NCBI GenBank assembly: GCA_019637095.1
Contig: JAHBWG010000011.1
Location: forward strand, 1 to 64,000
DNA: 64,000 nt
Direction of reading: 5' to 3'
DNA from: Sandaracinaceae bacterium
GTDB lineage: Bacteria; Myxococcota_A; Polyangia; Polyangiales; Sandaracinaceae
Shown: positions 1 to 64,000 of the stretch, in pieces
Numbering within the stretch: position 1 is the first letter of the stretch
Layout of the letters: every line of letters begins with the position of its first letter
Notes under the pieces: model-generated
Seen by the model: the letters and a program-made list of their open reading frames with translations, nothing else
Told to the model about the DNA's origin: nothing
The model's database searches: none
Translations under genes and position numbers: made by a program

Positions 1-174
1 GCGGAGCGCGGCTCTCCCGTCGAGGAGCGCGCGCTCGCGATGCGCGCGACGCTCCTCGACGGCGCGGGCCGCCGCGACGAGGCGCTCACCGCGGCGCGCC
101 GCTACCTCGCGTCGTTCCCCGGCGGCGCGGCGCGGGGGCGCATGGAGGCGCTCCTCGACGAGCCCGCCCCGTGA
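1..174 (+). CDS. 3' end of a gene with a TPR-like tail (partial)
   Basis: Frame 1 is open from the first base of the window to a TGA at 172-174 and encodes 57 residues rich in Ala, Arg and Glu. The segment with 'GRRDEALTAARRYL' followed by 'FPGG' has the helix-turn-helix pattern of a tetratricopeptide unit. Such tails often end myxobacterial anti-sigma or FecR-linked proteins, but that assignment is inference. The start and most of the protein lie outside the window. Confidence 0.55.
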   Translation, partial: AERGSPVEERALAMRATLLDGAGRRDEALTAARRYLASFPGGAARGRMEALLDEPAP

Positions 175-222
175 GAGGTGGGTGAGGTTGATCGCCGAGC
201 CTCCCTCGTTCAGGTTGGCGCG

Positions 223-705
223 ATGCCGCTCGAGATCCGCGCGGGACAGGTGACGAGCCCGGACGTCGTGGCGCTGCTCCGCGACCACCTCGCGCTGATG
301 AACGCGCTGACGCCCCCCGAGAGCGTGCACGCGCTCGACCTCGCGGGGCTGTGCGCGCCGGACGTCTCGTTCTTCACCGCGTGGGAGGGCCAGGAGCTCG
401 TGGGCTGCGGCGCGCTGCGCGAGCTCGACGCGACCCACGCGGAGCTCAAGTCGATGCACACCGTCGCGAGGCAGCGCGGCCGCGGGGTCGGCAAGGCGAT
501 GCTCGACCACCTCCTCGCGCTCGCGCGCGCGCGCCGCTACGCGCGGGTGAGCCTCGAGACGGGCGCGCTCGCGGGCTTCGAAGCGGCGCGCGCGCTCTAC
601 GCGGGCGCGGGGTTCGTCGAGTGCGGTCCGTTCGGTGACTACGGCCCCGATCCGAACAGCTGCTTCATGACGCGCTCGCTCCGAGCGCGCGGGGAGGAGC
701 CTTGA
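223..705 (+). CDS. GNAT family N-acetyltransferase
   Basis: A 160-residue protein with the GNAT fold signature. The acetyl-CoA pyrophosphate-binding motif A appears as QRGRGVGKA (about residues 84-92), followed by a helix, a strand (RVSLETG) and the terminal ALYAGAGFVECGPFGDY segment seen in small GNATs. It should transfer an acetyl group from acetyl-CoA to an unknown amine in the cytoplasm. The ATG at 223 is preferred because family homology begins there; an in-frame GTG at 178 would add 15 non-conserved residues. Its stop overlaps the next gene's TTG start (702-705), so the two are probably translated together. Confidence 0.85.
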   Translation: MPLEIRAGQVTSPDVVALLRDHLALMNALTPPESVHALDLAGLCAPDVSFFTAWEGQELVGCGALRELDATHAELKSMHTVARQRGRGVGKAMLDHLLALARARRYARVSLETGALAGFEAARALYAGAGFVECGPFGDYGPDPNSCFMTRSLRARGEEP

Positions 706-1616
706 CGCCGCGCCCCGGAGCCCGCATCACGGCGCTCGTGCGGCTCGTGCCGAGCGGATGGATCGTCGCGTGCGCGCTCGCGAGCGGGTGCGTGCCGGGC
801 TTCGATCGGTTCGTGCTCGTCGACCCCGACGGCGCGGACGCGGGCCCCGGCGCGGACGCGGGCGTCGACGGCGGCGGCGGGTTCGACGGCGGCCCGAGCT
901 TCGACGGCGGCCCCGGGCCCGACGCCGGTCCCGGCCTCGACGCGGGCCCCGACGCCGGCGCACCGCGCGACGCGTCGACGCCGCCGTGCGAGAGCGCGCT
1001 GCTCGCGTGCGCGTCGAGCTGCGAGGCGTTGCTCGACGCGCTCTTCGCCGAGGCCGACTTCGCCGGCGACACGGGCGACTTCACCCTGCGCCCCGTCGAG
1101 GGCAGCGGCGCGCTCGAGGCCGGTCACCTCGTGCTCGGCGGCCCGCACACCTGGCTCATCTCGTCGCAGAGCTGGGCGTTCGGCAACGCCGCCGCGTGCG
1201 CGGAGGTCGAGCTCGCGTTCCCGAGCGCGGAGACCTCCAGCGGGTTCTTGTTCGGCCTGCGCGGCGGTGAGCACGGGACGTTGCTCCGCATGCGCCCCGC
1301 CGCGGGCCAGCTCCAGCTCGTCGCGTTCGAGCCCGACCTCACGCTCCTCGACGCCGCGCCGCTCGCGATCCCGACCGGCGGCGCCACCGCGCGCTACCAG
1401 GTGTTCTCGTACGTGAACGCCGACTACGCGCACGCGGAGGCGCGCCGGCTCGACGGCGACGGGATCGCCGCCGCGCACGGCGCGTACGGCGGCGCCGCGA
1501 TGGCGCTCGAGGTCGAGCTCTCGTTCGTCGGGCCCGGCGCCGCGCGCGCGCGCGTCGATCGGCTCGCCGTCGGGCGGCTCTCGCGCGCGGCCCGGGACGC
1601 GCTCGATCGCTGGTGA
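702..1616 (+). CDS. Lipoprotein with Asp/Gly-rich linker, function unknown
   Basis: A 304-residue protein starting at a TTG that overlaps the upstream stop and follows a good ribosome site (GGGGAGGAG). A signal peptide ends in lipobox LASGC with the lipidated Cys near residue 30. A low-complexity linker (about residues 44-90) of repeated DAG/DGG units follows. The C-terminal domain, about 200 residues, contains two short Cys pairs and a beta-rich pattern that could be a jelly-roll, but I recognise no family. It is likely an exported, membrane-tethered protein. No catalytic motif is visible. Confidence 0.7.
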   Translation: MTPRPGARITALVRLVPSGWIVACALASGCVPGFDRFVLVDPDGADAGPGADAGVDGGGGFDGGPSFDGGPGPDAGPGLDAGPDAGAPRDASTPPCESALLACASSCEALLDALFAEADFAGDTGDFTLRPVEGSGALEAGHLVLGGPHTWLISSQSWAFGNAAACAEVELAFPSAETSSGFLFGLRGGEHGTLLRMRPAAGQLQLVAFEPDLTLLDAAPLAIPTGGATARYQVFSYVNADYAHAEARRLDGDGIAAAHGAYGGAAMALEVELSFVGPGAARARVDRLAVGRLSRAARDALDRW

Positions 1617-1686
1617 GCCTGCGCTCGCTCGGCCACGGGGCGGCCTCGCGCAATCCCTGGAAGCTGCTACACCCTCCGGTCGGGCG

Positions 1687-3090
1687 ATGAGCGAGGGGAG
1701 ACGACGTCGTGGCGGCAAGCGCGGCGCGCGCGTGGGCGCGGGCTCGGTCGTCGGTGATCGCTATCGCGTCGTGTCGACGCTGGGCGAGGGCGGCATGGGG
1801 CAGGTGTTGCTCGTCGAGCACCTCGAGCTCCCCAAGCGCTTCGCGCTCAAGCTCATCCGCCCCGACCGCTGGGACGAGACGCTCGAGGCGCGCTTCCGCC
1901 GCGAGGCGCAGGCGCTCGCGCGGGTCACCACGCCGCGCGTCGCGCAGGTCACCGACTTCGGTGTCGACGAGGTGCTCGGCCCGTACTTCGTGATGGAGTA
2001 CGTCGAGGGCACGACCCTGTCGGACCTCCTGCGCGACGAGGGCACGCTCGAGCCGGGGCGCGCGCTCGAGATCGCGATCGGGCTCGCCGAGGCGCTGCGC
2101 GACGTGCACGCCGCAGGGATCGTGCACCGCGACGTGAAGCCGGGGAACGTCTCGGTCGGCGCCGGCCCCGTCGAGGTGCGCCTGATGGACTTCGGCCTCG
2201 CCGCGTCGGCGGAGCAGTACGCCGAGTCGCGGATCACGCAGAGCCGCGCGGTCGTCGGCTCGGTACCGTACATGGCGCCCGAGCAGTTCCACGGCGCGCC
2301 GCCGAGCGTGCAGATGGACCTGTGGGCGCTCGGCGTCGTGCTCTACGAGATGCTCTACGGGCGGCCGCCGTTCGACGCGGACTCGACCGCCGCGCTGATC
2401 CACCAGATCCTCACGCAGGAGCTGCCGCTCGCGCCGCGCGCCGCGCCCGCGCTCGAGCCGGTGTTCGCGCGCCTGCTCGCGAAGGAGCCGGAGGCGCGGG
2501 CGGCGAGCGCGGACGAGGCGATCGAGGTGCTCGAGGAGGCGCTCGCCGCGCCGCGTGCGCAGTGGGAGTCGGGCGCGAGCCGCGACACGGTCGAGGCCGC
2601 GCGCGTCGAGCCGAGCTCGGGCCCGAGCACCGATCCGGTGCCGACGCCGCCGCCGATGGCGCGGCCGTGGGTCGCCGTGCTCGCGGGCGCGGCGCTGTTG
2701 ATCGCCGGCGTGGGCGCGCTCGGCTGGAAGCTCGCGCACCCGCCCGAGGTGGTCGCGGTGCCCGTCGAGCGCGCCGCGGCGCCGCCGCAGGCGCGGGTGA
2801 TCGCGCCGGCGAGCGAGCGCGAGGGCGGTGCGGACCGCGAGGACGTGACGGGCGAGAGCGCGCCGGACGAGCCGAGCGCGGCGCAGGGCGCGGAGGCCGG
2901 CGACGCGGCGCGCGCCGCGGTCGCAGAGCCCGCGCCGCGCGTGATCCCGCGATCGGGTCGCGGGCGCGGGCGCGCGGCGGCGAGCGACGAGCCGCCCGCG
3001 CAGGACGACGTGCGCGCGCCGAGCCCGGCGGGCGAGCGACGAGGAGGCGGAGCGTGGACGGGCGGGATCATCGAGTCGCCGTTGGACTGA
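1687..3090 (+). CDS. Membrane-anchored Ser/Thr protein kinase
   Basis: A 467-residue Hanks-type kinase. The glycine loop is GEGGMG (33-38), the ATP lysine is K55 in ALK, the catalytic loop HRDVKPGN starts at 147, DFG is at 168-170 and APE at 197-199, so all key residues are present. One transmembrane helix (about 328-349) follows the kinase domain. The C-terminal 115 residues form a charged Ala/Glu/Arg-rich extracytoplasmic tail without a recognisable sensor. The next gene starts inside its 3' end (37-bp overlap) and encodes an exported TPR protein, which may be the kinase's periplasmic partner. Confidence 0.93.
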   Translation: MSEGRRRRGGKRGARVGAGSVVGDRYRVVSTLGEGGMGQVLLVEHLELPKRFALKLIRPDRWDETLEARFRREAQALARVTTPRVAQVTDFGVDEVLGPYFVMEYVEGTTLSDLLRDEGTLEPGRALEIAIGLAEALRDVHAAGIVHRDVKPGNVSVGAGPVEVRLMDFGLAASAEQYAESRITQSRAVVGSVPYMAPEQFHGAPPSVQMDLWALGVVLYEMLYGRPPFDADSTAALIHQILTQELPLAPRAAPALEPVFARLLAKEPEARAASADEAIEVLEEALAAPRAQWESGASRDTVEAARVEPSSGPSTDPVPTPPPMARPWVAVLAGAALLIAGVGALGWKLAHPPEVVAVPVERAAAPPQARVIAPASEREGGADREDVTGESAPDEPSAAQGAEAGDAARAAVAEPAPRVIPRSGRGRGRAAASDEPPAQDDVRAPSPAGERRGGGAWTGGIIESPLD

Positions 3091-3842
3091 TCGCGTGCTT
3101 GCTCGCCGCCGCGCCCGCGGCCGCGCAAGACGAGGTCGCGCCGCCGGACGGCTCGACCGTCCTCTTCCGCGAGGGCGTCGCGCACCTGCGCGAGGGCCGG
3201 CACGCGCAAGCGGTGGAGGCCTTCCGCGGCTCGTACCGGCTCGTCCCGCGCGTCACCACGATGTGCAACCTCGCGCTCGCGTACGACGGCTGGGGCGCGG
3301 AGCACCGCGACTCCGCGCTGCGCGCTTATCGCACCTGCGCGGCCGAGGACGAGAGCGGCCGCTTCCGCGCGCACGCGCTCGACCGGGTGACCGCGATCGA
3401 GCGCGAGCTCGCGCTCGAGGGGGGGCGAGAGCTCCCGCCCGAGGAGCCGCGCGAGGACCCACGCACCGACGGCTCGGCCGAGATCGCGCCGCCGCCGCGC
3501 ACCTCCCCGGATCACGCGCTGCTCTTCGCGGGGCTCGGCGTCGCCGGCGGCGCCGCGATCGCGCTCGGCGCGGGCATCGGGCTCGCGCTCGACGCGCAGG
3601 CGCGCGCCGACGCGCTCGACGCGGCCGCCCCCGATGGGCGCATCGCGCGCGGCAGCCCCGAGGCGCGCCAGCTCGACGACGCCCGCGCGCTCGCCGACGG
3701 CGCCACGGCCGCCTACGTGATCGCGGGCGTGCTCGCCGCCGCCTCCGCCGCGCTCGTGATCGCCGACGTCGTGGTGACGAGCGGCGACGCGGCCCCCGTC
3801 GCGCTGCGCGTCACCCCGCTCGGGGTGTCCGGCGCCTTCTGA
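3054..3842 (+). CDS. Exported TPR protein with C-terminal membrane helices
   Basis: A 262-residue protein. The GTG at 3054 is chosen because GAGGAGG lies just upstream and a clean signal peptide follows (GLIACLLAAAPAAAQ, cleavage after AAA). Residues about 35-115 form TPR helices with the typical 'NLALAYDGWG' pattern. Two hydrophobic stretches (LLFAGLGVAGGAAIALGAG and AAYVIAGVLAAASAALVIA) follow near the C-terminus. The gene overlaps the upstream kinase by 37 bp and is very probably co-translated. The role is unknown; TPR partners of myxobacterial kinases are common. Confidence 0.75.
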   Translation: MDGRDHRVAVGLIACLLAAAPAAAQDEVAPPDGSTVLFREGVAHLREGRHAQAVEAFRGSYRLVPRVTTMCNLALAYDGWGAEHRDSALRAYRTCAAEDESGRFRAHALDRVTAIERELALEGGRELPPEEPREDPRTDGSAEIAPPPRTSPDHALLFAGLGVAGGAAIALGAGIGLALDAQARADALDAAAPDGRIARGSPEARQLDDARALADGATAAYVIAGVLAAASAALVIADVVVTSGDAAPVALRVTPLGVSGAF

Positions 3843-4012
3843 GTCTCCGGAGGGGTGGGCCCCCTCGGCCAACGGCCATCGCTGCGCGATGGCCTGGCCT
3901 CGAATGGCGCCGTCCGCCGCGTGCGCGCTCGACGGGCTTCGAGCCCCGTGCGCTCCGCTGTCGGGCGCGGATCGCCGCGCACGGCTCCTCGCCGCCGTGG
4001 GATAATGCGCGC

Positions 4013-7853
<3,841 letters not shown>

Positions 7854-7861
<8 letters not shown>

Positions 7862-8243
7862 ACGCGTCGAGGCGGAGCAGGCCGTCCTCGGGGAGCTCGT
7901 AGTAGTCGCCCTTGCTCGCGACGAAGATGTGCGCCTTCGACGTCAGGCCGCTCGGGGCGTCGAACACGCCGGCACAGATCGCGATGTGCGTGTCGCCGTC
8001 CTCGTCCCACAAGAGGCTCGAGCCGCACTCGGCGCAGAACCCGCGGCGCACCTTCGGGTTGAGCGTGAACCACGCGAGCCCGCGCTCCTCCACGAGCCGG
8101 AACGTGGAGCGCTCGACGGCGGCGTACGCGCCTACGTGGCCGTGCCAGCGCCGGCACTTCGAGCAGTGGCAGTAGGTCACCTTCGTCGGCTCTCCGGTGG
8201 TCTCGAAGCGCACCGCGCCGCAGCAGCATCCGCCCGTCCTCAT
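7854..8243 (-). CDS. GFA family (glutathione-dependent formaldehyde-activating-like) zinc protein
   Basis: A 129-residue protein with the zinc-binding cysteines of the GFA/CENP-V fold: CCCG near the N-terminus, CHCSKC (about 25-30) and CAEC (about 71-74), separated by the usual beta-rich spacing. Members are annotated as formaldehyde-activating enzymes, but most small ones have no proven activity. The ATG at 8243 is chosen over a GTG at 8258 because family homology starts at MRTGGC. The gene runs convergently into the large kinase, overlapping it by 8 bp. Confidence 0.85.
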
Positions 8244-8309
8244 CGCGCTCGTATACACGCGGGCGAGGCTACCCGTCGACGGCCCGCCGACAGACCTCCA
8301 CTTCAGCAG

Positions 8310-8330
8310 ATCGAAAGTTGAACTTTCGAT
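8310..8330. promoter_or_regulatory. Perfect 9-bp palindrome upstream of the DUF4143 ATPase gene
   Basis: ATCGAAAGT - TGA - ACTTTCGAT is a perfect inverted repeat with a 3-nt spacer. A further half-site, CGAAAGT, sits at 8334-8340, exactly 22 bp (two helical turns) from the left arm. The region is much more A/T-rich than its surroundings. The arrangement looks like an operator for a dimeric repressor, close enough to the gene to block initiation. The regulator is unknown. Confidence 0.55.
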
Positions 8331-8353
8331 TCGCGAAAGTCAGACTGGCGTGC

Positions 8354-9574
8354 GTGCTCCTCGAGCGAACGCTCTCGGGCGCGCTCCGACGCGCGGTGGC
8401 TGGCCTTCCGGCGGTGCTGGTCACCGGACCTCGCCAGTCGGGCAAGACCACGCTGTTGCGCTCGATGTTCGGCGCGTCGCATCGCTACGTCTCGCTGGAG
8501 GCGCCGCACGTTCGCGAGCGCGCGATCGCGGATCCCGTCGGGTTTCTCGCGGACCACCCGGCGCCGGCGATCTTCGACGAGATCCAGCACGCCCCGCAGC
8601 TCCTCTCCTACCTCCAGATCGAGATCGACGAGGACCGACGCCCTGGGAGGTGGCTCCTCTCGGGCTCGCAGAGCTTCCCGCTCCTTCAGGGGACGAGCGA
8701 GACGCTCGCCGGCCGCGTCGCGATCCTCACGCTCTTGCCACTCTCGCGGAGCGAGATCGAGGGCCGCGCGGGATCGAGCGACTCGCCGGAGACGGTCTTC
8801 GCAGAGCTCGTCGCGGCCGAGCCTCGGGCCCCGGTCCGGGCCGACGTCGCCTCCTGGATCTTGCGCGGCGGCTATCCGCAGCTCTGGGCTCAGCCGGACG
8901 CCGACCGCGACCTCTGGCTCGCGAGCTACGTCCAGACTTACCTCGAGCGCGACGTGCGCTCGGTCCTCGCCGTGAAGGACCTCGGCAGCTTTCAAGCCTT
9001 CTTGCGCCTCGCGGCCGCCCGCACCGGGCAGATCCTCAACCTCGCCGACCTCGCTCGGGACGCGGGCGTCTCGCCCCCCACGATCCGCCAGTGGCTGAAC
9101 GTGCTGGAGGCCAGCCATCAAGTCTTCTTGCTGCGCCCCTACTACGAGAACTTCGGCAAGCGCGTCATCAAGGCGCCGAAGCTCTACTGGCTGGACACGG
9201 GGCTCGTCTCGTTCCTGCTCGGCCTCAAGGACGCGGACGCGGCGCTGACCGGCCCGATGACGGGCGCGCTCTTCGAGACGGCCGTCATCGCCGAGCTCGC
9301 CAAGGTCTTCCTCCATCGCGGCCAGCCGCCGCCGCTCTGGTACGTCCGAACGCGAGACGGCTGGGAGATCGACGTCCTGGTCGAGCTCGGCGGTCGGCTG
9401 CACCCGATCGAGATCAAGGCCACCGCCACGCCACGCCCCGGCCACGCCGACACGCTGACCCGGTGGCGCGCGCTGGCCGGCGAACGCGCCGGCGGCGGCT
9501 TGCTGATCTGTCGAGCGAGCACCGCGTCCGCGCTGGTGCCCGGCGTGCGGGCGCTCCCGTGGGATCGCCTGTGA
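8354..9574 (+). CDS. AAA_14 / DUF4143 ATP-binding protein
   Basis: A 406-residue protein of the widespread 'ATP-binding protein with DUF4143' family. Walker A is GPRQSGKT (25-32), Walker B is IFDE (73-76) with sensor 'LLSGSQSF'. A winged-helix-like middle segment follows, and a C-terminal DUF4143 part carries the PD-(D/E)xK-like pattern EIDVLVE...PIEIKA. The GTG at 8354 gives the family-typical start MLLERTLSGALRRA; a TTG at 8318 would lie inside the palindrome. The cellular role of the family is not established, and these genes are often accessory. It stands alone between two A/T-rich palindromic regions, which fits recent acquisition. Confidence 0.88.
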   Translation: MLLERTLSGALRRAVAGLPAVLVTGPRQSGKTTLLRSMFGASHRYVSLEAPHVRERAIADPVGFLADHPAPAIFDEIQHAPQLLSYLQIEIDEDRRPGRWLLSGSQSFPLLQGTSETLAGRVAILTLLPLSRSEIEGRAGSSDSPETVFAELVAAEPRAPVRADVASWILRGGYPQLWAQPDADRDLWLASYVQTYLERDVRSVLAVKDLGSFQAFLRLAAARTGQILNLADLARDAGVSPPTIRQWLNVLEASHQVFLLRPYYENFGKRVIKAPKLYWLDTGLVSFLLGLKDADAALTGPMTGALFETAVIAELAKVFLHRGQPPPLWYVRTRDGWEIDVLVELGGRLHPIEIKATATPRPGHADTLTRWRALAGERAGGGLLICRASTASALVPGVRALPWDRL

Positions 9575-9613
9575 CCGCGGCTCGGGTCGCGTTCGTTCAG
9601 GCCGAGCGCCGGC

Positions 9614-9640
9614 TTGCGTTTGGTTATGGTACTCGATAAT
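9614..9640 (+). promoter_or_regulatory. Candidate sigma-70-type promoter of the VOC-ArsR-SRPBCC operon
   Basis: TTGCGT (9614-9619) and GATAAT (9635-9640) are separated by 15 bp in a strikingly A/T-rich stretch, just upstream of an inverted repeat and the first gene of a three-gene operon. The spacer is shorter than the ideal 17 bp, so strength is uncertain. Confidence 0.4.
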
Positions 9641-9651
9641 CTTTTTCCGAA

Positions 9652-9669
9652 TCGACAACTATTTGTCGA
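9652..9669. promoter_or_regulatory. Inverted-repeat operator candidate (ArsR-type)
   Basis: TCGACAA - CTAT - TTGTCGA is a perfect 7-bp inverted repeat with a 4-bp centre. It lies between the candidate -10 box and the ribosome site (GAGAAAGGA) of the VOC gene. The second gene of the operon encodes an ArsR-type repressor; family members bind such A/T-centred dyads near the transcription start, so autoregulation is the simplest reading. Confidence 0.55.
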
Positions 9670-9688
9670 ACGAGAAAGGACCGTGACC

Positions 9689-10147
9689 ATGAAGCCGACG
9701 CCGCCCGAGTGGCCCCGCATCTCCTCCGCGCTCTACTACGACGACGCGCGCGCCGCGATCGATTGGCTCGTCCGCGCGTTCGGGTTCGAGGTGAAGCTGA
9801 TCGTCGAGGGGGACGGCGGCCGGATCGAGCACTCCGAGCTCACGTTCGGCGAGGGCCTCGTCATGGTGGGCGAGGCGCGGCCGGACAAGCTCGAGAAGAT
9901 GCCGTACGCGCGCAGCCCCTCGCAGGTCGGCGGCGGCAACACGCAGAACATGATGGTCTACGTCGACGACGCCGAGGCGCACCTCGCGCGCGCGAAGGAG
10001 GCGGGCGCGACGATCGTGCAGCCCCTCGACACGCAGGACTACGGCGACGATCACTGGGCGGACCGCGGGTACTCCTGCCGCGACCTCGGGGGGCACCACT
10101 GGTGGTTCTGCGAGCGGCTGCGCACGAAGGGGCACCCCGCCGCGTGA
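9689..10147 (+). CDS. VOC (glyoxalase/bleomycin resistance) family protein
   Basis: A 152-residue protein with the paired beta-alpha-beta-beta-beta modules of the vicinal oxygen chelate fold. The N-terminal part 'YYDDARAAIDWLVRAFGFEV' and the C-terminal 'DLGGHHWWFCE' are typical of the PhnB-like/'glyoxalase superfamily' group found beside ArsR and AHSA1 genes. The ATG at 9689 follows a clear ribosome site. First gene of an operon with an ArsR regulator (GTGA overlap) and an SRPBCC protein. Such proteins may bind or modify a small toxic compound; the substrate is unknown. Confidence 0.87.
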   Translation: MKPTPPEWPRISSALYYDDARAAIDWLVRAFGFEVKLIVEGDGGRIEHSELTFGEGLVMVGEARPDKLEKMPYARSPSQVGGGNTQNMMVYVDDAEAHLARAKEAGATIVQPLDTQDYGDDHWADRGYSCRDLGGHHWWFCERLRTKGHPAA

Positions 10148-10494
10148 GCGGGCTCGACCTCACGCTCGCGGCGCTCGCCGACCCCGTGCGGCGGCACGCC
10201 ATCGAGCTCCTGCGGCGGGAGCCGCGGCCGGCGGGCGAGCTCGCGAGCGCGCTCGGCCTGCGTCCGCCGGCGATGAGCCGGCACCTGCGCATCTTGCGCC
10301 AGGCGAGCCTCGTCGAGGAGGAACGTCGCGACGACGACGCGCGGGTGCGCGTCTACCGGCTGCGCCGCGAGCGCTTCGACGAGCTGCGCGCGTGGGTGGA
10401 GGAGGTCGAGGCCTTCTGGGCGGACCAGCTCGATGCGTTCAAGGAGCACGCCGAGCGCACGCGCGGGGCGCCGCGCGCGCGAGGGAAGCGGTGA
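10144..10494 (+). CDS. ArsR/SmtB-family HTH transcriptional regulator
   Basis: A 116-residue winged-helix protein. 'LADPVRRHAIELL' is the family's first helix, the recognition HTH spans about 30-57 (AGELASALGL...MSRHLRILRQASLV), and the wing contains RRDDDARVRVYRL. The metal-binding ELCVCDL motif is absent, so this is the non-metal subgroup that usually controls adjacent VOC and AHSA1/SRPBCC genes. It starts at GTG 10144, overlapping the VOC stop, and its own stop overlaps the next start. It probably represses the operon from the dyad at 9652-9669. Confidence 0.9.
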   Translation: MSGLDLTLAALADPVRRHAIELLRREPRPAGELASALGLRPPAMSRHLRILRQASLVEEERRDDDARVRVYRLRRERFDELRAWVEEVEAFWADQLDAFKEHAERTRGAPRARGKR

Positions 10495-11006
10495 GCGCGT
10501 CGGGCGACGCGGCGGGCGCGACGGTGTTCGTCGCGGTGAGCGTCGAGGACGCCTTCGCCGTGTTCACCGAGGAGATCGATCTCTGGTGGCGGCACGGCAG
10601 GAAGTACCGCATCGGCGGTCGGCACCCGGGGCGGCTCGTGCTCACCGGCGGCCCCGACGGCCGGCTCTTCGAGAGCGTCGAGCTGCCGAGCGGTCCGCGC
10701 ACGTTCGAGGTCGGGCGCGTCACGCGGTGGGAACCGCCGCACCGCTTCGAGATGGAGTGGCGCGGCGTGAACTTCGCCGAGCACGAGACGACGTTCGTCG
10801 AGGTGGCGTTCGTCCCCTCGGGGCGCGGCGCGCTCGTCACCGTGCGGCACCGCGGCTGGAGCGCGATTCGCGACGATCACCCCGCGCGACACGGGCTCAC
10901 CGGGAGCGCGTTCTGCCGTGACCTCGGCCTGTGGTGGGGCGGCCTCCTGCGCGCGCTCGGCGAGCACGTCGCGACCCGCGGCGCCGGGGCGGGCTCGGCG
11001 CCATGA
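10491..11006 (+). CDS. SRPBCC (AHSA1/START-like) domain protein
   Basis: A 171-residue protein with the SRPBCC hydrophobic-cavity fold pattern: 'VSVEDAFAVFTEEIDLWW', GRLFESVE, WEPPHRFEMEW, then a long C-terminal helix. The GTG at 10491 overlaps the ArsR stop (GTGA). ArsR-AHSA1 pairs are a recurring bacterial module; the SRPBCC protein probably binds a small hydrophobic ligand, but its identity cannot be read here. Confidence 0.82.
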   Translation: MSASGDAAGATVFVAVSVEDAFAVFTEEIDLWWRHGRKYRIGGRHPGRLVLTGGPDGRLFESVELPSGPRTFEVGRVTRWEPPHRFEMEWRGVNFAEHETTFVEVAFVPSGRGALVTVRHRGWSAIRDDHPARHGLTGSAFCRDLGLWWGGLLRALGEHVATRGAGAGSAP

Positions 11007-11033
11007 CCCGCCCGCTCACCGCCGCCGCCGAGC

Positions 11034-11162
11034 GCGTTCGTCGACGAGGCGCTCGACGCGCTGCGAGCGAGCGGTGAGCTGGTCGCCGGCTTCGCGCTCG
11101 ACGTGGGGCTCCTCGACGACGGGCGGCCTCGGCCGCTACTCGGACGCGCGCGGACCCGATGA
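11034..11162 (+). pseudogene. Remnant of an ATP-grasp (DUF4343-like) gene
   Basis: A 42-residue open stretch with no start, ending at TGA 11160. It reads FVDEALDALRASGELVAGFA then LDVGLLDDG, which matches the C-terminal active-site region I associate with DUF4343 ATP-grasp proteins. The expected following residues (GLGRYSD) continue in another frame, so at least one frameshift is present. Only this fragment remains between the SRPBCC gene and the next membrane protein. Confidence 0.35.
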
Positions 11163-11205
11163 TCCTTCGCTGGAACCTCGCCGCGCTCGCGTGGTCCATC
11201 CGTGC

Positions 11206-11982
11206 GTGCAGACGACCACTCAACGGTTGCGCGTCCTTCGCGCGCTCTTCACGTACACGTTCGCCGCCGCGACGCTCACCGTCGCGTGCACGGTGCTCGC
11301 GGGCGAGCTCGTCGCGGCGGTGGCGACGGGCGCCATCGCGCTCTTCGCGCTCGCGGCGCGGACGCAGCGGACGTGGGCCTCGCTCGGGCTGATGGCGGCG
11401 TCGGCGGGCGCGCTCGCCGCGGGCGGGCTCGGCGCCGCGCCGGTGTGGGCGCTCGTGCCCGCGATCGGCGGCGCGATCGCCGCGCTCTTGGTGGGGCAGC
11501 TCCTCGTCCGGCACGACCGCGCGATCGGCGCGCTCGCGTTCACGCTCGCCATCGCGACCGGCGCGGGCGCCGCCTCCGCCGTGGTGTTCGCGGAGCGCGC
11601 GCAGGGGGTCGCGCCCTCGCGCGCGGTCAAGCACCTCACGACCAAGCACGCCGAGCGGACGCCGGAGTACGACATCGCCGCGATGATGGGCGCGGTCGCG
11701 GCGCGCGTGGACATCGCGCGCGGGACGCCGCGCCTGCTCACGTTCGGTTATCCGGCTCCCGCCCGCGGGCTGTACGCGGCGCTCCTCGAGGAGCGCCTCG
11801 GGGTGAGCCTCGACGCGATCGCGGGCTGCGTCGTGAACGACGAGATCGTCGGCCGCGCGGAGGGCTACAACCGCGTGATGAGCGCGTACCTCGAGCGGGT
11901 CCACGGCGCGGGCAGCCTCGACGCGCTCTGGGCCGAGGCCGAGGCGCTCGAGGCCGAGGCGGCCGGGCGCGCCGAGCGTTGA
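11206..11982 (+). CDS. Multi-pass membrane protein with soluble C-terminal domain, unknown
   Basis: About 258 residues from GTG 11206 (GTG 11191 is an alternative). About five hydrophobic segments occupy residues 12-130, with Ala/Gly/Val-rich helices. A soluble domain of about 120 residues follows, containing KHLTTKHAERTPEYDIAAMM and a Cys-containing segment (DAIAGCVVNDEIVGRAEGYN). No known family is recognised. It stands alone, with an ATP-grasp remnant upstream and a convergent lipoprotein gene 6 bp downstream. Confidence 0.6.
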   Translation: MQTTTQRLRVLRALFTYTFAAATLTVACTVLAGELVAAVATGAIALFALAARTQRTWASLGLMAASAGALAAGGLGAAPVWALVPAIGGAIAALLVGQLLVRHDRAIGALAFTLAIATGAGAASAVVFAERAQGVAPSRAVKHLTTKHAERTPEYDIAAMMGAVAARVDIARGTPRLLTFGYPAPARGLYAALLEERLGVSLDAIAGCVVNDEIVGRAEGYNRVMSAYLERVHGAGSLDALWAEAEALEAEAAGRAER

Positions 11983-11988
11983 GGCGCC

Positions 11989-12687
11989 TCAGCGGCCCTC
12001 ACCGCTCAGCGTGATCGGGCGCCGGTCGAGCGCGGGCGCGCTCAGCGCGAGGAACACGATCTCCTCGTGGAGCCCCGCGCTCAGCGGCGCGAAGGCGACC
12101 TCGACGTCTGCCGCGCCGCCGGACGGGACGGAGAACGGGCCGGGGGTCACCACGCGCCACGCGTCGCTCGGCCGGCGCAGCGTCACGTCGAAGACCGCCT
12201 CGCCCGCGCAGCGGTTCGAGACGCGCACGACGCGCGTCTCGGAGGCGCCGACGGCGACCGCGGCGGCGAGCCGCACCTCGAGCGCGGGCTCGAGCGCGAG
12301 GCAGCCCTCGGTCGCGCGCACGACCTCGCCGCGCGGCACGAGCAGGTCGACCGGGCGCGAGCGATCGTCGCCGTCGCGCGCCTGCACGCGCACCTCGTGA
12401 CCGGGGATCGCGAAGAACGAGAGCATGAAGCTCCCGTCGGCCTCGGCCACCGTCGTCTCGGGATCGAGGGTGCCGTCGAGGTTCACGGCCCAGAGCGTCG
12501 CGCCGGGCACCACCGCGCCGGCCTCGCCGACGAGCTGCGCGAACGTGCCGAAGTCCTCGTGGCGGATGAGGTCGGCGTCGGGCGGATCGAGCGCCGGAGG
12601 CTGCGGGATGGGCGTGCCGACGCACCCCGCGCCCACGAGCGCGAGGACGAGCGAACCAAGGAGCGCACACCACGGTCTCACCGTCAC
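11989..12687 (-). CDS. Lipoprotein with Ig-like/choice-of-anchor domains
   Basis: A 232-residue protein. The GTG at 12687 gives a signal peptide ending in lipobox VGAGC (Cys near 22). The middle segment 'GATLWAVNLDGTLDPETTVA...DGSFMLSF' resembles a carboxypeptidase-regulatory-like beta-sandwich. The C-terminal 'SVPSGGAADVEVAFAPLSAG' resembles HYDIN/ASPM-type Ig repeats. Probably a structural or adhesive surface lipoprotein. No catalytic residues are evident. Confidence 0.65.
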   Translation of the reverse strand: MTVRPWCALLGSLVLALVGAGCVGTPIPQPPALDPPDADLIRHEDFGTFAQLVGEAGAVVPGATLWAVNLDGTLDPETTVAEADGSFMLSFFAIPGHEVRVQARDGDDRSRPVDLLVPRGEVVRATEGCLALEPALEVRLAAAVAVGASETRVVRVSNRCAGEAVFDVTLRRPSDAWRVVTPGPFSVPSGGAADVEVAFAPLSAGLHEEIVFLALSAPALDRRPITLSGEGR

Positions 12688-12788
12688 CACCGCCTCACCG
12701 TCATCACCGCGCGCAGCATGCCGCGTGCCGCACCTGCGCGACAACCGAGGGGTCTCCCTCACGTGCTAGGTTGTTCCACCTTCGAGGC

Positions 12789-15700
12789 ATGGCGGACACT
12801 CTGGAACAGCTGGCGGCGGGAGCCGTCATCGGCGACCGCTTCGAGCTCGAGCGGCTCCTCGGCCGCGGCGCCACGAGCGAGGCGTGGGCGGCGCGCGACC
12901 GCGCCTGCGACCGGCGCGTCGCCGTGAAGGTGCAGGCCGGCGCGGGCGCGCCGCTCGCGGTCGAGCTCGAGCGGCTGCGCGGGCTGCGCCACCCGCGCGT
13001 GGTCGAGGTGCTCGGCTTCGGCCGGCATCGGCTCGGCGCGACGCGGCTCGCGTACCTCGTCACGTCGCTGGTCGAGGGCGTGACGCTCGACGCGTGGGCG
13101 CCCGGTCGCCCCGCGCGCGCGATCGCCGACGTGGTCGCCGACGCGCTCGAGGGCCTCGCGTTCTTGCACGACGCCGGCGTGCGACACGGCGACGTGAAGC
13201 CACAGAACGTGGTGGTGGACGCACAGGGGCGCGGCGTCCTGATCGATCTCGGCTTCGCCGCGGCGCTCGACGAGGTGCCCACGCAGCCGAGCGGCACGCC
13301 GCACTACATGGCGCCCGAGCTGCTCGACGCGACCGGCGCGGGCGCGCGCGCGGACCTCTACGCGATCGGCGTCACGCTGCGCGAGGCCCTCGCGCGAGCG
13401 CGCGACGACGACCCCGCGCTCGGCGCGCTCGGCGCGCTCGCCGAGAGCGCGAGCGCGCACGCGCCCGCCGACCGGCCGCTGGACGCGCGCGCGCTGCTCG
13501 AGCGGCTCGGCCGCGAGGCCCCGCCGCTGAGCCTCGCCTCCGGCCGCGCGCCGCACCTCGTGGAGCGCGAGGCGCACGTCGCGGCGTTCGCGCGCGCGCT
13601 CGCGCGCTGCGCCGACGGGGCCGAAGGCCCGCGCGTGCTGATCGTCGAGGGCGCCGACGGCCTCGGGCGCACGCGCCTCTTGCGCGAGCTGAGCCTCGAC
13701 GCGCAGGCGCAACACGACGTGCGAGAGACGTGGCCCACCGACGCGGCGCCGTTCTGCGCCGCGCTCGCGCGGCTCGCGGGGCGCGCGCTCGACGACGGCC
13801 TCGAGGCGCGGCTCGACGCCCGCGACGCGATCGCCCGGCGCGCGACGCCGACGGTGCTCTTCGCGGACGACGTCCACGACTGGCCGGCGAGGGAGCGCGA
13901 AGCGCTCGCCGCGCTCGCGCGCACCGCGTCGCCGATGGGCGCGCTGCTGATCGTCGCGGCGATGCGCCCGAGCACGCTCGCGCTCGACGGCGCCGCGATC
14001 GAGCGGCTCGCGCTCGCGCCGATCTCCGACGCGGGCCTCGCGCGGTGGTGCGAGGGCTTGGTGCCGGCGGCGCGCGTCGAGGCCATCGCGCGCGCGAGCG
14101 GCGGGTATCCGGCCGACGTCGAGCGCCTGCTCGTCGCGATCGCCGCCGGCGCCCTCGGCGAGACGGAGCTCGCGCGGCTCGACGCCGCGGGCGCCGGCCT
14201 CGCGCTCGACGCGAACGCGCCGGACGCGCGCCGCGCCGCCGCGGCGCTCGCGGTCACCGGCGGGCGGCTCGACGACGCGACCCGCGCGGCCTGGGCGATC
14301 GACGAGGCGCCGCTCTTCGCGTGGCAGCGGCTCGGCGTCGTCCGGCGGGACGAGGGCGCGTGGCGGCTGACGCGGCCGAGCGACGCCGCGCGGCTCGAGG
14401 CGCTCGCGGATCCGGGCGAGCTGTGCGCCCTGCACCTCGCGGCGGCGAAGGCGCTCGCCGCAGCGGAGGACGCCGACCCCGAGCGCGCGAGCGCGCGTGG
14501 CGCGGCGCGCGCTCCGCGCGGGCCGGCGAGACGGCGGCCGCGCTCGACGCGATCGCCCGCTGCGACGGGCTGCGCGCAGGCGCCGGCGGCGTGGGTGGCC
14601 GCCGTCGACGCGCTCGGGCTCGACGCGCTGCGCGCCGGGCGCGGACGCTCGTGGCGGCGCGCGCGTCCTCGCGGAGGGCGGCGACAGCCGCCGCGCGCGC
14701 TCACGCGACTCATGACGCGGCCTCACCCGCGCGCCCGTCCCGCACGCGGCGCGCCTGCGCGTGGAGGCGCCGCGCTCCTGCGGGCCGGTCGCGCGCGCCG
14801 GTCGGTCGCCGCGCTCCGCCGCGCCCTCGCCGGCGAGATGGGCGACGACGTGCGCGCCGAGGCGCTGGCGCAGCTCGGGCGCAGCCTGATCGAGCTCGGG
14901 GATCACGCCGAGGCCGAGCGCCGTGGGCTGGAGTGTCTCGCGCTCGCGAGCCCGGAGGGCGAGGCGAGCACGCTCGCGCACGAGGTGCTGGGCGTCGCGC
15001 GCATCTACCTCGGCCGGAGCGAGGAGGCCGCGCAGTCGCTCGCGCTCGCCTGGCGGCGCTCGGCCGATCGCGCGCCGCGCCCGCGCGTGCGGCTGCTGAG
15101 CTTCTCGGCGATCGCGGACTACCGCCGCGGCGCGCTCGGCGCGGCCCGGGAGCGCTACGTGGAGGCGCTCGCGCTCGCCGAGCGGCACGCGATGATGGAC
15201 GTGCTCGCGACCACCGCCCTGAACCTCGCGACGGTGGACCAGCAGCTCGGCGACTGGGGCGCCGCGCTGCGTGGCTACGAGCGCGCGCTCCGCGCCGCGC
15301 GCGCGGCGGTGCGGCCGAGCACCGAGCTCACCGTGCAGCACAACCTCGCGAACCTCTACGCGGCGATCGGCGCCAGCGATCGGGCGGAGCACGCGCTCAC
15401 CGAGGTCGAGGCGCGACAGGCGGCGGAGGGCCTCGCGCCGCTGCGCGGCGCGGCGGCGTCGCTGCGCGGCGAGCTCGCGCGCGCGCGCGGCCGGCTCGAC
15501 GAGGCGACGGCGACCTTCGAGCGCGCGCTCGCGGTCTTCGAGGCGCAGGCGACGAGCCGCGGATCGCCGGGGGTCTGCCTGCACCTGACGCGATGCGCGC
15601 GCCGCGGGGGCAGGCGAACCGTCGCCGCGCCGAGGCGCTGCGCGCGCGCGCGGGCTGCCGCGGCGCGCGACGCGGGCGCCGCCGACGATCGGGCCGCGTC

Positions 15701-17553
15701 GAGCTCGGAGGGGCGCGCGGCGATCCCAAGCAGAGCGCGCGGGCGAAGGCGCTGCGCGCGCTTTCGAGCGCGCCCGCGAGCGCGCGTCGGCCGCGGGGGA
15801 GCTGCACCTCGAGGCCGAGATCGAGGCCGCGCTCGCGCGCGCCGCCGCGGCGGCCGGCGCGAGCGCGCTCGCCGAGGCGCACACCGCGCGCGCGAGAGAG
15901 CGCTTCGAGCGGATCGCGCTGACCCTGCCGGACGGCTACCGGGAGGTCTTCCTCGCGCAGCCGAGCCGCGCGCTCGACGCGCCCGCGAAGCCGGCGCCCG
16001 CCGCGGGCCTCGCGCACGCCGAGCGCCTGCTCGCGATCAACAAGCGGCTCAACTCCACGCTCTCGACCGAGGCGGTGCTCGAGCACGCGATCGACGCGGC
16101 GATCGAGCTCACCGGCGCCGAGCGCGGCTTCGTGCTCCTCGCGCACGAGGACGCGCGCGAGCTCGAGGTCGCGGCGGCGCGCAACCTCGATCGCGAGCGC
16201 GTCGGCCGTTCGCACCTGAAGTTCAGCCGCTCGGTCGCGGAGGGCGTCTTGCGTACGCGCGCCCCCGTCCTGACGACCGACGCGCGCGCGGACGCGCGCT
16301 TCCGCGATCACGAGTCGGTGCACGCGATGCGGCTCTCGTCCATCGTGTGCGTCCCCATCGTCGCGCCCTCCGGCGTGCTCGGCGCCATCTACCTCGACAA
16401 CCGCTTCGAGCGCGGCCGCTTCTCGCAAGCCGACGTGACCACGCTGAGCGCGTGCGCCGATCAGGTCGCGATCGCGCTGACGAACGCGCGCCTCGTCGCC
16501 GAGCTCGAGCGGCACCGCGCCGAGCTCGAAGCGGAGCGCGACCGCGTGCGCGAGCTCTTGCGCGAGCGCGAGGCGCGGATCGAGCAGCTCGAGGCCGAGG
16601 TCGCGGGCGCTCCGTCGGGGGGCGCGCGCTACGCGTACCCCGAGATCGTGGGGCGCGGCGCCGCCATGCGCGCGGTGTTGTCCGTGCTCGATCGCGTGAT
16701 CGACTCGCCGCTCAGCGTCGTCGTCGAGGGCGAGAGCGGCGCGGGCAAGGAGCTCGTCGCGCGCGCGATCCATCAGCATGGCCCGCGCCGCGGCGCGCCG
16801 ATGCGCTCGGTGAACTGCGGCGCCCTGCCCGACACGCTGCTCGAGGGAGAGCTCTTCGGGTGGAGGCGCGGCGCGTTCACCGGCGCGGATCGCGATCGCG
16901 ACGGAGTGTTCGTCGCCGCGCGCGGCGGCACCGTGTTCCTCGACGAGGTAGGCGAGATGTCGCCCGCGATGCAGGCGAAGCTGCTGCGCGTGCTGCAGCA
17001 GCGCGAGGTGCAGCCGCTCGGCACGAGCGAGACGGTCGCGATCGACGTGCGCATCGTCGCCGCCACGAACCGGAGCCTGCGCGACGAGGTCGCCGTGGGG
17101 CGGTTCCGCGAGGATCTCTACTACCGCCTCGCCGTGGTCGAGGTGCGCCTGCCGCCGCTGCGCGAGCGGCGCGACGATCTGCCCGAGCTCGTGCGACACG
17201 TGCTCGAGCGGCGCGCCGCGGAGCTCGGCGTCGAGGTGCCGCGCGTCCACCCGGACGCGATGCGCTGGCTCTTGCGCCACGAGTGGCCCGGCAACGTGCG
17301 CGAGCTCGACAACACGCTGAGCCGCGCGCTCGTGATGGGCGACGGGGAGCTCCTGCGCCCGGGCGACCTCGGGCTCGTGGACGCGCTCGCGCTCCCCCGC
17401 GGGCGCAAGGAGATGCAGGCCGAGCAGGCGCGCAGCATCCTCGCCGCGCTCGCCGAGACGCGCTGGAACGTGAGCGAGGTCGCGCGCCGTCTCGGCATCC
17501 CGAGGACCACGCTCTACCGCAAGCTCAAGCGCTACGGCATCGAGCCGCAGTGA
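12789..17553 (+). pseudogene. Kinase-ATPase-TPR-GAF-sigma-54 activator fusion, frame-disrupted
   Basis: One reading direction carries about 1,590 codons of related domains. The kinase (1-240) has K47 and DLG 153-155, but the catalytic loop is HGDVKPQN (133-140), Arg replaced by Gly. A STAND-like ATPase follows whose Walker A is GADGLGRT (Lys replaced by Arg), then TPRs, a GAF domain, a sigma-54 AAA+ module and a Fis-type HTH. The kinase/ATPase and TPR parts share one frame; GAF to HTH lie in another. Homology jumps between all three frames at about 14.49-14.80 kb and 15.59-15.77 kb. Either the gene decayed or these G/C-rich stretches contain sequencing indels. If intact, it would link Ser/Thr phosphorylation directly to sigma-54 promoters. 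The ATG at 12789 is preferred over TTG 12771. Confidence 0.75.
16075..17553 (+). CDS. Intact 3' part: GAF + sigma-54 AAA+ + Fis-type HTH
   Basis: This 492-residue stretch is uninterrupted and is the C-terminal half of the fusion above. GAF domain at about 1-145 (SSIVCVPI, GVLGAIYLDN), coiled-coil linker about 145-185, AAA+ domain with Walker A GESGAGKE, the sigma-54 contact loop GAFTGA, Walker B TVFLDEVGEM, arginine-finger region and WPGNVREL, then a terminal HTH (WNVSEVARRLGIPRTTLYRK). Every residue needed for opening sigma-54 promoters is present. Frame 1 is open from about 15589, so an upstream start is possible; 16075 is only the first convenient GTG. Confidence 0.8.
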   Translation: MLEHAIDAAIELTGAERGFVLLAHEDARELEVAAARNLDRERVGRSHLKFSRSVAEGVLRTRAPVLTTDARADARFRDHESVHAMRLSSIVCVPIVAPSGVLGAIYLDNRFERGRFSQADVTTLSACADQVAIALTNARLVAELERHRAELEAERDRVRELLREREARIEQLEAEVAGAPSGGARYAYPEIVGRGAAMRAVLSVLDRVIDSPLSVVVEGESGAGKELVARAIHQHGPRRGAPMRSVNCGALPDTLLEGELFGWRRGAFTGADRDRDGVFVAARGGTVFLDEVGEMSPAMQAKLLRVLQQREVQPLGTSETVAIDVRIVAATNRSLRDEVAVGRFREDLYYRLAVVEVRLPPLRERRDDLPELVRHVLERRAAELGVEVPRVHPDAMRWLLRHEWPGNVRELDNTLSRALVMGDGELLRPGDLGLVDALALPRGRKEMQAEQARSILAALAETRWNVSEVARRLGIPRTTLYRKLKRYGIEPQ

Positions 17554-17633
17554 CGATCGACAGGCCTCGAGTCCCGGAAGTCGCGGCGTCCATCGCGGGG
17601 CGCGCGCCTCGCCCCGGCCCGCGCGGCGGGTAG

Positions 17634-18224
17634 ACTGAGCCGGCGCGGCGCAAGGTCAGCTACGACGAGTACCTCGCGTACGCGGCGCGGACCGACGCGA
17701 TCGTCGAGTATCACGACGGCGAGCTCGTCGTCCGCGCCGCCCCGAGCCCGGCCCACGGGCGCATCTGCGGGAGTCTTCATGCGAGCCTCCGCGTCGCGCT
17801 GATCGGTCGCCGGTGCGTCCCCCTCCAGAGCGTCGCCGTGCGCGTCGAGATGACGCGACGCACCCTGGTCCCCGATCTCCTCGTGGTGTGCGGCGAGCTC
17901 GAGCCCTCCACGTTGGATCCCAACGCGATCGTGAACGCGGTCGCGGTCGTGGAGGTGCTGTCGCCGTCGACGGAGGACTACGACCTCGGGGCGAAGCTCC
18001 ACCACTACCGCCGGCTCCCGACGCTGAAGGAGTACGTGACCGTCGCGCAGGATCGCCGGTGGATCAGCACCGCTCGGCGAGGGGCCGGCGACCTCTGGGC
18101 GTTCGACGACGTCTTCGAGGGGCACTTCGCAGTGGCGGGCATCGAGGTCGCCGTCGACGACGTGTATCGCGACGAGCCGGGCGTGATCGTCGAGCCGAGC
18201 CCCGAGCCGATGATGTTCCGGTGA
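17634..18224 (+). pseudogene. Uma2-family nuclease-fold gene without an in-frame start
   Basis: Homology begins at KVSYDEYLAYAARTDAIVEY (from about 17652) and continues to the TGA at 18222. It includes the Uma2 core 'LVPDLLVVCGE', VVEVLSPSTEDYD and K...Y, a restriction-endonuclease-like PD-(D/E)xK fold. Between the upstream TAG (17631) and GTG 17838 there is no ATG, GTG or TTG in this frame, so the first 68 residues cannot be translated as written. Either a base was lost near 17635, where CTGAGC stands in another frame, or only a 128-residue C-terminal protein is made from 17838. Uma2 proteins are very common in multi-copy genomes; their role is uncertain. Confidence 0.7.
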
Positions 18225-18289
18225 GGAGGGGTCGGTGTTGCGGCAGGTCGCTGCGAGCGGCCGTCGCAGCGCGCGAAGCGCGCGTGGCG

Positions 18290-19504
18290 TCAGTCGCAGG
18301 GTGCGAAGCGCGCGACGGCGCCGTCGGACGCGATGAACTCCTCGGGCGGAACGCGCCCGCGCCACGCGAGCGCGATCGTGCCGTCGTCGAGCGCCTCGAC
18401 GTCGAGCGCGGCGATCGGCAGGCGCACCAGCGGATCGGCAGGCGCGGTGACGCGCGCGATCGAGCGGAAGCGGCCGTCGTCGCCGAGGCGCAGCCGCTCG
18501 AGCGTCGGCGCGTCGGCGCCTTCGAGCGCGTAGCCGACGACGACCTCGCGCCCGCGCTCGAGCACCGCGACGGCGGGCGTGACCTGCGCGGCGGCCTCCG
18601 TCACCGTCGTGGGCTCGGCGCGCCCACCGTCGCCGCGCGCCTCGATCCAGACCATTCGCCCGCACCGCTGCGCGAGGACGACGCGCGCGTCGTCGAGCTC
18701 GCGCGCGTCGAACGCGTTCTCTCCGCAGCGCGCGCCGTGGAAGGAGTCGACCCGGGGCCCCTCGACGCGATCGATCCGCACCGTCGCCGGGAAGTCCCAG
18801 TCCTCGACCGCGGCGATCCACCGCGCGCCGCCGCGCGAGGGCACGAGCCGGAGCTCGAGGACGGTGGGGAAACGAGGGCCCGCGCGGTCGTCGATCACGT
18901 CGCCGGTCGGCCCGAGCGAGACGACGCGGGTCGGGACGTCGCCGCGCGGCGCGCCGCGCAGCAGGAGGTCGACGCCTCCGTCGCGCCGCGGCGCCACCGA
19001 GACGACCGTCTCGCCCTCGGGCGGATGGAAGGACGCGTCGGCGCGCCACGGCTCGGGGCCGACCGGCCACGCTTGCCACGCGGCCCGGCGGTCGACGGCG
19101 GTGGCGAGCATGCGCCCGACGCCGCTCACGACCTCGAGCGCCGGCTCGAAGTCGGCCTCGTACAGCCAGTAAAGCGCGCCGAACTCTCCGATCGGGCCGC
19201 TGGCCGCGAGCGCGCGCAGGCCCAGGCACGGTCCGTCGCACGGGCTCGGGTTGCCGTGGAAGTGAGCGATCCAGAAGGTCGCGCCGTCGGTCGCGATGGA
19301 GAGCGGGCCGTGGTGGGCGTCGAAGTGCTGCGGGAGGGAGTCGAGCGGCGTGAGCCCGCTCGGACACGCGGCGGCGTCGGCGCGCGGGCCTCCGTCCGCG
19401 GTCGGCGTCGAGCGGCCCGCGTCGTGGTCCACCTCACCGTGGGTCATCGCGCAGCCGGCGAGCGCGAGCGCGCCGACGAGCGTCATCGTCTGGCGGTAGG
19501 TCAC
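18290..19504 (-). CDS. Lipoprotein, predicted beta-propeller-like surface protein
   Basis: A 404-residue protein starting at GTG 19504, overlapping the upstream stop (GTGA), or at ATG 19486. Lipobox ALAGC follows a short signal peptide, then a Ser/Thr/Asp linker. The rest is beta-rich with repeated units ending in R(V/I)xx, for example PTRVVSLGPTGDVIDD and DGTIALAWRGRV, suggesting a propeller or similar repeat fold. Four Cys near the N-terminus (CPSG, CDGPCLG) may pair. No enzyme motif is recognised. Second gene of a two-lipoprotein operon. Confidence 0.65.
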   Translation of the reverse strand: MTYRQTMTLVGALALAGCAMTHGEVDHDAGRSTPTADGGPRADAAACPSGLTPLDSLPQHFDAHHGPLSIATDGATFWIAHFHGNPSPCDGPCLGLRALAASGPIGEFGALYWLYEADFEPALEVVSGVGRMLATAVDRRAAWQAWPVGPEPWRADASFHPPEGETVVSVAPRRDGGVDLLLRGAPRGDVPTRVVSLGPTGDVIDDRAGPRFPTVLELRLVPSRGGARWIAAVEDWDFPATVRIDRVEGPRVDSFHGARCGENAFDARELDDARVVLAQRCGRMVWIEARGDGGRAEPTTVTEAAAQVTPAVAVLERGREVVVGYALEGADAPTLERLRLGDDGRFRSIARVTAPADPLVRLPIAALDVEALDDGTIALAWRGRVPPEEFIASDGAVARFAPCD

Positions 19505-20088
19505 GGCGCCTCCGCGAAGCTCACGATGCGCACGGCCTCGAAGCCCACCGTGAACGTGAGCGTGTAGCGCGCCCCGCCGGGGGCGCGAAGCACGACGCTC
19601 GCTTCCTCGTCGAGCGGGATCGAGCGGTGCCAGCGCTCGTCGAGGACCGAGCCCGCGCTCGCCGACGCGATCGTCCAGTCGTTCTGCACGCGCACCTGCG
19701 CGGCGTCGGTGAAGTCGTAGCCCACGAGCACGTGGACGCCCTCGGCGCAGCTCGCGAGCGCGTCCTCCCGGACGGTGCATGCGGCGCCCGGCGTACCGCA
19801 CACCTGCACGGCGCTGTAGTAGACGTCGTCGGTGCGGCCCGACGCGACGGTCGCCGGGAGCGCGTCGCACGACGCGGTCGCCGTCGCCGGCCCGGCGTCG
19901 ACCGGCGCGCCCGCGTCCGGGAGTCCGGCGTCGGTGCCGACCTCGCCCGCGTCGGGAGCCGGCATCGTGGCGTCCGTGGTCATCACGCCGGCGTCGGCCG
20001 GCGCGCTCCCGGCGTCCTCGGGGCTCGAGGGGTTCGGGTCGTTGCAGGCGCTCGCGAGGAGCAGGAGGAGCGAGATCGAGTTCTTCAT
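19501..20088 (-). CDS. Small lipoprotein with Ala/Asp-rich linker
   Basis: A 195-residue protein. The signal peptide MKNSISLLLLLASAC has its lipobox Cys at 15. A linker of repeated DAG units reaches about residue 68. A compact domain with four Cys follows (CDAL, CGTPGAAC, CAEG), then beta strands. First gene of the two-gene lipoprotein operon; the second gene begins in its stop codon. Family unknown; architecture typical of myxobacterial outer-membrane lipoproteins. Confidence 0.7.
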   Translation of the reverse strand: MKNSISLLLLLASACNDPNPSSPEDAGSAPADAGVMTTDATMPAPDAGEVGTDAGLPDAGAPVDAGPATATASCDALPATVASGRTDDVYYSAVQVCGTPGAACTVREDALASCAEGVHVLVGYDFTDAAQVRVQNDWTIASASAGSVLDERWHRSIPLDEEASVVLRAPGGARYTLTFTVGFEAVRIVSFAEAP

Positions 20089-20427
20089 GGTGCCCCGCCC
20101 TCGGCAACCCACGTGCCGAGCCCGCCGAAAGCGCCGAAACCATTGGGCGTTCGGTCCGGCACGCGACATCTCGGACGCTATGGAACACTTTGGAGCAGTC
20201 GCGAGACGGTCATCGGAGCGGGGGAGGTCGCGCCGAGGCACCGAGCCGCGAAGGGGCGGCAAACGCGGCGGCGCCGCTTCCCGGCCTCGTGCGAGCCGCA
20301 ACGCCATGTGCGTCGAGGACATCGTGACGGACGCGACGCAGCGCGCGGACCGCACCTGCCCGCGCGCCGAGTCGGATCGGTCGACGGAGCGTCGCATCGC
20401 GGATGCGTCCGAATCTCCGGCTCGCGC
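20089..20427. other. Gene-free stretch between the lipoprotein operon and the ABC operon
   Basis: No convincing gene in 339 bp. It should hold the leader and promoter of the minus-strand lipoprotein operon and the 3' flank of the ABC operon, also minus-strand. A perfect 7-bp inverted repeat, CTCGGCA (20100-20106) and TGCCGAG (20114-20120), lies 12 bp before the lipoprotein start codon in its mRNA leader. No clear -35/-10 pair or terminator poly-T run was found. Confidence 0.4.
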
Positions 20428-21152
<725 letters not shown>

Positions 21153-21156
<4 letters not shown>

Positions 21157-22349
21157 GCGTCCCCGCGGATCGCGGCGGCCGGGTCCATGGTGGCGGCGCG
21201 CCGCGCGGGCAAGAGCGCCGCGACGAGGCCGGTCGCGAGCGAGACGGACGCCGCGATGGCCAGCCCGCTCGGCTCCGGCTCGATGGGGAAGGGCGTGACC
21301 TGCCCCAAGCCGATCGCGAAGGCGACCCCGAGCGCGATCCCGAGGACCGCGCCCACCGCGCCGAGGATGACGCCTTGCCACAGGAACACCGCGAGCACCG
21401 TGCGCCGCGACGTGCCGATCGCGCGCAGGATCCCGATCTGTCCGCGGCGCTGCACGACGCTCACCACCAGGACGCTGGCGATGCCCATCGCGACCGCGAG
21501 CATCACGAAGAGCTGGATCATGTAGCTCGACTGGTCCTGCGCGCGCAGCGCGATCAGGAGATCGCGGCTGCGCTGCATCCAGCTCGTCGCCTCGAGGCCG
21601 GTGCGCGCTGCGAAGCTCCGCGCGATCGACTCGGCCGCGTAGAGGTCCTCGACGCGCGCGTCGAGCTCGGTGACGTCGCCCGCGCGGCCGGTGATCGTCT
21701 GCGCGGTGCGCAGCGACGTGACGACCCACGCGTCGTCGAGCGCCGCGGCGCCGGTGTCGAAGATGCCGACCACCCGGAGCGTCACCGCGCCGCGATCCGT
21801 GCTCACGCGGAACGGCGCGCCGACGCGGAGCCCGAGCGCCTCCGCGAGGCCGTCGCCGACGAGCGCGCGATCGCCGCCCGCCGCGTAGCGGCCTCCGACG
21901 AGCCGCGGCGCGAGGTCGATGATGCGGCGCAAGCGCGCGGGATCCGCGCCGACGACGACGACCGCCTCCTCCGAGGCGCCGCGACCCGCGAGCGCGGGCC
22001 CGCTCACGCGCGGGCAGACGGCCGAGACGCCGGGCGTGCGCTCGAGCGCGCGCGCGTAGCGCGGCCAGCCGTCGAAGGAGCGGCGGCGCGGGACCGGAGG
22101 CTCGACGCGCCGCGCGACGAGCGCGCCCGGCGCCTCGAGGAGCGCGCGCGAGGACGCCTCGCGCGGTGTCACCGTCACTTGCGCCTGGGCGCCCAACGTC
22201 CGCGCGATGAGATCGCGCTGGAGGCTCGAGATGATCGACGCGACGAACACGAAGGCGGCCACCCCGATCGCGACGCCCGCGAGGATCAGGAGCGACTGCG
22301 CGCGGCCATCGCGCAGGAAGCGCCACGCGAGGTGCAGCGAGAGCTTCAC
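21153..22349 (-). CDS. ABC transporter permease (FtsX/MacB type)
   Basis: A 398-residue permease with one N-terminal helix (about 13-40), a periplasmic MacB-like core domain (about 40-265) and three C-terminal helices (about 275-390), the usual FtsX/MacB topology. Conserved 'QRRGQIGILRAIGTSRRTVL' couples to the ATPase. GTG 22349 overlaps the adaptor's stop, and its own stop overlaps the ATPase start, so the three genes are tightly coupled. Confidence 0.92.
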
Positions 22350-23590
22350 GGGCTCGTCGCTCCCTCGTCCGCCGCGAGCTCGGCGGCGCTGCGGCGCGCG
22401 CCGACCCGCACCGGGTCGCCGGCCTCGACGGAGCCCTCGGGGCCGAGCACGTCGGCGTCCTCGTCGAGGCCCTGCGCGATCTCGACCAGCGTGTCGCCCA
22501 CGAGGCCGATGGTGACGTCGACGCGCTCGGCGCGGCCCCCGCGCGCCACGAGCGCCCACGGGCGCGGCGTGCCGAGGTCGCGCACGTGGCTCGCGGGCAG
22601 GCTCAGCGCGCGCTCGACGCGACCGACCTCGATCTCGACCGCCACGGTCATGTCCGGCCGCAGCTCGAGCTCGGTCGGCTCGAGGGTGAGGAGCAGGTCG
22701 ACGGTGCCGCGCTGCGGGTCGACGGCGGGGGCGATCCGCGAGAGGCGCGCCGGGATGCGGAGCCCGGCGAACGCCTCGGGCGAGACCACCGCGGGCTGGC
22801 CGAGGGCGAGCAGGGCGAGGTTCGACTCGTCCGGGCTCACGCGGACCTCGAGCGGCCCGTCGCCCGCGAGGACGAACAGGACCTGTCCCGGCGCGACGAC
22901 CTCGCCGGGCTCGACGTCCCGGGAGAGCACGACGCCATCGTACGGCGCCCGCAGGTGCGTGCGCTCGAGGGCGACCTGCGCCTGCCGCAAGCGAGCTTGC
23001 GCCCCGGCGAGCGCGGCGGCGGCGGCCGCGGTGTCGGAGCCCGTCGGGGCCGCCTGCGCGAGCTGGAGCGACGCCGTGACGCGCCGGCTCCGGCTCGCGT
23101 CGCGGGCCTGGCGCGCCCGCTCGAGCGCGGTCTCGCTGACCGCGCCGCGCTCGAAGAGCCCGCGCTGGCGCGCGTAGTCGGCCTCGGCGAGGTCGGCCTC
23201 GGTCCGCGCGGCGTCGAGGGCCTCGGCCGCGAGCCGGCGCCCCGAGGTGCGGACCGCGCGCAGGCGCGCCTCGGCCTCGTCGACCGCCGCCTCGGCTGCG
23301 GCGAGAGCGGCGAGCGGCTCCGCGTCCGCGAACCGGGCGAGCAAACCGCCTCGCTCCACGCGCGCGCCGTCCTCGACGAGCACCTCCGCGACCGTCGTCT
23401 GGAGCACGGCGCCGAGGCTCGACTGGCGCCGCTGCACGACCCGCCCCGAGGTCACGAGCGTCTGCACGAGCGGCCCTCGCGACGGGCGCACGGCGTCGAG
23501 CCGAGGCCCCACCGCGCGGCGGTGCGCCCACGCCCCGACCGCGGCGAGCGCGAGCACCCCGAGCGCGATCCACGCGGCCCTCCGTGCCAT
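22346..23590 (-). CDS. HlyD/RND-type periplasmic adaptor subunit
   Basis: A 414-residue protein with an N-terminal membrane anchor (AAWIALGVLALAAVGAWA), split biotinyl-lipoyl halves (VVQRRQSSLGAVLQTTVAEV and LRAPYDGVVLSRDVEPGEVV), a long alpha-helical hairpin (about 95-200), a beta-barrel and a membrane-proximal domain. It links the ABC permease to an outer-membrane channel. The ATG at 23590 is preferred; GTG 23602 is possible. First gene of the exporter operon. Confidence 0.92.
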   Translation of the reverse strand: MARRAAWIALGVLALAAVGAWAHRRAVGPRLDAVRPSRGPLVQTLVTSGRVVQRRQSSLGAVLQTTVAEVLVEDGARVERGGLLARFADAEPLAALAAAEAAVDEAEARLRAVRTSGRRLAAEALDAARTEADLAEADYARQRGLFERGAVSETALERARQARDASRSRRVTASLQLAQAAPTGSDTAAAAAALAGAQARLRQAQVALERTHLRAPYDGVVLSRDVEPGEVVAPGQVLFVLAGDGPLEVRVSPDESNLALLALGQPAVVSPEAFAGLRIPARLSRIAPAVDPQRGTVDLLLTLEPTELELRPDMTVAVEIEVGRVERALSLPASHVRDLGTPRPWALVARGGRAERVDVTIGLVGDTLVEIAQGLDEDADVLGPEGSVEAGDPVRVGARRSAAELAADEGATSP

Positions 23591-23625
23591 CGGTCGCTTC
23601 ACGGTGTGCAGTCTGCCTCTTCCCG

Positions 23626-25239
23626 TCACGAGAGCGCGAGGACGACCTGGGCGACCACGATCTTGACCACGCTCGCGACCGGGAACACCGCGGTGTAGCC
23701 GAGGCGCGGGAGCTCGCTCTTGGCCTGCTCGTGGGCGAAGGCGAGCACGGCGGGCTGCGTGTGGATGCCGGCGACGGTCCCGGTCAGCACCGCGAACGGG
23801 ACGCGGAGGAGGAGCCGACCGACGAGCAGGGTGACGAGCGCGCTCGCGAGGGTCACGGCGGCGCCCGCGCCGAGCAGCGCGAGGCCCTCCGCGCTGGCGA
23901 CCGTCTGGACGAACTGCGCGCCGGAGCGCAGGCCGACGCCGCCCAGGAACAGCAAGAGCCCGAACTGCCGCAGCGTCACGTTCGCAGAGTAGGGCTGCGC
24001 CCAGACGAGCGGGCCCGTGCGGCCGATCCGCCCGAGCACGAGCCCCGCGATCAGCGGCCCGCCGGCCACGCCGAGCTCGAAGCTGCCGCCGGACGGGAGC
24101 GGGATCGGCACGCTGCCGAGCAGCAGCCCGAGCGCTACGCCGAGCCCGAAGGTGAGCGCGTCGATCTCCGCGAGCGCGTGGTACGAGTCGCCGAGGAACT
24201 TCCCGAGCGCGGCCATGCGATCGCGCGGCGCCACCACGCGGACGCGGTCGCCGGGCTCGAGCTCCGCGTCGTCGTCCGCGAGGAGCTCCACCTCGCCGCG
24301 CCGGATGCGCGTGATCGCGGCGCCGAAGCGCTCGTGCAAGTGCAGCTCGCGGATCGGGCGCTCGACGACGTCCGGGTTGCTCACGAAGACGCGCCGCATG
24401 TCGAGCACGCTGCGGTCGAGCTCGGGGTGCTCGTCACAGCGCTCGCCGAGCAGGGCGCAGGCGCGCTCGAGCCCCTCCGGGCTCCCGACCGCGGTGAGGA
24501 GGTCGCCGTCCGCGAGCACGGTGTACTCGTCCGCGACGGTGAGCGTGTCGCCGCGCCGGTGCCGGACGAAGCGCACGTGCAGGGGGTGGTCGCGCTCGAG
24601 CGCGCCGAGGGCGGCCCCGATCGCGCGCGGGTCGCGCACGCGGAAGGTCGCGGTCGAGAGCGTCTCGCCGACCACCATCGGGTCGACCACGCTCGGCCGC
24701 TCGCTCGCGTAGTCCAGGCGCAAGACGCGTTGCACGAGCACGATCGCGGCGAGCACACCGAGCACGCCGAAGGGGTAGGCGACCGAGTACGCGACGACGG
24801 GCAGGGCGGCCGTGTCGGCCGGGAGGCGCTCGACGACCGCGGCGAGCGCGGGCGTGTTCGTCAGGCCGCCGCAGAAGAGCCCGGCCGCGGTCTGGGCCGA
24901 GAGACCGAGCGCGCGCGAGAGCAGGACGGTGACGGCGGCCGAGACGAGGACCGCCGCGAGCGCGAGGCCGCCGTCGCGCAGGCCGCGCGCGCGGAAGAGC
25001 TTGAAGAAGCCCGGCCCGGCCGACAGGCCGATGGCGTAGATGAAGAGCGCGAGCCCGAGGTGCGGGACGATCGGCGGGACCTCGAGCTCGGGCGAGAGCG
25101 CGGACACGACGAGCCCGGCGAAGAGCACCGCCGCGACGCCCAGGCTCATCCGGCCGACGCGCACCTTGCCGGCGAGGTAGCCGATCGCCGCGACCACGAA
25201 GAGCGCGAGGAGCGGGTCGGCGAGCATCGCGGGCCTCAT
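23626..25239 (-). CDS. AspT/YidE-type transporter with two TrkA-C (RCK-C) domains
   Basis: A 537-residue membrane protein. About five helices (residues 5-170) come first, then two cytosolic RCK-C domains (about 190-360: 'RVRDPRAIGAALGALERDHP' and 'VVERPIRELHLHERFGAAI'), then about five more helices with the duplicated GGPL/GxxGL and 'GTVAGIHTQPAVLAFA' motif. This is the AspT/YidE duplication family of aspartate:alanine-antiporter-like carriers; the substrate is unassigned. It ends 35 bp before the adaptor gene and may share its transcript. Start ATG 25239; ATG 25227 is possible. Confidence 0.88.
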   Translation of the reverse strand: MRPAMLADPLLALFVVAAIGYLAGKVRVGRMSLGVAAVLFAGLVVSALSPELEVPPIVPHLGLALFIYAIGLSAGPGFFKLFRARGLRDGGLALAAVLVSAAVTVLLSRALGLSAQTAAGLFCGGLTNTPALAAVVERLPADTAALPVVAYSVAYPFGVLGVLAAIVLVQRVLRLDYASERPSVVDPMVVGETLSTATFRVRDPRAIGAALGALERDHPLHVRFVRHRRGDTLTVADEYTVLADGDLLTAVGSPEGLERACALLGERCDEHPELDRSVLDMRRVFVSNPDVVERPIRELHLHERFGAAITRIRRGEVELLADDDAELEPGDRVRVVAPRDRMAALGKFLGDSYHALAEIDALTFGLGVALGLLLGSVPIPLPSGGSFELGVAGGPLIAGLVLGRIGRTGPLVWAQPYSANVTLRQFGLLLFLGGVGLRSGAQFVQTVASAEGLALLGAGAAVTLASALVTLLVGRLLLRVPFAVLTGTVAGIHTQPAVLAFAHEQAKSELPRLGYTAVFPVASVVKIVVAQVVLALS

Positions 25240-25275
25240 CTAGGCACGGCGCCGGCCTCGCGCCACGCCCGCGGA

Positions 25276-25533
25276 TTACTCCTTCTGGTAGCGCGCCTTC
25301 CACTCGTCGTAGGGCATGCCGTAGACGAGCTCGCGCGCGGCCATCTTGTCGAGCTCGACGCCCTCCGCCTGCGCCGCCGCCGCGTACCACTTGGCGAGGC
25401 AGTTGCGGCAGAAGCCGGCGAGCTCCATCAGCTCGATGTTCTGTACGTCGGTGCGCGCGCGCAGGTGCTCGACCAGCGCGCGGAACGCGGCCGCCTCGAC
25501 GCGGGTGCGGGTGGCGTCGTCGAGCTCGTCCAT
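25276..25533 (-). CDS. DUF1244 family small protein
   Basis: An 85-residue protein matching DUF1244 over its full length: 'FRALVEHLRARTDVQNIELM', ELAGFCRNCLAKWY and 'YGMPYDEWKARYQ'. The family is a short all-helical protein of unknown function, widespread in Proteobacteria, with an invariant CRNC pair. It follows the hydrolase-like lipoprotein gene by 4 bp on the same strand and is likely in its transcript. Confidence 0.88.
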   Translation of the reverse strand: MDELDDATRTRVEAAAFRALVEHLRARTDVQNIELMELAGFCRNCLAKWYAAAAQAEGVELDKMAARELVYGMPYDEWKARYQKE

Positions 25534-25537
25534 CGGC

Positions 25538-27778
25538 TCACTCCGGGTCGCAGGGACCGTCGCAGGTGTGGATGATCTCGCCGGTCCGGAAGAAGTGGAG
25601 CGTCTGCTCGAGCGCGCGCGGGTTCGAGCGTACGCGCCCGTGCGGGTCGGAGCCGGCGCGCTGCGGGATGTTGTAGATCGGGTCGGGCGGCAGCCCGTAG
25701 TCGAACTCCACGATCGCGCTGCCGGTGTGCGGGCCGTCCACCTCTTCGATCCCGAAGATCGGCTGCGTCCACGGGCGGATCGCGACGGCGCCGATCGCGC
25801 GCGCCATGATGTGCGCGCCGAGCGTCGTCACCTGATGATCGCCGAGGGCCGGCTGGAGGATCACCTGGTGCGTCGGCGTGCCGGGCAGCGGGTCGTTCAT
25901 GATGTGGCGCGTGAACGAGCCGGGCTCCGCGCGATCCCAGAGGTGCTGGATCGCGACGAGCGCGATCTGGATGTTCGGCCCCTCGTCGAACGACTGGCGC
26001 AGCAGCGCGAGGTATGGGTCGAAGTCGACGCTGCGGTTCAGGAGCAGGTTGTACGGCTGCCCCGGCACGCCGAGGATCCCGCGCCGCACGTCGGTCGTCA
26101 GCGCCATGTACGTGCCGCCGAAGATCCCGCCCTGCGAGTCGCCCGTGTAGAACCCCTCGCTCGTGTCGATGACGCTGCGGCCGTCGATCTGGAAGGCCTC
26201 GTGCGTGCCCATGCCCGTGAGCATCAGGCGCATCGCGAGCAGGGCGTTGGTGATGCCCTGCACGAGCCGCTCCGGCACGGTGCGGAAGTCCTCGAGCGTG
26301 CCGCGCGCGAGCGCGATCGTGATCGGCGCGACGTCGTCGCCCGCCATGCCCTTCCAGTCGACGCCGAAGGGGATGAAGCCGTTCTCGTTACCGAAGCGCG
26401 CGAGCCAGCCCGCGTTCGCTTGGTAGCGGTCGCCGAGCAGGCCGTGGCCGTACTGGATCGGCTGCGCCGGCGTGTCGGGCGTGGCGCTGCGCGGGATGTT
26501 GACGACGACGTAGTACTCGGCCGTGCCCTCGATGCGCGGCAGCCCGTTCGCGTCGAGGTTCAGCCGCGAGCCGGCGTCGGGGCTGTCGTTGAAGAGCGGC
26601 ACCGTCATCGCGACGTTGACGCGGCGGCGGATGTGCTCGTTCTCCTCCATCGTGAAGTCGCGGATCGGCGGCTCGCCGGGGATCTCGCCCTCGCGCACGA
26701 GCCGGAACTCGGGCCCGTCCTCGCCGACGGCGGCGAGCGCTTGATCGCGCGCGGACACGAGCCACGCGGTGTCCGTCTCGAGGCTGCCCGTCGTGAAGTC
26801 CCACGCGAGCTGGAGGTCCTCGCGCCCGACGCCCGCGCCCGCGAGCGTCGTGAAGAGCTCCTCGAAGCGCGCGCGGCGCGCCTCGAGGGTGGCCACGTCG
26901 CTGCTCGCGCCGTCGCGCAGCGCGCGGAACGTCGCGGGCGGCTCGACGAGCGCGCCGTCGCGATCGACGACGCCGCGGATCGCGACGAGGTAGCGCGTGC
27001 CGTGCTCGAGCGGGACGACGGGGCGGATGATGAAGGTGCGCTGCGGCTCGGGCGGCGCGCACGGGACGCGGTCGTCGCAGAACGCGCGGCGGCTGTCGTC
27101 CATGCAGGCGCGGCCCGTCGGGCTCTGGCCGGCGACGCACTCCTCGCGGCAGAGGTTCGAGGAGCAGAGCAGCTCGCCCGTGCAGACGTTGCCGCAGCGG
27201 CCGCAGTTGGTCGGGTCGTTCAGGTCGACCTCGCAGCCGTTGAGGACGTCGCCGTCGCAGTCCTCGAAGCCCTGCGGGCACGCCATCGAGAAGTCGAGCT
27301 CCGCGAAGTGCGGCACGCGCTCGCCGGTCGCGGCGTTCAACAGGACCGTCGGCGACGTCGGCGAGAGCGAGTCGGCGATGTGGTCCGGGTCCGGCAGTCC
27401 GGTCGGCGCGGCGCGCGGGAAGTAGGCGAGGATCGAGCCGTTCACCGACCAACCATCGCGCGTGTTGATCGGCGCCGGATCGATCGGCCGCCGGGGAGGC
27501 GTGCGCCCGCGCGGGAGCGTGGTCGGGCCGAGCGCGACGCGGTGGCCGGTCGGCGTGCTCGGGTCGTCGGCGAGCCAGTAGTCGGACGGGAAGGGGAGCG
27601 CGCAGAACTCCGGCACGAGCGCCTCGCAGTCCGCGCGCAGCAGATCCTCGCCGGGGCCCGCGTCTTCCATCGGGGGCGGGCCGGCGTCGTTGCCACCCAT
27701 GGTGTTGCCGTCGCAGCCGACGGCGCCTAGCGATGCGAGCGAGACGAGCAGGGAGATCCAGGTCCGGGTACGGCTCAT
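25538..27778 (-). CDS. Lipoprotein alpha/beta-hydrolase-like protein with Cys-rich insert
   Basis: A 746-residue exported protein. Lipobox GAVGC has its Cys at 22. A conserved N-terminal domain begins near 'CALPFPSDYWLADDPSTPTG'. A Cys-rich insert lies at about 166-219 (CDGDVLNGCEVDLND, CGRCGNVC), a motif repeated in many myxobacterial surface proteins. The C-terminal half has a candidate oxyanion segment (YGHGLLGDRYQ) and a nucleophile elbow GDSQGG with Ser near residue 545. It resembles bacterial lipase/virulence-factor-like hydrolases, so an esterase on the outer membrane is plausible but unproven. A stretch with a late His (ALGDHQVTTLGAH) could complete a triad. Confidence 0.75.
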   Translation of the reverse strand: MSRTRTWISLLVSLASLGAVGCDGNTMGGNDAGPPPMEDAGPGEDLLRADCEALVPEFCALPFPSDYWLADDPSTPTGHRVALGPTTLPRGRTPPRRPIDPAPINTRDGWSVNGSILAYFPRAAPTGLPDPDHIADSLSPTSPTVLLNAATGERVPHFAELDFSMACPQGFEDCDGDVLNGCEVDLNDPTNCGRCGNVCTGELLCSSNLCREECVAGQSPTGRACMDDSRRAFCDDRVPCAPPEPQRTFIIRPVVPLEHGTRYLVAIRGVVDRDGALVEPPATFRALRDGASSDVATLEARRARFEELFTTLAGAGVGREDLQLAWDFTTGSLETDTAWLVSARDQALAAVGEDGPEFRLVREGEIPGEPPIRDFTMEENEHIRRRVNVAMTVPLFNDSPDAGSRLNLDANGLPRIEGTAEYYVVVNIPRSATPDTPAQPIQYGHGLLGDRYQANAGWLARFGNENGFIPFGVDWKGMAGDDVAPITIALARGTLEDFRTVPERLVQGITNALLAMRLMLTGMGTHEAFQIDGRSVIDTSEGFYTGDSQGGIFGGTYMALTTDVRRGILGVPGQPYNLLLNRSVDFDPYLALLRQSFDEGPNIQIALVAIQHLWDRAEPGSFTRHIMNDPLPGTPTHQVILQPALGDHQVTTLGAHIMARAIGAVAIRPWTQPIFGIEEVDGPHTGSAIVEFDYGLPPDPIYNIPQRAGSDPHGRVRSNPRALEQTLHFFRTGEIIHTCDGPCDPE

Positions 27779-27868
27779 GGACGAGACAGTGCCGAGGCGG
27801 CCGCCGGGCGTCCAGCCCGGAGCGTGAGCGGACCGGCCGGGTAAGGCGTCTGTTACCTTCCCCGGCGC

Positions 27869-29344
27869 ATGCCCGGACAGCTCGACGAGCGCGATCGCGA
27901 GTTCTTCCGGCTCGTCTCGCGAGCCGCCTACGTCAACCCGTTCAGCCCGGAGCGCGACGCGCTCGACCTCGCCATCGCGGACGCCGAGGGCGCCGCGCCG
28001 GACCTCGTCGATCGGCTCGTCGCGCGCGTGGAGGAGCGCCTGCTCGCGCTCGACGCGCGCGGCGAGCTCGACGCGGACGCGTTCGCGCACCGCGACTGGG
28101 TGCTGGTGGAGCACGCCGTCCTGTTCGAGAGCTTCCACCGCTTCGCGCATCGGCTCGACGCGCTCATCGAGGCGCAGCTCGCAGCGGGCGACGCGCCGGT
28201 CCCCGTGCCGTTCGCGGCCGAGCTGCTCGCGCGCCTGCGCGCCCGCGGGATCGCGCGCGACCGCGCGCTGCGGATGCTCGCGCTCTTCTGGCAGATGCGC
28301 CGCGCCTACTACTTCATCGTCACCGGGCTCACCGGCGTCAGTCCGTCGATGCGGCGGCTCCGCGCGGCGCTGTGGAACGACGTCTTCACGCACGACGGCG
28401 CGCGCTACGAGGCGCTGCTCTGGGATCGGCTCGAGGACTTCTCGCTCATCATCCGTGGCGAGACGGGCAGCGGGAAGGGGCAGGCCGCGCGGGCGATCGG
28501 GCGCTCGGGCTACATCCCGTTCGACGAGGGCAAGGGGACGTTCGCCGCGTCGTTCACCGAGCTGTTCGTGCCGATCAACCTCTCGCAGTTCCCCGAGTCG
28601 CTGATCGAGTCGGAGCTCTTCGGCCACAAGAAGGGCGCGTTCACCGGCGCCGTCGACTCGCACGCGGGCGTGTTCTCGCGCTGCCGTACCCACGGCGCGA
28701 TCTTCCTCGACGAGATCGGCGAGGTGTCGATCCCGGTGCAGATCAAGCTCCTGCGCGTCCTGCAGGACCGCGTGTTCAGCCCGGTCGGCGGCCACGAGGA
28801 GCGGCGCTTCGAAGGGCGCGTGATCGCGGCGACGCACCGCGACCTCGACGAGGCGCGGCGCGAGCGGCGCTTCCGCGACGACTTCTACTACCGGCTGTGC
28901 ACCGACGTGCTCGAGATGCCGTCGCTCCGCGTGCGGTTCGCGGAGGATCCGGCGGAGCTCGTCGTGCTCGTCGAGCACCTCGTCGAGCGCATCGTGGGTC
29001 AGCGCGACGGGCCCGTCGTCGAGCGCGTGGTCGAGGTCGTGACGCGCACGCTGCCGAAGGACTACGCGTGGCCAGGCAACGTGCGCGAGCTCGAGCAGTG
29101 CGTGCGCCGGGTGCTCCTGACGGGGACGTTCGCGCCCGACCCGGCCAGCCTGCGAACGACGGACGCGGCCACGCAGCTCGCCGAGCTCCTCGAGGGAGGC
29201 GCGCTCGAGGCGCGCGAGCTCGTCGCGCGATACTGCGCGCTCCTGCACGCGCGGGTGGGCACCTACGAGGAGGTCGCGCGGATCACCGGCCTCGACCGCC
29301 GGACCGTCAAGAAGTACGTCCAGCAGGGCGACGCGCCCGACTGA
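27869..29344 (+). CDS. Sigma-54-dependent transcriptional activator with novel N-terminal domain
   Basis: A 491-residue activator. Residues 1-180 are an all-helical domain that is not a receiver, GAF, PAS or FHA domain and that I do not recognise. The AAA+ domain has Walker A GETGSGKG (197-204), the sigma-54 loop GAFTGA (256-261), Walker [11 protein letters not shown] and WPGNVREL. The C-terminus carries an HTH (about 455-485, [20 protein letters not shown]). It is divergent from the hydrolase lipoprotein operon, with 90 bp between, and could control it. The cognate signal is unknown. Confidence 0.88.
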
Positions 29345-30487
29345 TCACCCGCGGGCGAGGCGGACGCCCGCGAAGATCGCGCGCGTCTCGGGCAGGTAGA
29401 AGTTGCGGAACGTGCGGCGCGCGACCGACGGATCGGTCGCGCTCGAGCCGCCCTTGAGCACGCGGTGCCGGCCGTCGAAGTAGGGCTCGGAGTAGCCGCG
29501 GTACGGGAAGGGCGCGAAGCCGTCGTAGGGCCCGAACGTCGTGGACGTCCACACCCACGCCGGCTCGCGCGGCTCGCCGTGCGCTGCCGCGCGCTCCCAC
29601 TCGGCCTCGGTCGGCAGGCGCGCGTCGAAGAAGCGCGCGAGCGCCTCGGCCTCGTGGCACGAGACGCCGGCGACCGGATCGCTCGGCGCCACGTGCCGCA
29701 GCCGGCCGTCGAGCGTGACGCGCGCGAGCGCGCCGTCGGTGTCGCGCGTCCAGCCGCGCGGGTGCGTTACGCCGAGCGCCTCGCGCCACGCCCAGCCCTC
29801 GTCGGTCCAGAGCGCGCGCGTCTCGTAGCCGCCGGCGGCGCGGAAGGTGTCCCACGCGCCCGCCGTGATCGGCTCCGAGAGCGCGAACGGCGCGACGCGG
29901 ACCTCGTGCGCCGGCCGCTCGTTGTCGTACGCGAGCGGCGCGTCGGTGCCCATCGTCAGCGTCCCGCCGGCGACCGCCGCGAAGACCGGGGCGCCGCGCA
30001 GCGACGGCGGCGGCGGTGGCGGGCGCTGCGCCTCGAGCGCGAGCTGCCGCACGATCGCCATCGTCTCGCGGTGCTGGTGCTCGTGCGCCTCGACGAACCA
30101 GCCGACGAAGCCGCCGCGGACGAGCGGGTCGTCCCCGTCGAGCGCGAGGGTCGGCAGCACCTCGAGCACCGCGTCGCGCACGCGCGCGAGGTAGGCGAGG
30201 AGCTCGGCCTTCGGCGGCTGCTGCGTGCGCTCGCGCTTGGGGCAGCCGCCCTGCGCCCAGGCGCGCGAGAAGGGCGCCGACAGCTCGCCGCGCCCCGCGC
30301 AGCGCTCGAGGATCCAGTGCGCCTCGGTGAAGCCGACGTGGCCGAGGTGCCAGCCCAGGGGCGAGAAGTCCTCCGACGGCCAGGCGCACAGCGCCGCGTC
30401 GTCGAGGTCGGCGACGAACGCGAGGGTCTTCGCGCGGCCGCGCGCGAGCCGGTCCGCGATCGCCCGGTGGCTCAGAACGTCCGACAC
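29345..30487 (-). CDS. egtB: EgtB-like sulfoxide synthase (DinB + FGE-sulfatase domains)
   Basis: A 380-residue protein with an N-terminal DinB-type helical bundle and a C-terminal formylglycine-generating-enzyme-like domain (VAGGTLTMGTD; 'ARLPTEAEWERAAA'; RVLKGGS; 'FRNFYLPETRAIFAGVRLAR'). Candidate iron ligands H50 (GWHLGH), H135 and H139 (HEHQH) fit the three-His pattern of EgtB, which uses O2 and non-haem iron to join a sulfur donor to hercynine. GTG 30487 overlaps the egtC-like gene by 16 bp. No egtD is in the window. A selenoneine-synthase or other EgtB-clade role cannot be excluded. Confidence 0.85.
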   Translation of the reverse strand: MSDVLSHRAIADRLARGRAKTLAFVADLDDAALCAWPSEDFSPLGWHLGHVGFTEAHWILERCAGRGELSAPFSRAWAQGGCPKRERTQQPPKAELLAYLARVRDAVLEVLPTLALDGDDPLVRGGFVGWFVEAHEHQHRETMAIVRQLALEAQRPPPPPPSLRGAPVFAAVAGGTLTMGTDAPLAYDNERPAHEVRVAPFALSEPITAGAWDTFRAAGGYETRALWTDEGWAWREALGVTHPRGWTRDTDGALARVTLDGRLRHVAPSDPVAGVSCHEAEALARFFDARLPTEAEWERAAAHGEPREPAWVWTSTTFGPYDGFAPFPYRGYSEPYFDGRHRVLKGGSSATDPSVARRTFRNFYLPETRAIFAGVRLARG

Positions 30488-31242
30488 GAGAGCTGTCGGT
30501 GCGGGCTCACCGTCACGATCGCGCCCTTGGCGACGGCCTCCCAGCCGTCGTCGTCGAGCGGCTCCGAGGCCAGCTCGACCGCGCCCGCGCGCTCGCGGCG
30601 GTAGAGCGTCGGCGCCTCCCCGTTGACCGCGTGGCGCATCGCGACGATCCACGCGCCGTCGGTGACGACCACGTTGAGGAGCGCGAGCTGCGCGCCGGCC
30701 ATCGACGAGAGCGCCTCGAGCGCGCCGCCGACCGCGTCGGTCGGATCGCTCCCCGGCGTGAGCGCGGCGAGCCGCGTCATCACGAACGCGCCGATCAGCT
30801 CCGAGTCGGTGTTGCCCTCGATCGCCGCGTAGCGCGCGTCGTCGAGCGACTCGCGCACGCGCCGCGCGAGCGTCGCGGAGAAGTCGCGCACGAACCCGTT
30901 GTGGGTGAAGGCCCAGCGCCCGTCGACGAACGGCGAGACGTTGGAGAGCTGGACGGGCATCCCCACCGTCGCCGAGCGGACGTTCGCGAGCGCGCAGCCG
31001 GTCACGAGGTGCCGCGCCATCGCGCGCACGTTCTCGTCGGCCCACAGCGGGAGCACGGTGCGGTAGCGCGCGGGCGCCGGCTCGGCGTCCGTGTACCAGA
31101 CCATCCCGAAGCCGTCGGCGTTGAGGCGCGCCGTCGTCATCTCGCGCGGCGCGTAGCTCTGCACCTCGAGCGAGTGCGGCGGCGCGAGCCAGAGCGAGTG
31201 GAGGGACCGGGGCGGCCCCGAGTACGCGGCGAGGCGACACAT
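30472..31242 (-). CDS. egtC: EgtC-like class II glutamine amidotransferase
   Basis: A 256-residue N-terminal-nucleophile amidohydrolase. It starts MCRLAAY, so Met removal exposes Cys as the nucleophile. Later come RLNADGFGMVWY, ALANVRSA, FTHNGFV and EGNTDSELIGA, the class II glutamine amidotransferase substrate pocket. EgtC removes glutamate from gamma-glutamyl-hercynylcysteine sulfoxide in ergothioneine synthesis, and the overlap with the EgtB-like gene supports that role. Residues before ATG 31242 are not conserved. Confidence 0.85.
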   Translation of the reverse strand: MCRLAAYSGPPRSLHSLWLAPPHSLEVQSYAPREMTTARLNADGFGMVWYTDAEPAPARYRTVLPLWADENVRAMARHLVTGCALANVRSATVGMPVQLSNVSPFVDGRWAFTHNGFVRDFSATLARRVRESLDDARYAAIEGNTDSELIGAFVMTRLAALTPGSDPTDAVGGALEALSSMAGAQLALLNVVVTDGAWIVAMRHAVNGEAPTLYRRERAGAVELASEPLDDDGWEAVAKGAIVTVSPHRQLSCRTF

Positions 31243-31290
31243 GATGAGGGCCCGGAGCATACGACGGGTGCGCGCGGCGCGAGCGAAGGA

Positions 31291-32028
31291 TCAGCCGGCC
31301 CGCAACGTCTCGTGCACGATCGCGACGAGCCCGATCACCGCGACGTCGCTGCGCAGCGTGCGCTCGCCGAGGCCGATCCCCGCGAAGCCGTGCCGCTCGA
31401 GCAGGTCGCGCTCGAACGGGTCCCAGCCGCCCTCGGGCCCGATCGCGAGGACGACGCGCCGCTCGGGCGCGAGCGCGGCGAGCGCGCCGATCGCGGAGCG
31501 CGGGTAGATCGGATCGGCGAGCAGGCGCTTCTCGCCGTCCCCCTCTCCGAGCTCGTCCTCGACGAGCTTGCGGAAGAAGCGGTGCACGCGGACCTCGGGG
31601 AGCCAGGTGTCGCGCGCCTGCGCGAGCCCCTCGAGCAGGAGCGGCCGGCAGATCTCGGGGCGGATGGCGTGCGAGTCGAAGTAGCAGCGCTCGACGCGGC
31701 GCGCGTTGACGAGGTCGACGCGGCGCACGCCGAGCGCGGCGAGCGGCGCCCAGAGGCGCTTGAGGACCTTCGGGCGCGGCAGCGCCAGGACGAGATCGAG
31801 CCGCGGTCGCGGCGGCGGCGCGGGGTCGAACGCGCACCGCAGGCGCACGGTGTCCTCGTCGGCGTGCAGGACCTCGGCCTGGCCTCGGGGCCCGTCGAGC
31901 AGCCCGACGCGGACGAGCTGCCCGGGCACCACGCCGAGCACGTCGAGGAGGTGGCGCGCCCGCGCGTCGTCGAGGAGCGCCTCTCCCGAGGGGGAGAGCT
32001 CGCTCCGCTCGAGGAGCAGGAGGTTCAC
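31291..32028 (-). CDS. rsmE: 16S rRNA (uracil1498-N3)-methyltransferase RsmE
   Basis: A 245-residue SPOUT methyltransferase. The N-terminal PUA-like part (HLLDVLGVVPGQLVRVGLLDG) is followed by the knotted domain with ALPRPKVLKRL, 'GPEGGWDPFERDLLERHGF' and GERTLRSDVAVIG, the S-adenosylmethionine-binding trefoil-knot motifs of RsmE. It methylates U1498 of 16S rRNA. GTG 32028 overlaps the stop of the upstream lipoprotein gene. Confidence 0.92.
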   Translation of the reverse strand: MNLLLLERSELSPSGEALLDDARARHLLDVLGVVPGQLVRVGLLDGPRGQAEVLHADEDTVRLRCAFDPAPPPRPRLDLVLALPRPKVLKRLWAPLAALGVRRVDLVNARRVERCYFDSHAIRPEICRPLLLEGLAQARDTWLPEVRVHRFFRKLVEDELGEGDGEKRLLADPIYPRSAIGALAALAPERRVVLAIGPEGGWDPFERDLLERHGFAGIGLGERTLRSDVAVIGLVAIVHETLRAG

Positions 32029-32960
32029 CCGCCGGGCGTGCTCCCGGGCGCCGCGCGCACCGCGAGGCGCACCTCGCCGCAGCCGAAGCTCACGCCGCTG
32101 CGCGAGTAGCGGAAGCCGTCGACGACCACGTAGTAGGTGCCCGCGCGCAGCGTCGCGACGAGCCGCGACTGCCGCACGTCCACGCCATCGACGCAGTAGG
32201 GTGGCTGCGCGGTCGACGCCATGCAGGGCACGTCATCGGCGCAGCCGATCTGCGTCGTCGGGTCGTCGCAGACGGTGCGCAGGTACACGATCGTGTCGAT
32301 GGCCGCGTCCTCGTCCACGTCGGTGAGCTCGATGACGACGCGCGTGTCCATCGCGAGGCGCAGGACGAACACGCGATCGCCGACGGACGCGCGCGTCGTG
32401 GCGCGGCACTGCGCGGAGTCGCGCTCGTAGGTGTCGTCGTCGCTCTCGTCGCAGAGGTCGAGCGTCTCGGTCGAGCCGACGCGGATCTCGTCGAGGCCCC
32501 GGCACGCCCCCTCGACGCACGCGAGCGTCGACGGGTCGCAGCGACCGTCGCCGCAGTCGATCACCGACAGCTCGCCGCCGTCGGCGCTGCAGGCGAGGAC
32601 GGAGCCGCCGTCGTCCGCGCACGTCCGCGTGCCCGGCGTGCACGCGCGCGGCCGGCACCCGCCCTCACGGCAGATCCCGCCGGTGGCGGCGCAGTCCTCG
32701 CGGCGCTCCGCGCCGCCCGCGCACACGACGAGCACGTCGCCCGCGCAGGTGCGCGTGCCCTCCACGCAGGCCGCGCCGCCGCCGTCGCGTGGCGGGCCCG
32801 CGTCGGGGCGCGGCGTGGCGCCGTCCATCAACGTCACCCCCGAGTCGGCGCCGGGGTCGCCGCCGAGCCGGTCGACGTCGGGGTTGACGAGCGCGCTGCA
32901 GCCCAAGCAGAGCCCGAAGGCGAGGGCCGCGCTCCACCGGGACGACAGGACGGGACGCAT
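32025..32960 (-). CDS. Cys-rich lipoprotein with prepeptidase-like C-terminal domain
   Basis: A 311-residue protein. Lipobox LCLGC has its Cys at 21. A DG/PD linker follows, then a Cys-rich region (about 65-155) with three repeats of the C.EGTRTC/C..GG..C type seen in myxobacterial surface proteins. The C-terminal part (about 160-300) has 'DTRVVIELTDVDEDAAIDTI' and 'LRAGTYYVVVDGF', characteristic of pre-peptidase C-terminal (PPC-like) beta domains. Likely outer-membrane surface protein; function unknown. Confidence 0.72.
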   Translation of the reverse strand: MRPVLSSRWSAALAFGLCLGCSALVNPDVDRLGGDPGADSGVTLMDGATPRPDAGPPRDGGGAACVEGTRTCAGDVLVVCAGGAERREDCAATGGICREGGCRPRACTPGTRTCADDGGSVLACSADGGELSVIDCGDGRCDPSTLACVEGACRGLDEIRVGSTETLDLCDESDDDTYERDSAQCRATTRASVGDRVFVLRLAMDTRVVIELTDVDEDAAIDTIVYLRTVCDDPTTQIGCADDVPCMASTAQPPYCVDGVDVRQSRLVATLRAGTYYVVVDGFRYSRSGVSFGCGEVRLAVRAAPGSTPGG

Positions 32961-33008
32961 GTACTCCCAAGGTAGCGGCGCCCGGCCGACCCGGTCAACG
33001 CGCCCACA

Positions 33009-34565
<1,557 letters not shown>

Positions 34566-34648
34566 CGGGTCCGAGAGGAGTGTCAGGCTTGTGGAGGATC
34601 TGGACAAGCGGTCGGGGTGGGTATGCTCGGGCGGAGACTTCGATACGC

Positions 34649-35836
34649 ATGAAGACGAAGAACGGATCGACGGCGGCCCCGGCCCGGGACCTCGAAGAGG
34701 CGCTGGTGCCGCTCCTCGCCCGCCTCGTGGAGGCGCCGAGCGGGAGCCACGAGCGCGACGACGTCGAGGCGGCCGCGGCGATCCTCGACGAGGCGGCGGG
34801 CGCGATCGGGCTGTCCATCGAGCGCGTGCCCGATCCCGAGGGCCGCTTCGCCGACCACCGGGTGTACGCGAGCGAGGCCGCGCGGGGCGACGCGCCGGCG
34901 CTCGCGCTCGTCGGCCACGTCGACACGGTGTACCCGCGCTCGCTCGGCTTCTTCGGCTTCCGGCGGGAGGGCGGCGACGCGTTCGGCCCGGGCGTGCTCG
35001 ACATGAAGTCGGGGCTCGCCATGATCTTCACCGCGCTCGCGCGCCTGCACGACGCCGGTGATCTCGGCGCGCTCGCGGTGCGCGCCGTCGTGGTCTCCGA
35101 CGAGGAGGTCGGCTCGCCGAGCAGCGCGCCGCTCTACGCGCGGCTCGCGCCGCACACGAGCGCGGCGCTCGTGTTCGAGCACGGCCGCGCGGGCGACGCG
35201 GTGGTGACCGCGCGAAAGGGCACGGCGTCGTTCACGATCGAGGCGCGCGGCCGCGCGAGCCACGCGGGGCTCGCTCACGCCGACGGTGTCAACGCGATCG
35301 CGGCGCTCGCGGAGGTGATCGGGCGCGTCGAGGCCGCGACGGACTACGCGCGCGGGATCACGTTCAACGTCGGCCTCGTCGAGGGGGGGACCTCGACGAA
35401 CACGGTGCCGGAGCGCGCGCGCTGTCGCGTCGACGCGCGCTTCGCCGCGCCCGAGGACGGCGCGCAGCTCGAGGCGAGCCTGCGCGCCGCCATCGCGGCG
35501 CCGCGGACCGGCCGGCTCGCGCAGGCGCACCTCACGCTCGAGGGCGGCGTGAACCGGCCCGCGATGGCGCCCACCGCGGCGAGCCGCGCGCTCGCGGCGC
35601 GCTACGCGCTGCACGCGGCGGCGTCGGGGCTCGGCACGGGCGAGGCTCCGCTCCAGGGAGGCGGGAGCGACGCGAACCTCCTCGCGGCGCACGGCGTCCC
35701 CGTGATCGACGGGCTCGGGCCGGCGGGGGCGGGCGCGCACCAGCGCGCCGAGCGCTGCTCGCTCCCGAGCCTCGCGAGGAAGACCGACGCCCTCGCGCGG
35801 TTTCTCGCCGATTGGGCCCGCTCCCCGCTACTCTGA
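34649..35836 (+). CDS. M20 family metallopeptidase (carboxypeptidase G2-like)
   Basis: A 395-residue di-zinc hydrolase with the full M20 set: H90 and D92 (GHVDTVY), D118 (GPGVLDMKSG), catalytic/metal E152-E153 (SDEEVGS), FEHGRAGD and the last ligand His in GAHQRAE. The middle 'GRASHAGLAHADGVNAIAAL' is the dimerisation lid. It should cleave a C-terminal glutamate or similar acyl-amino acid. No signal peptide is evident, so it is cytoplasmic. The ATG at 34649 is chosen because earlier in-frame residues are not family-like. Confidence 0.9.
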   Translation: MKTKNGSTAAPARDLEEALVPLLARLVEAPSGSHERDDVEAAAAILDEAAGAIGLSIERVPDPEGRFADHRVYASEAARGDAPALALVGHVDTVYPRSLGFFGFRREGGDAFGPGVLDMKSGLAMIFTALARLHDAGDLGALAVRAVVVSDEEVGSPSSAPLYARLAPHTSAALVFEHGRAGDAVVTARKGTASFTIEARGRASHAGLAHADGVNAIAALAEVIGRVEAATDYARGITFNVGLVEGGTSTNTVPERARCRVDARFAAPEDGAQLEASLRAAIAAPRTGRLAQAHLTLEGGVNRPAMAPTAASRALAARYALHAAASGLGTGEAPLQGGGSDANLLAAHGVPVIDGLGPAGAGAHQRAERCSLPSLARKTDALARFLADWARSPLL

Positions 35837-35847
35837 GCGCGCGGGCG

Positions 35848-36951
35848 ATGACGGGGGACCTCAAGGTCGGCGCGACGCTGGATCGCCGGTGGGTGCTGCG
35901 CCGGGTGGTGGCGCGGGCCGACCACGCCACCGTGTTCGAGGCGACGCACGCGTTCCTCGATCGGCTCGCCTCCGTGGTCGTCGCGCGGCCCGAGGATCGC
36001 GAGCGCCTGCTCGCGGAGGCCGCCGCGCGCGATCGCACCTACCACCGCGGCGTGCTCGGCGTGCTCGACGTCGCGGACACCCGCGAGGGCGTCCCCTATC
36101 TCGTGGGCGCGCCGCTCGTCGGGCGCTCTCTCGACGGGCTGCTGATGGCGCGCGGGGCGCTGCCGCCGGTCGAGGCGGTCGACATCGCGCTGAGCCTCGG
36201 CGACGCGTTGATGCACGTGCACTCGCTCGGGATGGCGCACGCCGCGTTGTCACCCGCGAGCATCCTCGTCGACGACGCGCGCGTGGTCCTGCTCGACCTC
36301 GGTCTGTTCCCGACGCCGCTCGGCTCGCTCACCGGCCCGCTCGCGTCGATGCCCTACACCGCGCCCGAGCGGCTCACCTCGGGCGCCGCGGCGAGCGGAC
36401 GGACGGACGTGTACGCGCTCGCCGCGATCCTCGCGGAGATGCTCTCGGGCGAGCCGCCCGAGGAGTGGCCGCCGAGCGAGGGCGCGTTGCCCGCCGCGCT
36501 CGCCGCGGTCGTCGAGACTGGCCTCGACGAGGCCGACCGGCGGCCCGCGACGATGGAGGCGTTCATCGCGGCGATCCGCCACGCGGTCCGCGAGCCGCTG
36601 CCGCCGTCGATCCCGCCGGCGACGATGCGCCGCCGCGGCCCACGCGCGGCGTACGTCTCGGCGATCCGCGTGCGGCTCGAGGGCGACGCGATCCTCGACG
36701 GCCGCACCGAGAACGTCGGCGAGCACGGGCTGCTGATCGTCGGCGCGGGCCCGGTCGAGGAGGGGCACTCGGTGCTCGTGCGCCTCGCGCTGCCGACGAG
36801 CGGCCGGATCGTGAGCGAGCCATCGACCGTGCGTTGGGTGCGCGGGCAGGGCCAGGTGAAGGCGTTCGGCGTCGAGTTCGACGATCCGGCGCCGCGCACG
36901 CTCGAGGACATCCGGCGCTACCTCGAGCTCTCGGGCGGCGGCGAGGAGTGA
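35848..36951 (+). CDS. Pseudokinase fused to a PilZ domain
   Basis: A 367-residue protein. Residues 8-250 align with a Hanks kinase, but the catalytic residues are gone. The VAIK lysine position reads VVVAR (43-47), the catalytic loop is HAALSPAS (131-138) instead of HRDLKPEN, and DFG is DLG (150-152), while APE is kept (172-174). Residues about 262-367 form a PilZ domain with an Arg-rich entry (MRRRGPR) and NVGEHG (289-294) in place of D/NxSxxG, so c-di-GMP binding may be weakened. It probably acts as a scaffold that reads kinase partners and possibly a nucleotide. The start ATG 35848 lies 11 bp after the M20 stop. Confidence 0.82.
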   Translation: MTGDLKVGATLDRRWVLRRVVARADHATVFEATHAFLDRLASVVVARPEDRERLLAEAAARDRTYHRGVLGVLDVADTREGVPYLVGAPLVGRSLDGLLMARGALPPVEAVDIALSLGDALMHVHSLGMAHAALSPASILVDDARVVLLDLGLFPTPLGSLTGPLASMPYTAPERLTSGAAASGRTDVYALAAILAEMLSGEPPEEWPPSEGALPAALAAVVETGLDEADRRPATMEAFIAAIRHAVREPLPPSIPPATMRRRGPRAAYVSAIRVRLEGDAILDGRTENVGEHGLLIVGAGPVEEGHSVLVRLALPTSGRIVSEPSTVRWVRGQGQVKAFGVEFDDPAPRTLEDIRRYLELSGGGEE

Positions 36952-37084
36952 AGGTCCGTCGATGAATCTCCCGTCGCCCCGCGGCCGAGGCCGGTGCGCG
37001 GTCCGATTCATCCTCGAGCCGCTCGACCGTCACCCCGCGGATTGTGGACCCGCCGCCTCCTCGCTCCGTACGATCGCGAGCGTG

Positions 37085-37492
37085 ATGGACTCGCACCGCG
37101 GCCACCGCCGCTACCTCGTCAACACCGATTGCGTCGTTCGATCCAGCGCCGACGACCGCCTCCTCGCGGACGAGACGCTCGACCTCTCGTGGTCGGGCCT
37201 GCGCGCGCGAGCGCTGGGCGGCGCCCGGGTCGGTGAGCGCGTGCGCGTCTCGGTGCGCGTGCCGGGCTCGCGCACGTGGCTCGACGCGGACGGCGTCGTC
37301 GCGCGCACGGCCCCGGGCCGGCGGGCCGGCGAGCGCGGCGAGACGCTCGCGGTCGCGCTGCGCCGCATGGACGGCATGCATCGCCTGCTGCTCGCGACGG
37401 TGGTGCGCCGCTTCCCCGAGGTGCCGCCGGAGCGCGGGGGCACGCGCGACTACGCGCGCGCGATCCAGCGGATCGGCGAGGAGCCGGGCTGA
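37085..37492 (+). CDS. PilZ domain protein
   Basis: A 135-residue protein. HRRYLV (7-12) supplies the RxxxR-type arginines and DLSWSG (33-38) is a perfect D/NxSxxG motif, so c-di-GMP binding is likely. The rest is the PilZ beta-barrel (ERVRVSVRVPGSRTWLDADG) and a basic C-terminal helix. The ATG at 37085 or GTG at 37082 fits better than the distant upstream starts. It lies between the pseudokinase-PilZ gene and a kinase gene. Confidence 0.82.
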   Translation: MDSHRGHRRYLVNTDCVVRSSADDRLLADETLDLSWSGLRARALGGARVGERVRVSVRVPGSRTWLDADGVVARTAPGRRAGERGETLAVALRRMDGMHRLLLATVVRRFPEVPPERGGTRDYARAIQRIGEEPG

Positions 37493-37572
37493 GCGGCGCC
37501 TGGGAGGCGACGCGGGGCGCGAGCGGCGGGTGAGGCCGCGCGTGGTTGGGGTATCCTCTGTGGCGGGGAAGC

Positions 37573-38964
37573 TTGAGCGGCCGACGATCCAGCGCGGACG
37601 ATCTCGAGCCGGCGTCGCCGGCGTCGGCCGCGCGCACGACGGACGACCTCGAGATGCCGGCCGCGCTCCGCGACGCGCTCGCGCGGGAGGCCGTCCCGTT
37701 CGGCGACCTCGACTTCGAGGACGTTGGCCCGACGGAGATCGTCGCCTCCGACGTGACCGCCGCCGACCTCGACGGGTACGAGCCGTTGGGCCCGGGCGCC
37801 CTCGTCGGCCGCTACCGCATCGAGCGCGTCCTGGGCCGCGGCGGGACCGGGGTCGTCTACGAGGCGGTGCACGAGGAGCTCGGACGGCGCGTCGCGCTCA
37901 AGTGCCTGTTCCCGCACGTCGCGGTGCAGCCGATTCAGGTCCAGCGCCTCTTCCGCGAGGCGCAGATCGCCGCGCGGGTCGAGCACCCGAACGTCGTCAC
38001 CGTCCTCGACGGGGGCCGGCACGGCGACACGTTCTACCTCGCGATGGAGCGGCTCGAGGGCCGCACCCTCGCGGACTGGCTCACGGCCGAGCGCCGCACC
38101 GTCGCCGAGATCGTCGCCCTCCTCGCGCAGGTCATGGACGGAGTCGCGGCGGTGCACGCGGTGGGCGTGGTGCACCGCGACCTCAAGCCGGAGAACGTGT
38201 TCCTCTGCGCGCCCCCGGACGACCCGCTCCACGCGGGGATCCCGAAGGTCCTCGACTTCGGTGTCTCCAAGCTCAAGGAGCCGGGACCGAACGCCGGCAA
38301 GCTCACCGCGGTCGGGACGGTGATGGGGACGCCCTACTACATGGCGCCCGAGCAGGTCCTGGACACGAGCGCGGTCGACCAGCGCGCGGACGTGTACTCG
38401 CTCGGCGTGATGCTCTACGAGGCGCTCGCCGGGCAGCTCCCGTACCCCGGCAACGGCATGATCGAGATCTTCACGCAGGCACAGGAGGGCGCGGCGCCGC
38501 CGCTCCGCGCGCTGCGGCCCGCCGTGCCGCCCGGGCTCGCCGCGCTCGTGGCGCGCGCGATGAGCCCCGAGGCGGGGCAGCGCTTCGCGAGCGTCGCGGA
38601 GATGAGGGCGGCGCTCGCGGCGCTCGCGCTCGACGACGCCCTCGACGCGGGGCCGGACGCGATGCTCGGCGCGCCGTGGGGAGGGGACCTCGCCGACCTC
38701 GCGGTGGAGCCGACGCTCGCGCTCGGCGCGGTGCGCGCAGGGTCGGCGGCGCCCCTCGCGGTGGAGCCGACGCAGGCGCTCGCCGAGCCCGCGGTCGGCG
38801 CGCGGCCGATCGCGGGCCCGACGCCGCTCACCAGCCCGCGCCTCCCGCCCGCGGCGCGCGCCACCGGCGGGGCGCCCGTCTGGGTGTGGCTCCTCGTCGC
38901 CGCCGCCTGCGGCGGCCTCGCGGCGGCGCTCGGCGCGGTGATCTTCTACTACGCGCTCGCCTGA
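37573..38964 (+). CDS. Tail-anchored Ser/Thr protein kinase
   Basis: About 463 residues if started at TTG 37573 (after GGGGAAG); TTG 37546 is an alternative. A 75-residue acidic N-terminal extension precedes the kinase domain: GRGGTG, K110, HRDLKPEN (HRD 201-203), DFG 228-230. The C-terminal region has repeated VEPT(L/Q)ALxx units, likely phospho-acceptor threonines, and ends in a single helix (about 438-461, WVWLLVAAACGGLAAALGAV) with almost nothing beyond. The protein is therefore tail-anchored, with no external sensor. Confidence 0.9.
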   Translation: MSGRRSSADDLEPASPASAARTTDDLEMPAALRDALAREAVPFGDLDFEDVGPTEIVASDVTAADLDGYEPLGPGALVGRYRIERVLGRGGTGVVYEAVHEELGRRVALKCLFPHVAVQPIQVQRLFREAQIAARVEHPNVVTVLDGGRHGDTFYLAMERLEGRTLADWLTAERRTVAEIVALLAQVMDGVAAVHAVGVVHRDLKPENVFLCAPPDDPLHAGIPKVLDFGVSKLKEPGPNAGKLTAVGTVMGTPYYMAPEQVLDTSAVDQRADVYSLGVMLYEALAGQLPYPGNGMIEIFTQAQEGAAPPLRALRPAVPPGLAALVARAMSPEAGQRFASVAEMRAALAALALDDALDAGPDAMLGAPWGGDLADLAVEPTLALGAVRAGSAAPLAVEPTQALAEPAVGARPIAGPTPLTSPRLPPAARATGGAPVWVWLLVAAACGGLAAALGAVIFYYALA

Positions 38965-38991
38965 CCGAGCGCGGTGCGTACGTCCGGTGCG

Positions 38992-39402
38992 ATGAACATC
39001 GACGCCGAAGAGCTCATGACCGCCGAGGTGGTGACCGTGTCCGAGGACACGCCGCTCTCTGCCGCCCTGGAGATCATGCAAGAGCACGACATCCGACACC
39101 TGCCGGTGGTGCGCGGCAAGCGCCTCGTCGGCATGCTCAGCGACCGGGACCTCCAGGGGCTCGGGCTGCGCCTCGCGGTGGACATGGAGACGCTCGACCG
39201 CCTCGAGTCGAAGCTGCGCGCCAAGGTCAAGACCGCGATGTCGAGCCACCTCGTCACGGTCCATCCCTCGAGCGACGTCGCCGAGATCATCGACCGACTC
39301 GTGGAAGAGCGGATCGGCGCCGTGCCCGTCGTCGAGGAGGACGAGCTCGTCGGGATCGTGAGCTACGTGGACGTGCTGCGCGCCGTGCGTGACGGCCTGT
39401 GA
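38992..39402 (+). CDS. Tandem CBS-domain protein
   Basis: A 136-residue protein made of two CBS motifs: 'ELMTAEVVTVSEDTPLSAAL...' to LSDRDL, and 'AMSSHLVTVHPSSDVAEIID' to VSYVDVLRAV. Stand-alone CBS pairs bind adenine nucleotides as energy sensors. It starts 27 bp after the tail-anchored kinase and is probably co-transcribed, so it could report nucleotide status to that kinase; the link is inferred from position only. Confidence 0.88.
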   Translation: MNIDAEELMTAEVVTVSEDTPLSAALEIMQEHDIRHLPVVRGKRLVGMLSDRDLQGLGLRLAVDMETLDRLESKLRAKVKTAMSSHLVTVHPSSDVAEIIDRLVEERIGAVPVVEEDELVGIVSYVDVLRAVRDGL

Positions 39403-39415
39403 TGTGGGTGAGCGG

Positions 39416-40288
39416 TCACGGCGCGAGCCGCGCGCGGCGGATCGTCACGCCGCTCGCGCTCGCGCGCATCCCGTACGCCTCGCTCGGCGCGATGGGGCCG
39501 TGCGAGCGGGCCTCGGGCGGGTCGGTGCCCCAGGCGCCTTCGGTGACGTCGCGCTCGAAGAGGCGTCCGTCGTCGCGGTAGACCGCGACGACGCGCCGAT
39601 CGCGCACGACGAGCCGCGCCTCGTCGATCATCCCGGGGCGCGACGACCAGAACGGGTGCTCCACGTTGCGGAGCTGCGCGGGATCCACGTGGACGCCGCA
39701 GAGCCGCGTGCCGCGCGGGTCGCCGCCGCCGTAGTAGAGCAAGAAGAAGAACTGGCCGCGATCGGGCTGCCACGCGACCGCGGCGAGCGGCCACTGGGCG
39801 TGGACCCTCACCGGCGCGCCCGCGGGCGCGCCGAGGCGATCGAACGCGGCGAGGTACGTCTCGTAGAGCGCGGTGGGGCTCGTCGTCGACGCCTCCTGCC
39901 AGAAGACCGAGAAGCCCTGTGGCGTCAGCGCGACCGCCGCCCCGACGGGCGCGCGATCCGGCCCCGCGGGGCGCGCGATCGGCGCGCGACGCGGCGCGCC
40001 CAGGCGCCCGGCCTCCACCGGCACGAACACCGCCTCGAGCGGGACGCCGAGCAGCACCACGAGCACGCCGGCGTCTCCGCCCGCAGCCCACGCGTGCCGA
40101 GGCGCGCCCTCGTGGACGGCGACGCGCTGCTCGCCGAGCCGCACCTCGACGGCGCCTCTCGCGGGGCGGAAGCGCGTCACCACCTCGAGCGCGGCGTCGC
40201 CGACGAAGTGCGCCTCTCCGAAGATCTGCTCTTGCGCCGCCGCGGGCGCCGCGACGAGGCAGAGGCACACGATGGCGGCGCTCCGCAT
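39416..40288 (-). CDS. Exported protein of unknown function
   Basis: A 290-residue protein with a clear Sec signal peptide (AAIVCLCLVAAPAAAQ, cleavage after AAA). The mature part is beta-rich with spaced units such as RHAWAAGGDAGVLVVLLG, 'GFSVFWQEASTTSPTALYET' and QFFFLLYYGGGD, suggesting a propeller-like or repeat fold. One Cys is visible in the mature part. I recognise no family. Convergent with the CBS gene. Confidence 0.65.
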   Translation of the reverse strand: MRSAAIVCLCLVAAPAAAQEQIFGEAHFVGDAALEVVTRFRPARGAVEVRLGEQRVAVHEGAPRHAWAAGGDAGVLVVLLGVPLEAVFVPVEAGRLGAPRRAPIARPAGPDRAPVGAAVALTPQGFSVFWQEASTTSPTALYETYLAAFDRLGAPAGAPVRVHAQWPLAAVAWQPDRGQFFFLLYYGGGDPRGTRLCGVHVDPAQLRNVEHPFWSSRPGMIDEARLVVRDRRVVAVYRDDGRLFERDVTEGAWGTDPPEARSHGPIAPSEAYGMRASASGVTIRRARLAP

Positions 40289-40374
40289 GCCTCGTACGTG
40301 GCGGCGAGGCGGCGCTTCGTGACCGCGCTTCTCGTTTGGCGCCGGCGCCTCGCTCCGATAGCCTGGTCCGCGTC

Positions 40375-40629
40375 ATGTTCCGCGCGACCTTGCGGCAGCA
40401 CTACGCCCTCTCGGGCGTGGACCTCCTCGTCCTCGACGCGTACGACGGCGACGTGGGCCCGGGTGACGCGCTGACCGTCGCGCTCCCCGACGGCGGGGAA
40501 GCGTCGTGTACGGTGCGCGACCTCGCGTGGGGCAGCGCGATGAACGCGACCCAGCCCCCGCTCACCCTGATCGTCGAGGGCCTCGGCGCCCAGCCCGCGG
40601 TGGGCGCCGAGATCCGCTCCGCGACGTGA
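40375..40629 (+). CDS. Small beta-barrel-like protein, unknown
   Basis: An 84-residue protein from ATG 40375, with G/C-biased codons. 'YALSGVDLLVLDAYDGDVGP' followed by GDALTVALPDGGEASCTVRDLA has the pattern of a small six-strand translation-factor-like barrel, with one Cys. It is short and stands between an exported protein gene (divergent) and a lipoprotein gene (convergent). The family assignment is weak. Confidence 0.6.
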   Translation: MFRATLRQHYALSGVDLLVLDAYDGDVGPGDALTVALPDGGEASCTVRDLAWGSAMNATQPPLTLIVEGLGAQPAVGAEIRSAT

Positions 40630-40638
40630 GCGCGCCCG

Positions 40639-41109
40639 CTACTCCGCGCCGACGCCGTAGCGGCGCGCGTCGGTGCGGCTGACCGTGCCCTCGGCGGCGA
40701 TGGCGGCGTTGCGGTAGCTGAAGATGAGCTGGGTCGGATCGTTCGTCTGGCGCAGCGAGACCTGCGCGCCGTTCGGGCAGCGCTCGTGGCCGAAGCGCAC
40801 GTGCTCCTGCAGCTCCATCGACGGCGAGTCGAACGCGGACATGCAGTGCCACACGCCCGAGCAGCCGATCGCGCCGTACTCGAAGGTCCCGCACTGCCCG
40901 GCGTTGTCCGCCGTGATCGTGAGGGTGACGTCCATCTGCTGCGGCGCGCCGGGCAGCGACGACGACACGCGCGCGAGCCCGCGCCAGTGGCCGGAGTAGT
41001 GGTCGGCCCGCTGCGCGACGACGACTTGCCGCGGGGGCGGCTCCTGGCGAGAGCCGCACGCGAGGAGGGACGCGCCGAGCGCGCACACGAGCAGGATTCG
41101 GTTCGTCAT
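40639..41109 (-). CDS. Small lipoprotein, unknown
   Basis: A 156-residue protein. Signal peptide MTNRILLVCALGASLLAC has its lipid-attachment Cys at 18. The mature part has beta segments (HWRGLARVSSSLPGAPQQMD, VTLTITADN) and four Cys that could form two disulfides (CGTFEYGAIGC, WHC, HERC). It resembles small lipocalin-like or immunity-type lipoproteins only in general pattern. Monocistronic; convergent with the small barrel protein gene. Confidence 0.65.
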   Translation of the reverse strand: MTNRILLVCALGASLLACGSRQEPPPRQVVVAQRADHYSGHWRGLARVSSSLPGAPQQMDVTLTITADNAGQCGTFEYGAIGCSGVWHCMSAFDSPSMELQEHVRFGHERCPNGAQVSLRQTNDPTQLIFSYRNAAIAAEGTVSRTDARRYGVGAE

Positions 41110-41164
41110 GGGCCGGGAGAGTACCGCAGGCGGGCTGGTCATCGATCGATCCTTTCGCGAGCCG

Positions 41165-41755
41165 TCAGAGGGGCAGCGACGAGCTGGTCACGTGCGCGAA
41201 CTCGGTCAGCCCCAGGGTGTACGGCGCGCCGCTCCCCGCGAAGACACCCACCCAGATCTGGTAGGTGCCGGGGGCCCAGGCGCCGGTGAGCCTCGGGTCG
41301 AAGTTGTCGCCGCTGTCGTCGTCGCAGCGGTAGGTGCCGTCCGGCGTCCGGATGACCAGCGTGGTGTCGCCCTCGCTGTGGGCCATGATGCTGAGCGAGC
41401 GGAAGTCGCTGCCGAGCATCAGCGTGTGCTGCGGCACGTTGGGGATGTTGCCGCGGCAGCTCGGGTCGAGCGTGCTCGCCGCCAGCGGACCGCCCGCGTT
41501 CCCGCTCACCGTGTGCGGGTCCGGCAGGAACCCGGAGCTCAGGTTGATCAGGCTGGTGGTGCCGGGCGCGGGCATCCCGGTGGGCGCGCCGGTCGGGGCG
41601 ATCTCCGGCGCGGGCGCGACGGGCGCGACCGGCGGCGGAGGAGGCGGCGGCGGCGGATCGTCGGTGCCGCCGCTGGAGCCGCAGGCGCAGGTGGCGATCA
41701 AGAGCGCAGCCGCGGCCGCGAGGCGGAGGGCACGAGCCCGCTTGGGGTTCTTCAT
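41165..41755 (-). CDS. Proline-linker lipoprotein with PPC-like domain
   Basis: A 196-residue protein with an export signal ending near LLIATCAC, where the lipidated residue may be either Cys 23 or 25. A linker of nine consecutive prolines and VAPVAPAPEIAPTG follows. The C-terminal domain 'DFRSLSIMAHSEGDTTLVIR...' with DDDSGDNFDPRLTGAWAPG and TYQIWVG is the prepeptidase (PPC-like) beta-sandwich pattern. Two conserved Cys (SCRG, YRCDDD) may pair. Surface-exposed lipoprotein; function unknown. Confidence 0.7.
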   Translation of the reverse strand: MKNPKRARALRLAAAAALLIATCACGSSGGTDDPPPPPPPPPVAPVAPAPEIAPTGAPTGMPAPGTTSLINLSSGFLPDPHTVSGNAGGPLAASTLDPSCRGNIPNVPQHTLMLGSDFRSLSIMAHSEGDTTLVIRTPDGTYRCDDDSGDNFDPRLTGAWAPGTYQIWVGVFAGSGAPYTLGLTEFAHVTSSSLPL

Positions 41756-41813
41756 GGGCGCGATGATGCCCACCTGCGCCCGCCGGGTAAAGCGTCGGGA
41801 GCGCGCGGCGAGC

Positions 41814-42779
41814 TCAACGCGCGAGCCCGGTCGCGCGCACCGTGCACCACGCGAGCGGATCGTCGGCGGGCGCGCTGCGCCGCGCCTCGACCTCGTCCAG
41901 CCGCGGGCGGTCGCGTCCCGCGAAGATCACCGAGCGCCGCGCGACGCCGCGGGCCGGGACGTCGAACGGCATCAGCCACGCCTCCGGCTCGCCCGGGAGG
42001 TTCACCGAGCGCAGCGCGCGGCGCTCGGCGTCGGTGAAGGTGGCTTGCGCGATCGAGCCCACGCGCATCGTGCGCTCGGTGTCGTTTCGCACCTCGAGCC
42101 ACACCCGGTGGCCGCCCTGGGGCAGGTGCGCGAGCGCGGGGCCCGCCCGCTCGACTCCGTCGACGCGCATGGTGAGCCCCGCGCACACGCCATCGAACGA
42201 AGGCGGCGGCGGCAGGTCCGGGGGCGGCGGCGGATCGGCGGGCGCGTCGCCCGGATCGCTCGGGCCGCTCGGGCCGCTCGGCGGCGACGGAGGGCTCGGC
42301 AGGCCGGGCAGGCCGGGCAGCGGGAGCGGCAGCGGGCCCGAGCCGGGCGGGCTGGCGCCTCCGCCGAGGATGCCCTCGGTGAGCGAGCGCAGCACCTCGC
42401 CGAGCGTCCCGCCGAGATCGCGCGCGAGGTCTCCGATCGCGCTCGACGGGAGCTCGCACTGCGGGATCGTGCGCGGCTCGGTCAGCGGGGCGCCCGTCCC
42501 GGGGCTCAGCGTCAGCGCGCCGGGCCCGCCCTCGCGGGGCATCGCGAGCGCGCACGAGTCCTCGCGCAGCGTGACGTCGTGGTCGCGCCCGATGACGAAC
42601 GCGACGTCGACCTCGCCCTCGACGACGCGCACCTCGCGGACCTCGCCGACGCGCACGCCCGAGACCAGCACCGGGCTGCCCTCGTCGAGGCCGGCGCCGT
42701 GGCTGACGCGCGCGTGGTGGGTCGTCTCGCAGCCCGCGGCGAGCGACAGGAGCGTGAGCCCGAGGATGGAGGATCGCAC
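41814..42779 (-). CDS. MCE/MlaD-like lipoprotein
   Basis: A 321-residue protein from GTG 42779, whose lipobox LAAGC puts the lipidated Cys near 17. Residues about 28-80 match the MCE barrel of MlaD proteins ('GLDEGSPVLVSGVRVGEVRE', VDVAFVIGRDHDVTLREDS). MlaD normally sits in a ring with MlaFEB and moves phospholipids; here a single MCE unit is lipid-tethered, with no mla genes nearby. The C-terminal half has a Pro/Gly-rich linker (GLPGLPSPPSPPSGPSGP) and a beta domain with two Cys. A TTG at 42815 is possible but offers no better signal peptide. Confidence 0.72.
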   Translation of the reverse strand: MRSSILGLTLLSLAAGCETTHHARVSHGAGLDEGSPVLVSGVRVGEVREVRVVEGEVDVAFVIGRDHDVTLREDSCALAMPREGGPGALTLSPGTGAPLTEPRTIPQCELPSSAIGDLARDLGGTLGEVLRSLTEGILGGGASPPGSGPLPLPLPGLPGLPSPPSPPSGPSGPSDPGDAPADPPPPPDLPPPPSFDGVCAGLTMRVDGVERAGPALAHLPQGGHRVWLEVRNDTERTMRVGSIAQATFTDAERRALRSVNLPGEPEAWLMPFDVPARGVARRSVIFAGRDRPRLDEVEARRSAPADDPLAWCTVRATGLAR

Positions 42780-42831
42780 GGCGCCCAGTACACGCGGGGA
42801 CGCGCTTTCATTCAACTGCTACGTTCGCGCG

Positions 42832-43998
42832 ATGCCTCGCTATCCGAAGACCGCAGAGAGCGCCTCGGGCCTGAGCGATCGCGTGTTCAGCCGCCTCGCC
42901 GCGCGCGCCAAGGGGCGGGCGGGCGTCCACCCGCTGCACGTCGGCGACACCTACCTCGAGCCGCTCGAGGTCGCCCGCGCGGAGGCGCAGCGGACCGAGG
43001 CGCACCCGCGCCTGCACAACTACGCGCCGGTGCAGGGGCAACCCGAGCTGCTCGATGCGATCTGCGCGCACCTCGGCCGGCGCGGCGACCAGCTCGTCGA
43101 CCGCGAGACGGTGCAGGTCACGAGCGGCGCGACGGCGGGCCTCTCCGTCGTCGCCGAGGCGCTCCTCGAACCGGGCGACGAGGTGTTGTTGCCCGCGCCG
43201 TTCTGGCCGCTGATCCGCGGCATCGTGAACAAGCGCGGCGCGCGCGCGGTGGAGGTCCCGTTCTTCGATCGCGTGGCCGACGACGACTTCGACGCCGAGG
43301 CCGCGCTCGAGGCGCGCGTCACCGAGCGGACCGCGGCCATCTACGTCAACACGCCCCACAACCCGACGGGGGTGATCCTGCCGGACCGCGTCGTCGCGGC
43401 GATCGCCGCGGTCGCCGAGCGCCACGGCCTGTGGATCCTCGCCGACGAGGTCTACGAGGAGCTCTACTTCGGCGGCGCGCCGCCGACGCCGGTCTGGGCG
43501 CGCGCGGACTACCAGACGCGCTGCGTCGCGGTGCACTCGGTCTCCAAGGGCTACGGGCTCGCGGGCGCGCGCGTGGGCTGGGCGCACGGGCCGCACGAGG
43601 CGATGGAGGCGATCCGCGGCGTCCAGACGTTCTCGACCTACTGCGCGCCGCGGCCGATGCAGCTCGGCGCGGCGCGCGCGCTCGTCGAGGGGGGGGCGTG
43701 GCTCCGCGAGGCGCGGCGGCTCTACGAGCGCGCGGCCCACCTGACCGCGGACGCGCTCGGGATCGCGCGCCCGAGCGGCGGGACGTTCGTGTTCTTCGAC
43801 GTCTCCGCGCGGCTGCGCGACGGCGAAGACACGCTGGGCTTGCTCGAGCGCTGCCTCGAGGCGGGCGTGCTCCTGACGCCAGGAGCCGCGTCCGGGACGG
43901 ACTACGGCTGCTGGGTCCGGCTGTGCTTCACCTCGGTGCCGCCCGCCGATCTCGAGGACGCGCTCGCGCGCATCGCGCCGATCGTCGGGCGGCGTTGA
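42832..43998 (+). CDS. PLP-dependent class I/II aminotransferase
   Basis: A 388-residue fold-type I aminotransferase. It has NYAPVQGQPELLDAI, VTSGATAGL, the substrate/PLP segment NTPHNPTGV, the PLP-phenol Asp/Tyr region 'ILADEVYEEL', the Schiff-base lysine K239 in HSVSKGYGLAGARVG, and a late carboxylate-binding Arg in CWVRLCFTS. It could transaminate aspartate, an aromatic or another amino acid; sequence alone does not decide. Divergent from the MCE-like gene, with 52 bp between. Confidence 0.9.
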   Translation: MPRYPKTAESASGLSDRVFSRLAARAKGRAGVHPLHVGDTYLEPLEVARAEAQRTEAHPRLHNYAPVQGQPELLDAICAHLGRRGDQLVDRETVQVTSGATAGLSVVAEALLEPGDEVLLPAPFWPLIRGIVNKRGARAVEVPFFDRVADDDFDAEAALEARVTERTAAIYVNTPHNPTGVILPDRVVAAIAAVAERHGLWILADEVYEELYFGGAPPTPVWARADYQTRCVAVHSVSKGYGLAGARVGWAHGPHEAMEAIRGVQTFSTYCAPRPMQLGAARALVEGGAWLREARRLYERAAHLTADALGIARPSGGTFVFFDVSARLRDGEDTLGLLERCLEAGVLLTPGAASGTDYGCWVRLCFTSVPPADLEDALARIAPIVGRR

Positions 43999-44005
43999 GG
44001 TCCGC

Positions 44006-44341
44006 TCAGGCCTGCGCCGCCCAGAGGTTGCAGAAGCCGTCCGGGTGGATGGGGCCCTGCACGACCTGGCAGCTGCCGCACGCGTTCGCCGCGCCCGCCG
44101 TGAAGAACCGACAGTTGTTGCACTTGCGGTCGGCGTGAGGGGAGGCGTCGGTGTACGCCTGCGACTCGCGCGTCGTGACGGCGGCCGGGGCGAGCCCCGT
44201 CGTGTCGGTGCAGGTCAGCGCACCGCCGCCGCCGCCCTCTTCCCCGCAGGCGAGCAGCGCCGCCGGGGCGACGAAGGCTGCGCCGAGCACGGCGAGGGTG
44301 CGACGACCGGCCTCGCGCCGGCTCATCTTCGCGTCGTTCAT
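44006..44341 (-). CDS. High-potential iron-sulfur protein (HiPIP) with Tat-type signal
   Basis: A 111-residue precursor. The N-terminal SRREAGRRTLAVLGAA is Tat-like, with twin arginines before a hydrophobic core. The mature HiPIP part (about 65-111) has the cluster cysteines C74 and C77 (CNNC), C91 and C104 with the typical 'GPIHPDGFCNLW' ending; C88 is extra. It should carry a [4Fe-4S] cluster and transfer electrons in the periplasm. The ATG at 44341 is best supported; the next in-frame ATG starts MSRRE. It is convergent with the aminotransferase gene (7-bp gap). Confidence 0.88.
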   Translation of the reverse strand: MNDAKMSRREAGRRTLAVLGAAFVAPAALLACGEEGGGGGALTCTDTTGLAPAAVTTRESQAYTDASPHADRKCNNCRFFTAGAANACGSCQVVQGPIHPDGFCNLWAAQA

Positions 44342-44478
44342 TCCAGTCTCCTCCTTCGGGGGGCGAGTGCCCCCGCATGCGTCTTCGCTCGTGGGGTCGC
44401 AGGCCCCCCGCGTCCAGCGGCCGGCGCGGATCATGGCAGAGACGTCGCCGGCGCACGACCTTTGCAGCAGCGACGCGC

Positions 44479-45099
44479 ATGGGCCAGCGAGCGAGCGCGA
44501 TCCGCGAAGTCCGGCGCCGCCTCCCGGAGGAGGTCGCCGCCTGGCTCCTCCCGTTCGGCGACGATCTCCCCACCGCGTGGCGGGCGTGTCCGCGGGCGGA
44601 TTGGCTGATCCACCTCGCGCTCCACGTCGGCGTCGGCCGCACGAGCCTGGTCCACGCGACCGCGGAGCTCGTCAGCGCCGCGGTCGCCGCGCGGCGGGTG
44701 CCCGATCTGCGCGTGAACCGCGCGCTCGTGACGACGCTGCGCTGGCTCGGAGGGCGCGCGACGGGCGGCGACGCGTGGGCGGCCGGCTTCGCCGCGACCG
44801 ACGTCGCGATGGGCCTCGAGGATCCGCGGGACGTCGCGGCGGCGCGCGCGGCCGGCTGCCTCGCGTTCGCGTGCGACGACGAGGCGGATCCGGGCTTCTA
44901 CGCGCACCGCGCCTACGCGGCGGTCGCGGCCGCGCACGCGACGGACGCGCTCGGCGAGCGCTACGACGCGGTCGCGCGCCTGCGCGACTACCTCCCGCTC
45001 TCGATGGTGCTCGACCGCATCGCCGAGTGGCCGACGCCGACCCCGCGCCGCCGGCTGCCGACGCCGATCGAGCCGACGCCGAACCCGTTCGTGCGCTGA
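44479..45099 (+). CDS. Conserved helical protein, unknown
   Basis: A 206-residue protein, almost wholly alpha-helical, with no signal or transmembrane segment. Distinct blocks are 'LPEEVAAWLLPFGDDLPTAW', LIHLALHVGVGRTSLVHA and the Pro/Thr-rich tail PTPTPRRRLPTPIEPTPNPFV. I do not recognise a family. The ATG at 44479 is chosen because earlier residues are Arg-rich and unconserved. Same direction as the DUF482-like gene, 57 bp apart. Confidence 0.65.
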   Translation: MGQRASAIREVRRRLPEEVAAWLLPFGDDLPTAWRACPRADWLIHLALHVGVGRTSLVHATAELVSAAVAARRVPDLRVNRALVTTLRWLGGRATGGDAWAAGFAATDVAMGLEDPRDVAAARAAGCLAFACDDEADPGFYAHRAYAAVAAAHATDALGERYDAVARLRDYLPLSMVLDRIAEWPTPTPRRRLPTPIEPTPNPFVR

Positions 45100-45156
45100 G
45101 GGCCGCGCGGTTTCGCGTGGCCGCGAGCCCAACCCGGCTCTAGAGCACGGCAGCGG

Positions 45157-46296
45157 ATGGATCTGCGGATCGAGCTTCACGGGAGCCTCGCGGCGATCGA
45201 GGCGGGCGCGTGGGACGCGCTCGCCGGGGACGACGACCCGTTCGTCGAGCACGCGTTCCTGCGCGCCCTCGAGACGTCGGGGAGCGTCGGCGAGGACGCC
45301 GGGTGGCTGCCCGTCCACGTCACCGTCTGGGACGGCGCCCGGCTCGTCGGCGCGCTGCCGCTCTACGCGAAGGACCACAGCTGGGGCGAGTACATCTTCG
45401 ACTTCGCCTGGGCGCGCGCCGCCGCGCAGGCGGGCCTCGCGTACTACCCGAAGCTCGTCGCGATGGCGCCGTTCACGCCCGCGACCGGCCGGCGCTTCCT
45501 GACGGCGCCCGGGACGGACGAGGACGCGGTGACCGAGGCGCTGATCGCGGGCGCGCGCGCCGCCGCGGACGAGCTCGGCGCCTCGTCGATCCACCTCTTG
45601 TTCCTCACCGCGAAGGAGCGGGACCGCGCGGTCGCGCTCGGGCTGCGGCCGCGGCTGTCCATGCAGTTCCACTGGGACGACGACGGCTACGCGACGTTCG
45701 ACGACTACCTCGCGCGCTTCCGCGCCGCCAAGCGCAAGCAGGTGAAGAAGGAGCGCCGCGCCGTCGCGCAGAGCGGGCTCGACGTGCGCGTGCTCGAGGG
45801 CCCCGCGCTCGGCGACGCGGAGTGGACCGCCCTCGCGCGCTTCTACCGGGCCAACTGCCACGCCCACGGCTCCTACCCGTACCTGCGGCCCGCGTTCTTC
45901 GCCGAGCTGCGCGCGCACCACGCGCACCGCGTGCTGGCCGTGGTGGCGTTCGAGCAGGGCGAGCCCGTCGCCGCGTCGCTCAACTTCCAGAAGGGCCGCC
46001 ATCTCTACGGCCGCTACTGGGGCGCCCGCGAGCACCACGAGCACCTGCACTTCGAGCTCTGCTACTACCGCCTCATCGAGCACGCCATCGCGCGCGGCCT
46101 CACCCACTTCGAGGCGGGCGCGCAGGGCTACCACAAGCTCCAGCGCGGCCTCGTCCCGGCGGAGGTCCACTCCGCCCACTGGATCCGCGAGCCGGCGCTC
46201 GACCGCGCGGTGGCCGAGTTCCTTCCGTCCGAGGCGTTCAGCGTCCGCGCGGACATCGCGCACCTCGCCGAGCGCGCGCCCTTCCACCGGGGCTGA
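45157..46296 (+). CDS. DUF482/FemAB-like GNAT N-acyltransferase
   Basis: A 379-residue protein related to the DUF482 (COG3146) 'peptidogalycan' family, a double-GNAT fold similar to FemAB. Characteristic blocks are DPFVEHAFLRALETSGSV, 'GALPLYAKDHSWGEYIFDFAW', YPKLVAMAPFTPATGRR, the repeat FRAAKRKQVKKERRAV and 'HFEAGAQGYHKLQRGL'. The family probably transfers an acyl or aminoacyl group, substrate unknown, in the cytoplasm. ATG 45157. Confidence 0.87.
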   Translation: MDLRIELHGSLAAIEAGAWDALAGDDDPFVEHAFLRALETSGSVGEDAGWLPVHVTVWDGARLVGALPLYAKDHSWGEYIFDFAWARAAAQAGLAYYPKLVAMAPFTPATGRRFLTAPGTDEDAVTEALIAGARAAADELGASSIHLLFLTAKERDRAVALGLRPRLSMQFHWDDDGYATFDDYLARFRAAKRKQVKKERRAVAQSGLDVRVLEGPALGDAEWTALARFYRANCHAHGSYPYLRPAFFAELRAHHAHRVLAVVAFEQGEPVAASLNFQKGRHLYGRYWGAREHHEHLHFELCYYRLIEHAIARGLTHFEAGAQGYHKLQRGLVPAEVHSAHWIREPALDRAVAEFLPSEAFSVRADIAHLAERAPFHRG

Positions 46297-46344
46297 CGAG
46301 ATCATCGCGATCGGCGCCGCGATCGCCTACGATGGGGCGGTCGA

Positions 46345-47514
46345 ATGAGCCGGGACAAGCCAGGCAAGATCATCGCCGGGCGATACGAGCTGCTGGAGCC
46401 CGCGGGGGAAGGCGGCATGGCGATCGTCTGGCGCGCGAAGCTGATCGGCGCGGGGAAGTTCGCGCGCCCCGTCGCCGTGAAGCGCATCCACGCGGCCAAG
46501 GGCGCGGACAACCACTTCGTCTCGCTCTTCGAAGAGGAGGCGCGCGTCGGCGCGGGGCTCTCGCACCCGAACATCGTCCAGATCGTCGACTTCGGCGTCG
46601 ACGACGCGGGCGACTACTTCCTCGTGATGGAGTGGATCGAGGGGCTCGACTTCCACCACTGGGTGCGCTCGTTCCCGCGCGGGCTCGAGCTCACGCCGTG
46701 GCCGCTCGTGACGGCGATCGGCATCGAGGTCTGCCGCGGGCTCGGCGCCGCGCACGAGCGCGTGACGGAGGAGGGCGAGCTGAGCCCGATCATCCACCGC
46801 GACGTGAGCCCGTCGAACATCCTGCTCGGCACGAACGGCACCGTGAAGGTGACGGACTTCGGGCTCGCGCGCGCGATGGACCGCGCGTCGATGACGCGGC
46901 CCAACGTCATCAAGGGCAAGCTCGCGTACTGCGCGCCGGAGCTGATCATCGGCGCGAAGGCGAGCCCGCACTCGGATCTGTTCGCCGCCGGCGTCGTGCT
47001 CTGGGAGGCGCTCGCGCAGCAGCGCCTGTTCACCGGCAAGAACGACCTCGAGGTGCTCCTGAGCGTGCGCAAGGGCGAGGTCACGCGGCTCGAGGAGCTG
47101 CGCAACGACGTGCCCGCGCCGCTCGCGATGGCGATCCATACCGCGCTCGAGCCGGAGCCGGCGAACCGCTTCGAGAGCGCCCGCGCGATGGCCCGCGCGC
47201 TCTCCGCGATCCTGCACCAGCACCCCGAGCCGGTGGACGCGGAGCCGCTCGGCAAGAGCGTGCGCGCGGCGCGCGAGCGGCTCGGGATGAACCGCCAGGC
47301 GCGCGCGAGCCAGGAGTCGGGTCCCGTGGCCGACCCGAGCTCGGTGGACCTCAGCCTCAGCGACGTCGAGCTCGTCGGCGACAGCCAGCCGCCGATCTCG
47401 GTGCAGACGAGCGAGCCGCTGCGCGGCCTCTGGTCGGACGAGGACGACGCGGACGACGGCAAGGCGCTCCCCGACCGCTCGGCCTCGTTCGAGCTGGTCC
47501 GCAAGAAGCCTTGA
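46345..47514 (+). CDS. Soluble Ser/Thr protein kinase (HRDVSPSN variant)
   Basis: A 389-residue kinase without a transmembrane helix. GEGGMA loop (21-26), K46, HRDVSPSN (HRD 151-153) with Ser where Lys is usual (HRDLKPEN), DFG 171-173 and a CAPE-type activation-loop end. The HRDxSPSN variant is frequent in myxobacterial kinases and still keeps the catalytic Asp. The C-terminal 100 residues are a disordered acidic region (SDEDDADD, DLSLSDVELVGDSQPP). The 3' end of this gene is duplicated at 53573-54004, with an internal deletion there. Confidence 0.92.
   Translation: MSRDKPGKIIAGRYELLEPAGEGGMAIVWRAKLIGAGKFARPVAVKRIHAAKGADNHFVSLFEEEARVGAGLSHPNIVQIVDFGVDDAGDYFLVMEWIEGLDFHHWVRSFPRGLELTPWPLVTAIGIEVCRGLGAAHERVTEEGELSPIIHRDVSPSNILLGTNGTVKVTDFGLARAMDRASMTRPNVIKGKLAYCAPELIIGAKASPHSDLFAAGVVLWEALAQQRLFTGKNDLEVLLSVRKGEVTRLEELRNDVPAPLAMAIHTALEPEPANRFESARAMARALSAILHQHPEPVDAEPLGKSVRAARERLGMNRQARASQESGPVADPSSVDLSLSDVELVGDSQPPISVQTSEPLRGLWSDEDDADDGKALPDRSASFELVRKKP
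46662..46721 (+). repeat. Kinase-internal segment matched by the rearranged copy
   Basis: These 60 bp recur at 53573-53632 with one mismatch seen (GAGCTCACG against GAGCGCACG). In the second copy this segment is joined directly to the counterpart of 47209, so 487 bp of kinase sequence (46722-47208) are missing there. Confidence 0.85.
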
Positions 47515-47581
47515 CGGCTGCGGTGGGCCGCTCGGCCAACTCAGCTCCCGCCGCCCTTGCTGCGGGATCGGGACGATCGCG
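47209..47581 (+). repeat. Direct repeat copy 1 (kinase 3' end and flank)
   Basis: Near-identical to 53633-54004. It covers the kinase C-terminus, stop codon and about 67 bp beyond. The differences noticed were a G/C in 'GAGCC(G/C)CTG', C/T just after the stop, and one C lost from a CCC run in copy 2. Past 47581 the two copies share nothing obvious. The 46 bp after the stop correspond to the 3' end of the gene now at 53965-54798. Confidence 0.88.
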
Positions 47582-47681
47582 GCAGCCTCGCGCGCGCGTC
47601 GGCGAGTCGCGTCCACTGCTTCGTCCGCGTCATGCCGGTCCAGACGACCGAGGCCGAGCGCGCCCGCGCCGGGAAGACTTG

Positions 47682-47894
47682 ATGACGTTCGCCGCCCAGG
47701 AGACGCGCGGCCGGCCCGAGGCCGAGGTCTGCTCGGACCACGTCGTCCAGACGATCGCCACGATGGCCGGCCCCAAGGATCTGATCGTGCTCGGGCTGCC
47801 GCTCCAGCGGGGCCACCGGTCGCTCGGTCGTGTCGCGGTGCAGATCGCGGCGCGCACCGAGGCCGCGACCCTGATGATCAGCCACGAGGCATGA
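47682..47894 (+). pseudogene. Fragment resembling the C-terminus of a universal-stress/antiporter protein
   Basis: A 70-residue open stretch from ATG 47682. 'DLIVLGLPLQRGHRSLGRVA' and AARTEAATLMISHE are the end of the UspA-like nucleotide-binding fold (VxGxPxxR...G.VA..I...T...L). Full Usp domains have about 140 residues, and the upstream reading frame is Arg-rich and unrelated. It is therefore most likely a truncated remnant, though a GGGAAG box upstream would allow translation. Confidence 0.45.
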
Positions 47895-48144
47895 CCCGCG
47901 ATGCATCAGCCGCGATCCCGGGGCGACCACGGGCCAACTGATCAGGCACCCAGTCGTAGCGGTTGCCGGTCCACTGCCAGTAGCCCCCTGCCCACATGTA
48001 CCCAGGTCCCGGCGCCACGTCGACCATCTGGACGTAGGGAGCCGGTCGCGGGACCCTCGACGAGTAGACGATCCCCCCGCCGCAGCTCGGCAGGACCAAC
48101 AACGCGAGCGCCAGCGCGAACAGCGCGAACGCGAGCTTGTTCAT
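47878..48144 (-). CDS. Short YXWQ/WxxGxW-repeat lipoprotein, 3' end aberrant
   Basis: An 88-residue precursor. Signal MNKLAFALFALALALLVLPSC has its lipobox Cys at 21. The mature core GPGYMWAGGYWQWTGNRYDW is a single YXWQ-type repeat as in BcpO-related proteins. After WVPDQ the expected Trp/Pro-rich end is replaced by an unrelated tail that overlaps the convergent Usp-like fragment by 17 bp. This suggests the 3' end was cut by a rearrangement near 47.94 kb. Confidence 0.6.
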   Translation of the reverse strand: MNKLAFALFALALALLVLPSCGGGIVYSSRVPRPAPYVQMVDVAPGPGYMWAGGYWQWTGNRYDWVPDQLARGRPGIAADASRVMPRG

Positions 48145-48196
48145 GCCCGTGAGGTGTGCGCCAGCTCGCGGGGGGCAACCTGTAGCGCCGCGTGCG

Positions 48197-48856
48197 TCAC
48201 GGATCGCGCCGACACGTGGCATCGGACACGCAGAGCGGCGCTCGCAGACCGCCGACGAGCCGACCGGACCCGCCTCCCTCGAAGCCTGGGCGCAGATCGA
48301 CATCATCGAACCGAAGGACCGCGAAGCCGTCCTCGTACCCCAGCTCGACCGACCCGCCAACGCTCGACCATTGGGCATGGACGCACCGTGCATCGGGTCC
48401 ACACACTCGGATGACGGCCGCCCGCATTCCCAGCTCGGGTGAGACCGCGAAGTCGATCACGGGGTAGGAGCCTGGAGGGGGCTCGTCGCTCCGCGCCTCG
48501 TCGTATACCGTGACCCCGACGGACGCGCCGTCCGGCGGCGGCTCGCACCGCTCCGCGAGGTCGCACAAAGCGAGGTCGTCACGCTCGGTCGCCACGACCT
48601 GCAGTCTGCCCCCCAACAGCGGTTCCGTAAACAGAACCCACACCGCATCGCGAGTCCTGAACAGGGAGCGTCCTTCGATGATCACCTCTGCACACTCCTC
48701 GTCCAAGCACCCTATGACCAACGCTCCGTCACCGAAGGCCCCGTCAGAGGGTGCTCCGGACTCTGCTCCGTTACCTGCGTCGATCGACGGGTCAAGAGAG
48801 CATGCGGCGAGGGCGGCAGCGACAACGAGCGTACCGCATCGCACCATCTCACCCAT
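48197..48856 (-). CDS. Lipoprotein, unknown
   Basis: A 219-residue protein from ATG 48856 (ATG 48847 also possible). Lipobox ALAAC places the Cys near 19, followed by a Gly/Ala/Asp linker. The mature domain has about eight Cys in spaced pairs (CLDEEC, CDLAERC, CGPDARC, CVSDATC) and beta segments (DAVWVLFTEPLLGGRLQVVA). I recognise no family. Codon use is less G/C-biased than in the flanking genes, which fits location in a recently acquired stretch. Confidence 0.65.
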   Translation of the reverse strand: MGEMVRCGTLVVAAALAACSLDPSIDAGNGAESGAPSDGAFGDGALVIGCLDEECAEVIIEGRSLFRTRDAVWVLFTEPLLGGRLQVVATERDDLALCDLAERCEPPPDGASVGVTVYDEARSDEPPPGSYPVIDFAVSPELGMRAAVIRVCGPDARCVHAQWSSVGGSVELGYEDGFAVLRFDDVDLRPGFEGGGSGRLVGGLRAPLCVSDATCRRDP

Positions 48857-48885
48857 AGAGCACGAGTCGCGGCGCATGAGCACGC

Positions 48886-51349
48886 CTACTCCGATCGCTT
48901 GGAGACCCATGTCGTCCCCGTTCCGTAGGTGCGCAACGCGTACAAGCGCGTGCCAATTCCGCCGGACTGGAAGTCGGAGTAAAGGGTGATCTGTGTTCCG
49001 GCTAGCCCACCCTCGACTTCCGTGACCCGCGTCCATTGGCCGGGTCGATACGTGCATCCCGCCGTCGTCGAGCACAGCGACGAGTACCGGATCGCGCCGG
49101 TGCTGGTGCGCCCCGCGACGTGGAGGCGCTGCTGGGCCACGTGAGCGGTGGGAGTCCCCGCGAGTGATGGCGCACCCCCTTGGTCAGGTGCAACCGGCCC
49201 GGTCCAGGACGTCCCGGTCGAGGACCAGACGTAGCGCAGGTTCGCGGCCCCCGTACCGCCGCGATAGAAGACGTAGATGCGACCGCCGTACGCCGCAGCG
49301 GCCGGGCCGCCGCTGGAGAGGCTCGCGCCCGGGACGGTGCTCGGCGCTGTCCATGAGGTCCCGTTCCAGCGGACGTATCTCAGTGCCGACGTCGCTACGC
49401 TGCGATAGAAAACGTAGAGCTGCCCGCCGAAGAACACGGCGCTCACGTCGTCCCACGGGTCGACGCTGGAGGAGGGGACGACGCTGACCGGATCCCACCC
49501 GCCGGTCGTGTTGGAGCGGTAGTGGACGATCGAGCTGTTGAGGTCGTAACGGAACACGAGGTGCGACACGCCCCCCGACGTCGCGATGCTTGGGTTGCCG
49601 CCTGCCCAGTGGATATGCGTCGGCGTCGACCAGGCGTTCCCACTGCCGAGCGTCCCGAGGCGGCGTCGCTGAAGCAGCTCGTTCGTCCCGGTGTTGGTGC
49701 GGAACACCGCAGCGGTGTACGAGCTGCCGCCGATCGCGAGCGTCGTGAGCGCCACCTGATTATGGGTGAACAACGGCTCGGTGTAGGGCCCCGTCCACAT
49801 CCCCACCGCGTCGATGGCGTCGCGGGCACGCTGGTACCGGACGTCGTACTCGCCCCATCGCCAGAACGCAGCGTAGCGCCACACCCACGCGAAGTCGAAG
49901 TAGTCGTCGGTCGGCAGAAGCCAGAAGTTCTCGATGTCGTAGAGCAGCGTGTCGGCGTCGTTCCCAATTCCCGTGACAGGGAGCCCCGCGAAGCTCACGG
50001 ATCCCGCGCTCGATGGGCGGCCTACGAGGAATCCTGCCTTTCCGACGACCTGACCGTCGGCGTGAAAGCTCCCCGCAAATCCGCCGAGGTTCGAAAGATG
50101 CGCCGGCCCGAGGCTCGCGCAGCCCGTGCAGCCCTCCGGGTCGACGAGGCTGCGAATGGGCGCACAGGCTCCGGTCCCCATCACCCAATCCGGTCCTCCG
50201 ACCGAGTGTCGCTCGATCAGCTCGCCGAAGATGTCACTCAGGCCCTCGCCGAGCGCCAGCTGCTGGTATCCCGAGCCCCAGCCGATGTCGACCTCCTGCA
50301 CGCCATGGGTGAACTCGTGACCGATGATGTCGGTACAGGCTTGATCGCTGCCCGTCATCACCGAGTGCATCATCTGCCCAAGCCACGCGTTCTCGGGCCA
50401 CCACTGCGTGCCACCCGAGGGCCACACGTCGGCGACGATGCGCATTCGGTGCGTAGTACTGGATGGGTTGTCGTCCCACCCATCGCGACCGTGGCGGGTG
50501 TCGCAGTAGACCCGGGTGTAGTGGGTGGCGTACATTGTCTGGAGCGTCGTACCCGGCCACGAGCCCGAGAAGAAGTAGGGGGCGCTGGCGTGGATGAGCT
50601 GATAGTCGGGCGGGGGTGGGCTCGTCAGGACGACATGGTCCGCCCAGCGCGTCTCCCGGACGTCGTGCCTCATCGCCGTACTGCGGGCGTCGATCGGCTC
50701 GCCGGTCGACGCATCCACGATCACCTCCGCGGGGCCGTCCGAGCCGAAGGCCGCGATGCGGTACGCGACGCGCGGGCGCTCACCAGGCCTGGCAACGACG
50801 ACGAGTTCCGGCTCGTCCACGAGGGGCGGAGCGTCCGCCAGCCCCCGGGCGACGAGCAGGGCCGCGGCGGCGGCGACGACATCGTCCCGGGGCAACAGCG
50901 GCCCCTCTGGCTCCGGCGGATCCGGGACGAGGTTCCCCCGCGCCGCGATCAAATCACCAGTGGGGTCGAGGAACACGCCCAGGCCGTGGTCCAGGACGGG
51001 GATGCCATGATCACGGGTCCGCTGCCGGAACACGACCCGCGAGCCCGACGCATGCACTCGCGTATCGCGCAACTCGAGCTCCGCGGCGGGGTCTCGGAGG
51101 CCAAGAGCGCGCCGTGCCGGGCGAGCCACGCTTCGTGGCCGCGGGCGTCCGGTGCGAAGCGGGCCCCGGCGATGGCGCGGAGCCGGCCGTCGCTCGTCAA
51201 GCGGACGACGGGCGGGCTGCCTGGCTCTCGCGCTTCCAGGGTACCCACGAAGCTTTCGACGTCGGGTCTCCACGACTCGGTGACGCTGCCGCCGCCCGCT
51301 GCGACCGGTTCATCGATGGGCGCGGCGCACGACACCGCCATGCCCGCTA
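48886..51349 (-). pseudogene. M4-family metallopeptidase gene, main part (frameshifted, split by IS630)
   Basis: Most of a thermolysin-type zinc peptidase: a propeptide (FTP/PepSY-like), catalytic domain with HEFTH in 'DIIGHEFTHGVQEVD', the third zinc ligand in EGLSDIFGE and the active-site His in GSFHADGQVVG, then a C-terminal beta-propeller/lectin-like part with repeated YVFYRGG/LRYVxW units. All zinc residues are present. Two lesions interrupt it. The first is an IS630-family element in the signal-peptide codons. The second is a single-base loss near 51103, after ARHGALL, that moves LGLRDPAAELELRD into another frame. The true start is ATG 52920, beyond the element. Confidence 0.82.
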
Positions 51350-51384
51350 GTACCCCCGGCCCAAGGTTCGATCCGGGTTTCGTG
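51347..51384 (+). repeat. IS630 left terminal inverted repeat with target TA
   Basis: Begins CTAGTACCCCCG and ends near CGGGTTTCG. It pairs with the complement of the right end with only scattered mismatches. Confidence 0.82.
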
Positions 51385-51398
51385 AATATCTCGGCCGC

Positions 51399-52520
51399 GT
51401 GCTCGATCGGATCGTCGTGGCACGTGGCCCCGCGCCCGAGCCGCTGCGCATGTCGCGGCGGATGTATCGCGAGTTGAAGAAGCTCGTGCGGCGTCATCGT
51501 GCGCCGGCCGCGGTGGTCCAGAGAGCTCGGGCGTTGCTGCTGGCGCGGTCGGGTCATGGGACCGTGGAGATCGCGCGCCGCCTCGGGTGCTCGAGCCGGA
51601 ACGTGCGGAAGTGGAAGGCGCGCTTCCGCGCGAGCCCGACGCTCGCAGCCCTCGATGACGCACCGCGGTGCGGTCGGCCGGCGTCCGTGCCGAGGTGGGT
51701 CCGGTGCACGCTCGTGCAGCTCGCCTGCGACCGTCCGGAGGGGATTTTCACGCCGTTCCGCGAGGTCTGGACTCGGCAGTCGCTCGCCGACGAGCTCGCG
51801 CGCGTGACCGGCCACCGGCTCAGCGTCAGCGAGGTCGGGCGCATCCTGCGCAACGCCGAGCTTCGACCCCACCGCTTGCGGCAGTGGTTGCACAGCCCCG
51901 ACCCGGACTTCGAGGCCAAGGCGAAGCGGGTGTGCGAGCTGTACCTGAACCCTCCGCCGGGCGCCGTCGTCCTCTGCATCGACGAGAAGCCGATGCAGGT
52001 GCTCGAGCGCATCCACCCCACCCATGTCGACCCGCTGACCGGCCGGGTCCGTTTCGAGTTCGAGTACAAGCGGCACGGTGTGCAGCACCTGCTCGCGGCC
52101 TTCGACATCCGCACGGGGCGCGTGGTGGCGCGCATCGTGGCCAAGCGCACCGCCGAGGCGACGGTGTCGTTCATGAACGAGGTCGCACGTCGCTACCGCG
52201 GGCGCGAGGTCTACGTCGTCTGGGACAACCTCAACACGCACTGCGACGGCAAGACCGTGCAGCGGTGGCAGGACTTCAACGAGCGCCACGGCGGGCGGTT
52301 CCACTTCGTGTACACGCCCAAGCACGCGTCGTGGATGAACCAGGTCGAGATCTGGTTCTCCATCCTGCACCGCAGAGTGCTCCAGCACGGCGACTTCGCG
52401 ACGAAGCAGCGCCAGCGCCTGCAGGTCGAAGCCTTCGTCCGGCACTGGAACCGTGTCGAGCGACACCCGTTCCGATGGACGTGGAGAGTCCCCGAGCGGC
52501 AAGATCGGCGCGCCGCCTGA
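51399..52520 (+). CDS. IS630-family DDE transposase
   Basis: A 373-residue transposase. N-terminal HTH (about 40-75, 'TVEIARRLGCSSRNVRKWKA'), a second winged-helix region (about 125-160), then the DDE catalytic core: D195 in LCIDEKP, D276 in VVWDNLNTH and E317 in WMNQVEIWF. The last two match the family's DN-NTH and NxxEIWFS signatures. It starts at GTG 51399; ATG 51450 is possible. Seven bp after its stop a second small gene starts within the same element. Confidence 0.93.
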   Translation: MLDRIVVARGPAPEPLRMSRRMYRELKKLVRRHRAPAAVVQRARALLLARSGHGTVEIARRLGCSSRNVRKWKARFRASPTLAALDDAPRCGRPASVPRWVRCTLVQLACDRPEGIFTPFREVWTRQSLADELARVTGHRLSVSEVGRILRNAELRPHRLRQWLHSPDPDFEAKAKRVCELYLNPPPGAVVLCIDEKPMQVLERIHPTHVDPLTGRVRFEFEYKRHGVQHLLAAFDIRTGRVVARIVAKRTAEATVSFMNEVARRYRGREVYVVWDNLNTHCDGKTVQRWQDFNERHGGRFHFVYTPKHASWMNQVEIWFSILHRRVLQHGDFATKQRQRLQVEAFVRHWNRVERHPFRWTWRVPERQDRRAA

Positions 52521-52527
52521 GCGCGCC

Positions 52528-52842
52528 ATGCCCAAACAGCACGCCGAAACCTGGGACGTCTCCGCCGTCGAGAAGCGCCTCCACGACCGCGGCCTGACGC
52601 ACCTGCGCGTCCGCAAGCACGGCGCCGCGGTCATCGTCGAGTCGGGCCCCGCCGACAACCCCTGGAAGCACTTCCGGCTACGCCGCGACACCGTCCACCT
52701 CTGGTGGCTCGACATGGCCAGCCGAGGCTCGCGGTGGGACCGGACGCCGTTCCGCGACCTGCGCGACAACCTCATCGACATGGTCATCGAGCAATTCCCG
52801 TGGACGCTCACCGACGTCCTCGGAAACCCGGAACGGACTTAG
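52528..52842 (+). CDS. Accessory ORF inside the IS630 element, unknown
   Basis: A 104-residue protein from ATG 52528, ending 12 bp before the right end of the element. The sequence is compact, with aromatic and charged blocks (WDVSAVEKRLHDRGLTHLRV, HFRLRRDTVHLWWLDMASRG, 'DLRDNLIDMVIEQFPWTLTD'), so it is a plausible folded protein and not a shadow frame. I recognise no family. Classical IS630 elements carry only the transposase. It could be a passenger or a regulator of transposition. Confidence 0.6.
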   Translation: MPKQHAETWDVSAVEKRLHDRGLTHLRVRKHGAAVIVESGPADNPWKHFRLRRDTVHLWWLDMASRGSRWDRTPFRDLRDNLIDMVIEQFPWTLTDVLGNPERT

Positions 52843-52857
52843 GATCGGGGGTACTAG
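52820..52857 (-). repeat. IS630 right terminal inverted repeat with target TA
   Basis: Read inward (minus strand) it begins CTAGTACCCCCG and includes CCGGGTTTC, matching the left end at the first 12 positions and most of the next 23. Confidence 0.82.
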
Positions 52858-52920
52858 GAGGCTCAGAGCGAGAGAGAGAGAGAGAGAGAGAGGTATGTGT
52901 GTGTGTGTGTGACGAGTCAT
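52857..52920 (-). pseudogene. 5' end of the M4 peptidase gene, cut off by the IS
   Basis: From ATG 52920 the minus strand reads MTRHTHTHIP then LSLSLSLALSL, and continues across the excised element into LAGMAVSCAAP at 51346 in the same frame, since the removed 1507 bp include one TA. The join gives a normal signal peptide: short basic n-region, hydrophobic core, and a Cys that may be lipidated. The core is written by alternating CTC and TCT codons of the microsatellite. Confidence 0.7.
52871..52911 (+). repeat. Microsatellite (AG)11 - GTA - (TG)8
   Basis: Eleven AG units (52871-52892), GTA, then eight TG units (52896-52911). On the minus strand it encodes HTHTH and LSLSLS of the M4 peptidase signal peptide. 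Di-nucleotide tracts of this length are exceptional in so G/C-rich a genome and can slip during replication. Confidence 0.9.
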
Positions 52921-53139
52921 CGCAGTTCCCCCCGAGGCGGCCAACCCGGCTACCACCGTAGCTGCGAGACGGACCAGGAATCAAGGACGCCGGTACGGTT
53001 CGTGGAGCGAGCTCTGCGCCCGAGCACACGCCGCCATGATCGGTGGGATCGCACTGGAAGACTTCTGCCCTCGCGTTAGGTAGGTGCGGTTACCGCGGGC
53101 TCGCGACGCTGCACCGCCGTGCGCACGGCTTCGGTCGAC

Positions 53140-53552
53140 ACGCCGCCGCCCGCGGCCGGCGACGCAGGACATCCCGCCCGCGCGTTCGACGCGTTCGACG
53201 TGCCGTAGTGCTTCGCCATGGGCGGCCCTACGCGCTGCCCGGCTGCACGCACTCCGCGTTCACGCACATCCATCACGTGACGCCGCGGAGCGAGTGCGGG
53301 ACGCGCGACCCGGAGCGGCTGGTGCCGGTGTGCACGAGCCACCACCTCGCGGCGCACCGCGGTGCGCTCTTCGTGCGCGGTAGCTTCAGCGGGGGCTTTC
53401 GGTTCTTCCACGCGGATGGGCGGCCTTTCGTCGGTCCGAGCGGCTCGTCGTTGCGCACCGTGCCCGACGAGTCCGACGTGATCGTCGCCGCCGACTGGAT
53501 CGTCGACCTCGGCCCGGAGGGCGGCGAGGGCGGGCCCGCCTTCCGCGCCTGA
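53140..53552 (+). pseudogene. Remnant of an HNH endonuclease-domain gene
   Basis: The C-terminal HNH core is intact from about 53200: CTHSAFTHIHHVTPRSECG, RDPERLVPVCTSHHLAAHRG and the following 'GGFRFFHADGRPFVGPSG'. The preceding conserved part is in another frame (TQDIPPA) and the N-terminal domain is missing. So it is a frameshifted, 5'-truncated member of the HNH proteins that are multi-copy in myxobacteria. The CxxC/H-H-N metal site remains but no full gene is left. Confidence 0.65.
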
Positions 53553-53572
53553 GGGTAGGCGTCGAAGAGTCC

Positions 53573-53938
53573 GGTGCGCTCGTTCCCGCGCGGGCTCGAG
53601 CGCACGCCGTGGCCGCTCGTGACGGCGATCGGATCCTGCACCAGCACCCCGAGCCGGTGGACGCGGAGCCGCTCGGCAAGAGCGTGCGCGCGGCGCGCGA
53701 GCGGCTCGGGATGAACCGCCAGGCGCGCGCGAGCCAGGAGTCGGGTCCCGTGGCCGACCCGAGCTCGGTGGACCTCAGCCTCAGCGACGTCGAGCTCGTC
53801 GGCGACAGCCAGCCGCCGATCTCGGTGCAGACGAGCGAGCCCCTGCGCGGCCTCTGGTCGGACGAGGACGACGCGGACGACGGCAAGGCGCTCCCCGACC
53901 GCTCGGCCTCGTTCGAGCTGGTCCGCAAGAAGCCTTGA
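53573..53938 (+). pseudogene. Truncated second copy of the kinase 3' end
   Basis: 60 bp equivalent to 46662-46721 are fused to the equivalent of 47209-47514. The 487-bp gap is not a multiple of three, so the frames disagree (after VTAIG the sequence shifts). From about 53633 the kinase C-terminal frame is open to the stop and matches the last 100 residues of the intact kinase. No kinase domain remains. Confidence 0.85.
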
Positions 53939-54004
53939 CGGTTGCGGTGGGCCGCTCGGCCAACTCAGCTCCCGCCGCCTTGCTGCGGGATCGGGACGAT
54001 CGCG
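53633..54004 (+). repeat. Direct repeat copy 2
   Basis: Near-identical partner of 47209-47581. Beyond 54004 it continues into the intact 3' end of the gene on the minus strand. Together the copies bracket about 6.0 kb (47582-53572). Confidence 0.88.
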
Positions 54005-54798
54005 CCGAAGCCGCCGGCGCTGCTCCGCCGCAGGCCCGCGATCACCTGCGCGCGGCGCCAGAGCGCGCGAAACCGCGGGGGCTCGGGCGGCTGAGCCCGC
54101 GTGAGCGCGGCGCCCGGCGCGGACGCGAAGATCGGCAGGCCGCCCTTGTCCCACTCGACGAGCACGTGCACGAGGTCGTCGTGGAACGTCTCGATCGAGG
54201 GCGTGCGGACGACCACGCGCGAGATCCCGCCCGCGCGCAGCCGGGTGGCCGACGGGAAGTCCTGCGCGAACACGTGCCAGCGGTTGTCGAGCTCGCCGGG
54301 CCGAGGCAATCCGTCGAGCCGGCCGCGGTCGAGCAGGAACGCGGGCGGCGCGTCGAGCGGGAGCGCGCTCGCCTCGAGCAGCGCGGTGCCCTCGCCGACG
54401 ACCTCCGCGATCGCGTGGACGCGCGAGCCGTGTCGTCCCCCCGAGACCCCGTTGTAGAGGGGGATGGGGCGGTAGCCGCGCCGCACGAGCGCGAGCCCGA
54501 CGATCGCGCTCTCGCGCTGCGGCAGCTCGACGACGATCGCCGCCCGATCCGGCGCCGGCACGCGTCGCCGCGCCGGCGCGTCGCGGTAGCCCGCGTCGTC
54601 CGCCGCCTCCTCGACGAACGGGTCGGGCGCCCAGTCCACGTCCTCGCGCTCCACCTCGCCCGCGACCGCCGGCCCGCCCGGCCGCAGCTCGGTGAAGATC
54701 AGCGGCTTCACCCACGGCGACCACGGCGCGCCGTCCGGCGCCCACCGCGCGTAGTGCTCGGCCGCGCTGCGGCGATCAGATCCGCTCGACATGCTCAC
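53965..54798 (-). CDS. Conserved unknown protein linked to ATP-grasp/DUF350 genes
   Basis: A 277-residue soluble protein. Recognisable blocks include YARWAPDGAPWSPWVKPLIF, 'LPQRESAIVGLALVRRGYRP' and LYNGVSGG, WHVFAQDFPSATRL, and SIETFHDDLVHVLVEWDKGG. I recognise no catalytic domain. It overlaps the ATP-grasp gene upstream by 23 bp and is the third gene of the DUF350-ATP-grasp operon, so it should act in the same pathway. Its last 46 bp lie within the direct repeat and are also found, with one C more, beside the intact kinase at 47.54 kb. Confidence 0.72.
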   Translation of the reverse strand: MSMSSGSDRRSAAEHYARWAPDGAPWSPWVKPLIFTELRPGGPAVAGEVEREDVDWAPDPFVEEAADDAGYRDAPARRRVPAPDRAAIVVELPQRESAIVGLALVRRGYRPIPLYNGVSGGRHGSRVHAIAEVVGEGTALLEASALPLDAPPAFLLDRGRLDGLPRPGELDNRWHVFAQDFPSATRLRAGGISRVVVRTPSIETFHDDLVHVLVEWDKGGLPIFASAPGAALTRAQPPEPPRFRALWRRAQVIAGLRRSSAGGFGAIVPIPQQGGGS

Positions 54799-56041
54799 CT
54801 CCGCGGGCCGCGCGCGCCGCTTCGCGATCCTCCTCGACGAGCACCGCGACCTCGAGCGCCGCCCCGTCGGTCACGCCGGTCGGCGAGAGCCGACCGTAGA
54901 GCCCCGCCGCGCGGCCCTCGATCACGAACACGCCGACGCACGGGTGCATCGCGCCCGCCGGCGTCGGGATCGCGAGCGTCTCGAACGCGCGCTGCGCGAC
55001 CCAGCGCGAGGGCCGCCGCGCGGCCGCCCTCACGACGCCGCGCCACGCGCGCGGCGCGCTCACCCCGGGGACGGCGACGTCCTCGCCGACGCGGCCGAGC
55101 GCGGGCTTGAGCACCCACTCGCCCGAGCTCAGGTCGACCCGCGGGTCGCGCAGATCGCGCGTCTCGGGCAGCGCCGCGGCCCACGCGGGCATGTCCAGCC
55201 CGAGCCGCGCGCACGCGATCGGGAAGCGCTTGGTCTGCGAGAGCAGCGCGAGCCCCGGGTTGGCGGCGGGCGTGCGGCCGCCGCGGAAGAAGCGCCACCA
55301 ACCGCCGCGTAGGAGCTTCGGGAGCCACTCGGCGGGGAAGTTGCGGACGACGCCCGCGAGCGGGACGCGCGCGCCCTCCGGACCGAACGACGCGTCCCCG
55401 CGCACCGACCAGCGCAGCGCGTCCGGCGCGCCGAGCACGCTCGTCACGCCGCGCGCGGCGAGCGCGTCGCGGATCGACAACATGACTTGCCGATCATCGG
55501 TGTAGGCGGTCGCGTAGAGGAGCGCGACCGGCTCGCCGCTCGCGCCGGCGCGCGCGGCGATGGCGTCCGCGAGCGCCGCCGCCGGATCCGCGGCGACGCG
55601 GCCGCGCGCGCCGTGCTCCACGAAGAGCCGGCCCAGCCCTCCCGCCTCGCCGAACCCGCTCGGGACGTCGCTGTTCGCCTCGGAGATCCGCCAGCCCTCG
55701 CGCGTCGGGTGGAAGTCGAAGCGCACGTAGCGCGCGAGCGTCGCCGAGGGCGCGAGCGGGAAGCGCGGCGAGGCGAGCGGGCGGATCGGCAGCGGCAGGG
55801 CGAGCGCGGCGAGCGCGCGCGAGTCGGCCGCGATGGCGCGCTCCGCGGCGCGCATCTCGCGATCGAGCGCCTCGGCTTGCGCGGCGAGCGCGCGCCAGCT
55901 CGGCGCGTCGAGCGTGAGCGCGAACGGGGCGATCACCGACACGTCGCCGCACTGCGGGTCGTACTTGTGCAGCTCGAAGATCGCCCGACGCCGCAGCGCC
56001 GCCGCGTCGGTCGCGTCGAGCGCGGGCCCGGCGGCGATCAC
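54776..56041 (-). CDS. Glutathionylspermidine-synthase-like ATP-grasp protein
   Basis: A 421-residue protein from GTG 56041, overlapping the upstream stop. It matches the circularly permuted ATP-grasp amidoligases related to the Gsp C-terminal domain (YjfC-like): FHPTREGWRISEANSDVP, 'VRNFPAEWLPKLLRGGWWRF', LLSQTKRFP and WVLKPALGRVGEDVA, then 'PCVGVFVIEGRAAGLYGRLS'. Such enzymes join an amine to a carboxyl group using ATP. The substrate is unknown; association with DUF350 membrane proteins suggests modification of a peptide or lipid at the membrane. Confidence 0.85.
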   Translation of the reverse strand: MIAAGPALDATDAAALRRRAIFELHKYDPQCGDVSVIAPFALTLDAPSWRALAAQAEALDREMRAAERAIAADSRALAALALPLPIRPLASPRFPLAPSATLARYVRFDFHPTREGWRISEANSDVPSGFGEAGGLGRLFVEHGARGRVAADPAAALADAIAARAGASGEPVALLYATAYTDDRQVMLSIRDALAARGVTSVLGAPDALRWSVRGDASFGPEGARVPLAGVVRNFPAEWLPKLLRGGWWRFFRGGRTPAANPGLALLSQTKRFPIACARLGLDMPAWAAALPETRDLRDPRVDLSSGEWVLKPALGRVGEDVAVPGVSAPRAWRGVVRAAARRPSRWVAQRAFETLAIPTPAGAMHPCVGVFVIEGRAAGLYGRLSPTGVTDGAALEVAVLVEEDREAARAARGGEHVERI

Positions 56042-56832
56042 GGCAGCCACCCCACGCGGGCCACCATCGCGGCGCCCGCCGTGAGGTAGCTGCCCGCCGC
56101 CAACAGCGAGAGCGGGAGCCGACCCGGCATGGACCGTGACGGCGCGAGCGCGCGCTCCACGATCCCCGCGACCGCCACGATCCCGAGCGCCGGCCACGCG
56201 ACGGCGACGAACGAGACGATCGTGTCTCCGAGCGAGAGCCAGTCGCCGGCCGCGGCGCGCCCGAACACCGCGCCGCACGCGACGAACAAGCCCGCCGTGC
56301 GCACGCCCGCGCCGAGGTCGCGCTCGACGGTCAGGAGATCGGGGACGCGCGCGATCCCGTGCATCAGCAGCCACACGCCGAAGAGCGAGAGCGACGCGAG
56401 CCCGCTCGCCGCCACGACGCACCACCACCCCGGGCCCTCGCCGATGTTGCCGCCGGTGAAGGCGAGCGCGTGCCCGACGAGCACGCCTCCGAACGCGACG
56501 AGCGCGGCGGTGTTGCGTCGCTCGAGGACGTCGTCGCGCATCGAGAGGCCGAGGCGATCCTTCAGGAAGATCACGCCGCCGAGCCAGGCCCAGCCCATCA
56601 AGGCGAAGTAGGCGATGTAGAAGTCGTCCGAGCGGACGTCGGACGCGGAGACGGTGGTGAGGCCGCCCAGCACGATGCCCATCGCGGCGAGGAACAGCCC
56701 GACGGCGGCGGCGCGACGCCACGGCGGGGCCACGAGGCGCGAGAGCGTCACCGCCGGCAGGAGCAGGTGCCGCACGGTCAGCCACGTCGCGACGAGCGAC
56801 ATGAGCCCGACGAATCCCTCCGCCTCGTCCAC
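56038..56832 (-). CDS. DUF350-like multi-pass membrane protein
   Basis: A 264-residue protein with about seven hydrophobic helices. The second half, 'ERRNTAALVAFGGVLVGHAL' with FTGGNIGEGPGWW, fits the DUF350 (YjfL) pattern known to neighbour ATP-grasp amidoligases. The first half contains YFALMGWAWLGGVIFLKDRL and appears to be a related helical unit. GTG 56832. First gene of the three-gene operon; the next start lies in its stop codon. Confidence 0.72.
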   Translation of the reverse strand: MDEAEGFVGLMSLVATWLTVRHLLLPAVTLSRLVAPPWRRAAAVGLFLAAMGIVLGGLTTVSASDVRSDDFYIAYFALMGWAWLGGVIFLKDRLGLSMRDDVLERRNTAALVAFGGVLVGHALAFTGGNIGEGPGWWCVVAASGLASLSLFGVWLLMHGIARVPDLLTVERDLGAGVRTAGLFVACGAVFGRAAAGDWLSLGDTIVSFVAVAWPALGIVAVAGIVERALAPSRSMPGRLPLSLLAAGSYLTAGAAMVARVGWLP

Positions 56833-56924
56833 GGCGCGAATGTACCGGCTCGCGGGCGCGCGGGGGACCCGTCATCGCCGCCGGCGGGTGGCGCGCGCCG
56901 CGGTGCGCGACTACACGCCTCGTC

Positions 56925-57467
56925 GTGAGACGGACCCTCGGGTGGCTCGCGCTCGGCGCCGCGATGGGGATCGCGGCGCCCGCGAGCGCGCAGGAGCTCG
57001 GGTCCGCGCTCGGCGATCCCGCCGCGTCGCCGGCCGCGCCGAGCCTCGTGGTGCCGTCCGGCTATGGCGCGCCCGGCCCCGGGCTGGACGCCGCGCCGCG
57101 GCGCGCGCGCCCGCGCGGCGGCTACATGCCGACCTGGCCGATCCTCGTGCCCGGCCTCGTCGCGTTCCTCACGACCTACGGTTCCTCCGCGGCGGCGGGC
57201 GCGATCCTGCTCGCGGGCGGCGTGACCGACAGCGGCGCGTGGTTGCTCGCGCCGGTCGTGGGCCCGCTCGTGATGGCGGAGCAGATGCACTCCCCCGAGG
57301 ACGTCGCGCTGTTCATCGCGCTCGGCGTCGCGCAGGCCGCGGGGCTCGCGGTGATGATCGCCGGCCTCGCGATCAACCGGCGCGCCTCGAGCGACGCGCC
57401 GGCGGTCTCGCTGACGCCGCTCGTCGCGCCCGAGCTCGCGGGGCTCGCGGCGAGCGGGCGCTTCTGA
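56925..57467 (+). CDS. Exported membrane protein, unknown
   Basis: A 180-residue protein from GTG 56925 with a Sec signal peptide (LGWLALGAAMGIAAPASA). A Pro/Ala/Gly-rich segment follows, then two membrane helices (IL VPGLVAFLTTYGSSAAAG region and VALFIALGVAQAAGLAVMIA). Short C-terminal tail. No family recognised. Divergent from the DUF350 operon (92 bp) and convergent with the propeller-protein gene. Confidence 0.65.
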   Translation: MRRTLGWLALGAAMGIAAPASAQELGSALGDPAASPAAPSLVVPSGYGAPGPGLDAAPRRARPRGGYMPTWPILVPGLVAFLTTYGSSAAAGAILLAGGVTDSGAWLLAPVVGPLVMAEQMHSPEDVALFIALGVAQAAGLAVMIAGLAINRRASSDAPAVSLTPLVAPELAGLAASGRF

Positions 57468-57486
57468 GGACGAAGAGCGCCGCGGC

Positions 57487-59760
57487 TCAACGCACGAGGG
57501 TGAGGGTCGGGCGCGGGGCGAGCGCGGCGAGGTGCCCGCTCTCCTCGGCGACGTACACCCAGCCGCGCTCGTCGACGCGCGTCCAGTCGGGCACGAGCTC
57601 CGACGGAAGCGGTTCGCCGATCGACGTGCCGTCGTGCGGCCGCAGGACGTGGACCGCCGCGGACGGGACGAACAGCGCGCCGCCGCGGAGCACGGGCTCG
57701 AGCCGGCGCGGCACGTCGTCCGCCACGGGGTGCGCGAGGTTGCGCTGCCACGCGACGCGTCCGTCCTCGAGCTCGAGCGCGACTACCTGACCCGCCGGCG
57801 CGTTGACGATGAGCAGGCGGTCGACGACCAGCGAGGCGCCGCCGACGCAGACGCCCGGATCGCGCGTCATCCAGCGCAGCGTTCCGTCGCGCGGCTCGAA
57901 CACCGCGAGCGCCGCGTCGCGCGCACCGCCGAGCGGGACCGCGGCCGCGTCGCCCGCCGCGATCGGCTCGCTCGCGGGGCCGGTGTCGAGGCGGCGCCGC
58001 CAGAGCGGCTGCCCGCTGAAGAGATCGACGCCGTGGAGCGCGCCGTGCTCGCCGCCGACCTCGCCGCTCGCCGCGAGCACGACGTCGCCCGCGATCGCCG
58101 GGCGCAGCACGAAGCGCTCTCCGTCGACCGCGTGGCGCCAGAGCAGCTCGCCCGTCACGACGTCGAGCGCGCTGACCGCGCCGTCGCCGTTCGCGAACAA
58201 GAGGATGCGGCCTGCGCGGCGCAGGCCGAACGTGCCGGAGCCCTCGCCGGCGTAGCGCCAGCGCAGCTCGCCCGTCCGCAGATCGACCGCGACGAGCCCC
58301 GCGCGACCCTCCGCGAGGATCACCACCGGCGGCGCGCCGCCGCCCGTCGCGAGCACCCCGCACGGCGGCCCGCCGGTGCGCGGCGCGACGCGCGCGGTCG
58401 CGAACGTCTCGCCGTCCTCGACGTCGCAGAGCGCCACGCGTCCGTCGCCGGTGACGCGCACGAGCACGGTGCCCGTCATGAACGAGGCGCTCGCCGCCTG
58501 CGCGTGACCCCAGAGCAGGTTCCCGTCCTCGCGGTCGAGCGCGACCGTGTGCTGCGGCGTCGCGACGACGAGCCGATCGCCGCAGAGGAACGTCGAGGCC
58601 GCGTCGAGCCCCTCGACCTCGACCTCCCAGCGCGCGTCGAAGCGCAGCGCGCGCGGCGCGGGCGCGAGCGCCGCGGGGCTCTCGTCGGTCAGCGCGGCGC
58701 GGCACGCGACACGCAACCGATCCGGGTCCTCGTGCAGCACCGCGCGGGCAGGCGCCGGCCGCGTGCGCGCGCGCCGCCGCAGCGAGCGCACCTCGTCGCG
58801 CAGCGACGTGAGGCGGAGGTTGCGCGACTGCGAGCGATCGACGGACACGAGCGCGTGCAGCACGTCGGAGGCGAGGCGCAGGATCGGCAGCGCCGCCTCC
58901 TCCACGCTCAGCTCGGGGATCGCGACGGGCGCGGCGTCGCGCGCCCCGAGGGTGAGCTGCACCGGGCGATCGCCGCCGCGCGCGAGGCGCACGCCCACGG
59001 TGAACGAGCCGGCGCGCAGACGCACGTTCGCCGGCTTGCCGCGCTCGCGCGCGTCGATCAGCGCGCGCACCGCGGCGACCATGCGCGCGATCGCGAGCAT
59101 GATCGGCCCGCGCACGAGCGGGATGCGGCGATCGCGCGCCCACACCCAGAGCTTTCCGTCGAACAGCATCGCGTGGACGTCCGAGTGCATCGCGCTCTGC
59201 CGCGGCGGATCGGCGACCGGCGCGATCGACGCTTCGAACCCGAACGCGAGCGGGACCTCGACGGGCGGGCGCTCGAGGGCGCCGCCGCGCTTGAGCACGG
59301 CGGGCGGGGGCTCGCGCAGCGGGCGGATCGCCACCGCGCGCGCGCGCTCGCTCAGGCGCAGCACCAGGTCGCGCGAGGTCGGATCGGAGTCGTGCGCCGC
59401 GAGCTTCGTCGCCGTGTCCGCGACTCCGTCGAGCAGCGCGCGCAGCGGCAGGGCGCGGTCGAGGACGCGCACCTCGGGCGCGCCGTCGGCCACGTAGTAG
59501 CTCACGAACGCCTCGGCGCCGCGCCGTAGGAGCACGAGCTCCGCCGGCGCGACGGCGAGCGGCAGGATCGACTTCTGCCGGCCGCCCTCGGCGAGCGCGA
59601 TCGCGGCGCTGAGGATGTCGGCGACCGCGGGCAGCGGCACGTCGGCGTCCGGGCCGAGGAGCAGCTCGCCGAGGGCCGCGACGACCTCGCGCGCGGGGCG
59701 CTCGGCGGGCGGACGGGTACGGCTCGAGGCGAACGACGGACGGATCGGGATCACGCTCAT
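57487..59760 (-). CDS. PQQ-binding-like beta-propeller protein, cytoplasmic
   Basis: A 757-residue protein from ATG 59760. The first 400 residues are an unrecognised domain with regular strands (AVADILSAAIALAEGGRQKS, VPLAFGFEASIAPVADPPRQ). From about 415 to 740 there are seven or eight PQQ-type blades with the WxxxL/RWRY signature: GNLLWGH, GELRWRYAGEG, GELLWRHAVDG, QPLWRRRLD, GTLRWMTRDPG, RVAWQRNLAHP. There is no signal peptide, so a scaffold role is more likely than an alcohol dehydrogenase. Divergent from the Nudix gene. Confidence 0.8.
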   Translation of the reverse strand: MSVIPIRPSFASSRTRPPAERPAREVVAALGELLLGPDADVPLPAVADILSAAIALAEGGRQKSILPLAVAPAELVLLRRGAEAFVSYYVADGAPEVRVLDRALPLRALLDGVADTATKLAAHDSDPTSRDLVLRLSERARAVAIRPLREPPPAVLKRGGALERPPVEVPLAFGFEASIAPVADPPRQSAMHSDVHAMLFDGKLWVWARDRRIPLVRGPIMLAIARMVAAVRALIDARERGKPANVRLRAGSFTVGVRLARGGDRPVQLTLGARDAAPVAIPELSVEEAALPILRLASDVLHALVSVDRSQSRNLRLTSLRDEVRSLRRRARTRPAPARAVLHEDPDRLRVACRAALTDESPAALAPAPRALRFDARWEVEVEGLDAASTFLCGDRLVVATPQHTVALDREDGNLLWGHAQAASASFMTGTVLVRVTGDGRVALCDVEDGETFATARVAPRTGGPPCGVLATGGGAPPVVILAEGRAGLVAVDLRTGELRWRYAGEGSGTFGLRRAGRILLFANGDGAVSALDVVTGELLWRHAVDGERFVLRPAIAGDVVLAASGEVGGEHGALHGVDLFSGQPLWRRRLDTGPASEPIAAGDAAAVPLGGARDAALAVFEPRDGTLRWMTRDPGVCVGGASLVVDRLLIVNAPAGQVVALELEDGRVAWQRNLAHPVADDVPRRLEPVLRGGALFVPSAAVHVLRPHDGTSIGEPLPSELVPDWTRVDERGWVYVAEESGHLAALAPRPTLTLVR

Positions 59761-59896
59761 CAGCGACGAAACCTCCACTTGGAGCGGGCGTCGGGGCACC
59801 GTCTCGGGACGATGGAAATCGTAGAGACGCGGCGCGCGTGATCTCCAATTTGCGGTTTGGTTGACCGGCTCGCGCGAGCTGTGGATCCGCTCGCTC

Positions 59897-60292
59897 ATGG
59901 CGCAGGTGGTCGCGGTGGCGGCGGTGATCGTGGACGGTGAGCGCGTGCTGGCGCTGCGGCGCGCGCCCCAAAGGGACGCGGGCGCGGGCCTCTGGGAGAC
60001 GGTGAGCGGGCGCGTCGAGCCCGGAGAGGATCCGCTCGACGCGACGCGCCGCGAGATCGCCGAGGAGTCGGGGCTCGAGGTGGCGCTCGATCGGCGGCCG
60101 ATCGACGCGTACGCGGCGCGCCGCGGCGAGGCGCCGATGATCGTCGTGGTCTACCGCGCGCGGCGCGTCGCCGGCGAGGTGCGCCGCTCCGACGAGCACG
60201 ATGAGCACGCGTGGGTGACGCCCGCCGAGCTGCGCGCGCGCGGCGCGCCGCCGCGCCTGTGCGACGCGGTCGAGCGCGCGCTCGCGCCGTGA
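59897..60292 (+). CDS. Nudix hydrolase
   Basis: A 131-residue protein with a perfect Nudix box, GX5EX7REUXEEXGU, from G38 to L60 (GRVEPGED... then REIAEESGL), which binds the Mg ions that cleave a nucleoside diphosphate bond. The substrate cannot be told; the size and 'LRRAPQRDAGAGLWETVSG' start suit a housecleaning or ADP-ribose type enzyme. The ATG at 59897 fits family starts. Divergent promoter region shared with the propeller gene. Confidence 0.9.
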   Translation: MAQVVAVAAVIVDGERVLALRRAPQRDAGAGLWETVSGRVEPGEDPLDATRREIAEESGLEVALDRRPIDAYAARRGEAPMIVVVYRARRVAGEVRRSDEHDEHAWVTPAELRARGAPPRLCDAVERALAP

Positions 60293-60398
60293 CGCCATCT
60301 ACTCGCTCGGCCGCAGCTCGATGGGGTAGGCGACGACCGTCGGCGCCGCGCCGGGCAGCGGCGGCTCGAGCCGGAGCGTCCGGAGCGTCGCCATCGCG

Positions 60399-61793
60399 CT
60401 ACCACTCGCGCAGCTTCGCCGGCAGCCCGGGTCGCCGCGCGAGCGGCCGCAGCCGGATCACCACGGCGCGGTCGCGGTCGCCGCGCACGACGCGCCGCTC
60501 GGGGCGGTGGCCGCTCGCGCTCGCGAGCAGCTCGTGCTCGGTCGCGTCGGCGGGCAGGCGCAGGGGCGGGGTGACCGGCGCGCCGTCGAGCGTGAGCTGC
60601 GCGCCCTCGGGCACGACGGCGACGGCGATCTCCACCAGCGCGGGCGCGTCGGGCTCGCGCACCGCGGGCTCCGCGGGATCCGGCGGCGCGAGCGCGGGCT
60701 CGGCGGGCGCGGCGCGCGCCGGCTCGGCGCGCGGCTCGGTCGGAGCGCGCGCGATCCCCACGAGCGCGACCGAGAGCAGCGCGATGAGTGCGCACGCGAC
60801 GGCGATCGCCGCGAGCAAGTGCCGGCGCCGCCGCGTGCCTCGCTCGCTCGCGCGCGTGAGCGTGGCTGTCGCGACGTCATCGGCTGCCGCGAGCGCGCGC
60901 CCGAGCCGGAGCGCGCGCGTGTCGCCGCCGAGCCCGCGCAGGATCGCCGCGACCTCCGCGGCGCTGCGCGGCCGCTCGTCGGGGTCCTTCGCGAGCAAGC
61001 CGCTCACGAGCAGCGCGTACTCGGCGGGGACCTCCACCTCCGGCGCGACGTCCGCGATCGCCGGCGCCGGCTCGCTCAGGTGCGAGAGCGCGAGGGCGCT
61101 CGCGACCGGATCGAAGAACGGCGGCCGGCCCGCGACCATCTCGAAGAGCACGACGCCGAGCGCGTAGAGGTCCGCGGCCGGACCGAGCGGCTCGCCCGCG
61201 ACCATCTCCGGGCTGATGTACGCGGGCGTGCCCACCATCACGTCGGGGCGCGTCGCGCCGACGGCGCCCCCGTCGGGCGCGACGATGCGCGCGATGCCGA
61301 AGTCGATGACCTTCACGCCGCCCTCGGCCAGGACGATCACGTTGCCCGGCTTGAGGTCGCGGTGGATCACGCCGGCGGCGTGCGCGGCGCCGAGCGCCTC
61401 CGCGATGTCGGCGCCGATCGCCGCCGCGTCGCGCGGGCTCAGGCGCCCCTCGGCGTGCAGGATCGCGTCGAGCGGGCTTCCCTCGAGCAGCTCCATCACG
61501 AGGAACGCGCAGTCGAGCGCCTCGTCGCGGCCGTAGTCGTGGACCGCCGCGACGAAGCGGCTCGAGATCCGGCTCGCCGCCGCGGCCTCGACCCGGAAAC
61601 GCTCCCCCGCGCGGCGGCCCTCGAGGTGCAAGACCTTGAGCGCGACGCGCCGCCCGATCCGCTCGTCGCGCGCCGCGTAGACGGCGCCCATCCCGCCGCG
61701 ACCGATCAGGCGCTCGATCACGAAGCGGGCGTCGATGCGTGTCCCCGGCGCGAGCTCCTCGGGCGCGACGTCGCGTCGAGCGGCGGCGCTCAC
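60399..61793 (-). CDS. Membrane Ser/Thr kinase with external PEGA domain
   Basis: A 464-residue kinase from GTG 61793, which overlaps the upstream gene's stop. GRGGMG loop, K53, HRDLKPGN (HRD 144-146), DFG 164-166; SPE replaces APE. A transmembrane helix (about 326-347) leads to a PEGA domain (IAVAVVPEGAQLTLDGAPVT... ending VVIRLRPL). Last gene of an operon with a TPR/PEGA exported protein and a lipoprotein, its probable periplasmic partners. Confidence 0.92.
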   Translation of the reverse strand: MSAAARRDVAPEELAPGTRIDARFVIERLIGRGGMGAVYAARDERIGRRVALKVLHLEGRRAGERFRVEAAAASRISSRFVAAVHDYGRDEALDCAFLVMELLEGSPLDAILHAEGRLSPRDAAAIGADIAEALGAAHAAGVIHRDLKPGNVIVLAEGGVKVIDFGIARIVAPDGGAVGATRPDVMVGTPAYISPEMVAGEPLGPAADLYALGVVLFEMVAGRPPFFDPVASALALSHLSEPAPAIADVAPEVEVPAEYALLVSGLLAKDPDERPRSAAEVAAILRGLGGDTRALRLGRALAAADDVATATLTRASERGTRRRRHLLAAIAVACALIALLSVALVGIARAPTEPRAEPARAAPAEPALAPPDPAEPAVREPDAPALVEIAVAVVPEGAQLTLDGAPVTPPLRLPADATEHELLASASGHRPERRVVRGDRDRAVVIRLRPLARRPGLPAKLREW

Positions 61794-62743
61794 GGGAAGG
61801 TCAGCCCCGCGCCGCTCGGTCGCAGCACCGCGCCGGTGCTGCCGCCGCTCGGCGCGGGCGGCTCGGCGAGCAGCGTGGCGATCACGGCGATCGCCGCGGC
61901 GCCGAAGAGGCAGCCGGCGACCGCGCCCCAGAACACCGGATCCTCGTAGAGAGGCGCCGGCGCCGCCGGGCGGACGACGTCGACGCGCAACCGCTCGTTC
62001 CACGCGAGCTCGACCGAGCGCACGATCGGATCCGTCGAGGGCGCGAGGACGCGCACCTCGTGCGCGCCCGCGTCGAGCGACAGCGTCACCTCGCCCGTGC
62101 CGACCTCGCGGCCGTCGACGACGATCACCGCGTCGCGTCGTGGCTCGACGGTGATCTCCAGCCGCGCGGGCACGCGCGCCGACTCGAGCGCGATCGCGCG
62201 GCGCAGCTCGCCGCCGGGCGCCACGGTGAGCTCGAGCACGGCCGTCGCGCGGTGCGGCGCCGATGCGCGGACGGTGCGCGTGCCCGGATCGATCGCGCGC
62301 TCGCGCACCGCGCCGCCCTCGAGCGGCGCGCCATCGACGGTGACGGTGGCGTCCGCGGGCTCGACCTCGACGATCAGGCGCGCGAGCCGGGCGCGCGCGT
62401 GCGCGAGCATCCGCCGCGCGTCGGCGGCGCTGGCGGGATCGTCGTCGGCGCCCTCCATCGCGAGGAAGCGCTCGAGCGCGTCGGACGCGGCGACGTAGCG
62501 CTCGAGCGCGAAGAGGCAGACGGCGAGGTTGAAGCGCGTCGAGGGCCGCTCCGAGAGCGCGAACGAGCGCTCGAACGCCTGCGCCGCCTCGCCGAACCGG
62601 CGCGCCGCCGCGAGGCTCCGCCCCTCCTCGAAGTGGCCGCGCGCCTCGAGCGCGCGCGCGTCGTCCTCGGGGCCCGGGTCCTGCGCCCGCGCGACCGCGC
62701 TGCAGGCGATCGCGAGGAGCGCGAGCGGGATCACGCGCCGCAT
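61790..62743 (-). CDS. Exported TPR + PEGA protein
   Basis: A 317-residue protein with a Sec signal peptide (VIPLALLAIACSAVARA). TPR-like helices (about 35-105, 'GHFEEGRSLAAARRFGEAAQ', STRFNLAVCLFALERY) are followed by two PEGA domains (about 110-190 and 190-255, 'VEPRRDAVIVVDGREVGTGE') and one C-terminal membrane helix (VFWGAVAGCLFGAAAIAVIA). Its stop overlaps the kinase start and it overlaps the upstream lipoprotein gene by 13 bp. Probably an extracytoplasmic partner of that kinase. Confidence 0.8.
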   Translation of the reverse strand: MRRVIPLALLAIACSAVARAQDPGPEDDARALEARGHFEEGRSLAAARRFGEAAQAFERSFALSERPSTRFNLAVCLFALERYVAASDALERFLAMEGADDDPASAADARRMLAHARARLARLIVEVEPADATVTVDGAPLEGGAVRERAIDPGTRTVRASAPHRATAVLELTVAPGGELRRAIALESARVPARLEITVEPRRDAVIVVDGREVGTGEVTLSLDAGAHEVRVLAPSTDPIVRSVELAWNERLRVDVVRPAAPAPLYEDPVFWGAVAGCLFGAAAIAVIATLLAEPPAPSGGSTGAVLRPSGAGLTFP

Positions 62744-63399
62744 CGGCCCTCCGCGTCGCAGACGCGACCGTCTCCGCAGGAGGTACCCGGCGCGAGCGTC
62801 GTGTCGAGCTCGCACCGCTCGGGCGCGCAGCGCGTCACGCCGAGGCGGCACGGGTTGGTCGGGTCGAGGCAGGGCGCGTCCTGTGCGCACCCGGCGTCGG
62901 GCGGCGGCGCCCCCGCGTCGGGCGGCTCGCGCCCCTCGAAGAGCGGCGCCGGCGGACCGTCGCCCTCGGCGAGGCTCGCGGGGTCGACCTCCTCGTCCAA
63001 GCAAGCCCCGTGGACACACCGGCGCGCGGCGTCGTCGGCGCAGCCGGGCTCCTGGATGCAGGCGCGCGCGAGCGGGACCTCGAGCCGGAGCGTGCGCCCC
63101 TCCAGGAAGCGCGTGCGTACGTGGTAGGCCGTGAGGCTGTGGCCGTTCGCGTCGAGCGCCATCGCGCTGAGCTCGACCTCGCCCGCCTGGCCCGAGCCCG
63201 GCGCGACGCCGAACGAGAACGGGAGCCCGGTGCTCGCGACCTCGAACCGGCGCGTCGCCGCGAGCCCGGTCGGCATCGACACCGCGACCTCGACCTCGTC
63301 GAGCTCCGCGAGATCGGAGTCGACGATCACGACGAGCTGCGTCGCGTCGCACGCGCTCAGCGCGAGCGCGAGCGCGCCCGCGATTCCCATCACCCGCAT
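62731..63399 (-). CDS. Cys-rich lipoprotein of the kinase operon
   Basis: About 222 residues from ATG 63399 (ATG 63408 and 63411 also in frame). Lipobox LALSAC has its Cys near 17. The N-terminal half is a beta domain ('ELDEVEVAVSMPTGLAATRR'). The C-terminal half has about twelve Cys in the spaced pattern of myxobacterial Cys-rich surface proteins (CIQEPGC, CVHGAC, CAQDAPC, CRLGVTRC, CGDGRVC). First gene of the operon lipoprotein - TPR/PEGA - kinase. Confidence 0.75.
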   Translation of the reverse strand: MRVMGIAGALALALSACDATQLVVIVDSDLAELDEVEVAVSMPTGLAATRRFEVASTGLPFSFGVAPGSGQAGEVELSAMALDANGHSLTAYHVRTRFLEGRTLRLEVPLARACIQEPGCADDAARRCVHGACLDEEVDPASLAEGDGPPAPLFEGREPPDAGAPPPDAGCAQDAPCLDPTNPCRLGVTRCAPERCELDTTLAPGTSCGDGRVCDAEGRCGA

Positions 63400-63475
63400 G
63401 ATGGGCATCATATCGCGTGCGCTGGCGCGTGCGGTAGCGTCGCGACGTGTCCCCGAGTGGAGGTCGCGCGGACCT

Positions 63476-64000
63476 TCAATGCTCGAGGGCGTCCATCGCG
63501 GCGAGATAGGTCTCGGGCGCGTGGTGCGCGGCGACGTAGGCGCGCCCGCGCGCCGCGAGGGCGCGGGCCGCGTCGCGGCCCTCGAGCGCGAGGAGCGCCG
63601 CCGCGGCGAGCGCTTCGGGGTCGTCGTCGGCCACCACCTGCGCGGCGTCGCGCACCTCGATCCCCGCGCACGCGCGGCGCGCGGCGACCGTCGGCACCCC
63701 GCGCGCGAGCGCGTCGAGCAGCTTCACCGGCAAGCCACCGGGCGCTCTGCGTGGGATCCACGCGACGTCCGCCGCCGCGTGCGCGGCGCGCCGGTCCGGC
63801 TCGTCCGCGAGCGGCGCGAAGCGCGTGCGCGCGGCCGCGCCCGTCGGCCAGAGGAGCCGCTCGAGCGGCTCGCTCGACGCCTGCGTGGCGACGAGCAGCC
63901 ACGCGTCGGGCCGGCGCACGAGGAGCCGGGCGAACGCGGCGGCCATCACCTCGAGCCCCTGGTAGGCGTCGAGGTTGCCGGCGTAGACGAGCACGGGCGC
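63476..64000 (-). CDS. Glycosyltransferase, GT-B C-terminal domain (partial)
   Basis: The last 174 or so residues of a GT4-like glycosyltransferase whose start lies right of the window. VLVYAGNLDAYQGLEVM is the beginning of the nucleotide-sugar-binding lobe, GLPVKLLDALARGVPTVAAR corresponds to the conserved E-x7-E/glycine-rich donor site, and the end is helical. The final catalytic Glu pair is not clear in this degenerate version. It should transfer a sugar to a lipid, polysaccharide or protein at the cytoplasmic membrane. Confidence 0.82.
   Translation of the reverse strand, partial: APVLVYAGNLDAYQGLEVMAAAFARLLVRRPDAWLLVATQASSEPLERLLWPTGAAARTRFAPLADEPDRRAAHAAADVAWIPRRAPGGLPVKLLDALARGVPTVAARRACAGIEVRDAAQVVADDDPEALAAAALLALEGRDAARALAARGRAYVAAHHAPETYLAAMDALEH

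Follow-up and report, generated by a model that had tools for sequence, protein, structure and literature searches.

Two adjacent dinucleotide tracts in the window (the whole 64,000-nucleotide stretch of Sandaracinaceae DNA analysed here) are quite likely what is left of a lipoprotein signal peptide prone to slippage, whose gene is now broken by an IS630 insertion and a frameshift. In the history that we propose, an ancestral gene would have run in one frame from a Shine-Dalgarno (SD) sequence and ATG through (CA)8, (CT)11.5 and a lipobox into an M4-like peptidase, its tracts being prone to slippage. An IS630 element would have inserted at a CTAG site lying after the hydrophobic core and before the lipobox, the propeptide would have been frameshifted, and the tract would have been left as a relic. 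The locus is a lead to a probable class of such putative switches in Myxococcota. The broader proposition, that lipoproteins and secreted proteins with a (CT)n Leu/Ser-core switch form a dispersed phase-variable class across this phylum, with the window locus as an IS630-frozen casualty of it, we regard as about evenly balanced.

The longer tract is a perfect 23-base run, (GA)11.5, at 52870-52892, which on the minus strand reads as (CT)n and encodes a Leu/Ser hydrophobic core. The second is a 16-base run, (TG)8, at 52896-52911, which on the same strand reads as (CA)8 and encodes a His/Thr n-region. The minus-strand reading of the two tracts, with His/Thr first and Leu/Ser after (MTRHTHTHIPLSLSLSLALSLL), bears out the description in an earlier note on this DNA of (AG)11 and (TG)8 tracts translated as Leu/Ser and His/Thr. 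The G+C content across the window is 68-81% in 2-kb steps, and a scan of all 9,253,515 bases of the genome (197 contigs) recovered 52870-52892 as the sole (AG)n tract of at least seven units and 52896-52911 as the sole (TG)n tract of at least six units. Because they are unique in a genome of this size, both tracts are far above chance expectation. An ordinary genome-wide microsatellite was also considered and rejected for this genome, as no second such tract is present.

To model the ancestral gene, the two flanks of the insertion were joined with a single TA retained. This yields MTRHTHTHIPLSLSLSLALSLLAGMAVSC, a lipobox-containing lipoprotein signal that reads in frame into the peptidase propeptide; the joined open frame begins MTRHTHTHIPLSLSLSLALSLLAGMAVSCAAPIDEPVAAGGGSVTESWRPDV... 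and is also quoted in a shorter form, MTRHTHTHIPLSLSLSLALSLLAGMAVSCAAPIDEPVAAGGG... The joined sequence displays each of the elements expected of a lipoprotein signal, namely a basic n-region (with one Arg), a CT-coded hydrophobic Leu/Ser core (hydropathy peak 2.33), and a lipobox before the Cys, with the pattern LSLLAGMAVSC. The severed rest of this signal, AGMAVSC, is found at 51327-51347 on the minus strand, the lipobox Cys codon being 51327-51329. Thus, the minus-strand order before the insertion was SD, ATG, (CA)8, TACC, (CT)11.5, lipobox and M4-like propeptide, all in one frame. The earlier reading of the tract as the signal of an M4 peptidase therefore applies to the gene before the insertion, whereas at present a 1,505-bp IS630-type element intervenes; the coding role had been seen rightly for the ancestor, but the insertion had been overlooked.

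When unit changes were modelled on the joined sequence, the addition or removal of 1 or 2 units in either tract led to the wrong frame and an early stop, and a change of 3 units in either direction kept the signal and altered its length alone. The frame arithmetic of the earlier note is hence right for the joined ancestor at both tracts. In the ancestral gene, gain or loss of 1-2 units would have resulted in an early stop, and a change of 3 units in a longer or shorter His/Thr or Leu/Ser stretch. The joined flanks also present the first hallmark of a contingency locus, a non-triplet repeat in the 5' coding region. The further hallmark, an intact switchable gene downstream, is lacking owing to the IS630 insertion and the frameshift, and for this reason we do not class the window locus as a working contingency locus.

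The best-known examples of repeat switches in signal peptides are those of host-adapted pathogens, e.g. Helicobacter and Neisseria. In the Helicobacter pylori oipA (hopH) gene, CT repeats in the signal-peptide coding region set the frame and result in phase variation (PMC10564699). The window gene resembles oipA in having CT dinucleotides in the 5' signal-coding part, where a unit change shifts the frame. However, the oipA product sits in the outer membrane of a pathogen adapted to its host, whereas the window gene encodes a lipoprotein-type metallopeptidase of a member of the Polyangiales with a 9.25-Mb genome, is broken by IS630, and is only a putative former switch. The Neisseria opa (P.II) genes likewise possess repeats in the signal-coding region, which turn translation on and off (PMC3899988), but the repeat unit is a pentanucleotide (CTCTT) and the products are outer membrane adhesins. 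Neisseria pilC, as described in PMC13190605, undergoes slipped-strand mispairing of a poly-G tract in the signal-coding region; this slippage tract is comparable in location, but it is mononucleotide and the product is a pilus tip protein. A search of the open-licence literature recovered no report of repeat-driven phase variation in Myxococcota, which is weak as evidence; its single hit was the account of Neisseria pilC.

We surveyed comparable tracts in other Myxococcota. In the order to which the source organism belongs (184 genomes), (CT)n tracts of at least seven units are rare per genome. About 12 of the 90 distinct order-wide tracts encode signal-peptide cores (e.g. MRSFPRALALSLSLGALGCG, MRLSLSLVAAFTLLTAAPDARAQ and MGRARALSLSLFLSALALSPGARAA), a count that depends on reading the frames by hand, and in none of the start-near frames on the opposite strand does the tract fall within a signal core. 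Across the phylum, the pattern SD-ATG-(CT)7 was encountered in 13 genes from 10 of 379 genomes, with the CT read as Leu-Ser. Of two control patterns, the reversed one turned up at 2 places, and the one with AG substituted for CT at 2 places in 341 genomes. These 13 genes and the G089 gene from the order survey were used to count phases (n=14), with the downstream frame taken as the one that has the (Leu-Ser)n core together with either a lipobox or the end of a signal, and the relatives' start codons assigned from SD and ATG alone. Relative to the downstream frame with an intact (Leu-Ser)n core, 5 of the 14 are in frame and 9 are out of frame, which roughly matches the two-thirds out of frame predicted by random two-base slippage; one short in-frame case (G212) had its phase set by its lipobox, two out-of-frame cases (G260 C193 and G095 C17) lie near contig ends with their downstream frames visible in part only, and several out-of-frame alleles come from draft assemblies, where indel errors are possible. 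A further candidate, L026/L133 of G032, was left out of the phase count, since an ATG just past its tract may be the start. In the out-of-frame genes the open frame still spans several hundred codons, the longest having 1148.

Differences in unit number were found both between homologues and between copies. A ~950-residue HEYHHH-type protein is encoded by two copies in G102, in frame with a 17-bp tract. Its G051 homologue carries one additional unit and lies out of frame, and the tract is kept though fourfold-degenerate sites outside it are only 42-44% identical between the two. An order-wide search with the G051 protein recovered homologues in G102, G095 and G097; the G095 homologue, at 44% protein identity, retains a CT tract, though interrupted, along with the bases after it; the tract of a second G095 copy, on contig C17, is longer and out of frame. 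An equivalent search with the G025 protein recovered only itself and one partial copy. In the single assembly of G260, the near-identical leaders on C193 and C194 (L158 and L162) are exactly one CT unit apart, the two copies in G306 are two units apart, and the near-identical upstream regions on C21 and C45 of G032 (L133:2389-2422 and L149) have CT tracts 34 bp and 26 bp long. Near-identical copies in the relatives thus differ by 1, 2 or 4 units, and there is good evidence, on comparison of these sequences, that whole-unit slippage of such tracts occurs in their lineages.

Two additional observations concern these relatives. The G032 tracts on C21 and C45 precede a Cys-rich lipoprotein, the true start of which may follow the tract. 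A family of exported proteins that are ~950 residues long and share the motif AHEYHHHxQES (L128:1948-4809, L129:1896-4757, L130:826-3660 and L138) contains members with (CT)n signal peptides in differing phases; a Pfam search with this family gave no match.

Taken together, the approximately 1:2 ratio of in-frame to out-of-frame phases, the mostly long open frames and the whole-unit differences between copies lead us to infer that similar tracts may function as reversible on/off switches in the phylum. The switch suggested by the earlier note thus gains from other Myxococcota, where (CT)n signals are seen in either phase and with unit numbers that vary between copies, but not from the window gene itself, which is broken. 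Alternatively, the tract may reflect selection for a Leu/Ser core along with neutral slippage and may never have been a switch, with the out-of-frame relatives being decaying or misassembled genes. Composition would favor the presence of about 12 of the 90 order-wide tracts in signal cores, the window gene is indeed broken, and the tracts are rare per genome. Nevertheless, such a history accounts poorly for the survival of perfect CT runs between homologues with just 42-44% identity at fourfold sites, for out-of-frame genes with such long open frames, and for whole-unit copy differences amid near-identical flanks; we consider it rather unlikely. Were reversible switching to operate in Myxococcota, it would imply cell-to-cell variation in exported proteins that could be readable as repeat-unit counts in sequencing reads.

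The element that separates the tract from the peptidase is an IS630-family insertion element of 1505 bp, on the plus strand at 51350-52854, with imperfect terminal inverted repeats (GTACCCCCGG.../GTACCCCCGA...). It is flanked by a duplicated TA, at 51348-51349 on the peptidase side and 52855-52856 on the tract side, from the target C^TA^G. The transposase ORF (51399-52520, plus strand; start codon uncertain) matches NF033545 at 208.7 bits (cut-off 100) and contains a DDE_3 domain. Downstream of it, and inside the element by the copy boundaries, is a plus-strand passenger ORF of 104 aa (MPKQHAETWDVSAVEKRLHDRG..., 52528-52842), for which a Pfam search gave no match. The 1,510-base stretch 51348-52857 has three further full copies in the genome that are 100% identical, with one at a contig end, and there is one additional copy of the element at 94% identity; the identity of the copies suggests that the element moved recently. 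The copies start with GTACCCCCGG and finish with GGGGGTAC, forming imperfect inverted repeats, with TA within CTAG on both flanks. The agreement of the copy ends with the TA/CTAG flanks fixes the element at 51350-52854, a length of 1,505 bp, and shows that TA was duplicated. In its transposase, inverted repeats and TA duplication it is like a typical member of the IS630 (IS630/Tc1/mariner) family, from which it differs in the passenger ORF of no assigned function. We also rejected the notion that the tract is a piece of this element, because the flanks of the other copies carry no dinucleotide tract.

Beyond the element lies the M4-like metallopeptidase body (48886-51273, minus strand), in which the HExxH and ExxSD motifs of the thermolysin (M4) family are present as HEFTH and EGLSD. 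PF02868 (M4_C) is matched with 26.0 bits, just above the cut-off of 24.4, and PF01447 with 16.8 bits, below the cut-off of 22.4. Judged by these motifs and matches, the peptidase is a divergent M4-like member. Searches for orthologues recovered only weak matches (27-36% identity) in 57 related genomes; the GTDB contig collection yielded no match, and neither set contained an orthologue with an intact signal. By eye, the C-terminal part of the M4-like region (48889-49800) shows repeated VFYR/YVFYRS motifs that resemble a lectin-like β-propeller. In the propeptide region there is an apparent frameshift at 51100-51115 on the minus strand, where both the frame and the codon-position GC change; the frame switch, near 51105 and ~75 codons beyond the lipobox, coincides with the change in codon-position GC. 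This could be a second lesion or an assembly indel.

An assembly error might also be envisaged for the IS junction itself, with a repeated element threaded through a gene that is in reality intact. The several identical copies, of which one lies at a contig end, and the difficulty that an exact 1.5-kb repeat poses for short reads are compatible with such an error. Yet, the duplication is a canonical TA in CTAG, and the flanks join into a single open frame with a complete lipoprotein signal, on which grounds we hold that the flanks belong together; furthermore, the gene also carries the second lesion. We therefore consider misassembly improbable and return to the reading of a gene disrupted by the element. 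As this gene is cut by IS630 and frameshifted, the peptidase is beyond switching by any unit change, and the possibility raised earlier that a unit change could switch it does not apply to the present locus. The window tract is a relic without a switching role today, and the locus mainly illustrates how such a gene may end, with a mobile element inside its signal peptide.

What remains of the 5' end of the lipoprotein/M4 gene extends over 52855-52920 on the minus strand, with its ATG at 52918-52920, and codes for MTRHTHTHIPLSLSLSLALSLL up to the insertion. A G-rich, SD-like stretch, GGGGGGAA, at 52926-52933 on the minus strand and 5 bases before the ATG, is the predicted ribosome-binding site. 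From this ATG the present frame runs for 80 codons into the IS element, where it meets a stop; it starts MTRHTHTHIPLSLSLSLALSLLVPPILS and is without the lipobox, which the insertion removed. It is highly improbable that the tract still switches something else, such as this truncated 80-codon signal ORF, for its frame (MTRHTHTHIPLSLSLSLALSLLVPPILS...) does stay open, but it has no lipobox, its end is the antisense of the IS passenger ORF, and nothing points to a conserved product. The region 53043-53552, upstream of the severed signal, has a weak, sub-threshold HNH-like match (PF01844, 18.8 bits; cut-off 21.4), which is possibly a 5'-truncated remnant.
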